Assembly: GCF_016786325.1 (NCBI RefSeq)
Contig: NZ_JADWYU010000107.1
Span: 1 to 46,354, forward strand
DNA: 46,354 nt
Origin: Frankia nepalensis
GTDB lineage: Bacteria; Actinomycetota; Actinomycetes; Frankiales; Frankiaceae
Direction: 5' to 3'
Positions 1 through 46,354 of the stretch are shown here, piece after piece. Each line of letters opens with the position of its first letter. Within the stretch, counting starts at the first letter, position 1. A program made the position numbers and the translations under genes. The notes beneath the pieces were generated by a model, which saw nothing but the letters and a program-made list of their open reading frames with translations, did no database searches and was not told the DNA's origin.

Positions 1-1
1 C

Positions 2-1063
2 CCCGGGGGGGGCCGGGTCGGGGCCCCCCGGCCCCCCCCCGGGCCGCCGCCCGCGGCGGGGGCCGGGCCCCCCGACGTCGACGACGACGCCACGGTCGAG
101 CCGGACGCGGGACCGGACGGGCGCGACGACGACCCCGCGGAGCCCACCGCCCGGGCCGCCGACACCGGCCCGGCCTGGGCCGAGGCACGGCCGCCGTCCC
201 CGGCCATGGGAGCGGAGGAGCCACCGTTCCCGGGCATGGTCTCGCTGTTCGACGAGGAGGAGCTCGCCCCGAGCCTCGTCCCCACCCGGCCCCGGCGGCC
301 CGCGGCGGTGCCCGGCCGGTCCCGCCGGTCGGCGCCGCTCTCGCACGCGGCGACGATGCGCCGGGCGATGACGGCCGTCCGGGCCGACCTCGCCGGCCAC
401 CCGGGCGTACGGTCGGTCGTCGTCGCGCACGCCTGGGTCACCGGCGCCGCCGGCAGCGACAGCGAGCGCGACATCAGCGTCGGCGGCGTCGGCCAGGTGC
501 CCGCGACGCTGTTCGACGGGATCACCTACGCCGCGCTCGGCCATCTGCACCGCCCGCAGCGGGTCCAGGGCGCGCCGCACGCCCGCTACAGCGGCTCCCC
601 GCTGGCCTACTCGTTCTCCGAGGCGGGCGACACGAAGGCGTCGCTGCTCGTCGAGCTGGGGCCGACAGGCCTGACCCGGGTGGAGACGGTTCCCGTCCCG
701 ACCCGGCGGCGGATGACGATCCTGCGCGGCCGGCTCGCCGACCTGCTCACCCGGCTGGAGTACGGGGAGCACGCCGACGACTTCGTCGCCGCCGTGCTGA
801 CCGACCAGGCCCGCCCGCTGGACGCCATGACGGCCCTGCGGGCCCGCTTCCCGCGCACCCTCGTGCTGCGGCACGAGCCGGAGCTCGCCCAGCCGGCCGA
901 CACCCGGACGTTCGCCCAGCGCACCCGTGGCCGCGACGACCTGGACGTCGCGGCCGACTTCGTCGACTTCGCCCGCGGGACCCCGGCGACCGACGCCGAA
1001 CGAGAGCTGCTTGCCGCGGCGCTCACCGACGCCCGGCTCGCCGCCGCGACGCAGGCCGGCTGA
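2..1063 (+). CDS. sbcD: Exonuclease SbcD, C-terminal part (5' end beyond the window)
   Basis: SbcD is the metallophosphoesterase nuclease subunit of the SbcCD complex, which cuts DNA hairpins and processes double-strand ends. The frame is open to the left edge, so the N-terminal metal-binding motifs are missing. What remains shows the late phosphoesterase motifs: a VVVAHAW segment and the ALGHLHRPQ signature, followed by the YSGSPLAYSFSE stretch typical of SbcD. An Asp/Pro/Arg-rich low-complexity segment precedes these motifs, in roughly the first 110 visible codons; the first ATG inside it (206) is unlikely to be the true start. The stop codon overlaps the sbcC start (TGATG), so the pair is translationally coupled. 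The first ~75 bases are G/C runs and their translation should not be trusted. Confidence 0.88.
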   Translation, partial: PGGGRVGAPRPPPGPPPAAGAGPPDVDDDATVEPDAGPDGRDDDPAEPTARAADTGPAWAEARPPSPAMGAEEPPFPGMVSLFDEEELAPSLVPTRPRRPAAVPGRSRRSAPLSHAATMRRAMTAVRADLAGHPGVRSVVVAHAWVTGAAGSDSERDISVGGVGQVPATLFDGITYAALGHLHRPQRVQGAPHARYSGSPLAYSFSEAGDTKASLLVELGPTGLTRVETVPVPTRRRMTILRGRLADLLTRLEYGEHADDFVAAVLTDQARPLDAMTALRARFPRTLVLRHEPELAQPADTRTFAQRTRGRDDLDVAADFVDFARGTPATDAERELLAAALTDARLAAATQAG

Positions 1064-4000
1064 TGCGCCCACACCACCTCGAGCTCACCGCGTTCGGCGC
1101 GTTCCCCGGCGACGTCGACCTCGACCTGGACCGGCTCGGCGCCGGCGGGCTGGTGCTGCTGTGCGGCGAGACCGGCGGCGGGAAGACGACCCTGCTCGAC
1201 GCGCTCGGGTTCGCGCTCTACGGCGCCGTCCCCGGTCTGCGCGGCGTGCGCGACCTGCGGTCGCACCATGCCCCGCCCGAGGTCGGCCCCTGGGTCCGGC
1301 TGGAGTTCTCCGTGCCCGGCGGGCGATACCGCGTCACCCGCACCGCCGGCTGGGACCGGCCGCGCAAGCGGGGCGACGGCACCAGCCGGGTCCATCCCAC
1401 GGCGCTGCTGGAACGCTGGACCGGGTCGGGCTGGGACGCGTTCGCGACCCGCAACGAGGACGTCGGCCACGAGATCGGCCTGCTGCTCGGCATGAAGCCC
1501 GACCAGTTCTTCCAGGTGGTGATGCTGCCGCAGGGCCGGTTCGCCGACTTCCTGCACGCGGACAACGACGCCCGCGAGGCGCTGCTCAAGCAGCTGTTCA
1601 GCGTCGGCCTGTTCGAGCGGGTCGAGCAGTGGCTCGCCGACCGCGCCAAGCGCGCCGCCGACGACCACGCCCTCGCCCGGGCGGACCTCGACCGGGTCCG
1701 CGCCAGGGTCACCGAGGCGGCCGGCCTCGAGACGCCCCAGGACCAGCCGGACGAGACCGGGCGGCGCGGCCGGGCCCGCCCGCCGGGCGGCGAGACGCCG
1801 TCCCAGGACTGGGCGGCGTCGCTGGCCGCCGATGCCCGGGCGGAGGCGGACGTGGCGGCGGCGCGGCGCGACGACGCGGCGCGGGCGCGCGAGCAGTCCG
1901 AACGGGTCCTCGCCGAGGCCCGCGAGGCGACGCGGCGCGCGGTGGAGCGAGCCGAGCTGCGCGCCCGGCTCGCCGGGCTCGAGGCGCGCGAGCCCGAGAT
2001 CACGCTGCTCGCCGACGAGCTCGACGCGGCGCGGCGCGCGAACCCGGTGGGCCGGGCAGTGGCCGAGGCCGAGAGCCGCGTGGTCGAGGCGCGCGCCGCG
2101 GACGCCGCCGCGGCGGCGGCGCGAGACGCGGTCGCCACCGCGGCCGTGCCGCCGGCCGGCACGGCGGACGACACGGCGGACGGCACCGGCACGGCGGACG
2201 GCACGGACGCGGCGGACGGGCCGGGGTCCTCCGTCGCGGACGGGGCCCTGCGAGCCGGGTCCGACGCGACGGCGGCGGATCTCGCGGCGCTCGGCGCCCT
2301 CGCGCACGCCGAGTCGGGCCGGCTGGAACGGCTGGCGGACGCGGTCGCGGCGGCCGAAGCGGACGAACGGGAGGCACTGGCGGCCGACGCGGCCGTCAGG
2401 GAGCACGCGCGGGCCGTCGCCAGTCACGAGACCGAGATCGCGACGACGCTGCCCGGCGTCCGGGTGGCCGCCGAGGAGCGGGTCGGGCGGGCGCGGGAGG
2501 CGGCGCTGCTGGCGCCGGCGCTCACCGACCGCTCCGGCCAGCTGGCCGACCTGGCCGGCGCCGTCCGCGAGCGCCTGGCGGCGCGCGGCGCGGCGGCGGA
2601 CGCCGCCCGGGACGCCGCGCTCGCCCGGGCGCGGGCGGGCGAGCTGCGCCAGCAGCGCTTCGACGCGATCACCGCCGAGCTGGCCGCCGCGCTGGTCGAC
2701 GGTTCCCCGTGCCCGGTGTGCGGCGCGCTGGGCCACCCGGACCCGACCGAGGTGCGCGCCGACCACGTCGGCAAGGACGAGGAGCTCGCGGCCGAGGCGC
2801 GGGCGGCGCGGCGGGAGGCCGCGGCGAGCGAGGCCGCGCGGCGGCTCGCCGGGCTCACCGAACGGGTCCGCACGCTGCGCGCGACCCTGCTGCGCGTTCC
2901 CGACTCCCTCCCCGCCGCCGTCGCCGAGCGGTCCGCCGCGAGCCCCGTCGACCCGGTGCGGGAGCTGCTCGACGAGCTGCGCGGCACGCTGCTCGACGAG
3001 TCGGTGCTGCTCGACGACGCCACCAGCCCCGGCTCGGCCGATCATGCCCCTGGCTCGGCCGACCGTGACTCGGACGATCCCGACTCGGCCGAACGCGGGT
3101 CCGCCGGCCACGACTCCGCCAAGCCCGGAGGCGGCGGCCCGGAACCGGCCGAACGGATCGCCACGGAGCTCGACGCGGTCGCGGCGGCGTTCACCGTGGC
3201 GGCCCGCGAGGCCACGGCGGCCGCCCGCGACCTGCCCGGCGCCGAGGCGGGCCTCGCGGCGCTGGCGGACGCCGAGACCCGGGCGCACGCCGAGCTCGCC
3301 ACCCACCGGTCCGAGCAGCGCCAGGCAGGGCTGCGGGCGGCGGCGGCGCGCGAGCGGGCCGCCCGGGCGCTCGCGAAGGTCCCGGCGGCGCTGCGCGACC
3401 CGGCGCGGCTCGTGGCCAGGGTCGACGCCGTCGCCGCGTTCGCCCTCGCCTGCGGACAGGCCGAGCAGGCCGTACGCGCCGCCCGCCAGGCCGCCGGCGA
3501 GGTCTCCCGCGCCGAGGCCGCCGCCGTCGCCGCCGCGGCGGAGGCCGGCTTCGCCGACCCGGCGGCGGCGCTGGCCGCCCGCCGGGACGCGGACTGGCTG
3601 GCCGACGCCGAGCGGCGCGTCCGGGAGCACCGCGAGGACCGGGTCCGGGTGCTGTCCCGGCTCCAGGACCCCGAGCTGGCCGAGACCGCCGCCGGTCCGC
3701 CCGCGCCACTGGACGAGCGTGAGCGGGCCGCGGCCGACGCGAGGGCGGCCCACGAGCGGGCGCTGGCCGCGGCGGCCACCGCGGCCGAGCGTGCCCGCCG
3801 GCTCGCCGCCCTCGTCGACGAGTACGCCGCCGCGCACGCCGCGCTCGCGCCCCGCAGGACCGCGGCGGACCGGCTGCGCGCGCTCGCCGACCTCGCCGCC
3901 GGCCGGGGCGGCAACCAGCACGGCATGCCACTGTCGAGCTACGTGCTGGCCGCGCGGCTGGAGGAGGTCGCGCAGGCGGCAAGCCAGCGGCTGGCGGCGA

Positions 4001-4413
4001 TGAGCGGCGGCCGCTACACCCTCGTCCACGACGCCGGCGAGCGCCGCGACCGGCGTCGCAGGGCCGGCCTCGGCCTGCTCGTCGAGGATGCCTGGACGGG
4101 CCGCTCCCGCCCGACAGCCACCCTGTCCGGCGGCGAGACCTTCCAGGCGGCGCTCTCGCTGGCGCTGGGCCTCGCCGACGTGGTCAGCGCCGAGTCGGGC
4201 GGCCACGCGATCGACGCGCTGTTCGTCGACGAGGGCTTCGGCACCCTGGACCCCGACAGCCTCGACGAGGTCATGAACGTCCTCGACGAGCTGCGCTCCG
4301 GCGGCCGCCTGGTAGGTGTCGTCAGCCACGTCGCCGACCTGCGCCTGCGCATCCCCACCCAGATCCAGGTCCACAAGGGCCCGAACGGCAGCACCGTCGA
4401 GACCACGATCTGA
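1063..4413 (+). CDS. sbcC: Exonuclease SbcC, SMC/Rad50-type ATPase
   Basis: SbcC is the ATPase and tether subunit of SbcCD, a Rad50-like protein. The 1116-residue product has a Walker A GETGGGKTT near residue 32, long Ala/Arg/Glu-rich coiled-coil arms, a zinc hook CPVCG at residues 550-554, and C-terminal ABC signature LSGGETFQA and Walker B ALFVDEGFGTLD. The N-terminus includes the MLPQGRFADFL segment usual in the family. Start at 1063 is fixed by the one-base overlap with the sbcD stop. Odd features are two low-complexity insertions in the arms: a TADG-type repeat at about residues 367-386 and a five-residue repeat at about 657-688, one on each side of the hook. Length is within the range of actinobacterial SbcC. 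Confidence 0.95.
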   Translation: MRPHHLELTAFGAFPGDVDLDLDRLGAGGLVLLCGETGGGKTTLLDALGFALYGAVPGLRGVRDLRSHHAPPEVGPWVRLEFSVPGGRYRVTRTAGWDRPRKRGDGTSRVHPTALLERWTGSGWDAFATRNEDVGHEIGLLLGMKPDQFFQVVMLPQGRFADFLHADNDAREALLKQLFSVGLFERVEQWLADRAKRAADDHALARADLDRVRARVTEAAGLETPQDQPDETGRRGRARPPGGETPSQDWAASLAADARAEADVAAARRDDAARAREQSERVLAEAREATRRAVERAELRARLAGLEAREPEITLLADELDAARRANPVGRAVAEAESRVVEARAADAAAAAARDAVATAAVPPAGTADDTADGTGTADGTDAADGPGSSVADGALRAGSDATAADLAALGALAHAESGRLERLADAVAAAEADEREALAADAAVREHARAVASHETEIATTLPGVRVAAEERVGRAREAALLAPALTDRSGQLADLAGAVRERLAARGAAADAARDAALARARAGELRQQRFDAITAELAAALVDGSPCPVCGALGHPDPTEVRADHVGKDEELAAEARAARREAAASEAARRLAGLTERVRTLRATLLRVPDSLPAAVAERSAASPVDPVRELLDELRGTLLDESVLLDDATSPGSADHAPGSADRDSDDPDSAERGSAGHDSAKPGGGGPEPAERIATELDAVAAAFTVAAREATAAARDLPGAEAGLAALADAETRAHAELATHRSEQRQAGLRAAAARERAARALAKVPAALRDPARLVARVDAVAAFALACGQAEQAVRAARQAAGEVSRAEAAAVAAAAEAGFADPAAALAARRDADWLADAERRVREHREDRVRVLSRLQDPELAETAAGPPAPLDERERAAADARAAHERALAAAATAAERARRLAALVDEYAAAHAALAPRRTAADRLRALADLAAGRGGNQHGMPLSSYVLAARLEEVAQAASQRLAAMSGGRYTLVHDAGERRDRRRRAGLGLLVEDAWTGRSRPTATLSGGETFQAALSLALGLADVVSAESGGHAIDALFVDEGFGTLDPDSLDEVMNVLDELRSGGRLVGVVSHVADLRLRIPTQIQVHKGPNGSTVETTI
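2161..2220 (+). repeat. In-frame TADG-type low-complexity repeat in sbcC (arm before the hook)
   Basis: Short imperfect units reading acggcggac / ggcacggac encode Thr-Ala-Asp-Gly variants within the first coiled-coil arm of SbcC. The run contains Gly and Pro neighbours that would break a coiled coil. Confidence 0.7.
3031..3126 (+). repeat. 15-bp in-frame minisatellite in sbcC (arm after the hook)
   Basis: About six imperfect 15-bp units (ggctcggccgaccgt, gactcggacgatccc, gactcggccgaacgc and relatives) encode a five-residue motif [G/D]-S-A-[D/E]-x. A six-base interruption lies after the first unit. The repeat sits roughly 100 residues past the zinc hook. Confidence 0.8.
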
Positions 4414-4446
4414 CCTGCTTACCACTCCCTCGGCTTCCGCTACACT

Positions 4447-4510
4447 GGCCGTACCCCCTCAGGGGCTACGGCCGCTGAGTCGAGGCCCGCTTCGGCGGGC
4501 CTCTGTTTTT
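4447..4510 (+). terminator. Tandem hairpins with intrinsic terminator downstream of sbcC
   Basis: Two hairpins follow the sbcC stop. The first (4447-4473) pairs GGCCGTA with TACGGCC and, inside one C-C mismatch, CCCC with GGGG. The second (4482-4503) is a perfect nine-base stem GAGGCCCGC/GCGGGCCTC capped by a TTCG tetraloop and followed by TGTTTTT, a canonical Rho-independent terminator on the plus strand. It separates sbcC from convergent proB and could also slow transcription coming from proB, though it lacks a U-tract in that direction. The rest of the sbcC-proB gap shows nothing else. Confidence 0.88.
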
Positions 4511-4624
4511 CTGGCTGTTTTTCTGACGCTGGCCACACGGCTGGCCGCCTCTGACGTCTCCAGTCACTCCGCCGCTGACGCGGGCCCGCTTCGGTTGGTC
4601 TTCCGCTGGAGATCGGTGGCCGGC

Positions 4625-5740
4625 TCAGCGGGTGGGGAGCAGCAGGACGAGGTCGTCGCGGTGGACGACCTCGCGTTCGTAGCTGGGGCCGAGGTCGGCG
4701 GCGAGCTCCGCGGTGCCGCGGCCCAGCATGCCGGGCAGCTCCGCGGAGTCGAAGGCGACCAGGCCGCGGGCGACGGGGCGGCCGGCGGGGTCGACGAGGT
4801 CGACCGGGTCGCCGGCGGCGAACTCGCCGTCGACGGCCGTCAGGCCCGCGGGCAGCAGCGACGCCCGGCGGTCGACCACCGCGGCGACCGCGCCGGCGTC
4901 CAGGTGCAGCCTGCCCTGCGGGGTGGTCGCGTGCGCCAGCCAGAGCAGGCGGGAGGCTCGGCGCGGGCCGGTCGGGTGGAAGACCGTGCCGACCTCCTTG
5001 CCAGCCAGCGCCTCGGCGGCGAGCGCCGCCGACGTGACGATCGTGGTCACCCCGCCGGAGGCGGCCATCCGGGCGGCGTCGATCTTCGTCGCCATCCCGC
5101 CGGTGCCGACACCGGCCGTGCCGGTGCCCTTGGCGGACAGTCCTTCCAGGTCGGCGTCCGACCGCACCTCGCGGACCAGGTTCGCCGGGCCCAGCCGGGG
5201 GTTCGCGTCGTAGAGCCCGTCGACGTCGGACAGCAGCACCAGTAGGTCGGCGGAGACGAGATGGGCGACGATCGCCGCGAGACGGTCGTTGTCGCCGAAC
5301 CGGATCTCCTGCGTGGCGACGGCGTCGTTCTCGTTGACGATCGGGACGATGCCGAGTTCGAGCAGCCGGTCGAGCGCGGTACGGGCGTTGCGGTAGTGGG
5401 TGCGTCGGATGACGTCGGTCGCGGTGAGCAGCACCTGGCCGACCTGATGGCCCGAGTGCCCGAACGCCTCCGCGTACTGGTGGACCAGCGCGCTCTGCCC
5501 GACGCTCGCCGCGGCCTGCAGGGTGGCGAGGTCGCGCGGCCGGCGCGACAGGCCCAGCGGGGCGAGCCCGGCGGCGATGGCACCCGAGCTCACGAGTACC
5601 AGCCGGCGTCCCGCGAGCGGGCGCACCGAGGCGACGAGAGCCTTCAACCGGTCAGCGTCCAGGCCGCCGGCCGCGGTCGTCAGCGACGACGACCCGACCT
5701 TGACGACGACCCGCTGCGCGTGCTCGACGAACGACCGCAC
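4625..5740 (-). CDS. proB: Glutamate 5-kinase
   Basis: ProB phosphorylates glutamate to gamma-glutamyl phosphate, the first step of proline synthesis. The 371-residue product begins with the amino-acid-kinase signature VVKVGSSSLT, has VLVSSGAIAAG and the NENDAVA substrate loop, and carries a C-terminal PUA domain (about residues 275-365), as in full-length bacterial ProB. Its GTG start lies two bases after the obg stop, so it is the last gene of an rplU-rpmA-obg-proB transcription unit. The ribosome-binding GAGGAG lies within the end of obg. Confidence 0.95.
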   Translation of the reverse strand: MRSFVEHAQRVVVKVGSSSLTTAAGGLDADRLKALVASVRPLAGRRLVLVSSGAIAAGLAPLGLSRRPRDLATLQAAASVGQSALVHQYAEAFGHSGHQVGQVLLTATDVIRRTHYRNARTALDRLLELGIVPIVNENDAVATQEIRFGDNDRLAAIVAHLVSADLLVLLSDVDGLYDANPRLGPANLVREVRSDADLEGLSAKGTGTAGVGTGGMATKIDAARMAASGGVTTIVTSAALAAEALAGKEVGTVFHPTGPRRASRLLWLAHATTPQGRLHLDAGAVAAVVDRRASLLPAGLTAVDGEFAAGDPVDLVDPAGRPVARGLVAFDSAELPGMLGRGTAELAADLGPSYEREVVHRDDLVLLLPTR

Positions 5741-5742
5741 GC

Positions 5743-7545
5743 CTACTCCTCGTCCCCCGCCCGTCGGCCGCCGGTCCGCTCCTCGTCGTTCCCGTCGTCG
5801 CCCGAGGACGCCGCGGTGCCATCGTCCTCGCGGCCGGCCCAGACGACGACGGGGCCGTCCTCGTCGCCGGCATCCTCGTCGCCGGCATCCTCGTCACCGG
5901 CGTCGTCGTCCCAGTGGTCGTTGTCCTCGCCGCCCCAGACGGCCTCGTCCCAGCCCGCGTCCCGCCGGTCGGCGCGGGTGACCACACCGTCCTCGTCGAC
6001 GAGGACGCCGTCCTGGGCGGCCTCGAACGCGCCGTCGGCGGCGTCCGGGGCGTCCAGCTCCGCGAGCCGCCGGGCCCGGCGGGTCAGCCGCTCGCCGCGG
6101 GTCAGCCGGACGGAGCCGCTCAGCCGGTCGTCGCTGCCGCGCGGGCCGAGGACGCCCTCGCGGGCCCGGGTGACGCCGCTGCCGCCGACGGTCGCCACGC
6201 CGCCGGTGGACTCGTCCGCGCGCTGGGTCGCGTACTGGGCGAGGGCACCGCGGCCGGACAGGGTCGGCTCCCAGTCGAAGGTGACGTCGCCGATGGTGAC
6301 CTCGGCGCCGGGCTCGGCTCCCAGCCGGGCGAGCTGCTCCTCGACGCCGAGCCGGGCAAGCCGGTCGGCGAGGTAGCCGATCGCCTCGTCGTTGGTGAAG
6401 TCGGTCTGGCGGATCCAGCGCAGCGGCTTCGCTCCGGTGACGACGAACCCGTCGCCGACCGCGCGGACCGCGAAGTCGGGCTCGTCGACGGCTCTCGGGC
6501 GCAGCACGATCCGGGTGGCCGACGCCACCGGCGACGCGCGGCGGTGCTCGGCGACCGTCCCGGCGAGGAACAGCGACAGCGCCCGGGTGCCCTCCCGGGT
6601 CGCGGTGCTCACCGGGAAGACCTCGAGCCCGCGCTCGCGCAGATCGGGGGTGACCAGGTCGGCGAGATCCCGGCCGTCCGGAACGTCGATCTTGTTGAGC
6701 ACGACGACGCGCGGCCGGTCGGCCAGGTTTTCCGAGTAGGCCGCAAGCTCCCGTTCGATCACGTCGAGGTCGGAGAGCGGGTCGCGGTCCGGCTCCAGCG
6801 TCGCGCAGTCCAGGACGTGCACGATCACCGAACAACGCTCGATGTGGCGCAGGAACTCCAGTCCCAGCCCACGGCCCTGGCTCGCGCCCGGGATCAGGCC
6901 GGGCACGTCGGCGACGGTGTAGGGCGGCAGGTCGCCCGCCCGTGCCACGCCGAGGTTCGGCACCAGCGTGGTGAAGGGATAGTCGGCGATCTTCGGCTTG
7001 GCGGCGCTCAGCACCGACACCAGCGATGACTTGCCGGCGCTGGGGTAGCCCACCAGGGCCACGTCGGCGACCGACTTGAGCTCCAGGACCGCGTCCAGGC
7101 TCTCCCCTGGCTCGCCAAGTTCGGCGAACCCGGGCGCCTTGCGGCGCGCCGACGCGAGCGCGGCGTTGCCCCGCCCGCCGCGGCCGCCGTGGGCGAGCAC
7201 GAACGACGTGCCGGCGCCGACCAGGTCGACGATCTCCTCGCCGTCCTGCGTGAGCACGACGGTGCCGTCGGGGACCGGGAGCACGAGGTCCTCGCCGTCG
7301 GCGCCGTTCTTGTTCGAGCCCTGTCCCGGCCGACCGCTGGTGGCACGCCGGTGCGGATGGAAGTGGAAGTCGAGCAGGGTCGTCACGCCCGAATCGACGA
7401 TCAAGGTAATGTCGCCGCCCCGGCCGCCGTTGCCACCGTCCGGTCCGCCAAGCGGCTTGTACTTCTCCCGGTGGATCGACGCGCACCCATGCCCGCCATC
7501 CCCTGCGGCGGCATGCAGAACCACCCGGTCGACGAACGTGGGCAC
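5743..7545 (-). CDS. obg: GTPase Obg/CgtA with acidic C-terminal extension
   Basis: Obg is a ribosome-associated GTPase needed for large-subunit assembly and growth control. The product (600 residues from this start) shows the glycine-rich Obg fold (about residues 1-155, [23 protein letters not shown]), then a G domain with [10 protein letters not shown] (G1), TTLVPNLG (G2), DVPGLI (G3) and NKID (G4), then an OCT domain. I chose the GTG at 7545, where the protein begins (V)PTFVDRV as in other Obg proteins, because GGAAAGG lies about 10 bases upstream; a TTG 21 bases earlier is also open. The last ~170 residues are an Asp/Glu/Arg-rich tail with a DEDAG repeat that most Obg proteins lack. Confidence 0.95.
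5860..5912 (-). repeat. 15-bp minisatellite in the obg tail
   Basis: Three to four near-identical 15-bp units (plus-strand unit tcctcgtcgccggca) encode DEDAG repeats in the acidic C-terminal tail of Obg. They are in frame and the last unit is slightly diverged. Confidence 0.8.
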
Positions 7546-7710
7546 AGCTTCTACCTTTCCGGTCAATCCGCCTGCCGGCGCCGGCCATTGGGTAGCAATC
7601 GACTGCGCACGTCGTCGGCGGCCATCGCAGCGAGCATGAAGAAAGCCGCACTAGGCAACCAGGGCGGTCCACCCGGCACGGCTTTGTCTTCTTGGATTTA
7701 CCCCTCAGAT

Positions 7711-7803
7711 CGGGCGAAGCCCGACGCCGGGGGTCCGGGGGTCGCCCCCCGGGCAGACATCCTGAGGCGGCTCACCGGGAAGCCGGCCGAAGGGCGGCGA
7801 ACA
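7711..7803. repeat. Multi-hairpin intergenic repeat, copy A (between rpmA and obg)
   Basis: This element has three parts: a CGGGC-GAA-GCCCG hairpin, a G-run/C-run hairpin around gggggtcgccccc ending in gggcagacat, and a third stem GCCGGCC-GAA-GGGCGGC (six of seven pairs) followed by GCGAACA. Copies with the same layout and changed stem bases lie at 25645-25749 and 30688-30882. This copy lies in the rpmA-obg gap, with the GCGAACA end 17 bases from the rpmA stop codon. The remainder of the gap (7546-7710) shows no gene. Confidence 0.7.
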
Positions 7804-7820
7804 CGGTGAGCCCAGCCGCG

Positions 7821-8087
7821 TCAGGCGGCCGCTGTCTCCAGGGCAACCACGTTCACGACGCGACGGCCGTGGCGGGTACCGAACTGGACGTGGCCCTCGG
7901 CGAGGGCGAACAGGGTGTCGTCCTTGCCGCGGCCGACGAGAGCACCCGGGTGGAAATGGGTGCCGCGCTGGCGGACCAGGATCTCGCCGGCCTTCACGTA
8001 CTGACCGCCGAACCGCTTCACGCCCAGCCGCTGGGCGTTGGAGTCACGACCGTTGCGCGAGGAACTCGCGCCCTTCTTGTGCGCCAT
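7821..8087 (-). CDS. rpmA: 50S ribosomal protein L27
   Basis: L27 is a large-subunit protein whose N-terminus reaches the peptidyl-transferase centre. The 88-residue product begins [16 protein letters not shown], keeps the conserved GVKRFGGQ and [10 protein letters not shown] segments, and has the usual length. It starts five bases after the rplU stop and is co-transcribed with it. A repeat element occupies the gap between this gene and obg and may act on the transcript in that gap. Confidence 0.97.
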
Positions 8088-8092
8088 CTCGC

Positions 8093-8410
8093 TCAGGCCT
8101 TCTTGGTCTCGATGCCGGTGACCTTCAGCCGGGTCAGCTTCTGCCGGTGACCCTGCCGCTTGTGGTAGCCGGTCTTGTTCTTGAACTTGTGGATCCGGAT
8201 CTTCGGACCCTTGACGACGCCGACGACCTCAGCGGTCACCTCGACGGACGCGAGCGCGTCCTTGTCGGCGGTGACCGACTCACCATCGATGAGCAGCAGC
8301 GCCGGAAGGTTCACGGCCGCGCCCGGCTCACCGGAGAGAAGCTCGACGTCGACCACATCGCCGACGGCGACCCTGTGCTGCTTGCCGCCGCTGGCAACGA
8401 CCGCGTACAC
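8093..8410 (-). CDS. rplU: 50S ribosomal protein L21
   Basis: L21 binds 23S rRNA in the large subunit. From the GTG at 8410 the product is 105 residues, (V)[13 protein letters not shown], with the C-terminal [17 protein letters not shown] rRNA-binding block typical of the family. The GTG was chosen over an upstream in-frame ATG because the conserved family N-terminus begins exactly here and AGGGAGA lies just upstream. It is the first gene of the rplU-rpmA-obg-proB unit. Confidence 0.96.
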
Positions 8411-8965
8411 CAGTTCTCCCTGCTCCTGGGGCCCGCGCGCACATCCATCAACCGCCGCGCGAGCTCGTGTCCTCAAGGTGCCGCCGTGGCCGTGCGCTGC
8501 GGCCATCCCGAGCCGCGCGACCCATCCCTCAGCGGCACCCTGCTGGTTCCGCTACTGGTGTTGCTGGGTCTCGCGCGGCGCTCGGCTGGCACACGCCCGT
8601 CCGGAGTGGCACCAAACCTACCCCGTGTCGCTCTACCCTACAGGGCATCCGGGCCCCAGTGGCGACCAGCACCGCTCGAGCGCGCCCGGTGGCGCCGGCT
8701 CCTACCCCGGACGGGCGACAAGCACCCCGGACGGGCGGCAAGGCACCGGTGCCCAGCCACAGAGCGTCGCCCATCGACGCCGCTATCGTCACTTTCCGTT
8801 GATAGCCAGTCCGGATGGGCACGTTCCCCGGTCCCGGTGGGTGGCACCGGTCTAGGGCCGCATCACGCGCGGCTGATCCGGACGTGTCATGGTCACCACC
8901 CGCCCCGCCGGGAACGATGGAATCGGCGACGGAGAAGTCCGGCGGGGGCGGAAGGGCGGCCGGGA
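8411..8965. other. Intergenic region upstream of rplU and of the 8966 gene
   Basis: I see no convincing gene here; open frames are antisense extensions of neighbours. It must hold the divergent promoters for rplU (minus) and the gene at 8966 (plus). A 20-bp tandem duplication with two mismatches (accccggacgggcgacaagc) is at 8705-8744. An inverted repeat gctatc/gatagc spans 8782-8806 in a locally less GC-rich patch, a candidate promoter or operator area. No riboswitch is recognisable. Confidence 0.5.
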
Positions 8966-9346
8966 ATGACCGAGGTGGGATGGGAGCTGGCGGCCTGGGC
9001 CGCGGGCGCGGTGGCGCTGCTCGCGCTGCTGGCGGTGCCGGTGGCCTGCTGGGCGACGCTGCACGGGCCGGCGCTCGCGTCGCGGCTGGCGGTGGCGGCC
9101 GCGGCCGCGCGCCGCGACGACGCCGCGGCCCGCCTGGGCGATCAGGACGACCTGGTGCAGACGCTCGTGGTGGCGACCTACGCGCTACAACTCGGTGACC
9201 ACGACAGGGCAAGGGACGCCGTGGACGGCGCGCTGCGCCGCTCCCGTGACACCCTCGACCGGCTGCTCGCCGAGGCCGGCCGGCCGGCGCTGACCGGGAC
9301 GGGCACGCCGGCCGCCGCGGGAGGCGGCGGCCGGCGTCACGGCTAG
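8966..9346 (+). CDS. Small single-pass membrane protein, unknown function
   Basis: I do not recognise this 126-residue product. It has a strong hydrophobic helix near the N-terminus (AWAAGAVALLALLAVPVACW), then an Arg/Ala/Asp-rich helical segment ending in DTLDRLLAEAG, and a Gly-rich C-terminus. The ATG at 8966 follows a purine-rich GGAAGGG about 20 bases upstream. It is transcribed opposite to all its neighbours, convergent with rne and divergent from rplU, within a cluster that is otherwise entirely minus strand. The frame has clear membrane-protein composition, which supports it as a gene rather than a shadow. Confidence 0.6.
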   Translation: MTEVGWELAAWAAGAVALLALLAVPVACWATLHGPALASRLAVAAAAARRDDAAARLGDQDDLVQTLVVATYALQLGDHDRARDAVDGALRRSRDTLDRLLAEAGRPALTGTGTPAAAGGGGRRHG

Positions 9347-9413
9347 CCGGCCCAGGTCCTGGTCGGACCGGCCTTCGCTCCGTCTGCTCCCCTGCTTCGC
9401 TGAGGCGCTCCGG

Positions 9414-12400
9414 CTACTCCACCGAGGCCGAGGCCTCGACGGGCTCCGTCGGCTTCGCGACCGGACGCGACGCTCGGCGCGGCCGGCGGCCCCGGCCGGC
9501 GACGACGGCCGGCTCGCCGCCCTCGCGCGACGCGACGCTGTCCGGGTCCCCCGAGTTCGCGAACACGGTCGGCCCCGCGCCGGCATCGGCTCCGTCGGCG
9601 TGGATTCCGTTCGAGGCGACCGGGACGGCGTCGACGACCACGCCGTCCGTACCTGGCCAGCCCACACCTCCGGCCTCGCCGGCCCGCGACTCGGGGTGGT
9701 GGTCCGCGTCGGTGCCCGGCGCGTCCGGCCATCCGGTGCCGTCGGCCGCCAGCTCCGGCGCCGCGGGTGGCGTCACGGTGAGCGCCGCGGCGGCCTCGGG
9801 CACGGCGGCGGTCACCGGGCTGACCGCCCGGCGGGCCCGCCGGGACCGACGGCCGCCCTCCCGCGCCCCATCGGGCTCGCCCGCCGTCCCGGCCACACCG
9901 GCACCGGTGGGCTCCTCGGCGGCGGCGGCCGGCTCCGCGGTCTCGGTCGGGCTGTCGAGATCGACGACGACCGCCTCGGTGCCCTCCACCCCTGGCGCCT
10001 GCGCGGCTGGCGATCCCGGGAGCGAGCCCCGGCGGGCCGCCCGCCGGGGCGGCGGCGCGGGCACCGGCGCGGCTGGCGCGGGCGCGTGGTGACCGTCCAG
10101 GTGGATGATCACACCTCGCCCGTTGCAGTGCGCGCACGCCTCGCTGTATGCCTCGAGCAGGCCCTGACCGACCCGCTTGCGCGTCATCTGGACGAGCCCC
10201 AGGCTGGTCACCTCCGCCACCTGGTGGCGGGTCCGGTCCCGGCCGAGGCACTCGGTGAGCCGGCGCAGCACCAGCTCCCGGTTGCTCTCCAGGACCATGT
10301 CGATGAAGTCGATGACGATGATCCCACCGATGTCACGCAGCCGGAGCTGGCGGACGATCTCCTCGGCCGCCTCCAGGTTGTTCTTGGTGACGGTCTCCTC
10401 GAGGTTGCCGCCCTTGCCGGTGAACTTGCCGGTGTTGACGTCGACGACCGTCATGGCCTCGGTCCGGTCGATCACCAGCGAGCCACCAGACGGCAGCCAC
10501 ACCTTGCGGTCCAGCGCCTTCGCCAGCTGCTCGTCGACCCGGTACTCGCTGAACACGTCGGTCGTGCCCACGTACCGCCGGACCCGGGCGCGCAGGTCCG
10601 GCGCCACCATGTCGACGTAGTTCTCGATGGTCTCGGCCTCGGCCGAGCCCTGCACGACCAACTCGGTGAAGTCCTCGTTGAAGATGTCGCGGATCACCCG
10701 GACGACCAGGTCCGGCTCGCCGTACAGGAGCGCCGGGGCGTTCGCCTTCTGCGCCTTGCGGGTGATGTCCTCCCACTGGGCCGCGAGGCGTTCGATGTCG
10801 CGCTCGAGCTCCTGTTCGCTCGCGCCCTCGGCGGCGGTTCGCACGATCACGCCGCCGTCCTCGGGAGTGATCTTCTTGAGGATGCTCTTGAGCCGCGCAC
10901 GCTCGGTGTCCGGCAGCTTGCGGCTGATCCCGGCGCTCTGCCCGTCGGGCACGTAGACCAGGTAGCGGCCCGGCAGGCTGATCTGGCTGGTCAGCCGCGC
11001 ACCCTTGTGCCCGATCGGGTCCTTGGAGACCTGGGCGAGCACCGACTGGCCGGGCTTGAGCACCTGCTCGATCTTGCGAGGCTTGCCCTCCAGCCCGGAC
11101 GCGTCGTAGTTGACCTCGCCCGCGTAGAGGACCGCGTTGCGGCCCTTGCCGATGTCGACGAACGCGGCCTCCATGCTGGCCAGCACGTTCTGGACCCGGC
11201 CGAGGTAGACGTTGCCGGCGTAGGACGCGGAGCTGGCCCTGGTGACGAAGTGCTCGACGAGCACGCCGTCCTCGAGCACGGCGATCTGGGTGCGGTCGCC
11301 GGCGTTGCGGACCAGCATCCGGCGCTCGACGGACTCGCGGCGGGCGAGGAACTCGGCCTCGGTCACGATCGGCGGGCGGCGCCGGCCGACGTCTCGGCCC
11401 TCCCGGCGACGCTGCCGCTTGGCCTCGAGCCGGGTCGAGCCGCTGACGCCGCGGACGAGGTCGTCGTCGCGGCGCGCCTCGCGGACGTGCACGACGGTGT
11501 TCGGCGGGTCGTCGGGCGCGCCGGCGGCCTCATCGCCCGTCGTCGACCGGCGCCGGCGACGGCGCCGGCGCCGCGAGCCGACGCGGTCGTCGCCGTCCTC
11601 GTCCTCGTCGTCCTCCAGGTCGGCGGCGGCCCGCTCGTCGGCCTCGTCGTCGGCCTGGGTGGCGGATTCGGCCTGGTCGCCGAGGCCCGCGGCGGCCGGT
11701 TCGCCGGCCTCGTCGCCCGCCTCGCCGGCGGTCGCGGTGTCGAGACCCTCGTCGCGCGCCCGGCCGCGGCCACGCCGGCCCCGGCGGCGACGGCGGGTCC
11801 CGGCCAGGTCGGCGTCGTCGAAGCCGTTGTCCGCCTCCGAGGCGCCCGCCTCATCCGGGGGTCCCGCCTGATCCGGGGTTCCCGCCTGGTCGGTCTCATC
11901 CGGGGTCCCCGCCAGATCCGGGGTCCCTGCCCGATCGGCGGAGCCGATCGGGGAGGTCTGGGAGGTCTGCGGGGAGGTCCGGGAGCGGCTCCGGGACGCT
12001 CGGGTCCTGGGCTCCTCCGGCTGGCCGGTCTCGCCAGCCGCGGTGAGCACCGCCTCCTCGGCGACTTCCGCGGCCTCCTCGGTCTCCCGTCCGGCCCGGG
12101 CCGGACGGTTCTCCGCCTCCCGCTCGCGCTCCGCGTCCCGGCCCCATGCCTCGCGGGCGGCCAGGTCCGGCGCCTGGAAGGTCACGGTCGTCACCGGCCG
12201 ACGCACCACCCGCGGCGCGGAGGCCGCCGGCTCGGAGTCCAAGCCGGACGAGAAGGTCGACGTACCGCGGGCGCTCCACTGCGGCGTCGAGGAGCGGGCG
12301 GCGCGGGTCGTGGCCTGGGCCGGCTCCTCATGCTCGGCCGAAGCCTGCTCGACGGCCGGCGCGGCGGCCTCGGCCGCGGCTGGCGCGGCGGGTTCGACTG

Positions 12401-13292
12401 GTTCGGCGGGCCGCTCGCCCTCGGCGGCGGGCTCGGCCGCCCCGGCCGCGCGAGCACGGCGACCGGGCGCCCGGCGCCGCGTCCGCGCCGGCGGGGCCTC
12501 GACAGCCGGCTCCGCGGCGGCCTCGGCCGCTGTCTCGGCGGCCGACGGCTCAGCGATGGACGGTTCGGCGACGGCGGGCTCGGCGGCCGGCTGCTCGGCG
12601 GCGGGCTCTTCGGCCGCGGCCGGCTCGACGGGAGCCGCCGCGGCGCGGCGGGCGGACCGGGCTCGCCGGCGGACCGGCTCCGCCGGCGGCTCGGCGGCCG
12701 GGGCCGGCTCGCTCGGCGGGGCCACGGCGGCCGGTGTTCCCGCCGGATCGGCGGAGCCCTGGGGCCCCGCCGGATCGGTGGGGGCGAGCTGGGAGGTCTG
12801 CTGGGAGAGTTCGACGGCCGGCGGCTCGACCGGCGCGGCCGGGAGCGGTTCGGGCGCCAGCGGCGCGAGCACCGCGCGGACCGCGCGGCGCGACCGGGCA
12901 CGCCGAACCGGCTCGGCGGGAGCCTCCTCGGCCGCCGGCGGCTGCTCGGCGGCCGGCGGCTGCTCGGCGGGAGCCGCCTGGGCGACTGGCTCGCCCGAGA
13001 CCGGCCCGGCCGCGGGCTCCGCCTCGTCCTGGTCGGGCTCGGCGGCCGGGCCGGGCTCGTCCGCCTGGGCCGCTTGCGCGATGGCGTCCTCGTCAGTCGG
13101 CGGCTCGGCCACCACCGAATCGCCGGTGGCGGCCGGTTCGTCGACCGGGGTGGACTCCATGGTCACGAGGTCTTCCCGCGGCGGGCCCGCGGGCCGGCCG
13201 GCGGCGCGACGGCGCCGTGGGGCGCTGGCGGATTCCTCCGCTGGCGCTGCTGTGGGGTTGTCGTCGCCGGGGATCAGAGTGTCGTCGGGCAC
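9414..13292 (-). CDS. rne: Ribonuclease E/G with long disordered arms
   Basis: RNase E/G cleaves single-stranded, AU-containing RNA and drives rRNA processing and mRNA decay. The 1292-residue product has a ~640-residue Ala/Pro/Glu/Arg-rich N-terminal arm. The catalytic core starts near residue 659 (MLVRNAGDRTQIAVLEDG) with an S1 domain (NVYLGRV...AAFVDIG), then RTEAMTVVDVNTGK (first catalytic Asp, about residue 949) and VIDFIDM (second Asp, about 995). The zinc-link motif CAHCNGRG is near residue 1053, and a second Ala/Glu-rich arm of ~240 residues follows. The long arms on both sides match actinobacterial RNase E rather than short RNase G. The start is GTG, with GGAGG upstream. A very long plus-strand ORF opposite it is a GC-bias shadow. 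Confidence 0.93.
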   Translation of the reverse strand: MPDDTLIPGDDNPTAAPAEESASAPRRRRAAGRPAGPPREDLVTMESTPVDEPAATGDSVVAEPPTDEDAIAQAAQADEPGPAAEPDQDEAEPAAGPVSGEPVAQAAPAEQPPAAEQPPAAEEAPAEPVRRARSRRAVRAVLAPLAPEPLPAAPVEPPAVELSQQTSQLAPTDPAGPQGSADPAGTPAAVAPPSEPAPAAEPPAEPVRRRARSARRAAAAPVEPAAAEEPAAEQPAAEPAVAEPSIAEPSAAETAAEAAAEPAVEAPPARTRRRAPGRRARAAGAAEPAAEGERPAEPVEPAAPAAAEAAAPAVEQASAEHEEPAQATTRAARSSTPQWSARGTSTFSSGLDSEPAASAPRVVRRPVTTVTFQAPDLAAREAWGRDAEREREAENRPARAGRETEEAAEVAEEAVLTAAGETGQPEEPRTRASRSRSRTSPQTSQTSPIGSADRAGTPDLAGTPDETDQAGTPDQAGPPDEAGASEADNGFDDADLAGTRRRRRGRRGRGRARDEGLDTATAGEAGDEAGEPAAAGLGDQAESATQADDEADERAAADLEDDEDEDGDDRVGSRRRRRRRRRSTTGDEAAGAPDDPPNTVVHVREARRDDDLVRGVSGSTRLEAKRQRRREGRDVGRRRPPIVTEAEFLARRESVERRMLVRNAGDRTQIAVLEDGVLVEHFVTRASSASYAGNVYLGRVQNVLASMEAAFVDIGKGRNAVLYAGEVNYDASGLEGKPRKIEQVLKPGQSVLAQVSKDPIGHKGARLTSQISLPGRYLVYVPDGQSAGISRKLPDTERARLKSILKKITPEDGGVIVRTAAEGASEQELERDIERLAAQWEDITRKAQKANAPALLYGEPDLVVRVIRDIFNEDFTELVVQGSAEAETIENYVDMVAPDLRARVRRYVGTTDVFSEYRVDEQLAKALDRKVWLPSGGSLVIDRTEAMTVVDVNTGKFTGKGGNLEETVTKNNLEAAEEIVRQLRLRDIGGIIVIDFIDMVLESNRELVLRRLTECLGRDRTRHQVAEVTSLGLVQMTRKRVGQGLLEAYSEACAHCNGRGVIIHLDGHHAPAPAAPVPAPPPRRAARRGSLPGSPAAQAPGVEGTEAVVVDLDSPTETAEPAAAAEEPTGAGVAGTAGEPDGAREGGRRSRRARRAVSPVTAAVPEAAAALTVTPPAAPELAADGTGWPDAPGTDADHHPESRAGEAGGVGWPGTDGVVVDAVPVASNGIHADGADAGAGPTVFANSGDPDSVASREGGEPAVVAGRGRRPRRASRPVAKPTEPVEASASVE
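11830..11945 (-). repeat. In-frame AGTPD-type repeat in the rne N-terminal arm
   Basis: Imperfect ~18-bp units sharing gatccggggt/tccggggtcc encode repeated AGTPD or AGPPD motifs separated by acidic or Gln residues. They lie in the disordered N-terminal arm of RNase E. Confidence 0.6.
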
Positions 13293-13403
13293 GGGATATG
13301 AAGCCTCCGGGCTCCCGGGCGCGCTGCCAACGGCAGGTCGCGACCGCGCAGAAGCCGCTGTCTCGTCCGGCGGGTGACCGCCGTAATCCTGCGACGCCCT
13401 GCG

Positions 13404-14123
13404 TCAAGCTGGGAGCCGACCCGCCGACCTGCCCGTGTCACTGTCGTTCGGTATGAGCGGGTCCGCCAGCGTTCCATCCGCTCGGATCAGTCCCTGCTCG
13501 AGCCTGGTTGGCTCCGGTGGGACCGGAAACGTCAGCGGCGGAACGGCGACCACGCCAAGGGCGGTCAGCACGTCGTCTGGTCGCACAGCGGGCGTCGTGT
13601 GCCGTACAACCACGTCCAGTATCGCACAGTCGGGAAGCTCCGCACGGCAAACGGCGCAGATCACCGCCGCCCGCACGTCCACCGGCCGCGGTCCGTTCTT
13701 GGTTTTCCGCTCCACCTCCACGCTGTCGCGGGCCAGCAGCGCCGCCACCGCGCGGGAAAGCTCCGTCTCGGTCACCCCGGGCAGCCTGATCCGCCAGTGG
13801 GACCCGTCGATCCGATCGGCGATCGACCCCTCCGCCGGGACGCAGGCCAGCAGGTCCAGGCCGGGCGGCAGGGCGGCGTCCAGCGCCGCGCGCAGCGCCT
13901 CCGGATCGACGTCGGCGGCGAGCCCCAGCTCGACGTACTCCGCCTCGCTGGCCGCCCCGGTCGGCGCCGCCCCGCCCACCCAGGAGACCTTCGGGTGCGG
14001 GGTGAAACCGGCCGAGTACGCCATCGGGATCCGCGCGCGGCGCAGGCCACGCTCGAAGGTCCTGGCGATGTCGAGCTGGGAGAGGAACCGGAGCCGGCCG
14101 CGCTTGGCGAACCGCAGCCGCAC
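13404..14123 (-). CDS. Radical-SAM-linked protein (TIGR03936/DUF2344 family)
   Basis: This is the small partner that accompanies or is fused to the radical SAM protein encoded just upstream. Its biochemical role is not established. The 239-residue product begins (V)RLRFAKRGRLRFLSQLD and contains GFTPHPKVSW, which are hallmarks of the family. I take the GTG at 14123 because it directly precedes the conserved N-terminus and lies 31 bases after the upstream stop; the frame is open further upstream but there it only overlaps the radical SAM gene. The C-terminal ~40 residues are Pro/Asp-rich. It sits between the radical SAM gene and rne, a linkage common in actinobacteria and firmicutes. Confidence 0.85.
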   Translation of the reverse strand: MRLRFAKRGRLRFLSQLDIARTFERGLRRARIPMAYSAGFTPHPKVSWVGGAAPTGAASEAEYVELGLAADVDPEALRAALDAALPPGLDLLACVPAEGSIADRIDGSHWRIRLPGVTETELSRAVAALLARDSVEVERKTKNGPRPVDVRAAVICAVCRAELPDCAILDVVVRHTTPAVRPDDVLTALGVVAVPPLTFPVPPEPTRLEQGLIRADGTLADPLIPNDSDTGRSAGRLPA

Positions 14124-14154
14124 CCGGGCGACCGGGGGCGGCGTCGGCGGGCCG

Positions 14155-16143
14155 TCAGGACGCCGAGGCGGCACTGGTGGGCACCTGCTTCTCGGGCAGC
14201 GGCTGCTTCTCGGGCAGCGACGGCACGGGGGCCAGCGGCAGCAGCTTGCGATGCGTCGGGCCGATCTCGATCTGCGTGCCCATGGTCGGGCAGACCCCGC
14301 AGTCGTAGCAGGGGGTCCAGCGGCAGTCGTCCAGGTCCGACTCGCGCAGCGCGTCCTGCCAGTCCGACCACAGCCAGTCCCGGTCCAGGCCGGCGTCAAG
14401 GTGGTCCCAGGGCAGCACCTCGCGCTCCGCGCGGTCCCGGGTGGTGTACCAGTCCAGCGAGACGCCCAGCGGCTCGAGCTCCGCGGCCGCGGCCCGCTCC
14501 CAGCGCTCGTACGAGAAGTGCTCGCTCCAGCCGTCGAACCGGCCGCCCTCGCGCCACACCCGCTCGATCACCCGGCCGACCCGGCGGTCACCGCGGGCGA
14601 GCAGGCCCTCGACGATGCTGGGGCGGCCGTCGTGGTAGCGGAACCCGACGGCCCGCGCGACCTCACGGTCGGCACGGACCGTGTCGCGCAGCAGCTGGAG
14701 CCGCTGGTCGACGACCTGCCAGGGTGCCTGCCCCGCCCACTGGAACGAGGTGTGCGGCTTGGGCACGAACCCGCCGATCGACACCGTGCAGCGGATGTCG
14801 CGCTGGCCGGAGGCCGCCCGCCCGGCCCGGATGACCTCGCGGGCGAGCCGGGCGATGCCGAGCACGTCCTCGTCGGTCTCGGTCGGCAGTCCGCACATGA
14901 AGTAGAGCTTCACCTGGCGCCAGCCCTGCGCGTAGGCCGCGCTGACGGTACGGATCAGGTCCTCTTCGCTGACCATCTTGTTGATGACCTTGCGGAGGCG
15001 CTCCGAGCCGCCCTCGGGGGCGAAGGTGAGACCACTACGCCGGCCGTTGCGGGAGAACTCGTTCGCCAGCGTCACGTTGAACGCGTCGACGCGGGTGGAC
15101 GGCAGCGACAGCGACGTCTTGGTGCCCTCGTACCGGTCGGCGAGCTGGGTCGCGAGCTCGCCGATCTCGCTGTGGTCCGCGCTGGACAACGACAGCAGCC
15201 CGACCTCGGAGAAGCCGGACGCCGCGAGCCCCGCCTCGACCATCGCGCCGATCGTGTCGATCGAGCGCTCCCGGACCGGCCTGGTGATCATTCCCGCCTG
15301 GCAGAACCGGCAGCCTCGGGTGCAGCCGCGGAAGATCTCCACGCTCATCCGCTCGTGCACGGTCTCGGCGAACGGCACCAGCGGCGCCTTCGGGTACGGC
15401 CAGGAGTCCAGGTCGGTCAGGGTGTGCTTGGCCGGGCGGGCCGGGATGTCGTCCCGGTTCGGGGTGACGGCGGCGATCGCGCCGTCGTCGCCGTAGCGGA
15501 CGTCGAAGAACGCGGGGACGTAGACCAGGCGGCGCCGCGCGAGCCGGGCGAGCAGCTCCTGGCGCCCGCCGGGGCTGCCGGCGGCCCTGAAGGCGCGCAC
15601 GACGTCGGTGATGTCGAGCGCCGCCTGCTCGCCGTCACCGAGGACGGCGGCGTCGAGGAAGTCCGCGACCGGCTCCGGGTTGAACGCGGCGTGCCCGCCG
15701 GCGATCACCAGCGGGTGCTCGTCGGAGCGGTCGGCGGCGCGCAGCGGGATACCGGCCAGGTCGAGCACCGTGAGCAGGTTCGTGTAGCCGAGCTCGGTAG
15801 CGAAGCTGACGCCGAGGATGTCGAAGTCGCCGACCGGGCGGTGCGCGTCGACCGTGAACTGGGGGATGTCATGCTCACGCAGCAGCGCTTCCAGGTCCGG
15901 CAGCACCGCGTAGGTGCGCTCCGCGACCACGTCGGGCTGCTCGTTGAGGACCTCGTAGAGGATCTGCAGGCCCTGGTTGGGCAGGCCCACCTCGTAGGCG
16001 TCCGGGTACAGCAGGCACCAGCGGACCGACGCGGGCTCCCAGGGTTTGACGGTGGAGTTCCCCTCACCGCCGACGTACTGCACGGGCTTGCGAACCCTGG
16101 GCAGCAGCGGCTCCAGGCGCGGGAACAGCGACTGTCCGGACAT
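14155..16143 (-). CDS. B12-binding-domain radical SAM protein (TIGR03960 family)
   Basis: The 662-residue product has an N-terminal B12-binding-like domain (about residues 30-200, with DILGVSFATELGYTN and VIAGGHAAFNPEP). A radical SAM core follows, with the cluster motif CTRGCRFCQAG near residue 285, and further on TFAPEGGSERLR and LYFMCGLPTETDED. Cys-rich residues near the C-terminus (CRWTPCYDCGVC) could bind another cluster. Radical SAM enzymes use a 4Fe-4S cluster to generate a deoxyadenosyl radical; the substrate of this family is unknown, and conserved linkage with RNase E/G and ribosomal protein genes suggests RNA or translation. It starts 20 bases after rodA and is probably in the same transcript. 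Confidence 0.9.
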   Translation of the reverse strand: MSGQSLFPRLEPLLPRVRKPVQYVGGEGNSTVKPWEPASVRWCLLYPDAYEVGLPNQGLQILYEVLNEQPDVVAERTYAVLPDLEALLREHDIPQFTVDAHRPVGDFDILGVSFATELGYTNLLTVLDLAGIPLRAADRSDEHPLVIAGGHAAFNPEPVADFLDAAVLGDGEQAALDITDVVRAFRAAGSPGGRQELLARLARRRLVYVPAFFDVRYGDDGAIAAVTPNRDDIPARPAKHTLTDLDSWPYPKAPLVPFAETVHERMSVEIFRGCTRGCRFCQAGMITRPVRERSIDTIGAMVEAGLAASGFSEVGLLSLSSADHSEIGELATQLADRYEGTKTSLSLPSTRVDAFNVTLANEFSRNGRRSGLTFAPEGGSERLRKVINKMVSEEDLIRTVSAAYAQGWRQVKLYFMCGLPTETDEDVLGIARLAREVIRAGRAASGQRDIRCTVSIGGFVPKPHTSFQWAGQAPWQVVDQRLQLLRDTVRADREVARAVGFRYHDGRPSIVEGLLARGDRRVGRVIERVWREGGRFDGWSEHFSYERWERAAAAELEPLGVSLDWYTTRDRAEREVLPWDHLDAGLDRDWLWSDWQDALRESDLDDCRWTPCYDCGVCPTMGTQIEIGPTHRKLLPLAPVPSLPEKQPLPEKQVPTSAASAS

Positions 16144-16163
16144 GGTCCCAGCCTACCGAGCCC

Positions 16164-17396
16164 TCAAAGCGCGTACGGGTCGGTGCGCGACCGCAGCCGC
16201 ACGTTCTGCAGTAGGCCCACCGCCAGCATGTTCGCGAACATGGACGATCCGCCGTAGGAGACGAACGGCAGCGGCAGGCCGGTCACCGGCATGATGCCCA
16301 GCGTCATCCCGATGTTGACGAACGCCTGGAAGGCGAACCAGCACACCACCCCGGTGCCGATGAGCGCGCCGAAGGTGTCGTCGGAGGCGGTGGCGATCGA
16401 CAGCGCCCGCCACAGCACGATCCCGAGCGCCAGCAGGATGCCGCCGGCGCCGAGGAAGCCGAGCTCCTCGCCGGCGACGGTGAACACGAAGTCGGTCTGC
16501 TGCTCGGGGACGAACTGTCCCTGCGTCTGCTGGCCGTGCAGCAGGCCGCGACCGGCGAGCCCGCCGTTCGCGATCGCGGTCTTGGCCTGGTCGACGTTGT
16601 AGCTGGTGGTCGAGTTCGTCGACGCGTCGCTGGACACGAACGACGTCAGCCGTGCTTCCTGATACGGCTTGAGCAGGTGGAACTGCAGGATCGCCGTGCC
16701 GAGCAGGACGCCGCCGAGCAGCAGCCCGAGCACCCAGCGGCGCGGCGCGCCGCCGACGGCCAGCATGCCGAGGATGACGAACACCAGCACCATCACGGTG
16801 CCGAAGTCCGGCTGCAGCATGATCAGCACGATTGGCACCAGCGCGAGCGCGAGCACGACGACGACGTCGAGATCGCCGGGCCGGGCGGCCCGCACCCCGT
16901 TGCGGCCGTCGCGTTTCTCCCCCAGGATCATCGCGACGCCGACGATCAGCGCGACCTTGGCGAACTCGGACGGCTGCAGCTGGAAGCCGGCGGGCAGCAC
17001 GATCCACGAGTGCGCGCCGTTGATCGTCGTGCCGACCACGAGCACCGCGACCAGCCCGAGCAGCGAACCCAGGTAGACGAACGGCGCGTAGGCGCGCAGC
17101 AGCCGGTAGTCCAGCAACATCGCCGCCGTGGCGAGCACCAGGCCGATGACCAGGTTGAGCAGGTGGCGCTTGAGGAACGAGTTCGGGTCGCCGCCGACGT
17201 CGGCCAGCCGTGTCCTGGTCGCCGACCAGACCAGCAGCGCGCCGAGCACGGCGAGCGCGAGCACCGCGCCCGTCAGCACCCAGTCGAGCCGGCGCAGCGG
17301 CGAGTGCCGGCCGGATGCCCGCTCGCGCAGCTGGCCGATCCGGCCACGTGGCGCGACCGGCGAGGAGCGCAGCGCGGCCGAGCCCAGGTCGTCCAC
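16164..17396 (-). CDS. rodA: Rod shape-determining SEDS glycosyltransferase RodA
   Basis: RodA is the peptidoglycan glycosyltransferase that works with a class B PBP in elongation. The 410-residue product is a multi-pass membrane protein of about ten helices, with FQLQPSEFAKVA, the extracellular loop containing PEQQTDFVF (whose Asp is the proposed catalytic residue), AGEELGF, and the C-terminal LPFVSYGGSS signature. A ~40-residue basic cytoplasmic N-terminus precedes the first helix. GTG start with GGAGGA seven bases upstream. It lies 66 bases downstream of mrdA, the gene for its cognate transpeptidase, supporting RodA rather than FtsW. Confidence 0.94.
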   Translation of the reverse strand: MDDLGSAALRSSPVAPRGRIGQLRERASGRHSPLRRLDWVLTGAVLALAVLGALLVWSATRTRLADVGGDPNSFLKRHLLNLVIGLVLATAAMLLDYRLLRAYAPFVYLGSLLGLVAVLVVGTTINGAHSWIVLPAGFQLQPSEFAKVALIVGVAMILGEKRDGRNGVRAARPGDLDVVVVLALALVPIVLIMLQPDFGTVMVLVFVILGMLAVGGAPRRWVLGLLLGGVLLGTAILQFHLLKPYQEARLTSFVSSDASTNSTTSYNVDQAKTAIANGGLAGRGLLHGQQTQGQFVPEQQTDFVFTVAGEELGFLGAGGILLALGIVLWRALSIATASDDTFGALIGTGVVCWFAFQAFVNIGMTLGIMPVTGLPLPFVSYGGSSMFANMLAVGLLQNVRLRSRTDPYAL

Positions 17397-17462
17397 GGTG
17401 CGTCCTCCGATCTGTCTCGTCCGTTCCAGTCCGTCAGATGAGCGGTCTCGCCGGCTTGCCGG

Positions 17463-19769
17463 CTAGCCGGCGAGTCCGGCGGGCGGCGCGCGCGGCCCGC
17501 CGGACAGCGTGCCGGCGGCGCTCGCCCCGCCGGCCGGCACCCCTGGCCGCGCCGTCAGAACGGCCGGCCGGGCGAGTCGTCCGTCCGGCGGCGCCGCGCC
17601 GGCGGCGTCCGGCGACGTGGGCGCCGACTGCGCCGGCCCGACGGCCGCGGGACCGAGGGCCGCTGAGGGAAGGACGTCGATCTGCCCGTCGCTGCCCACC
17701 TGGGGAAGGTCACCCGGAGGCAGGCCGCCGGGCATCTCCGCCGGCCGGCCGACCCCGAAGATCGCCTGGTAGATCTGCTTGGCCGCCGGGGCGGCGTAGG
17801 TGGCGCCGGTGCCGGAGTCGGGAATGGTCACGACGACGACATAGCGGGGGTCGCTCACGGGCCCGAACGAGGCGAACCAGGAGGTGTCCTCGCGGCCCTC
17901 GACCTCGGCGGTGCCGGTCTTGCCGGCGATCGGGATGATGTCCTTCGGCCAGTCGGCGAACACGCCGCTGGCCGTGCCGCCGGGCTCGGAGGTGACGCCG
18001 TGCAGCGCCTCCCGGATGTAGCCCAGCACGTCCCCCGGCACCGGGAGCTTGCCCTTGACGACCGGCTCGAAGCGCTTGACGACCGTCCCGTCCGGAGCGA
18101 CGACGGCCTTGGCGAGCTGCGGCTGCAGGACGGTCCCGCCGTTGGCGATCGACGCATAGGCGACGGCGAGCTGCAGCGGGCTGACCGACAGGTACTGCCC
18201 CTGCCCGATCGAGAACTGCGCGGCCGCGCCGGCGTTGTACAGGTAGCCGTCGACGCACGCCTCGGAGGCGTACTGCTGGTAGCGCTTGGCCTTGACCGGG
18301 TCCTTCTCCTCCGGGTAGCCGTTCGCGGCCCGCCGGCAGTAGGACTCCTTCAGCTCCTCCCAGATGGCCCGCGCCTTCTCCCGCCCGACGACCGCGCCGG
18401 GGGCCTCCCCCGGCAGGTCGATGCCGGTGCGGGAGCCGAAGCCCATGGCCTCGGCCATCTTCACGAAGTGCTCCGCCGGCTCGGCGTAGGGGCCTCGGCC
18501 GTTGCGCAGGCCCCCGTCGCGCAGCCACTCGTCGTAGGCGAACTTGTCGAAGATGACGTCGCAGGAGATCACCAGCGCCTGGTGCAGGGTGATCGGGCCG
18601 GCCGACGATCCGTCGAAGTTGTGGAAGGTCTGGCCACCGATCTGCAGCGTCGGCGCGCAGTCGAAGTTCTGTTTGGGCTTCGCGCCGAGCCAGGTCATCG
18701 CGACCGCCGTGGAGACGACCTTGAACGTCGACGCGGCGGCCCCGGTGCCCTGGTAGGCGCGCGAGAGCAACGGGATGCCGTTGGCCGGGTCGGACAGCGC
18801 CTTGTAGTCCTCCTGCGAGATCCCGCCGGTGAACACCGACGGGTCGTAGGACGGCAGGCTGGCGAGCGCGATCACCCCGCCGTTCTTGGCGTCGAGCACC
18901 ACCGCGGACGCGGTGCGGGCGTGCGGGCCGCCGGGCAGCTTGTCGAGGACACCCTGCAGGGCCTGCTCGGCCGCGGCCTGCACGCCGCGGTCGAGGTGGA
19001 GCACCAGGTGGTTGCCGGGTACCGGCGGCGTGTCCGACGCGGTGCCGGAGACGCGGCCGAACCGGTCCACCTCCAGCCCCTCGACCCCGTCGACGCCGCG
19101 CAGCTGCTCGTCGTAGACCGACTCGAGCCCGGCGACCCCGACCAGGCTGTTGAGGTGGAACTTGTCGGGGCCGGACTCGCCGTCCTTGCGGGCCGCGGCC
19201 TGCCGGTCGAGCTCCTCCTGGCTGACCGGCGCCAGGTAGCCGAGCTCGTGCGCGGCGAGCGAGCCGAACGGGTACTCGCGGACGGCCTGCAGGTCGGCGG
19301 TGATCCCGGGGAACCGCTCCGGATGCTCGATGATCGCGAGCGCCTGCGCCGGGGCGACGTCCTGGGCGACCGGGACCGGCTGGTAGGGCGAGCCGTTCCA
19401 GCAGGGCTGGGCCACCGTCGCCGAGCAGAACCGGATCTTCTTCTCGATCTCGTCGACGGGCATGCCGATCACCGACGAGAGCTGCGCGAAGGCCGCGCGG
19501 CCGCGGTCGGCCTGGCGGTCGGTGGTCGACCGGTTCACCGAGATGACCAGCGAGCTGCGGTTGCGCACCAGCGCCTCGCCCTGGTCGTCGAGGATCATCC
19601 CGCGCGGCGACGAGGTGACGACCTCGCGGACCCGGTTGGTCTCGGCGACCCGGCGATAGCGGTCGTTGTCGAGGATCTGCAGCACCCACAGCCGGGCTCC
19701 GAGCGTCACCAGCAGGGAGAGGGCGAGCACCCGCAGCATGATGATCCGGGCACGGATCCCGTCATTCAC
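17463..19769 (-). CDS. mrdA: Penicillin-binding protein 2, elongation transpeptidase
   Basis: This class B PBP crosslinks peptidoglycan together with RodA. The 768-residue product has one N-terminal membrane helix (MLRVLALSLLVTLGARLWVL), a dimerisation domain, and a transpeptidase domain with ASTFK (catalytic Ser), SCD (second motif, Asp in the third position as in other PBP2 proteins) and KTGTAEV. After about residue 670 there is a ~90-residue Pro/Gly/Ala-rich periplasmic tail not usual for PBP2. The GTG at 19769 overlaps the mreD stop (GTGA), which fixes the start; a longer open frame upstream only overlaps mreD. Confidence 0.94.
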   Translation of the reverse strand: MNDGIRARIIMLRVLALSLLVTLGARLWVLQILDNDRYRRVAETNRVREVVTSSPRGMILDDQGEALVRNRSSLVISVNRSTTDRQADRGRAAFAQLSSVIGMPVDEIEKKIRFCSATVAQPCWNGSPYQPVPVAQDVAPAQALAIIEHPERFPGITADLQAVREYPFGSLAAHELGYLAPVSQEELDRQAAARKDGESGPDKFHLNSLVGVAGLESVYDEQLRGVDGVEGLEVDRFGRVSGTASDTPPVPGNHLVLHLDRGVQAAAEQALQGVLDKLPGGPHARTASAVVLDAKNGGVIALASLPSYDPSVFTGGISQEDYKALSDPANGIPLLSRAYQGTGAAASTFKVVSTAVAMTWLGAKPKQNFDCAPTLQIGGQTFHNFDGSSAGPITLHQALVISCDVIFDKFAYDEWLRDGGLRNGRGPYAEPAEHFVKMAEAMGFGSRTGIDLPGEAPGAVVGREKARAIWEELKESYCRRAANGYPEEKDPVKAKRYQQYASEACVDGYLYNAGAAAQFSIGQGQYLSVSPLQLAVAYASIANGGTVLQPQLAKAVVAPDGTVVKRFEPVVKGKLPVPGDVLGYIREALHGVTSEPGGTASGVFADWPKDIIPIAGKTGTAEVEGREDTSWFASFGPVSDPRYVVVVTIPDSGTGATYAAPAAKQIYQAIFGVGRPAEMPGGLPPGDLPQVGSDGQIDVLPSAALGPAAVGPAQSAPTSPDAAGAAPPDGRLARPAVLTARPGVPAGGASAAGTLSGGPRAPPAGLAG

Positions 19770-20311
19770 CGCCGTCTCACCCGCCTGGTCCGGCGCACCC
19801 CGGCGACCACCGCGGGGAACAGGAACGGGGTGAGCAGCGCGGCGTACAGCGCCGCCGTCAGCGCGCGCAGGAGCACCGGCCCGGCCTCGGTGGGCGCGCC
19901 GTCGCCCAGCAGCACGGCGACCAGGACGTTGCCGAGCGAGCCCGCCGCGACCGCCCCGGAGATGGCCGCGAGCGCGACCAGGACCGAGCGTTCGGTCGCC
20001 TCGGCGACCAGGCCGACCAGGTAGCCGACGAGGCACAGCACCAGCGCCGAGCGGCCGAGGACGTGGGTGGACAGCAGGTCGCCGAACAGGCCGGCGGTGA
20101 AGCCGAGCAGCGCGCCGACGACGGGGCCCTCGACGAGCGCGGCGGCCGCCAGCAGCAGGAGCACCAGGTCGGGGTGCCCGCCCGGCAGCGGCAGCCGCGC
20201 GACCACGCTGACCTGCCCGATCACGGCCGCGAGCAGGACGACGACCAGCGCCGCGAACGTCGGCGCGTGCACCTCGACGTCGCTGTCCGGATCCCACAGC
20301 TGCACGCTCAT
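19766..20311 (-). CDS. mreD: Rod shape-determining membrane protein MreD
   Basis: MreD is a small multi-pass component of the elongasome linking MreC to the RodA-PBP2 pair. The 181-residue product has about five hydrophobic helices (FAALVVVLLAAVIGQVSVVA, LVLLLLAAAALVEG, LVLCLVGYLVGLV and others), the loop GHPDLVLLLL, and a basic C-terminus. Assignment rests on topology and position. It overlaps mreC by four bases at its start and mrdA by four bases at its end, so mreC-mreD-mrdA are translationally coupled. Confidence 0.9.
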   Translation of the reverse strand: MSVQLWDPDSDVEVHAPTFAALVVVLLAAVIGQVSVVARLPLPGGHPDLVLLLLAAAALVEGPVVGALLGFTAGLFGDLLSTHVLGRSALVLCLVGYLVGLVAEATERSVLVALAAISGAVAAGSLGNVLVAVLLGDGAPTEAGPVLLRALTAALYAALLTPFLFPAVVAGVRRTRRVRRR

Positions 20312-21174
20312 CCGGTGTCCCCGCCCTGGCGCGGCGGCAGCACCCGGTCACCCGGGTCGGTCGGCGGCTTGCCGACGACGACGGCGACCATGTCGAGCTT
20401 GCCGACCGACACGTACGGCCGGACCTCGGCGGTCCGCGACAGGCCGTCGACGTCGGTGACCTTCGTGACCTCGCCGATCGGCACGCCGGCGACGTAGTCG
20501 AGGCTGCCGAAGGTCACCAGTCGCTCGCCGGGCCGCACCCGGTAGGACGCGTCGTACAGGGTGAAGGTCAGCGTGTTCGGGCCGGAGCCGCCGGAGACGG
20601 CGCCGAGCAGCTGGGTGCTCTCCAGCCGAGCGCCGATCTTGCTGCGCGGGTCGCAGAACAGGCGGACGACGGCCGTGTGGTCGGTGAGCGAGACGACCGT
20701 GCCGACCAGCCCGTCCGCGTTCAGCACGATCTTGTCGGTCGCAAGGCCGTCGGCCTTGCCCGCGTTGATCGTCACCGTCCAGTCGGTGCCGCTGACGTCG
20801 CCGACGGCGATCACCCGGGCCGGGATGATCGTGTACTGGCCCTTGTCCGCGAGCAGCCGCAGGGCGGCCAGCTCCTCCGCCTGCCTGGTGACCTCGACCC
20901 GGCTGGCGAGCTCGCGGCGCAGCGCCGCGTTCTCGTCGGCCAGCCGGTCCGCGCGGTCGTGATAACGGTTCGGGTGCACCAGCGACGACACGGTCCGCCC
21001 GATCGGCCTGGCCACGGCGGTCACGCCGTTCTCGACCCCACCCACAGCCCCGTGCAGGAACCCGCGCACGCCGCCCGCGCCGCGGCCGGTCTTGTAGTCG
21101 ATCGTGATCAACGTGAACGTGATGACGAGCAGGATGGCGACGACAAGCCGGGAACGCCTCTGCTCACGCCCCAC
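20308..21174 (-). CDS. mreC: Rod shape-determining protein MreC
   Basis: MreC is a bitopic protein that scaffolds PBP2-RodA outside the membrane. The 288-residue product has a basic N-terminus, one membrane helix (RLVVAILLVITFTLITI), a coiled coil (DRADRLADENAALRRELASR) and the beta-rich MreC domain (VTINAGKADGL, VGTVVSLTDHTAVVRLFCDP). GTG start, with GAGGAG about five bases upstream. It begins 260 bases after mreB, so mreC may have its own promoter. That gap contains a 12-bp palindrome cccgcgcgcggg at 21329-21340 in a hairpin context that could end mreB transcription. Confidence 0.94.
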   Translation of the reverse strand: MGREQRRSRLVVAILLVITFTLITIDYKTGRGAGGVRGFLHGAVGGVENGVTAVARPIGRTVSSLVHPNRYHDRADRLADENAALRRELASRVEVTRQAEELAALRLLADKGQYTIIPARVIAVGDVSGTDWTVTINAGKADGLATDKIVLNADGLVGTVVSLTDHTAVVRLFCDPRSKIGARLESTQLLGAVSGGSGPNTLTFTLYDASYRVRPGERLVTFGSLDYVAGVPIGEVTKVTDVDGLSRTAEVRPYVSVGKLDMVAVVVGKPPTDPGDRVLPPRQGGDTG

Positions 21175-21433
21175 GACGACTCCTCACGGTCCCCACGCCC
21201 GACGTCGGTGTTCCTGACGTCGCCCTACCCGACATTCCCCCGAGGACAGGCCCCCACGGACAGGCCCCACGGACGAGGAGGTAGCCCCTCCGCGCTCGCC
21301 CACCCGTCCGCCGGCACGGACGAACCAGCCCGCGCGCGGGTTCCCGGCCCCGCGTAATTTCGGCGAAACGTTGTCCGGCCGGCGCGACCGCGGTCGCCAG
21401 ACCCGCGGGCGCCCAACCGCGCGCGGAGGAGCG

Positions 21434-22465
<1,032 letters not shown>

Positions 22466-22499
22466 CGTCGGGCCGACCTTCCCGGAGATGCGGTCCTGG

Positions 22500-22527
22500 G
22501 GCGTCACCGGACCGGTCCGGTGACGCC
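22500..22527. promoter_or_regulatory. Perfect 28-bp palindrome in the mreB leader
   Basis: The sequence GGCGTCACCGGACC is followed directly by its exact reverse complement, 35 bases upstream of the mreB start codon. As DNA it could be a repressor site; as RNA it would fold into a strong hairpin close to the ribosome-binding site. Which applies is not visible from sequence alone. Confidence 0.6.
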
Positions 22528-23217
22528 GGACCCGCCGAGCTGGCCCCTGGACGTCGAACACGATCAGGGTTCTTCGAGGCTCAGGGTATGCGGACGGTTA
22601 TGTCGCGATCCCCATCAGGGCGGTCATGACCGTCATCGTTGTTGATCCTCATGGCGGACGTCGTGTTCCTCACCGACTACGCATGGCCCGGTACCGGGGA
22701 TGCGTGCACGCGGGCGGACCACGCGGACGTCATGCGGAGGGACTGAGTGTGCGGGGAGTGCGGGAGCGGTGCGGACATTGCGGGGGTGTGGAGCAGGCGG
22801 GGCGTGTCGCGACGTTCCTCGGTGGTTCCTGGCGGCCGGGGGTCCGGCGCCCCGTCCCGCTGTCCAGCAAGAGCCACTGTCCAGCGGAGACCAGGTCCCA
22901 CTGTCCGGCGAGGTCCCACTGTCCGGCGGGGACAAAGAAAGCCTAGACCGCGCCACCGACAGCCCGCCGCCCCGGCGGAACCGTGTCACCCGGGGTGCCG
23001 ACCGGTCATCCCGCCCGGCCGCGCCCCAGCCGGTCCTTCCGGCGGTCAGCGGGACGACCTTCGCGAGGCGACACGCATCGCGCCCGCCGGCGCGGGCCGA
23101 GCCTGCCCGTAGCCGGCCAGACCGCCCCGCCCGCCTGAGCGGAGAGCCACGCCGGCCGGGCCCACCGGCTCACCCACCGGGTGGGAGCCCGCGCGGCGGC
23201 GGCCCCGCCGACAACGA
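22528..23217. other. Gene-free region between ndk and mreB
   Basis: No convincing gene is seen on either strand; the short frames have poor third-position GC bias. A perfect 12-bp palindrome cggtcatgaccg is at 22621-22632, in a less GC-rich patch that is a candidate mreB promoter area. A spaced repeat around cactgtcc is listed separately. The stretch 22940-23217 shows only GC-rich sequence with a modest hairpin around ggctcacccaccgggtggga (near 23167). Confidence 0.5.
22857..22930. repeat. Four spaced CTGTCC repeats upstream of mreB
   Basis: The core CTGTCC(A/G)GC occurs at 22860, 22877, 22901 and 22919; the last two lie in near-identical 18-bp units (gtcccactgtccggcg). Spacing is 17, 24 and 18 bases. 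They could be clustered protein-binding sites or a decayed minisatellite. Confidence 0.6.
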
Positions 23218-23254
23218 ACAGGCGGGCCCTCCTGGAGCAGGAGGGCCCGCCTGT
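23218..23254 (-). terminator. Strong terminator hairpin downstream of ndk
   Basis: A perfect 16-base-pair stem (ACAGGCGGGCCCTCCT) with a five-base loop lies 53 bases after the ndk stop. In the ndk direction it is followed by TTCGTTG, a weak U-rich tail, as often in high-GC genomes. It separates ndk from mreB transcription. Confidence 0.85.
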
Positions 23255-23307
23255 CAGTCGCGTGGTCGGGGCCCCGTGGCCGTAGCCGTGGTCGGGGCCC
23301 CGGCGGC

Positions 23308-23721
23308 TCAGCCGAGGCCGGGGAAGAACAGGTCGATCTCCCGCTTGGCCGACTCGGGCGAGTCCGAGCCGTGAACCAGGTTCTCGCCGATCTCGAGCGC
23401 GAAGTCACCGCGGATCGAGCCGGGGACGGCCTTCACCGGGTCGGTGACGCCCATCAGGCCGCGCACGCCCTCGATCGCGCGCGGGCCCTCGACGACCAGC
23501 GCGACCAGCGGCCCGGAGGTGATGAACTCGACCAGCTCGCCGAAGAACGGCTTGCTCGCGTGCTCGCCGTAGTGGGTCTCGGCGACCGACTTCTCCAGCG
23601 TGCGCAGCTCGAGGGCCACCAGGGCGAGGCCCTTGCCCTCGAGGCGGCTGACGATCTCGCCGACGAGGCCGCGGCGGACACCGTCGGGCTTGACCAGGAC
23701 GAGGGTGCGCTCAGCGGACAC
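23308..23721 (-). CDS. ndk: Nucleoside diphosphate kinase
   Basis: Ndk transfers the gamma phosphate from ATP to nucleoside diphosphates through a phospho-histidine. The 137-residue product has [13 protein letters not shown] at the N-terminus and the active-site block [13 protein letters not shown], whose His is the phosphorylated residue. Length is standard. The GTG at 23721 was chosen because AAAGGAG lies five bases upstream and the family N-terminus starts there; the frame is open further upstream without family similarity. It is followed by a strong terminator and is probably monocistronic. Confidence 0.97.
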
Positions 23722-23960
23722 CGGACTCCTTTGTTCGTGTCGTCGGGGCGCGCGGCGCCCCGACATGTCAGGCGCTTCGCGCCCGAGCGGGCCTGGCCAG
23801 GGTGCCACCCACGGCGGGGTTCCCCTGTCCCAGGTCGGGGCGATGGTTGGCTGGGCCGACGAGGCGCGGAACACCGCACCGGCCCACACTGCTGACCGGG
23901 TCGGCATAACCCACAGTGCTGGACGCCAACTTACTCTGTTCGCGAGACCCAGCGGCCGGG
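23722..23960. other. ndk upstream region
   Basis: No gene is seen. Two similar 13-14-base segments (ccacactgctgac and ccacagtgctgga) lie near 23884-23923 in a less GC-rich patch, a plausible ndk promoter area. With the adjacent tandem repeat this makes a 316-base gap between ndk and folC. Confidence 0.45.
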
Positions 23961-24031
23961 GCGCCCGTGCCAGAACGCCGGTACCAGGGCGCCCGTGCCA
24001 GAACGCCGGTACCAGGGCGCCCGTGCCAGCG
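23961..24031. repeat. 28-bp tandem repeat just after folC
   Basis: Copies begin at 23961, 23989 and 24017 (the third is partial). Each 28-bp unit is itself two diverged 14-bp halves, gtgccagaacgccg and gtaccagggcgccc. The two full copies are essentially identical, indicating recent duplication. The array ends about seven bases from the folC stop codon, so it lies in the folC 3' untranslated region. Confidence 0.85.
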
Positions 24032-24037
24032 CGCGGC

Positions 24038-25399
24038 TCAGCGCGCCAGCAGGCGGCGGGCCTCGCCGACGATGGTCAGCGAGCCGGCGACGATGACACC
24101 GCCGCCGCCGAGTTCGGCGTCCTCCTCCACCAGCCGCACGGCCGCGTCGATCGCGTCGTCCAGCCGGGGCGCGACCTCGACCCGGTCGGCGCCGAACACC
24201 TCGACGGCGACCGCGGCCAGCTCGTCGGCGGGCCACGCCCGCGGCGAGCTGCTCTGCGTGATGACGACCGAGTGCAGCACCGGCTCCAGGACGCTGAGCA
24301 TGCCGTGCGCGTCCTTGTCGGACAACAGGCCGACCACGCCGACGAGCACGTCGAACGCGAAGCTGTCGGTGAGCGCCTCGGCCAGGGCCTGCGCGCCGGC
24401 GACGTTGTGCGCGCCGTCGAGCACGATCGTCGGCGAGCGGCGCACCACCTCGAGCCGGCCCGGCGAGCTCACCGCGGCGAAGCCGGCGCGCACCGCCTCG
24501 ACGTCCAGCAGCTCGGCGCCGCCACCCAGGAACGCCTCGACGGCGGCCAGCGCGCACGCGGCGTTGTGCGCCTGGTGCTCCCCGTGCAGCGGCAGAAAGA
24601 TCTCGTCGTAGACGCCGCCCAGGCCACGCAGGGTCAGCATCTGCCCGCCCACGGCCACGTTCCGCCGCGCGACCCCGAACTCCAGGCCCTCGCGGGCCAG
24701 CGTCGTGCCCAGCTCGGCAGCCCGGTCCGCCAGCACCCGGGCCACGCCGAGCGGCTGCGCGCCGAGCACCGCGAGGGACGCAGGGCGCAGGATCCCCGCT
24801 TTCTCGGCCGCGATCTCCTCGGCGGTATCGCCGAGCTCCCGGTGGTCGAGCGCGATCGGCGTGACCACCTGCACCACACCGTCGACGACGTTGGTCGCGT
24901 CCCACGCGCCGCCCATGCCGACCTCGACCACGGCCACGTCGACCGGGGCGTCGGCGAACGCGGAGAACGCCATGGCGGTCAGCAGTTCGAAGAAGGTGAC
25001 CCGCTCGGGGTGCCGGCCATCGATGATCTCGACGTAGGGCAGCACGTCGTCGAAGGCGCGGGCGAACACCTCGGCGCTCGCCGGTTGGCCGTCGAGACTG
25101 ATCCGCTCGGTCACGCTCTCCAGATGCGGCGACGTGTAGCGCCCGGGGCGCAGCCCGAAGGCGCGCAGCACCGAGTCGATCATCCGAGCGGTGGACGTCT
25201 TGCCGTTCGTGCCCGTCAGGTGCACCACGGGGAACGACCGCTCGGGGTGGCCGAGCAGATCGACCAGATCACGCATCCGCTCCAGGTCGGGGATCATCCG
25301 GTGCGGGAAGCGCCCGGCCAGCGCCTTCTCGACCCGCGCCAGCTCGTCCCCGTCGGCCGCCGCCTGGTCCGGCCCGCCCGCTCGCCCGTTGTCCGTCAC
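24038..25399 (-). CDS. folC: Bifunctional folylpolyglutamate/dihydrofolate synthase
   Basis: FolC adds glutamate to folates and, in many bacteria, to dihydropteroate. The 453-residue product has the Mur-ligase-type P-loop [15 protein letters not shown], the folate-binding [13 protein letters not shown], the [13 protein letters not shown] motif, DHRELGDT, and the C-terminal domain start [17 protein letters not shown] start. Linkage with ndk downstream is common in actinobacteria; the usual upstream valS neighbour is not present in this window. Its own leader and promoter must lie in 25400-25770. Confidence 0.95.
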
Positions 25400-25644
25400 G
25401 CCCGAAGGTTATCCGCCAGCCGGACCCTTACCCTCGTCCCGACCACCCGGTAAAAGAGCGGATGGTCGGCTCCGGGACCCGGATCGTCGGCACGAACACT
25501 CGTAGACACCCTTCCCCTGAGTCTGGGCAGAGCCAGTGCTCGACGTCCCGTGGCCCGCGCACTCAAGGTGTACAAGGAGGTCCTTGGTGATCAGCACAGC
25601 CCAAGCCCGATACGGCGCAGCGGAAGCGCGCGCCGACGGGGGGT
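25400..25644. other. Region upstream of folC
   Basis: No gene is supported. An inverted repeat CAAGGA-gg-TCCTTG at 25573-25586 contains a perfect anti-Shine-Dalgarno complement aaggaggt followed by GTG at 25587 on the plus strand, but the frame it would start has no recognisable content and runs into clpX. The minus strand must carry the folC promoter here. Confidence 0.4.
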
Positions 25645-25749
25645 GTCGGGGGGCGAAGCCCCCTGACATTGGGGGTTCCAGGGGGTCATCCCCCTGGGCA
25701 GACATGCGTGGTGCGGCCTACCGGGAAGCTGACCGAAGGTCAGCGAACA
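25645..25749. repeat. Multi-hairpin intergenic repeat, copy B (after clpX)
   Basis: This is the clearest copy. Hairpin 1 is GTCGGGGGGC-GAA-GCCCCCTGAC (one G-T pair), hairpin 2 is CCAGGGGG-tcat-CCCCCTGG followed by GCAGACAT, and hairpin 3 is a perfect GCTGACC-GAA-GGTCAGC followed by GAACA. It lies directly downstream of the clpX stop codon and in the same orientation as copies A and C. Confidence 0.75.
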
Positions 25750-25770
25750 GCGTCGGCCCACCCCGCCGCA

Positions 25771-27063
25771 TCACGCGGACTTCTCCTGGCGGGTGTTGCG
25801 CTTCTGCGCCGCGATGTCGCGGGGCACCAGCGTGGGGTTCACGTGCTCGAGCACGACCTCGCGGGTGACGACGACGCGGGCGACGTCCTTGCGGCTCGGG
25901 ATGTCGTACATCACCGACATCAGCACCTCCTCCATGATCGCGCGCAGGCCGCGCGCGCCGGTGCCGCGCAGGATCGCCTGGTCGGCGATGGCCTCCAGCG
26001 CGTCGGAGGTGAAGTCGAGGTCGACGTTGTCCAGCTCGAAAAGCCGCTTGTACTGCCGGACGAGCGCGTTCTTCGGCTCGGTCAGAATCCGGATCAGCGC
26101 CTCGCGGTCGAGATTCTGCACGCTGGTGATGATCGGTAGCCGGCCGATGAACTCGGGGATCATCCCGTACTTCAGCAGGTCCTCCGGCATGACGTCGCCG
26201 AAGATGTCAGACGAGTCCGGATCGTCCTTGCCGTGCAGTACCGCGCGGAATCCGAGGGACTTCTTCCCGATCCGGGACTCGATGATCCGGTCCAGCCCCG
26301 CGAACGCGCCGCCGACGATGAACAGCACGTTCGTGGTGTCGATCTGGATGAACTCCTGGTGGGGATGCTTGCGCCCGCCCTGCGGCGGCACGCTCGCCGT
26401 GGTGCCCTCCAGGATCTTCAGCAGCGCCTGTTGCACGCCCTCGCCGGAGACGTCCCGGGTGATGCTGGGGTTCTCCGACTTCCGGGCGATCTTGTCGACC
26501 TCGTCGATGTAGATGATCCCGGTTTCGGCCTTCTTGACGTCGTAGTCGGCCGCCTGGATCAGCTTGAGCAGGATGTTCTCGACGTCCTCGCCCACGTAGC
26601 CGGCCTCGGTGAGCGCGGTGGCGTCGGCGATCGCGAACGGGACGTTGAGCATCCGGGCGAGGGTCTGCGCGAGCAGGGTCTTGCCGCAGCCCGTCGGGCC
26701 CAGCAGCAGGATGTTGCTCTTGGCGAGCTCGACCTCGCCCTTGGCCGCGTCCCCCTGGGCCGAGCCACCCGCCTGGATCCGCTTGTAGTGGTTGTAGACC
26801 GCCACTGACAGCGTCTTCTTCGCGGTCTCCTGGCCAACCACGTAGCCGTCCAGGAACTCGTAGATCTCCCGCGGCTTGGGCAGCTCATCCCACTTGAGCT
26901 CGGAGGACTCGGAGAGCTCCTCCTCGATGATCTCGTTACAGAGATCGATGCACTCGTCGCAGATGTAGACGCCGGGTCCGGCGATGAGCTTCTTCACCTG
27001 CTTCTGCGACTTCCCACAGAACGAGCACTTCAGCAGGTCGCCGCCATCACCGATGCGTGCCAC
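25771..27063 (-). CDS. clpX: ATP-dependent Clp protease ATPase subunit ClpX
   Basis: ClpX unfolds substrates and feeds them to ClpP. The 430-residue product has the N-terminal zinc finger (CSFCGKSQ and CDECIDLC), Walker A GPTGCGKT, Walker [12 protein letters not shown], and pore-loop GYVGEDVE. The IGK-type motif needed for ClpP docking appears in [10 protein letters not shown] place the start at the GTG at 27063 ([13 protein letters not shown]), which matches family length; GAAGGGAC lies upstream. It lies downstream of clpP1-clpP2 in the same direction. Confidence 0.96.
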
Positions 27064-27451
27064 CGAGGACTCAGTCCCTTCGTCCAGACGATGGGGTCGC
27101 CTGCGGGTCGGGGGCGGCTGTGACCGCCCGGTCGTCGCGTGTCGAGCGAGGCCTTCGCATTCTTGTGCGCCCTTCACGGCCGGCTCAAGGGCCAACACGC
27201 CAGCCGCTTCGGTCGATGTCGTTCCGCTGTGTCCGCCTCCGGCCGCCGTGTGCCCCGGACGTCGCGGCGCGACGCCCAGGGCCCCGTCGGCCCGCTGGCA
27301 GCTTCGGGCGGGACCGCCGCCGGGCAACCGCTTCCCGCGCCGGGCCTGCCCGACCTCGTACCGTCCCCCGTGGGGACGTTACCCCGGCCGGGCGCCCGGT
27401 GAGAGCCCTATCGCGCGGCTCATTCCGGTCAGCGTACGGCCGACCGGACCG
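27064..27451. other. Gap between clpP2 and clpX
   Basis: No gene is seen. The sequence gtcagcgtacggccgac near 27428 is repeated with one change as gtcagcgtgcggccgac at the clpP2 stop codon, a small duplication of the gene end. The gap is long enough for a separate clpX promoter, which I cannot place. Confidence 0.45.
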
Positions 27452-28084
27452 TCAGCGTGCGGCCGACAGGCGGGACGTCTTGCGAGTCTTGATCACTTCG
27501 TCGATGAGGCCGTACTCCTTGGCCTCGTCGGCGGAGAGAATCTTGTCCCGCTCGATGTCCCGGCGGATCTCCTCTTCCGACTTACCGGTGTGGTCGGCGA
27601 GCATCCTCTCCAGCAGCGAGCGCATCCGAAGAATCTCGCGTGCCTGGATCTCGATGTCGCTCGACTGGCCCTCACCGGAGCCGGACGGCTGGTGGATGAG
27701 GATCCGGCTGTTCTGCAGCGCGAACCGCTTGCCCGGGGTGCCGGCGGCCAGCAGCACGGCCGCGGCCGAGGCGGCCTGGCCCATGCAGATGGTCTGGATG
27801 TCGGGCCGGACGAACTGCATCGTGTCGTAGATCGCTGTCAGCGACGTGAACGACCCACCGGGCGAGTTGATGTAGATGGAGATGTCGCGATCCGGATCCT
27901 CGGACTCCAGGAACAGCAGCTGCGCCATGACGTCGTTCGCCGACACGTCGTCGATCTGGACGCCGAGGAAGACGATCCGTTCCTTGAGCAGCTTGGAGTA
28001 CGGGTCCATGCCGTACTCACCGCGCGACGTCTTCTCGATGATGTTCGGCAGCACGTAGCGGCCGGTGTGCTCGTAATGGGACAT
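27452..28084 (-). CDS. clpP2: ATP-dependent Clp protease proteolytic subunit, second paralogue
   Basis: ClpP is the serine peptidase barrel of Clp proteases. The 210-residue product has [16 protein letters not shown] (nucleophile Ser), RILIHQPSG (His) and the [11 protein letters not shown] block with the Asp region. Start at the ATG at 28084 ([13 protein letters not shown]) is supported by GGAGG eight bases upstream. It follows clpP1 by 59 bases. Actinobacteria generally use mixed ClpP1P2 complexes; the 1/2 naming here is by gene order. Confidence 0.95.
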
Positions 28085-28143
28085 GATCGTGGCCTCCGAA
28101 GGACGGTATGCCGGGCCGGAAGAGCTGGGGCGCAGCGAGAAAC

Positions 28144-28827
28144 TCAGCTGTTCGCGTCGGTGGGCACCTGGCGGGCGCGCTGGACGACGTGATCGACGAA
28201 GCCGTAGTCCTTCGCCTCCTCGGCGGTGAACCAACGGTCCCGGTCCGAGTCCCGCTCGATCTGGTCGATCGGCTGGCCCGTGTGGAAGGCAATCCGCTCC
28301 TGCATCATCCGCTTGGTGTAGAGCATCTGCTCGGCCTGGATGGCGATGTCGGACGCCGTGCCGCCGATCCCACCCGACGGCTGGTGCATCATGATCCGCG
28401 CGTGCGGCAGCGAGTAACGCTTGCCCGACGCGCCCGCGCACAGCAGGAACTGGCCCATCGACGCCGCCAGGCCCAGCGACACCGTCGCCACGTCGTTCTC
28501 GACGAACTGCATGGTGTCGTAGATCGCCATCCCGGCGCTGACCGAGCCGCCCGGCGAGTTGATGTACAGCCAGATGTCCCGGTTCGGGTCCTCGGCGTTG
28601 AGCAGCAGCAGCTGCGCGCAGATCTGGTTCGCGATGTTGTCCTCGACCACCGAGCCGAGGAAGATGATCCGCTCCCGCAGCAGGCGGTTGTAGACCTGAT
28701 CGTCGAACCCCGGGCCGCCCTGGCTCGGCGACCGGAGGCTCGGGCCACCCGGCACGGCCAGACTCGGCACTGCGAACTCACTCACGGTCGGCTCCTCGGC
28801 TTCCCGGCCAGGCTTCCTGGCTGGCAT
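28144..28827 (-). CDS. clpP1: ATP-dependent Clp protease proteolytic subunit, first paralogue
   Basis: The 227-residue product has [17 protein letters not shown] (nucleophile Ser), [10 protein letters not shown] (His) and the [15 protein letters not shown] block. The ATG at 28827 gives the longest product. A GTG at 28785 ([14 protein letters not shown]) has a better ribosome-binding site (GAGGAG, six-base spacing) and would remove 14 poorly conserved residues, so it may be the true start. With clpP2 it would form the hetero-oligomeric protease; the trigger factor gene lies upstream, the common tig-clpP-clpP-clpX order. Confidence 0.94.
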
Positions 28828-29102
28828 GGCGACTTGTTCCCCTGATGCGACCCGCGGGGCTACAGCTTGACCGGCTCGACACTATCTGTGACCCGGGCGA
28901 GTTCCGGCCCATCCGGCCCGATGTTCGCGCTAGGCAGAGGGGCGGTCCGCCGCCACGGGCGCCGAGCGCCCGGTGACGGCTCCACCGGGCGAATGCTCAG
29001 CGCCCGCCCAATTCCGGACACAGAATGAGCCGGGAAACCGGGCCAAAACCAGGCCATGGTCACCACGGCGGCCAGGTCACCGCGACAGCCGCGGACATGC
29101 CT
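28828..29102. other. Region upstream of clpP1
   Basis: No gene is seen. With the hairpin that follows it forms the 377-base tig-clpP1 gap. It must hold the clpP1P2 promoter unless transcription reads through from tig. No clear regulatory motif was identified. Confidence 0.4.
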
Positions 29103-29133
29103 CGGCCCCCGCGGCACAGGTCCGCGGGGGCCG
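29103..29133 (-). terminator. Putative terminator hairpin after tig
   Basis: A perfect 12-base-pair stem (cggcccccgcgg / ccgcgggggccg) with a seven-base loop lies about 70 bases downstream of the tig stop. There is no U-tract, as is usual for high-GC actinobacterial terminators, so the role is probable rather than certain. Confidence 0.65.
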
Positions 29134-29204
29134 GTTGGGCGTTGCCAGGTCAGCCGCGAAGGCCAGACCTCCGGCGCCCGCGTCCGCGGGTCGCCGAGGA
29201 ACCA

Positions 29205-30605
29205 CTAGTGGTCGTGATCGTGACCCTCGTGGTCATGGTCATGGTCATGATCGTGGTCATGATCGTCGACGTCCACCGGCTCCGGGCTCTCCGGCAGCGC
29301 GAGCTCGATGGGGTTGTCCTCGCCGTCGACGACCGTCGCGGCGCGCAGCAGGTGCAGCAGCGCCTTGTTGCGCATGATGTCGGCCATCAGCGCGGTCAGG
29401 CCCGCGCCGTTGCCTCCCGCCAGCTGTTGCGCGTACTGCTCCGGCGCGACTCCGGACCGCTGGGCGAGCAGCACGATCTGCTCCATCAGCTCACCCTGGT
29501 CGATCCCGATCGACTCGGCACGCACCACCGCGTCCAGGACGAACTGAGACTTGATCGCCTTCGTCGCCGAGTCGCGCACCTGCGCGTCGAACTCGTCGGG
29601 CTCCTGCTCCAGCGTCTTGAGGTAGGTCTCGCGGTCCACGCCGAACCGCTCCAGGTCGTGGCCCAGCCGATGCTCACGGGCCTCGATCTCGGACTCGAGC
29701 ACGGAGTCCGGCACCGGGACGTCAACGGCCTCGAGCAGCTGCTCCAGCAGCCGCTCGCGCGCCTGGTTGACCTGCTCGAACTTGCGGCTGTTCTCAAGAC
29801 GCTCGCGCAGGTCGGCACGCAGCTCGTCGAGCGTGTCGAACTCGCTGGCGGTCGTGGCGAAGTCGTCGTCGAGCGCCGGGAGTTCCTTCTCCTTGACGCC
29901 GCTGACCACCGCGGTGACCTGGGCGGTCTGGCCCTTCTGGTCGCCAGCCAGCAGCTCGGTGTCGAACGTCCGGCTCTCGCCCTCGCTCGCGCCGATGATC
30001 GCGTCATCGATGCCGTCGATCAGGTTGCCGCTGCCGACCTCGTAGGACAGCCCGGTCGCGGTGGCATCCTCCACCGGCTCGCCGTCGACCACGGCCGACA
30101 GGTCCAGCGACACGTAGTCACCCGAAGCCACCGGCCGTTCCACCGGGGTGAGCACCGCGAACCGCTCGCGCATCGAGGTGAGCTGGGTCTCGATCTGCTC
30201 GTCGGTGACCTCGACCGCGTCGACCGTGACCTTGAGACTGTCCGTGGCCGGCAGCGTCAGTTCCGGCCGGACGTCCACCTCGGCGGTGAACACGATCGGG
30301 TTGCCCTCGGTGAACTCGGTGACGTCCACCTCGGGCCGCGACAGGACGTCGACGTCCTCGGCCTCGACAGCCTCCGAGTAGAAGCGCGGAAGCGCCTCCT
30401 GCAGCGCCTCGTCGAGGATCACCTCGCGCCCCAGGCGCTGGTCCAGGATCCGCGGTGGCACCTTGCCCGGACGGAATCCGGACACCCGGACCTGCTTGGA
30501 CAGCTTCTTGTACGTGGCGTCCAGGGAAGGCTTCAGGTCGTCGAAGGGCACCTCGACGGTGAGTTTGACCCTGGTCGGGCTAAGTGTCTCCTTGGTGGCC
30601 TTCAC
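29205..30605 (-). CDS. tig: Trigger factor with His/Asp-rich C-terminal tail
   Basis: Trigger factor is the ribosome-bound chaperone that meets nascent chains. The 466-residue product has the ribosome-docking motif GFRPGKVP near residue 44, an FKBP-type prolyl isomerase domain (around residues 155-240) and a helical C-terminal chaperone domain. The last ~20 residues alternate His and Asp and hold nine histidines (DDHDHDHD, then EGHDHDH), a likely metal-binding tail, coded by short ggtcat-type repeats at 29208-29268. GTG start, with AGGAG about 12 bases upstream. Confidence 0.95.
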   Translation of the reverse strand: MKATKETLSPTRVKLTVEVPFDDLKPSLDATYKKLSKQVRVSGFRPGKVPPRILDQRLGREVILDEALQEALPRFYSEAVEAEDVDVLSRPEVDVTEFTEGNPIVFTAEVDVRPELTLPATDSLKVTVDAVEVTDEQIETQLTSMRERFAVLTPVERPVASGDYVSLDLSAVVDGEPVEDATATGLSYEVGSGNLIDGIDDAIIGASEGESRTFDTELLAGDQKGQTAQVTAVVSGVKEKELPALDDDFATTASEFDTLDELRADLRERLENSRKFEQVNQARERLLEQLLEAVDVPVPDSVLESEIEAREHRLGHDLERFGVDRETYLKTLEQEPDEFDAQVRDSATKAIKSQFVLDAVVRAESIGIDQGELMEQIVLLAQRSGVAPEQYAQQLAGGNGAGLTALMADIMRNKALLHLLRAATVVDGEDNPIELALPESPEPVDVDDHDHDHDHDHDHEGHDHDH

Positions 30606-30687
30606 GGCGCGGATGTCTCCTGGTACGACGTCGGACGGGGGGACGCGCCGAGATTACCGCCGCGCGACGGCCCCGGACCGCTCCGCG

Positions 30688-30882
30688 GCCGAGCGAGGCT
30701 CGACGCCGGGGTTCCGGGGCCACCACGCGCAGGTCGACTCCCAGCTACCCCTCGGGTCGAGCGAACTCGACGTCGGGGGGTCCGGGAGTCGGGGTCCCGG
30801 GGATCCGCGCCAGCGGACCTCCGGGAGCCGCCCCCCAGGCAGTATCGCGGCCCGCCCGGAAGCTGCCCTAGGGCGGCGAACA
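30688..30882. repeat. Multi-hairpin intergenic repeat, copy C (between tRNA-Pro and tig)
   Basis: This is a longer, apparently compound copy. A partial first unit at 30688-30720 (cgagcgaggctcgacgccggggttccgggg) is followed by a second with stem GTCGAG-CGAA-CTCGAC (30756-30771). An enlarged G-run/C-run hairpin with an internal insertion follows, then ggcagtat, and a final stem GCTGCCC-TA-GGGCGGC followed by GAACA. The layout and the terminal GCGAACA match copies A and B. Confidence 0.65.
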
Positions 30883-30897
30883 AGCCGGGCCGGCACG

Positions 30898-30970
30898 TCG
30901 GGGCGGGGAGACTCGAACTCCCGATCTCCTGCACCCAAAGCAGGCGCGCTAGCCACTACGCTACGCCCCG
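30898..30970 (-). tRNA. tRNA-Pro (anticodon TGG)
   Basis: A 73-base cloverleaf reads CGGGGCG at the 5' acceptor and CGCCCCG plus discriminator A at the 3' end. It has a GCGT/GCGC D stem, an anticodon arm CCTGC-TTTGGGT-GCAGG, and a T arm GGGAG-TTCGAGT-CTCCC. The loop places TGG at the anticodon, reading CCA and other proline codons. CCA is not encoded. Confidence 0.95.
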
Positions 30971-30985
30971 AGGCGTTGCCCACCC

Positions 30986-30991
30986 ATCCTA
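30986..30991 (-). promoter_or_regulatory. Candidate -10 box for tRNA-Pro
   Basis: On the minus strand TAGGAT lies 16 bases upstream of the tRNA 5' end, matching the TANNNT actinobacterial -10 pattern. The matching -35 (tgatcg region) is weak. Confidence 0.4.
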
Positions 30992-31098
30992 CGGGGTAAG
31001 CTCGCCACGATCACCCCGCGGGTCCAGGGACCTGGGCAGACCAGCCGGCCACCAGCTCCCGGCCGACCCGTGAGGCGTCCGTGCCCCCGCTGACGCGG

Positions 31099-31104
31099 TA
31101 GGCT
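31099..31104 (+). promoter_or_regulatory. Candidate -10 box for tRNA-Gly
   Basis: TAGGCT lies 14 bases upstream of the tRNA-Gly 5' end and fits the actinobacterial -10 pattern. No good -35 is visible. Confidence 0.4.
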
Positions 31105-31117
31105 CGGTCAGATCAAT

Positions 31118-31188
31118 GCGGGTGTAGCTCAATGGCAGAGCCCCAGCCTTCCAAGCTGGCCATGCCGGTTCGATCCCGGTCACCCGCT
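31118..31188 (+). tRNA. tRNA-Gly (anticodon TCC)
   Basis: A 71-base cloverleaf has acceptor GCGGGTG/CACCCGC, D stem GCTC/GAGC, anticodon arm CCAGC-CTTCCAA-GCTGG (anticodon TCC, reading GGA/GGG) and a T arm with TTCGATC. Discriminator T, no encoded CCA. The accessory-looking PPTase-methyltransferase cluster begins about 370 bases downstream; no repeated tRNA end that would mark an integration site was found beyond it. Confidence 0.95.
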
Positions 31189-31554
31189 CGCACAGGCCAG
31201 GCACCCAGCCGCTCATTTCTGGATGCAGCGGCAATTACCCATCGATTTCCCACCTCTCGGCCAGCTGGCGCGGGAGAAGGTCGCGCGCCGCCGTCACGGA
31301 CGGTGGCGACTCAGCCGTCCGCGATGGCCACTGCCTGTCCCGCGTAGCGCCGGGACCGTCGCGCCTCGGCCCCTCGCCGGTTTCGCTCCGCCTGGAAGAT
31401 GCTGGTCGTTTCGGGCCTCAGCGCCCGCGCGCGACTCCCTCGATCTTGTGTCGCCACGCCCGATCCAGGTAGCAGATCATCACCGGAAGCGATCGTGGGG
31501 CCCTGACGCGGACCACGGGAACGGCATTCCGGGTACGCCCGGGTCGGAGGGCCC
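31189..31554. other. Region between tRNA-Gly and the PPTase gene
   Basis: I see no supported gene. The first ~70 bases (near gctcatttctggatgcagcggc) are locally less GC-rich. The promoter of the PPTase-methyltransferase cluster should lie here but cannot be placed with confidence. Confidence 0.4.
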
Positions 31555-32358
31555 ATGGGCGGCGATGCGAAGCTTGGCTCCATGGCGGAGCTAAGGGCGG
31601 GGGTGGAGGCAGGGCTGCTCGGCTCGGTGGTGCCGGCGGCCGCGGTCGCGGTGGAGACGTTCACGGACGACCTCGAGGCCGTGCTCTTCCCGGCCGAGGA
31701 GGCGCTGCTCGCGCGGGCCGTCGAGAAACGGCGACGGGAGTTCACCACCGGGCGGGTGTGCGCGCGCCGGGCGCTCACGCGCCTTGGCGTCGCGCCGGGG
31801 CCGCTGCTGCCTGGACCCCAGCGGGAGCCACTGTGGCCGGCGGGGATCGTCGGCAGCATCACCCACACCGACGGCTACCGGGCCGCCGTCGTCGCCTGGG
31901 ACCGTGACCTGGTCTCCGTCGGGATCGACGCCGAGCCCAACGGTCCGACCCCGGAAGGGGTGTTCGAGCGAGTCTCGCTGCCGTCCGAGCGGGCGTGGGC
32001 GGACGCGGCGGCCCGGCGCGCGCCGGAGGTCCACTGGGACAGGCTGCTGTTCTGCGCCAAGGAGTCCGTCTACAAGACGTGGTTCCCGCTCGCCCGGCGC
32101 TGGCTCGGCTTCGAGGAGGCCGAGATCACCCTCACCGACGACGGCACCGCCGGCGCGCCGGGCACCACCGCCGGCGTGCCGGGCACCTCGGCGGACGCCG
32201 CCCGGGCAGGCACCGCCCGGACGGGCGGCTTTTCCGCCCGGCTGCTGGTACCCGGACCGACGCTGCCCGACGGGACCCGGCTGACGACACTCGCCGGCCG
32301 GTTCGTCGTCGACCGAGGGCTGATCGTCACCGCGATCACGCTCGGGGAGGCGGCATGA
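31555..32358 (+). CDS. 4'-phosphopantetheinyl transferase (EntD/Sfp superfamily)
   Basis: PPTases move phosphopantetheine from CoA to a serine of carrier proteins of fatty acid, polyketide or non-ribosomal peptide synthases. The 267-residue product has EFTTGRVCARRAL, GSITHTDGY, the metal-binding VGIDAE (Asp125, Glu127) and the FCAKESVYK motif (about residues 166-174), the full EntD-like signature. GGAGG lies four bases before the ATG at 31555; an in-frame ATG at 31582 is an alternative start. The C-terminal part has an Ala/Gly/Thr-rich linker. No carrier protein or synthase gene is in the window, so its target is elsewhere. The stop overlaps the start of the next gene (ATGA). Confidence 0.9.
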   Translation: MGGDAKLGSMAELRAGVEAGLLGSVVPAAAVAVETFTDDLEAVLFPAEEALLARAVEKRRREFTTGRVCARRALTRLGVAPGPLLPGPQREPLWPAGIVGSITHTDGYRAAVVAWDRDLVSVGIDAEPNGPTPEGVFERVSLPSERAWADAAARRAPEVHWDRLLFCAKESVYKTWFPLARRWLGFEEAEITLTDDGTAGAPGTTAGVPGTSADAARAGTARTGGFSARLLVPGPTLPDGTRLTTLAGRFVVDRGLIVTAITLGEAA

Positions 32359-34229
32359 GCGCGCGGCGCTGGCTGCCGGCGGCCGTGTGCGCCGGCGTCG
32401 CGCTGAACACCGCCCGGCTGCGCCGCCGCCTCGCGGCCCTGCCCGTCGCCCAGCCCTCCGACGACCGGGTCCATCACACCCACGTCTTCCTGCTCGCCGA
32501 CGGCGTGCGCCTCGACGACGCCCAGCAGCGCGCCGCCAGCGCCCACGCCCGCCGCCACGGTCTCGACGTCCTGGACCTCGTCCCCGCCGAGCTCACCGCC
32601 GACCGCCTGCTCGACCTGGCCCGGATGGTCGACACGACCACCTACCAGGCCGACCGGCTCGCCTGGGGCCGCGGCGCCTTCCAGGCCCTGCTGATCGACC
32701 GGGACGTGCTGACCCGCGCCGGCCTGCATCCCAAGGACGTCAACGAGGTCGACCTGGTCGCCATCACCGAGACCCTCAAGCGGTACGCGCCGGTGACGAC
32801 CGGCCTCGCGGTGCTGCCCGGGCTGCGCGCGGCGCCGCGGACGGGCGCGACCCGGCTCGCGGTCCAGCGGGCGGCGTACCGGTGGAACCCGCTGGGCCCG
32901 CTCGGCCCGACGCTGCGGGACGCGCTGCTGCTCGCCGGGTCGAGCGCCGCCCCGCGCTGGGCGCTGGCCGCCACCGCGCTGTCGGCCGCGCAGCCCGCCG
33001 TCGTCGGCGCGGGCCGGGTCCGGCTTGCTCCCGCCGACCTCGTCCGCGCCCCGCTGACCCGCCGCCGGGGTGCGGCCGAGCTGCTCGCGGACCTGACCGG
33101 CCGGGCCCGGTCGGCCCCGAAGGACCCGGCCGGCACGGGCGGCCGGCTGGCCCGCTGGTGGGTGGCGCCGCCGCGGGCGTTCACCCCCGACGACGCGGAG
33201 CACGCCGCCGAGATTCGGGCCGGCTACCGGGCAGACCTGGCCGGCGGCGTCGAGCGCTTTCTGGAGGCGGAGCGGTCCAGCTGCCCGTGGTGCGGCGGCA
33301 CGCGCCTGCGCAAAGTGATCACCGGGTTCGACGCGACCCAGGCGAAGCCGGGCCGGTTCCGCTACGACCGGTGCGCCGACTGCCGGCACGTGTTCCAGAA
33401 CCCCCGGCTGACCCTCGAAGGACTCGACTTCTACTACCGCGACTTCTACGACGGCCTCGGCGGCGAGCTCGCGGAGCTGATCGCCGGCGCTGGCGCCGGG
33501 CCGTACCTCGCCCGCGCTCGGGCGGTGCCGCCCACCCCCAACCGCTGGCTCGACGTCGGCGCCGGCCTCGGCCACTTCTGCCTCATCGCCCGCGACACCT
33601 GGCCCACCACCACCTTCGACGGCCTCGACCTCGGCGACGGCATCCACGAAGCAGCCCGCCGCGGCTGGATCAACACCGCCCACCACGGCCAGTTCCCCGA
33701 CCTCGCCGAAACATTCGCCGGCCACTACGACGTCATCAGCATGTTCCACTACCTCGAACACACCCGCGACCCACGCACCGAACTCGACGCCGCCAAAACC
33801 GCCCTCACCCCCGGCGGCCACCTCCTCATCGAAGTCCCCAACCCCGACAGCCCCGCCATGCGCATCTACGGACCGCTGTCGCCGGGCTGGATGGTGCCGC
33901 AGCACCAGCACCTGCTACCGGCGGACAACCTGGTCGCGGCGCTGACCGAACGCGGCTTCACCATCGAGAACCTCGAATTCGGCGACACGCACATGGGCGG
34001 CGACGGGATGTACGCCTGGTGGGCGCTGGCCCAGCGGCTCGCCCCCTCCCCGGGCCTCCCCTGGCGCGACGACCCGTATCCGAGCCTGGCCCGGGCCAAA
34101 CGGGCGGCGACGCTGGCGGCGCTCGGGCCGCTGTTCCCGCTTCTCGTCGCCGCGGAGGCCGCGAGCAAGCCGTATCTGACGCGTGGCACCCGTGCCAACG
34201 CCTACCGAATCCTCGCCCGGGTCCCGTGA
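32355..34229 (+). CDS. Modular zinc-ribbon SAM methyltransferase, paralogue 1
   Basis: The 624-residue product starts with a hydrophobic segment (WLPAAVCAGVALNTARL) ending in RLRRRL, which may anchor it to the membrane. An unrecognised domain follows (about residues 30-270, with HVFLLADGVRLDDAQQRA, TLKRYAPVTTGLAVLPG). A four-Cys zinc ribbon comes next, CPWCG (310-314) and CADC (340-343), then a class I methyltransferase with motif I DVGAGLGHF (400-408), YDVISMFHYLEHT and LIEVPNPDS. The C-terminus ends PYLTRGTRANAYRIL. The start ATG overlaps the PPTase stop. Methylation is inferred from the fold; the substrate is unknown. Bases 33339-33877 and 33910-33985 are identical to paralogue 3. Confidence 0.85.
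   Translation: MSARRWLPAAVCAGVALNTARLRRRLAALPVAQPSDDRVHHTHVFLLADGVRLDDAQQRAASAHARRHGLDVLDLVPAELTADRLLDLARMVDTTTYQADRLAWGRGAFQALLIDRDVLTRAGLHPKDVNEVDLVAITETLKRYAPVTTGLAVLPGLRAAPRTGATRLAVQRAAYRWNPLGPLGPTLRDALLLAGSSAAPRWALAATALSAAQPAVVGAGRVRLAPADLVRAPLTRRRGAAELLADLTGRARSAPKDPAGTGGRLARWWVAPPRAFTPDDAEHAAEIRAGYRADLAGGVERFLEAERSSCPWCGGTRLRKVITGFDATQAKPGRFRYDRCADCRHVFQNPRLTLEGLDFYYRDFYDGLGGELAELIAGAGAGPYLARARAVPPTPNRWLDVGAGLGHFCLIARDTWPTTTFDGLDLGDGIHEAARRGWINTAHHGQFPDLAETFAGHYDVISMFHYLEHTRDPRTELDAAKTALTPGGHLLIEVPNPDSPAMRIYGPLSPGWMVPQHQHLLPADNLVAALTERGFTIENLEFGDTHMGGDGMYAWWALAQRLAPSPGLPWRDDPYPSLARAKRAATLAALGPLFPLLVAAEAASKPYLTRGTRANAYRILARVP
33339..33877 (+). repeat. 539-bp block identical to 37295-37833
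   Basis: Read base by base, this segment of paralogue 1 matches paralogue 3 without a difference. It covers the second zinc knuckle and most of the methyltransferase core. Its second half prefers GAA for Glu and CTC for Leu, unlike the GAG/CTG preference of the flanks and of paralogue 2. After a 32-base diverged island (33878-33909) identity resumes for 76 bases (33910-33985). Confidence 0.95.
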
Positions 34230-34254
34230 ACCCGACTCTCGCCCGGGAGGCCTC

Positions 34255-36162
34255 GTGAACCGCTGGCACTGGCTGTCGGCCGCCGTGTGCGCCGGGGTCG
34301 GGCTGAACACCGCCCGGCTGCGCCGCCGGCTCGCCGCCGTGGCGGTCATCGAGCCGTCCGACGCCCCGGTCCACCACTCCCACGTCTTCCTGTTCGCCGA
34401 CGGCGTGCGCCTCGACGAGGCCCAGCAGCGCGCCGCCAGCGCCCACGCCCGCCGCCACGGCCTCGACGTCCTGGATATTGTCCCCGCCGAGCTCACCGCC
34501 GACCGCCTGCTCGACCTGGCCCGCCTGGTCGACGCCACCACCTACCAACAGGCCCGGTTGGCCCCCGGCCGTGGCGCCTACCAGGCGCTGCTCATCGACC
34601 GCGACGTGCTCACCCGCGCCGGCCTGCGGCTGAAGGACGTCACGGAAGTCGACCTGGTGACGGTCACCGCCACACTGAAGCGGTACGCGCCGGTGACGAC
34701 CGGGCTCGCGGTGCTGCCCGGGCTGCGGGCCGCGCCCCGGACCGGCGCGCGGCGGCTCGCCGTGCGGCACGAGGCCTACCGCTGGGACCCCGCTGCCCCG
34801 CTGGGCCCGCTGCTGCGTGACCTCGCGCTCGCCCGCGGGCTCGCCGCCGCGCCTGGCTGGACGCTCGCGGCGGGCGCGGTCAGCTGGCTGCAGCCAGCCG
34901 TCGTCGCGGCGGGCGGGCCGATCCGGCTGCGCCCGGCCGAGGCGCTGGCCTCGCCACTGACCCGGCGGCGCGCGGCCGCCGAGTTCGTCGCCGACCTCGC
35001 CGGCCGCGGGCGGCGGCCGTCCGACGGCCCGGCGCTCGACCTCGCCGCCGCGGACGGCGGCCCTGCCCAGCCCGCGCGGTGGCGGTTCTCGTTACCGCGG
35101 GCGTTTCCCACCGAGGACGAGGCACGCGCCGCCGAGCTGCGGGCGGCCTACACGGCCGAGCTCACCGACGGCGTCGAGCGGTTCCTGGAGAAACCGCGGG
35201 TCACCTGCCCATGGTGCGGGGGCGGCCGGCTGCGCAAGGTGATCGACGGCTTCGACGCGACCCAGGCCAAACCGGGCCGGTTCCGCTACGGCCGGTGCGC
35301 CGACTGCCGGCACGTGTTCCTGAACCCGCGGCTGACCCCTGATGGTCTCGACTTCTACTACCGCGACTTCTACGACGGCCTCGGTGCTCCGATCATGGAG
35401 GTGATCGCCGAGGCCAGCCGTGACCGCTATCTTTCCCGGGCACGCTCGGTGCCGGCGACCTCCGCGACCCCGACGAGGTGGCTCGACGTCGGCGCGGGCA
35501 TGGGCCACTTCTGCCTGATGGCGCGCTCCGTCTGGCCCGACACCGCCTTCCACGGCCTCGACCTGGGCGACGCCCTCGAGGAGGGGACCCGGCGCGGCTG
35601 GCTCGACCACGCCTACCGGGGCCAGTTCCCCGAGCTCGCGGGGTCGTTCGCCGGCCGCTACGACGTGGTCAGCATGTTCCACTATCTGGAGCACACCCTC
35701 GACCCGCGCGCCGAGCTCGCCGCCGCGGCCACGGCGCTGCGCCCCGGCGGCCGCCTGCTCATCGAGGTCCCCAACCCGGACAGTCTCTCGGCGCGCGTCT
35801 ACGGGCCGTTGTGGTCGGGCTGGCTCGCGCCGCAGCACCTGAACCTGGTGCCCGCCGACAACCTCGTCACGGCGCTGACCGAGCACGGCTTCACCGTCGA
35901 GAACGTCGACTTCGGCGAGACGCACCTGGACGGCGACGGGATGTTCGCCTGGTGGGCGCTGTGCCAGCGGCTTGCCCCGTCGGCCGGCCTGCCATGGCGC
36001 TCGGGCACGCATCCGGGCACGGGCCGGGCCCGGCGCGCGGCGACGCTCGCCGCGCTCGCGCCGCTGTATCCGGCGTTCGTCGCCGCGGACGCGGCCGCCC
36101 GCCCCTATCTGACGAGCGGTCGGCGGGCGAACGCCTACCGCGTCCTGGCCCAATTGTCATGA
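34255..36162 (+). CDS. Modular zinc-ribbon SAM methyltransferase, paralogue 2
   Basis: The 635-residue product has the same architecture as its neighbours: hydrophobic N-terminus (WLSAAVCAGVGLNTARL), the unrecognised domain with HVFLFADGVRLDEAQQRA, zinc ribbon CPWCG (318-322) with CADC, and methyltransferase motif I DVGAGMGHF (from 411), YDVVSMFHYLEHT and LIEVPNPDS. GTG start at 34255 with GGAGG four bases upstream, 25 bases after the paralogue 1 stop. Its core is diverged at DNA level from paralogues 1 and 3, showing normal GAG-rich codon use. A second hydrophobic stretch lies near residues 200-225 (LAAAPGWTLAAGAVSWLQPAVVAA region). Confidence 0.85.
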   Translation: MNRWHWLSAAVCAGVGLNTARLRRRLAAVAVIEPSDAPVHHSHVFLFADGVRLDEAQQRAASAHARRHGLDVLDIVPAELTADRLLDLARLVDATTYQQARLAPGRGAYQALLIDRDVLTRAGLRLKDVTEVDLVTVTATLKRYAPVTTGLAVLPGLRAAPRTGARRLAVRHEAYRWDPAAPLGPLLRDLALARGLAAAPGWTLAAGAVSWLQPAVVAAGGPIRLRPAEALASPLTRRRAAAEFVADLAGRGRRPSDGPALDLAAADGGPAQPARWRFSLPRAFPTEDEARAAELRAAYTAELTDGVERFLEKPRVTCPWCGGGRLRKVIDGFDATQAKPGRFRYGRCADCRHVFLNPRLTPDGLDFYYRDFYDGLGAPIMEVIAEASRDRYLSRARSVPATSATPTRWLDVGAGMGHFCLMARSVWPDTAFHGLDLGDALEEGTRRGWLDHAYRGQFPELAGSFAGRYDVVSMFHYLEHTLDPRAELAAAATALRPGGRLLIEVPNPDSLSARVYGPLWSGWLAPQHLNLVPADNLVTALTEHGFTVENVDFGETHLDGDGMFAWWALCQRLAPSAGLPWRSGTHPGTGRARRAATLAALAPLYPAFVAADAAARPYLTSGRRANAYRVLAQLS

Positions 36163-36196
36163 CGGGCGCTCGGAGCGCGAGCTGGCCGGAGGTGCC

Positions 36197-38185
36197 GTGA
36201 ACGGCAGGTACTGGTTGTCGGTGGCCGTGTGCGCCGGGGTCGGGCTGAACTCCGCCCGGCTGCGCCGCCGGCTGGCCGCGCTTCCCGTCATCGAGGCGTC
36301 CGACGACCGGCCGCACCACTCCCACGTGTTCCTGCTCGCCGACGGCGTGCGCCTCGACGAGGCCCAGCAGCGCGCCGCCAGCGCGCACGCGCTGCGCCAC
36401 GGTCTGCATGTCCTCGACCTGGTGCCGGCCGAGTTCACCCCCGACCGGCTGCTGGACCTGGCCCGCCTCGTCAACACCGGCAGCTACCAGGCAGACCGGT
36501 TGGCCCCCGGCCGGGGCGCCTACCAGGCGCTGCTCATCGACCGCGACGTGCTCACCCGCGCCGGCCTGCACCTGAAGGACGTCACCGAGACGGACCTGGT
36601 CACCGCGCTGGAGACCCTCAAGCGGTACGCGCCGGTGACGACCGGCCTCGCCGTGCTCCCCGGGCTGCGCGCGGCGACCAGGACGGGCGCCGCGCGGTTC
36701 AGCGTGCGCCGGGCCGCCTACAGCTGGGAGCCGACGAGCCTGGCCGCGCCGCTGGTCCGCGACGCGCTGCTCGTCGCCGGGGCGACGGCGGCCCCGGGTT
36801 GGGCGCTGTCCGCCGCGGCGCTGTCCGCCCTGCAGCCGGCCGTCGTCGCGGCCGGTGGCCCGGTGCGGCTTCGCCCGCGCGATCTGCTGGCCGCGCCGCT
36901 CGCGCGCCGCCGTGGCGCCGCCGAGCTGCTCGCCGACCTCGTCGGCGCGACGCCCGCCGGACGGCGCTCCCTCACCGGCCGGCAATCCCCCGCCGGACGG
37001 CACTCCCTCGCCGGGCGGCGCGCTCCAGCCGACAGGCGTCCTCCAGCCGACAGGCACTCCCCGGCCGACAAGCGCTCCCCGGCCGCCGCCGAAGCGGACG
37101 GACTGGCGCGCTGGAAGATCACCCTGCCGCGGCAGTACGCCGCCGCCGACGCCGAGCAGGCCGCCGAGGTCCGCGCGGACTACCGGGCCGAGCTCGCGGC
37201 GGGCGTCGCGCGGTTCTTCGAGCCGCGCCGGGACACCTGCCCCTGGTGCGGGAGCGACCGGCCGCGCCGGTTCCTCGTCGGCGCCGACGCCATGCAGGCG
37301 AAGCCGGGCCGGTTCCGCTACGACCGGTGCGCCGACTGCCGGCACGTGTTCCAGAACCCCCGGCTGACCCTCGAAGGACTCGACTTCTACTACCGCGACT
37401 TCTACGACGGCCTCGGCGGCGAGCTCGCGGAGCTGATCGCCGGCGCTGGCGCCGGGCCGTACCTCGCCCGCGCTCGGGCGGTGCCGCCCACCCCCAACCG
37501 CTGGCTCGACGTCGGCGCCGGCCTCGGCCACTTCTGCCTCATCGCCCGCGACACCTGGCCCACCACCACCTTCGACGGCCTCGACCTCGGCGACGGCATC
37601 CACGAAGCAGCCCGCCGCGGCTGGATCAACACCGCCCACCACGGCCAGTTCCCCGACCTCGCCGAAACATTCGCCGGCCACTACGACGTCATCAGCATGT
37701 TCCACTACCTCGAACACACCCGCGACCCACGCACCGAACTCGACGCCGCCAAAACCGCCCTCACCCCCGGCGGCCACCTCCTCATCGAAGTCCCCAACCC
37801 CGACAGCCCCGCCATGCGCATCTACGGACCGCTCGCGTCCGGAATGCTGATTCCCCAGCATCTGAACCTGCTACCGGCGGACAACCTGGTCGCGGCGCTG
37901 ACCGAACGCGGCTTCACCATCGAGAACCTCGAATTCGGCGAGACCCACATCTCCGGGGACGCGCCGATGGCCTGGTGGGGCCTGTGCCAGCGGCTCGCCC
38001 CCTCCCCCGGCCTCCCCTGGCGCGACGACCCGCGCCCCGCCTGGAGCCGGGCCAGGCGGGCGGCGACGCTGGCGGCGCTCGGGCCACTGCTGCCCGCCGC
38101 GGCGCTCGCGGAGGCGGCGACCCGCCCCTACCTGACCCGCGGCACCCGCGCCAACGCCTACCGGGTCCTCGCCCGGCTCGGCTAG
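36197..38185 (+). CDS. Modular zinc-ribbon SAM methyltransferase, paralogue 3
   Basis: The 662-residue product starts at GTG 36197 with GGAGGT just upstream, 34 bases after paralogue 2. It has the hydrophobic N-terminus (YWLSVAVCAGVGLNSARL), the unrecognised domain, an 18-bp minisatellite-coded linker of Ser/Pro/Ala/Arg (about residues 253-296), a zinc ribbon CPWCG (348-352) and CADC, and motif I DVGAGLGHF (from 438). The first zinc knuckle (CPWCGSDRPRRFLVGADAM) differs from the CPWCGG-RLRKVI form of paralogues 1 and 2, but from the QAKPGR motif on, the protein is identical to paralogue 1 for about 180 residues. This marks a recombination junction inside the zinc ribbon. Confidence 0.85.
   Translation: MNGRYWLSVAVCAGVGLNSARLRRRLAALPVIEASDDRPHHSHVFLLADGVRLDEAQQRAASAHALRHGLHVLDLVPAEFTPDRLLDLARLVNTGSYQADRLAPGRGAYQALLIDRDVLTRAGLHLKDVTETDLVTALETLKRYAPVTTGLAVLPGLRAATRTGAARFSVRRAAYSWEPTSLAAPLVRDALLVAGATAAPGWALSAAALSALQPAVVAAGGPVRLRPRDLLAAPLARRRGAAELLADLVGATPAGRRSLTGRQSPAGRHSLAGRRAPADRRPPADRHSPADKRSPAAAEADGLARWKITLPRQYAAADAEQAAEVRADYRAELAAGVARFFEPRRDTCPWCGSDRPRRFLVGADAMQAKPGRFRYDRCADCRHVFQNPRLTLEGLDFYYRDFYDGLGGELAELIAGAGAGPYLARARAVPPTPNRWLDVGAGLGHFCLIARDTWPTTTFDGLDLGDGIHEAARRGWINTAHHGQFPDLAETFAGHYDVISMFHYLEHTRDPRTELDAAKTALTPGGHLLIEVPNPDSPAMRIYGPLASGMLIPQHLNLLPADNLVAALTERGFTIENLEFGETHISGDAPMAWWGLCQRLAPSPGLPWRDDPRPAWSRARRAATLAALGPLLPAAALAEAATRPYLTRGTRANAYRVLARLG
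36952..37086 (+). repeat. 18-bp in-frame minisatellite in paralogue 3
   Basis: About seven imperfect 18-bp units encode a six-residue motif S-[P/L]-A-[G/D]-R-x (SLTGRQ, SPAGRH, SLAGRR, APADRR, PPADRH, SPADKR). It forms a basic flexible linker between the N-terminal domain and the zinc ribbon and is absent from paralogues 1 and 2. Confidence 0.85.
37295..37833 (+). repeat. 539-bp block identical to 33339-33877
   Basis: This is the paralogue 3 copy of the shared methyltransferase core. The diverged island that follows is 37834-37865 and the second identical block is 37866-37941. Identity breaks on the left inside the zinc ribbon, where this gene reads atgcaggcg against acccaggcg. Confidence 0.95.
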
Positions 38186-38266
38186 CCCACCCCCCACCCC
38201 ACGACTACTCTCCGTAGCCGACAGCTCCCGGAGACGGCGGGAGCCGGCGGCGAAGGGAGCGCGGCG

Positions 38267-38506
38267 ATGGCCGTGTGCGAGGTCTGCAGCAACGACTACG
38301 CGATGAGCTTCGAGGTGCACGCCCAGGGCGCCGTGCACGTGTTCGACAGCTTCGAGTGCGCGATCCACGCCATGAGCCCCGTGTGCGAGCACTGCGGGGT
38401 GAAGATCAGCGGCCACGGGGTGGAGGCGAGCGGCCGGTTCTTCTGTTGCGCGCACTGCGCCCGCGCCGTCGGGGTCGGTCCCGAACTGGTCCGCGACCAC
38501 GCCTGA
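38267..38506 (+). CDS. Small Cys-rich putative zinc-binding protein
   Basis: The 79-residue product holds nine cysteines and five histidines in a CEVC, FECAIH, CEHC, CCAHC pattern that looks like two interlocked zinc sites. Similar short proteins are widespread in actinobacteria as uncharacterised or metallothionein-like proteins; the function is not known to me. ATG at 38267 with AAGGGAG ten bases upstream. It is a separate gene 81 bases after the methyltransferase cluster; whether it is functionally linked is unclear. Confidence 0.8.
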   Translation: MAVCEVCSNDYAMSFEVHAQGAVHVFDSFECAIHAMSPVCEHCGVKISGHGVEASGRFFCCAHCARAVGVGPELVRDHA

Positions 38507-38662
38507 GCGCGGGAGCACGCGCGCGGAGGTCTGGTCCCAGAGCAGCGAGGACGGGGCGGGGCGCGCGGGTGACGAAGCGAAGGGGACGCACTGACCAACG
38601 GGGCGTCGCCGCGCCCCCGGTCCACCTCCGGAATAATCGGACGGGACCGGAGGAGATCATCT

Positions 38663-41284
38663 GTGACGACGACGTCCACCGCGCAGGCCCCCCAGCTGGC
38701 GGTCCACAGGTCCATCGAAGCCAGGATCGCCGAGGAGCTCGGGGTACGCGCGACGCAGGTCTCGGCGGCCGTCGAGCTGCTCGACGGCGGCTCGACCGTC
38801 CCGTTCATCGCGCGCTACCGCAAGGAGGTGACCGGCACCCTCGACGACGCGCAGCTGCGCACCCTCGAGGAGCGGCTGCGCTACCTGCGTGAGTTGGAGG
38901 AGCGCCGGGCGGCGATCCTGGAGTCGATCCGTTCCCAGGGCAAGCTCGACGACGCGCTCGAGGCGCAGATCAACGCGGCCGACTCGAAGGCCCGGCTCGA
39001 GGACATCTACCTCCCCTACAAGCCGAAGCGGCGCACCAAGGCGCAGATCGCCCGCGAGGCGGGCCTGGAGCCGCTGGCCGACGCGCTGCTCGCCGACCCG
39101 GCGCTCGACCCCGCCGCGACCGCCGCCGGCTACGTCAACCCGGAGGCGGGCGTCGCCGACGCCCCCGCGGCGCTCGACGGGGCCCGCGCGATCCTGGTCG
39201 AGCGGTTCGCCGAGGACGCGGACCTGATCGGCGACCTGCGCGAGCGGATGTGGAGCTGCGGCCGGATGGTCTCCAAGGTCCGCGAGGGCAAGGAGGAGGC
39301 CGGCGCCAAGTTCGCCGACTACTTCGCCTTCGACGAGCCGTTCACCTCGCTGCCGTCCCACCGGATCCTGGCCCTCTTCCGCGGCGAGAAGGAGGAGGTC
39401 CTCGACCTGGACCTCGACCCGGAGCCGGAGGACGCCGATCCGACCGCCCTCGCCGGGCCCTCGGCGTACGAGACCCGGATCGCCGCCCGCTTCGGCGTCG
39501 CCGACCAGGGCCGCCCGGCGGACAGGTGGCTCTCCGACACGGTGCGCTGGGCCTGGCGGACCCGCGTCCTGGTGCACCTCGGCATCGACCTGCGGCTGCG
39601 GCTGTTCCAGGCGGCCGAGGACGAGGCCGTGCGGGTGTTCGCGGCGAACCTGCGTGACCTGCTGCTGGCCGCGCCGGCCGGCGCCCGCTCGACGATGGGC
39701 CTCGACCCCGGCTACCGCACCGGCGTCAAGGTCGCGGTCGTCGACGCCACCGGCAAGGTCGTCGCCACCGACACGATCTACCCGCACGTGCCGGCGCGCC
39801 GCTGGGACGAGGCGCTGGCCAAGCTCGGCGCGCTGTGCGCCGCCCACCAGGTCGACCTGATCGCGATCGGCAACGGCACCGCGTCGCGCGAGACCGACAA
39901 GCTCGCCGAGGAGCTGGTGCGCAGGGCGCCGGAGCTGAAGCTCACCAAGATCGTGGTCTCCGAGGCCGGGGCGTCGGTCTACTCCGCGTCCGCCTACGCG
40001 TCCCGGGAACTGCCGGGGATGGACGTGTCGCTGCGCGGCGCGGTCTCGATCGCGCGCCGGCTGCAGGACCCGCTGGCCGAGCTGGTCAAGATCGACCCGA
40101 AGTCGATCGGTGTCGGCCAGTACCAGCACGACGTGAGCGAGCTGAAGCTGTCGCGCTCGCTCGACGCCGTGGTCGAGGACTGCGTGAACGCCGTCGGCGT
40201 GGACGTGAACACCGCCTCGGCGCCGCTGCTGACCAGGGTGTCCGGGATCGGCGCCACGCTCGCCGAGAACATCGTCGCGCACCGGGACGCCACCGGGCCG
40301 TTCCGGACCAGGGCGGCGCTGCGCGAGGTGCCGCGGCTGGGCCCGAAGGCGTTCGAGCAGTGCGCCGGCTTCCTGCGCATCCCCGGCGGTGACGACCCGC
40401 TGGACGCCTCCAGCGTGCATCCCGAGGCCTACCCGGTGGTCCGCCGGATCCTGACCTCGACGAGCACCGACCTGGGCGGGCTGATCGGCAACGCCGGCGT
40501 GCTGCGCGCGGTGAAGGCGACGGACTTCGTCGACGAGAAGTTCGGCCTGCCGACGGTGTCCGACATCCTCGCCGAACTGGAGAAGCCGGGCCGGGACCCA
40601 CGGCCGGCGTTCAAGACCGCCACCTTCGCCGAGGGCGTGCACGAGCTGTCGGACCTGGTCGCCGGAATGGTGCTCGAGGGTGTGGTCACGAACGTCGCCG
40701 CGTTCGGCGCCTTCGTCGACGTCGGCGTCCATCAGGACGGGCTGGTGCACGTGTCCGCGATGTCGAAGAACTTCGTGCGCGACCCGCGCGAGGTCGCCAA
40801 GCCCGGCGACATCGTCAAGGTGAAGGTGCTCGATGTCGACATCCCGCGCAAGCGGATCTCGTTGACGCTGCGCCTGGACGACGAGTCGACCGCCGGCGCG
40901 GCCACCGGCGGTGGCCGGGAGGGCCGTGGCCGACCGGCCGGCCGCGACGGCCGCCAGGACGGCGGCGGGCAGCCGGTCGGACGGGCGAACGGCACCCGCG
41001 AGGGCGGCGGCCGAGACGGCGGTGGGCGCGGCGGCGGCCGGGACAGCGGCGGGCGCGGGGGTGACGGACGGCGACGTGACGCCGCGCCAGCGGGAGCTGG
41101 AGCGGGCCCCAACAACTCCCGTGGCGGTTCCGGCGACTCCCGTGGCGGTTCCGGTCCGCGCGGCGGCGGACGCGGGCAGCGCGGCGGCGGGCGCGGGGCG
41201 CCTCCGCCGACTGGCGCGATCGCCGACGCGCTGCGCCGCGCCGGGCTCGTCGACGAGAACGGCGTTCCCCGCACGGGGCGCTGA
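38663..41284 (+). CDS. tex: Transcription accessory protein Tex with Gly/Arg-rich tail
   Basis: Tex is an RNA-binding protein related to eukaryotic Spt6. The 873-residue product has the N-terminal helical region ([15 protein letters not shown]), the YEDIY-like [12 protein letters not shown] segment, a YqgF-type RNase-H-like domain ([17 protein letters not shown]), helix-hairpin-helix motifs ([16 protein letters not shown]), and a C-terminal S1 domain (about residues 670-740, [14 protein letters not shown]). Residues ~745-873 form a Gly/Arg-rich tail with [15 protein letters not shown] and two near-identical [14 protein letters not shown] repeats. GTG start at 38663 with GGAGGAG upstream. Confidence 0.95.
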
Positions 41285-41383
41285 CGCGGCGGTTCCCACC
41301 CGAAGCCCGCGCTCGACACCCTCACCCACTACGCCCAGTAGTCTTCCGGGCGCGACGAGGGGGCGACGGCGGGAGGGCCGGCG

Positions 41384-42301
41384 GTGCGCGGCGGCGATCA
41401 GGAACGTACACGGCACACTCGGCCACGAACGGCGACGATCACGCGGGCCGTCGCCGTCGTGGTCGCCTTCGTCGTCGGATCGCTGGTCGCCGGGCTGCTC
41501 GTCCCGGGGTGTGGCGGCAACGAAGAGAAGGCGCCGCCCGCCACACCCCCGAGCGCGCCGCCGTCCCCCGCGGTGACCGCGTCGGCGCCGGGCCCCGGCG
41601 CCGACGGCAGGGTCGACCCGGCGAACCTGCCCAAGGGCTGGAGCCTGGTCGCCTGGCCGGCCGACACGAAGGTGGCGGTCTTCGCCGAGGTGTCTCCCGC
41701 GCCGCCGGGTGCCGACGGCACCGGGGCGGCCAAGCCCTCGGACGAGCCCCCGCGCGGGCCAGCCGCCGAGCGGCCCACCCGGGTCCTCGACAACCCGAAC
41801 GCGCAGGGCGCGCCCCTGACGCTGCTGGTCGAGCGTTACCAGCGCGACTGGCTGCGGGTCGCGCTGCCGGTACGGCCGAACGGAACCACCGGCTGGATCC
41901 ACGCCCGGGACGTCCGGCTCGCGGCGACCCCGTTCGCGGTGACCGTCGACCGGGTCCGCCACGAACTGACCGTCTACCGCGACGGGCGGGTGGCGAAGGT
42001 CTATCCGGTCGGCATCGGCACCGGCGCGACGCCGACGCCGAACGGCCGGTTCTACCTGGCCCAACTGCTGCGACCGGGGAACCCGAACGGGCCGTGGGGG
42101 CCGTACGCGTTCGGCCTGTCCGGTTTCTCGGACGTCGTCACGAGTTTCAACGGCGGCGAGGGAATCATCGGGCTGCACGGCACGAACCAGCCGGAACGCG
42201 TCGGCACCGATGTCAGCATGGGCTGTATTCGGTTGCGCAACGAGGACATCACCGAACTCGCCGACCTTCTGCCGGTCGGCACGCCGGTCACCATCACCTG
42301 A
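41384..42301 (+). CDS. L,D-transpeptidase (YkuD domain), secreted or lipid-anchored
   Basis: L,D-transpeptidases form 3-3 peptidoglycan crosslinks or attach proteins to the wall. The 305-residue product has a basic start, a membrane helix (AVAVVVAFVVGSLVAGLLV) followed by PGCGG, a possible but non-ideal lipobox. A Pro-rich linker, an SH3-like segment (TGWIHARDVRL) and a YkuD domain from ~residue 185 follow. The domain carries GLHGTNQP (His265) and the catalytic SMGCIRL (Cys281). GTG start at 41384 after GGAGGG. The upstream gap (41285-41383) shows no gene. Confidence 0.92.
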   Translation: MRGGDQERTRHTRPRTATITRAVAVVVAFVVGSLVAGLLVPGCGGNEEKAPPATPPSAPPSPAVTASAPGPGADGRVDPANLPKGWSLVAWPADTKVAVFAEVSPAPPGADGTGAAKPSDEPPRGPAAERPTRVLDNPNAQGAPLTLLVERYQRDWLRVALPVRPNGTTGWIHARDVRLAATPFAVTVDRVRHELTVYRDGRVAKVYPVGIGTGATPTPNGRFYLAQLLRPGNPNGPWGPYAFGLSGFSDVVTSFNGGEGIIGLHGTNQPERVGTDVSMGCIRLRNEDITELADLLPVGTPVTIT

Positions 42302-42436
42302 CCACGCCCAGCACGGCCCCGCCGCGGTCCGCCCGATGACCCGGCGCGAGGTCCGGAGATGCCGGACGAGACCGGAGCCAGCCTGGCGGACGCGCGGCGG
42401 GGCCGTGGGGCCGGCCTCGCGGGACTGCCGCGGGGC

Positions 42437-42640
42437 CTATCTAGCGGTGAGAATGAAGGTGTAGAACAGCGCGACCGGCCAGAGCAGGGTCGCCACGACG
42501 GCGGTCAACAGACTGCTCAGGAAATGGTTGTCCCACTGATCCACGTGCCAGTAGCCCTGGCTTATCGTGACGATCAGGCCGACCACCAGATACAAAAGCG
42601 TTCCGACCGACGTCCTTGTGTAGGTGCGCACAGCGGCCAT
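42437..42640 (-). CDS. Small two-helix membrane protein, unknown function
   Basis: The 67-residue product has two clear hydrophobic helices (LLYLVVGLIVTISQGYW and LLTAVVATLLWPVALFYTFIL) joined by a polar loop HVDQWDNHFLSS. The ATG at 42640 is preceded by GGGAG about seven bases upstream. The frame is open further upstream but without hydrophobic content. It converges with the L,D-transpeptidase gene and diverges from the metallopeptidase-like gene. I do not recognise a family beyond small actinobacterial membrane proteins. Confidence 0.75.
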   Translation of the reverse strand: MAAVRTYTRTSVGTLLYLVVGLIVTISQGYWHVDQWDNHFLSSLLTAVVATLLWPVALFYTFILTAR

Positions 42641-42769
42641 CGTTTTACTCCCGAAGAGAGCCGAACCGGAGGTTGGCAGCAAATTACCCGCAATGCGCGG
42701 TCTTACACTTCTGAGATCCGAAGAGTCCGGCGTCAACCGGACCCGGCCCGCCTCACCGGTCGGCGCCCT

Positions 42770-42798
42770 GTCGTGCCGGCGTCTGTCGCCGGCACGAC
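42770..42798. promoter_or_regulatory. Perfect 12-bp inverted repeat between divergent genes
   Basis: GTCGTGCCGGCG and its exact reverse complement flank a five-base spacer tctgt. It lies 42 bases before the metallopeptidase-like start and 129 bases before the small membrane protein start. It could be an operator shared by both, or a hairpin in the plus-strand leader. Confidence 0.55.
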
Positions 42799-42840
42799 GC
42801 GGCCGCGCCCGAGCGGGTCGGCTACCGGTACCGTCGCGGC

Positions 42841-43644
42841 GTGCGTAGGAGATTGGCGGCAATCGCCGCTATCACGGTTTCGGTGCTGTTCTCGGCGGGA
42901 ATGCTCGCGGGCTGTGGGCCGGAGGACTTGGACTCGTCCGGCACGACCACGGGCGAGAGTGCCGCTCCCGTGGACCCCGCCTGCGGTGGTTCCGCGGACC
43001 AGGACCTGGAGAGCGCGCTCAAGGTCATAACCGGCCCCAACGGCTGCCCGGGCGCCACCAACACCTTCTGGTCGCAGCAGCTCGGTGGCGTCTGGACCGA
43101 GCCGCGGATCATCTCCTACCGCGACGGCGAGATCCCGGACAGCGCGTGCGGCACCGAGTCGGACGACCCGAACGACTTCGCGAGCAACGCGTTCTACTGC
43201 ACCCTCGACGACACCGTCGCGTACAGCGAGGACTTCATGGCTTCGCTGTACGAGCAGGGGGGCGCCACGTACCCGATGTTCGTGCTCATGCACGAGCTGG
43301 GCCACCGGGCGTCGACCCTGTCCGGCCAGGAGGGCGTGGTCTCCCGCTCCGAGGAGAACCAGGCCGACTGCCTGGCCGGCGCCCAGGCCAAGTTCACCCA
43401 CGACGCGGGGCGCCTGCCCGGCGGGGACATCATCAGCGGCTTCGGGCTGTTCATCCAGCTCGGCGACCAGGGCGGCCAGTGGTTCAGCCTCGGCGAGCCG
43501 AACGTCGACCCGGACGCGCACGGCAACCCAAGCCAGCGCGCCGCGGCCTTCGGCACCGGCTACCTGCGTGACGTCGACAAGTGCTTCGAGATCGGCCAGT
43601 CGGCGGACGGCGGGATCTCGCTGCTCGACACCATCCTGGGCTGA
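42841..43644 (+). CDS. Putative neutral zinc metallopeptidase, lipoprotein
   Basis: The 267-residue product has a signal peptide ending in lipobox LAGC (basic MRRR start, hydrophobic AAIAAITVSVLFSAGM), so it should be lipid-anchored outside the membrane. HELGH at residues 151-155 and a downstream EENQADCLAGA (Glu at 171-172, Asp176) match the YpfJ-type neutral zinc metallopeptidase family (PF04228), in which the latter supplies further zinc ligand and structural residues. Six cysteines outside the lipobox may form disulphides. GTG start at 42841. The substrate is unknown. The downstream gap 43645-43827 shows no gene. Confidence 0.85.
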   Translation: MRRRLAAIAAITVSVLFSAGMLAGCGPEDLDSSGTTTGESAAPVDPACGGSADQDLESALKVITGPNGCPGATNTFWSQQLGGVWTEPRIISYRDGEIPDSACGTESDDPNDFASNAFYCTLDDTVAYSEDFMASLYEQGGATYPMFVLMHELGHRASTLSGQEGVVSRSEENQADCLAGAQAKFTHDAGRLPGGDIISGFGLFIQLGDQGGQWFSLGEPNVDPDAHGNPSQRAAAFGTGYLRDVDKCFEIGQSADGGISLLDTILG

Positions 43645-43827
43645 TCCGGGTCCTGGGCCGATCCGGGCCCGGCGGGCCTCTTCCCGACGCCGCCACCCCG
43701 GCGCACCCCTGACCCAGGCATCCTTCCTTCCGCCACCGGCCTTTCGGTTTCCCACCCCGGTCCACCCGCCAGGCAAGATGGAGTCGCCACCGGCCGAGGG
43801 GCCGGCGGCGACGGCGAAAGGGGCGGC

Positions 43828-44751
43828 ATGCCGGCGCTGTGCGGGCTCGACCTGGAGCACCCGGTCATGAACGCCGCGGGGACCTGCAAGTCGCTCGACG
43901 ACGTCGCCGAGCTCGCCCGCTCCGCGACCGCCGCGGTCGTGGTCGGCTCGATCACCGTCGCGGCGCGCGCCGGCAACGCCGGCGCGACCTACCACTCCGG
44001 CGATGGCTACTCGCTGAACGCGCTCGGCCTGCCCAACCGGGGGCTGGGCTACTACCGCGAGCACCTGCCCGAGATGGCCCGCCGCGCGCACGCCGCAGGC
44101 AAGCCGCTGGTCCTGTCCGTCGCCGGGTTCTCGGTCGAGGACTACGCGGTGGCCGCGACGGCGGCGGCGCCCACCGGCGTCGACCTGCTCGAGGTCAACC
44201 TGGCCTGCCCGAACGTCTGGGACGGGGGCAGCCAGAAGCGGATCGCCTGCTTCGACCTCCGCCAGACCGCGGCGATCTGCGCGGCCGTCGACGACGCGAT
44301 GCGCGCCATCCCCAGCGCGGTGCCGTACGGGGTGAAGATCTCGCCGTTCTCCGACCCGGAGGCGCTCGCCTCGCTGGCGGAGGTGCTCGGCAAGCTCGCC
44401 GCCGGCTCGGAGGACGGGCCGCGCTACGTGTGCACGAGCAACACCTTCCCGAACGCGCTCGCCTTCGACCACGCCGGCCGGGAGGTGATCGGGGCCGGGC
44501 TTGCCGGGCTCGCCGGGCCGGCGCTGCGCCCGGTCGCCCTCGGCCAGGTGCGCCAGCTGCGCCGCCTGCTGCCGGACACGGTCGACATCGTCGGCGCCGG
44601 CGGCGTGACGACCGGGCGGGACGTCGCGGACTTCCTGCGGGCCGGCGCGACCGCCGTCCAGGTGTCCACCGCCTACTGGAACCGGGGCGAGGACCCGGCC
44701 GTCTTCGGCGAGATCGCCGCCGACTGGGCGGAGCACTGCAGCGATGCCTAG
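43828..44751 (+). CDS. Class 1-type dihydroorotate dehydrogenase-like flavoprotein
   Basis: Dihydroorotate dehydrogenase oxidises dihydroorotate to orotate in pyrimidine synthesis. The 307-residue product is a TIM barrel with the NAAGTCKS start, GYSLNALGLPN, NLACPNVWD (Cys127 in the position of the class 1 catalytic Cys), and the FMN-phosphate sites VGAGGVTTGRDVADFLRAGATAVQVST. No PyrK-type electron-transfer subunit is adjacent and the gene is not in a pyr operon. A housekeeping class 2 PyrD elsewhere would make this a paralogue with another role. ATG follows AAAGGGG. Confidence 0.85.
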   Translation: MPALCGLDLEHPVMNAAGTCKSLDDVAELARSATAAVVVGSITVAARAGNAGATYHSGDGYSLNALGLPNRGLGYYREHLPEMARRAHAAGKPLVLSVAGFSVEDYAVAATAAAPTGVDLLEVNLACPNVWDGGSQKRIACFDLRQTAAICAAVDDAMRAIPSAVPYGVKISPFSDPEALASLAEVLGKLAAGSEDGPRYVCTSNTFPNALAFDHAGREVIGAGLAGLAGPALRPVALGQVRQLRRLLPDTVDIVGAGGVTTGRDVADFLRAGATAVQVSTAYWNRGEDPAVFGEIAADWAEHCSDA

Positions 44752-44788
44752 GAACGTCAGCGATGGCTAGGAAGCGATACTGGGCCGC

Positions 44789-46213
44789 GTGGAGCTGACA
44801 AAGGGCGCGAACGCCGCGCTTGACGCCGGAGATGTCGAGATCACGGTGAGCTGGCGGGCCACCGCCGGATCGGCGGATCTGGGGCCCTCGCTCGACGTCT
44901 GCGCGCTGCGGCTCGGCGCCGACGGCAAGGTCCGCGAGGACGCCGACCTGGTGTTCTTCAACGCGCCGAGCAGCCCCGACGGGTCGGTCCGCCACATCGG
45001 GCGCACGCCGGACGGCGCGGGCGAGGTGGTCACCGTCGACACCACCCGCCAACCAGCCGACGTGGCGTCGATCGTCGTCACCGCGACCATCGACGTCGTC
45101 ACTCCGCACCTGACGTTCGGCGGGCTGGCCGTGTCCGCCCGGGTGGCCGACCTCGCCACCGGCGCCGAGCTCGCCCGCTTCACCCCGCCGCCGCTGGGCC
45201 CGGAGAAGGCGCTCGTCGTCGTCGAGCTCTACCGGCGGGGCGGCTCGTGGAAGATCCGCGCGGTCGGCCAGGGCTACGCCTCCGGGCTCGCGGGCCTCGC
45301 GACCGACTATGGGGTCGACGTCTCCGCCGACGAGGACGTCTCCGCGCCCGCCGCGCCCCTCGCCCCCACGGCCCCCGCGGCCCCCACGGCCGCCGTCCCG
45401 GCCGCGGCGGCGGCCTCCGCGGCCGACCTGCCGTCGACAGGAGACCCCCGCGTCGACATGCGCAAGCGGCTCGACCTGCGCAAGAAGACCGTCCAGGCCG
45501 TGCTGACCAAGCAGGGCATCCCCGGCCGCCAGGCCCGGGTCGCGCTGGCGCTGGACGCGAGCGGTTCGATGCGGGCGCTCTACCGGGCGGGCACCGTGGC
45601 CCGGGTGGTCGAGCGGGTGGCGGCCGTCGCCGCGACCATGGACGACGACGGGACGCTGGAGGTCTGGTCCTACGCGACCGAACCGGTCGCGCTGCCGCCG
45701 CTGCGGGTCGACTTCCTGGCCGACTGGATCCCGCTGTACGTCCGGATGCGCAAGGCCACGACCGGCCAGGGCGGCGCGGACGCGACGCTCGCCCGGGAGC
45801 GGGCGGCGCGGGCGGCCGGCTGGCCCATCCCGAACTGGGACGCCATCGGCGGGCAGAACGAGGAACCGAAGGTGATGGCGCTCATCCTCGAGCACTATGA
45901 GCGGTTGCCGTCGCCGCCGCCCACGCTCGTCCTGGTACTCACCGACGGCGGCCTCTACCGCGACAAGCAGATCGCCGAACTGCTGCGGCGGACCGCGAAA
46001 CTGCCGATCTTCTGGCAGTTCGTCGGAATCGGGCGGGCGCGCTACGGAATCCTCGAGAAGCTGGACACGCTGGCGGGCCGGGTCGTCGACAACGCGGGCT
46101 TCTTCGCCGTCGACGACCTCGACGCGATTGACGACGAGACGCTCTATCAGCGGATTCTCGGCGAGTTTCCCGCCTGGCTGCGCGCCGCCCGCGCCGCCGG
46201 AATCCCGCTCTGA
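44789..46213 (+). CDS. TerD domain fused to a von Willebrand A domain (tellurium-resistance type)
   Basis: The 474-residue product begins MELTKGANAALD, a TerD-type calcium-binding fold (residues ~1-190), then an Ala/Pro-rich linker with runs of Ala-Pro (~residues 185-215). A basic helix (MRKRLDLRKKTVQAVLTKQG) follows, and then a vWA domain with MIDAS motif DASGS (256-260) and VLVLTDGG. This is the TerF-like arrangement found in stress and phage-defence-associated ter clusters, but no other ter genes are present here. GTG start at 44789. A 15-base near-duplicate of the preceding gene's end (agcgatgcctaggaa / agcgatggctaggaa) lies in its leader. Confidence 0.9.
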   Translation: MELTKGANAALDAGDVEITVSWRATAGSADLGPSLDVCALRLGADGKVREDADLVFFNAPSSPDGSVRHIGRTPDGAGEVVTVDTTRQPADVASIVVTATIDVVTPHLTFGGLAVSARVADLATGAELARFTPPPLGPEKALVVVELYRRGGSWKIRAVGQGYASGLAGLATDYGVDVSADEDVSAPAAPLAPTAPAAPTAAVPAAAAASAADLPSTGDPRVDMRKRLDLRKKTVQAVLTKQGIPGRQARVALALDASGSMRALYRAGTVARVVERVAAVAATMDDDGTLEVWSYATEPVALPPLRVDFLADWIPLYVRMRKATTGQGGADATLARERAARAAGWPIPNWDAIGGQNEEPKVMALILEHYERLPSPPPTLVLVLTDGGLYRDKQIAELLRRTAKLPIFWQFVGIGRARYGILEKLDTLAGRVVDNAGFFAVDDLDAIDDETLYQRILGEFPAWLRAARAAGIPL

Positions 46214-46354
46214 CGGAGTCGCGCGCCCGGGCCCGCCGACGGGCCGGAGGGCGGGCTGGCACCGGCCGGACGGGCTGGCACCGGACACGCCGACGGGGGC
46301 CCCCGCGGGGGGGGGCGGCGCCGGGGGGGGGGGGGGGGGGGGGGCGGGGGGGGG
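46214..46354. other. Window end with G homopolymer
   Basis: No gene is seen. The last ~70 bases are long G runs, like the C/G runs at bases 1-75, and look like low-quality contig-end sequence rather than genomic signal. Confidence 0.7.

Follow-up and report, generated by a model that had tools for sequence, protein, structure and literature searches.

A tandem array of putative glycolipid-tailoring methyltransferases preceded by a phosphopantetheinyl transferase gene in Frankia nepalensis

The presence of a phosphopantetheinyl transferase (PPTase) gene immediately ahead of three paralogous methyltransferase (MT) genes in Frankia nepalensis raises the question of which pathway these methyltransferases serve and whether the PPTase is their functional partner. 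The four genes occupy positions 31555-38185 on the plus strand of the window, that is, the whole stretch of 46,354 nucleotides analyzed here (contig NZ_JADWYU010000107.1), and rechecking of the coordinates reproduced the arrangement reported in the original prediction: the PPTase gene (31555..32358; 267 aa; alternative start at 31582) shares the ATGA at 32355-32358 with the gene for MT1 (32355..34229; 624 aa), which is followed, after gaps of 25 and 34 bases, by those for MT2 (34255..36162; 635 aa) and MT3 (36197..38185; an ORF of 662 aa with an extra low-complexity linker). The upstream neighbor of the array is a tRNA-Gly(tcc) gene predicted by ARAGORN (31118..31189, plus strand). Directly after MT3, on the same strand, lies a gene for a Cys-rich protein of 79 aa (38267..38506) that has no Pfam match, is 87-94% identical in 7 other genomes of the genus, where its gene likewise follows the last MT gene, and is possibly co-transcribed with the array. 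The next gene (38663..41284, plus strand), which is conserved at the genus loci, presumably encodes a Tex-like RNA-binding protein, and the flanking genes appear to be housekeeping genes. In agreement with the claim that neither a carrier protein nor a synthase accompanies the array, tblastn searches of the window (E 1e-3) detected no homologs of the PKS-B, ACP, hydrolase, glycosyltransferase or c5 proteins of the cassette described below. A role in anti-phage defense was rejected, as PADLOC gave no match for the PPTase and MT1-MT3 proteins.

All three MT proteins have the layout originally described, namely an N-terminal domain, a Cys4 zinc ribbon and a class I SAM-dependent methyltransferase domain. 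Methyltransf_23 (PF13489) matches each of them (E 1.2e-29 to 3.5e-29; 102.1-103.5 bits, with a cut-off of 27), and the four ribbon cysteines together with the methyltransferase residues D411, G413, Y477 and E479 are retained in 66 of the 66 aligned homologs. In MT2, the sequence used for structure modeling (pTM 0.90 for the full model), the N-terminal domain comprises residues 1-252 (34255..35010), the ribbon, delimited by cysteine conservation, about residues 312-356 (C318, C321, C348, C351; 35188..35322), and the methyltransferase domain about residues 362-635 (35338..36159), all on the plus strand. The modeled ribbon and methyltransferase (310-635) superimpose on residues 6-266 of MtmC with Z 21.4 and 2.7 A over 241 residues, and the NDP-sugar C-methyltransferases MtmC, KijD1 and TcaB9, in which we take a zinc-binding domain to precede the class I methyltransferase as it does in MT2, account for Z 18.4-21.4, the next row being at Z 17.0. 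Enzymes of the MtmC type are absent from the PDB sequence matches of the MT proteins. MT2, which is 19% identical to MtmC, differs from it in possessing the extra N-terminal domain and in lacking the C-terminal one: the last residue of MT2 aligns with position 266 of the 419 in MtmC, and no Pfam domain was found after the methyltransferase. As modeled, the half with the methyltransferase is similar to sugar C-methyltransferases of the MtmC type. For each protein half, the 7 pairs computed all have dN/dS values under 1 (0.15-0.60).

The gene neighborhoods of the related methyltransferases point to a pathway. Among the best 80 of 130 confirmed stretches, a selection in which frequencies lean to close relatives and which probably draws in part on the same genomes as our genome set (e.g., L034/G006 and L035/G012), PKS-B plus a UGT and/or a hydrolase were present in the fetched flanks of 51 of the 60 non-Frankiaceae loci versus 1 of the 20 loci labelled Frankiaceae, which serve as the contrast for PKS-B queries capable of matching any type I PKS. 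A PKS-B match is missing from 9 of the 60, including 6 whose flanks reach the full ~10 kb in either direction. Because the gene caller missed some genes, including the PPTase gene of the window, these counts were redone with tblastn. The order of the cassette is PKS, PKS, ACP, hydrolase, UGT, MT; the same order is found on an annotated Streptomyces plasmid, where the genes from the second PKS protein through the MT overlap or lie within 3 bases of each other. The two PKS proteins have the architectures (ER-)KS-AT-ACP-KR and KS-AT-DH-PPTase, such that the second one ends in a PPTase domain of its own, and PfaA is the best NCBIfam model for the cassette PKS, with a score below its cut-off. Within the Frankiaceae, an MT copy is located within 10 kb of PKS-B in 21 of the 25 genomes that have PKS-B (E 1e-140 or better), and the cassette is present in two genomes of the sister genus g2 (G008 and G010). 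PKS genes beside the MT gene are thus present in the relatives and at the cassette copies of the window's own genus (g1); the array in the window is without them. Loci of this putative glycolipid pathway come from Actinomycetota and Myxococcota, and an Acidobacteriota contig contains a relative.

The cassette shares the PfaA-like KS-AT-ACP-KR architecture, KS-DH and the ER/nitronate-monooxygenase domain with the secondary lipid (Pfa-like) synthase clusters, an uncharacterized class of which, Type M, is reported for all three Frankia listed by Shulse and Allen (2011; PMC3098273). The cassette, which may correspond to Type M, contains glycosyltransferase and methyltransferase genes, two terms that are absent from their text; unlike the cassette copies, the window array lies outside any Pfa-like cluster. 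Our literature search found no open-licence paper on this methyltransferase family or on the product of the cassette; PMC13291983 treats other PUFA-synthase hybrids. A connection with the vesicle lipids of Frankia was considered and set aside.

Drawing on gene order, family membership, the predicted fold, the cassette association and the changed PPTase neighborhood, all obtained by computation, we propose, with moderate confidence, that MT1-MT3 act in trans as paralogs of the methyltransferase that tailors the product of a PUFA-synthase-like iterative PKS glycolipid pathway, with an N-terminal domain that is a remnant of a GT2 glycosyltransferase. Under this scheme, the (ER-)KS-AT-ACP-KR and KS-AT-DH-PPTase proteins would build an acyl chain, the stand-alone ACP and the alpha/beta hydrolase would pass it on, a macrolide-type glycosyltransferase would attach a sugar, and the zinc-ribbon methyltransferase would methylate the product, the sugar or an adjoining position being the most likely site. 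In the Frankiaceae, a duplicated MT copy would have settled in the clpX-tig region; in the window's genus, this duplicate would have become a tandem array which the general PPTase came to precede, so that the carrier-activating and methylating enzymes may now be co-expressed. Against this proposal stand the lack of PKS, ACP and glycosyltransferase genes in the window and a further MT copy of the same genome at the end of contig C59, which probably belongs to this genome's cassette on C83; the partner of the array is therefore only putative. The suggestion that the locus encodes a tailoring system for carrier-bound or lipid-linked substrates accordingly survives in so far as the relatives belong to PKS-ACP-hydrolase-glycosyltransferase-MT cassettes, and finds no support in respect of a PPTase link beyond this genus and of three specificities. 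If the proposal holds, an orphan glycolipid pathway frequent among the actinomycete loci recovered becomes approachable through a defined enzyme family.

The position of the PPTase gene calls for a separate explanation. The protein matches the Pfam families 4PPT_N (E 1.5e-30; 105.5 bits, cut-off 27) and ACPS (E 3.6e-15; 56.4 bits, cut-off 25), as well as solved PptT chains among PDB sequences (E 4.9e-59); its best NCBIfam models are PptT and Npt, yet it remains below their curated 'exception' cut-offs (238.6 of 365 and 243 of 370 bits, respectively). A second match to it is absent in its own genome and in 7 of the 8 genomes of the genus overall. Judging by sequence, it is a general PptT-type enzyme. 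In all 8 genus genomes, the PPTase gene is closely followed by the array or, at a contig end, by the first copy of it, and this constancy, combined with dN/dS below 1, indicates that the arrangement is not due to chance. Beyond the genus, no such adjacency was seen among the genomes examined: in three single-contig genomes of g2, the PPTase gene is ~370-455 kb from the nearest MT copy. The original prediction had named a lack of conservation in relatives as evidence against itself, and the confinement of the adjacency to one genus counts against it to that extent.

The neighbors of the PPTase gene, moreover, change between genera. A PptT/PptH pair has been reported from Mycobacterium (PMC8557913, PMC8007978). 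Among the four PPTase neighborhoods read outside the genus, those of the three g2 genomes (G008, G010, G012) resemble this pair in that the PPTase gene follows a metallophosphoesterase gene, whose product in G012 matches PDB 6unc_A (E 6e-104), and the fourth (G025; g6) contains an enoyl-CoA hydratase gene, with neither PptH nor MT beside the PPTase. The genus of the window, with a PptT-like PPTase as well, departs from the pair: the PPTase gene precedes the array and the PptH-like phosphoesterase is encoded elsewhere, and in 7 of the 8 genomes the matches to it run across 1-2 in-frame stops. Plain relocation of the PPTase gene out of a PptH operon is weakened as an account by G025. The same genome makes it more likely that the adjacency is incidental, i.e., a rearrangement fixed in the ancestor of the genus and devoid of functional meaning; given a general PPTase with neighbors that differ from genus to genus, the adjacency may simply be drift. 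The restriction to one genus is consistent with this explanation and the start-stop overlap in the window, together with the close spacing in all 8 genomes, argues against it; we see an almost even chance that it is correct. Either way, the locus is a case of a general PPTase gene preceding a tailoring array rather than lying beside its putative opposing hydrolase.

The number of copies bears on what the array might serve. The MT copies of the window represent a duplicate of the Frankiaceae that was multiplied in this genus, as placed on a quick tree of 84 rows that is without bootstrap, has several long branches and includes only three Frankiaceae cassette copies, all from the window's genus. 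Four unbroken arrays from other species have two copies each, and MT1 and MT3 are identical over 539 bases (33339..33877 and 37295..37833, both plus strand; block identity comparison) of zinc-ribbon and methyltransferase sequence, which points to a recent event of gene conversion or duplication or else to a copy error in the assembly. Given both observations, the idea of three specificities is left without support. The genus also possesses a second PKS cassette that includes an ABC transporter and no methyltransferase, read in five genomes (L136, L137, L138, L140, L141), and the tandem copies might serve this one in trans; however, no clear second PKS-B is among the matches listed for G001 and G007, and there are only fragments for G000, so we regard this assignment as rather doubtful.

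A still less likely possibility is that the array methylates acyl chains still tethered by phosphopantetheine to a carrier protein, in line with the original prediction, with the PPTase as its dedicated partner. The ATGA overlap with MT1, the genus-wide adjacency and the ACP gene next to the relatives would fit. In contrast, the PPTase is of the general type, with no second match in 7 of the 8 genus genomes, its adjacency to MT genes was not seen outside the genus, and in the cassette the MT gene comes after those for the hydrolase and the glycosyltransferase, which suggests action after release, as in the glycolipid pathway that we favor.

The N-terminal domain had been considered unrecognized. 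No Pfam family scored above its cut-off in the first ~300 residues of MT1-MT3, and the domain searched by itself matched 0 families in the window row and gave scattered matches, each confined to 1 or 2 of the 66 members, with no GT2 match among these members at E 1; the idea of a known Pfam family was rejected on these grounds. A search of PDB sequences with the domain profile returned chance matches only (E 0.26 and above). Because matches to methyltransferases filled the fold search with the full model, the domain was modeled separately (pTM 0.88). With VIA-align, the best structural match had Z 10.2 over 238 residues at 4.2 A, and the 50 matches listed are glycosyltransferases, which we take to be of the GT-A type, and polysaccharide synthases, one entry (3ckj) being titled only as a mycobacterial protein; Foldseek gave a best E of 0.022 and none at 0.001 or less. 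When the 20 GT2 ORFs of the same genome were compared singly using hhalign, L204 stood out (E 4.6e-4; P 0.068 or worse for the other 19), L195 shared its register along 118 columns (P 0.29), and a joint alignment of the 20 ORFs yielded Prob 0.2. A family template of 32 rows, presumably of the HpnB/CrtQ type, scored 35.2, with 150 column shuffles reaching at most 22.8, in a comparison that was not blind as the template was built around L204. The similarity begins only at the DxD of the template, suggesting that the nucleotide-binding half of GT-A is missing. In this register, one DxD aspartate column is A in 51 and the other G in 56 of the 66 rows and the catalytic base column is L in 49, with E or D one column before it in 56 and in the middle DxD column in 25, so that a register displaced by one column would make the active-site loss less marked.

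These comparisons, in place of an unrecognized domain, point to a truncated, inactive GT2 domain as most likely, the glycosyltransferase active-site residues being apparently lost. The predicted fold, with its N-terminal helix, GT-A-like core and membrane-facing C-terminal helical hairpin, is akin to hyaluronan synthase and ArnC, processive or membrane GT2 enzymes; from GT2 enzymes in general the domain differs in apparently lacking half of GT-A, in the loss of DxD and base residues in most rows and in the fused methyltransferase. An origin is thus proposed for a domain that no searched library names. That it is instead an active glycosyltransferase, the protein both glycosylating and methylating, would suit the GT-A-like predicted fold with its GT2 synthase-type flanking helices, the purifying selection and the acidic residue next to the lost base, but is very improbable considering the substituted DxD and base columns, the seemingly missing nucleotide-binding half and the short homologs in the same cassette type that lack the domain. 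This absence from some cassette copies, which takes 3 or more changes on the quick tree, is as expected of an accessory domain. The GT2 remnant, cut down to the acceptor-side half with the membrane-facing helices kept, would probably dock the enzyme at the membrane and hold a glycolipid or carrier-bound acceptor. More tentatively, one may envisage a membrane-docked methyltransferase family that recruited a dead GT2 as a glycolipid-acceptor platform and decorates a widespread PUFA-synthase-like glycolipid, with one genus having derived a tandem, PPTase-coupled module working at a distance from the synthase. Together with the cassettes of the relatives, the membrane-GT2-like predicted fold supports the originally suggested link to carrier-protein and lipid biosynthesis; of the two hydrophobic stretches then noted, the N-terminal helix (residues 3-27) proved only mildly so (mean Kyte-Doolittle 0.31 over 3-21), and the second patch (183-219) is stronger, at about 1.0.

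The array of a PptT-type PPTase gene and the tandem genes MT1, MT2 and MT3 (31555-38185), whose products each combine an N-terminal domain, a Cys4 zinc ribbon and a class I methyltransferase, most plausibly encodes trans-acting methyltransferases that stem from a PUFA-synthase-like glycolipid pathway and dock by way of a degenerate GT2 domain. The window corresponds to C373, one of the 398 contigs of a 10.7 Mb assembly that we assign to Frankiaceae because the relatives named among the search matches are Pseudofrankia and Frankia. The arrangement originally described, in which the PPTase and MT1 genes overlap by ATGA and gaps of 25 and 34 bases separate the three tandem paralogues, was recovered at the same coordinates. 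One flank of the array carries tRNA-Pro and tRNA-Gly genes, on the same side as genes that we take to be clpX, clpP and tig, and the opposite flank carries what is presumably a tex-like gene. On the tex-like side, the array is adjoined by a gene for a 79-aa Cys-rich protein (38267-38506) that has no Pfam match. This protein is 87-94% identical across the 7 other genomes of the genus, more conserved than the MTs, and is also found in 12 of the 27 other Frankiaceae genomes; in the single-contig genome G010 from the sister genus, its gene lies ~59 kb from the nearest MT. A tract of 539 bases is identical in MT1 and MT3 (33339-33877 and 37295-37833) and has a GC content of 0.709, versus 0.73-0.79 in the remainder of the two genes; the other 60-base blocks of this pair are 61-96% identical, apart from one more at 100%. 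The tract is a recent gene conversion, a duplication or an assembly copy error.

Only the C-terminal half of the three proteins is covered by Pfam (Methyltransf_23, E about 1e-29). The zinc-ribbon residues C318, C321, C348 and C351 and the methyltransferase residues D411, G413, Y477 and E479 (MT2 numbering) are invariant in 66/66 aligned homologues, and the AlphaFold2 model of MT2 obtained with this alignment has a pLDDT of 91 and a pTM of 0.90. The predicted ribbon and methyltransferase match the sugar C-methyltransferases MtmC, KijD1 and TcaB9 (Z 18.4-21.4; the next row has Z 17.0), and MT2 stops where the C-terminal part of these enzymes starts. Despite the similar build, we do not assign the MT family to this group because one defining feature fails.

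The N-terminal domain, modelled by itself with a pTM of 0.88, gave no Foldseek matches at E <=0.001 (the best had E 0.022), and nearly all of the 50 matches listed are named glycosyltransferases. When these candidates were realigned with VIA-align, hyaluronan synthases came out on top (Z 10.2, 4.2 A, 238/255 residues), ahead of further glycosyltransferases, both membrane and soluble, all of which we take to be of the GT-A class. Alignment with a GT2 family yielded a profile score of 35.2, compared with a maximum of 22.8 in 150 column-shuffled templates; this template was picked after the single-template results were known, and neither 19 of the 20 single GT2 templates nor a mixed GT2 alignment gave a signal. 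The aligned stretch starts at the GT2 DxD, the aspartate columns of which are occupied by A in 51/66 and G in 56/66 members of the family, and L occupies the catalytic-Asp column in 49/66. An acidic residue located one column ahead of the lost base in 56/66 rows counts against inactivity. On balance, the domain is quite probably a truncated, inactive GT2. It is not decaying, because dN/dS over 7 pairs is 0.15-0.43 (0.17-0.60 for the methyltransferase half, the MT1-MT3 pair being affected by the common tract). Homologues of ~350 aa without this domain occur within the same cassette type, with at least 3 changes between the long and short forms on the tree.

The genome scan was read for the best 80 of 130 confirmed loci, 60 with non-Frankiaceae and 20 with Frankiaceae titles. 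In the fetched flanks of these 60 non-Frankiaceae loci, PKS-B was found in 51, ACP in 49, hydrolase in 49, glycosyltransferase (UGT) in 54 and the galactokinase-like c5 in 22; all 51 PKS-B-bearing loci have the glycosyltransferase or hydrolase too, and the other 9 of the 60, 6 of them with full flanks, gave no PKS-B match. PKS-B is present in just 1 of the 20 Frankiaceae-titled loci among these 80, and queries with PKS-B, ACP, hydrolase, glycosyltransferase and c5 found no homologue in the whole window at E 1e-3. The usual gene order is PKS-A, PKS-B, ACP, hydrolase, UGT, MT, often followed by c5. On a Streptomyces plasmid, the existing annotation reads type I PKS, KS protein, ACP, alpha/beta hydrolase, glycosyltransferase and class I methyltransferase, with gene ends that overlap or lie <=3 bases apart from the KS protein onward; on a second plasmid, the MT has an acyltransferase and a glycosyltransferase as neighbors but no PKS. 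PKS-A comprises nitronate-monooxygenase-like ER, KS, AT, ACP and KR domains, and PKS-B comprises KS, AT, DH and a C-terminal PPTase domain; the top NCBIfam model for the cassette PKS is PfaA, under its cut-off. The cassette is present in G008 and G010, presumably two of the Frankia listed with a Type M synthase, and is a candidate Type M in these genomes, not a proved one. The cassette PKS resemble the secondary lipid synthases described by Shulse and Allen 2011 (PMC3098273), who report Type M in all three Frankia that they list. The c5 galactokinase/GHMP-like gene usually directly follows the MT (e.g., L061:11850-12746), in 16 loci by clustering, as against 22 of the 60 by tblastn. Its presence may point to a sugar that is produced or activated for use in the pathway.

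The original prediction of lipid- or carrier-linked chemistry holds in the broad sense; it overweighted the adjacency to the PPTase, which is seen in the genus only, and we found no support for three specificities. The PPTase matches solved PptT chains (E 4.9e-59), stands ahead of the array in all 8 genomes of the genus, 7 of which have no second match to it, and is present in 24 of the 27 family genomes outside the genus. In the single-contig genomes G008, G010 and G012 (the sister genus), some 370-455 kb separate it from the closest MT copy; in the remaining non-genus genomes, no contig carries both a listed MT row and a listed PPTase row, and contig ends could mask adjacency there. Its non-genus neighbors were read in four genomes (L240, L241, L242 and L244): it follows a metallophosphoesterase in G008, G010 and G012 and an enoyl-CoA hydratase gene in G025. 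For the phosphoesterase of G012, there is a match to PDB 6unc_A (E 6e-104), which we take to be PptH. PptH is reported to be Rv2795c and to oppose the PPTase (PMC8557913), and PptT is reported to be rv2794c (PMC8007978). In all 8 genomes of the genus, the phosphoesterase match is apart from the PPTase, 1.1 Mb away in G002 and at a great distance or on a different contig in the other genomes. Thus, with a PptH-like phosphoesterase, an enoyl-CoA hydratase or the MT array beside it, the PPTase has changed neighbors within the family and precedes the array in the window's genus alone.

Across 35 Frankiaceae genomes, PKS-B (E 1e-140 or better) was found in 25, with an MT copy <=10 kb away in 21 and on a separate contig in the remaining 4 (G000, G009, G011 and G013). 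In a rapidly built tree of the methyltransferase region, which included only three of the family's cassette copies, all from the window's genus, all 27 Frankiaceae rows group together (95*), and a 19-row set holding the clpX-tig copies (98*) encloses a 10-row genus set with MT1-MT3 (99*). Because of this nesting, the array would most simply be a Frankiaceae duplicate of the MT family that was amplified within the genus. Unbroken arrays contain three copies in the window and two in each of G002, G003, G004 and G006; in the drafts G001, G005 and G007, the array ends are on different contigs, as expected from internal repeats. The genus also has a second PUFA-synthase-like cassette type (L136, L137, L138, L140 and L141), with two PKS, ACP, hydrolase and ABC-transporter-like genes but lacking a methyltransferase. 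L140 is the only one of these loci in which gene calling picked up a glycosyltransferase, although the caller may have overlooked others. A solitary, third-type MT copy is found in the genus as well (L115, L117 and L120), and is preceded by a PASTA-domain Ser/Thr kinase gene in G002 (L117:10284-12461) and in Frankia sp. AgB1.9 (L048).
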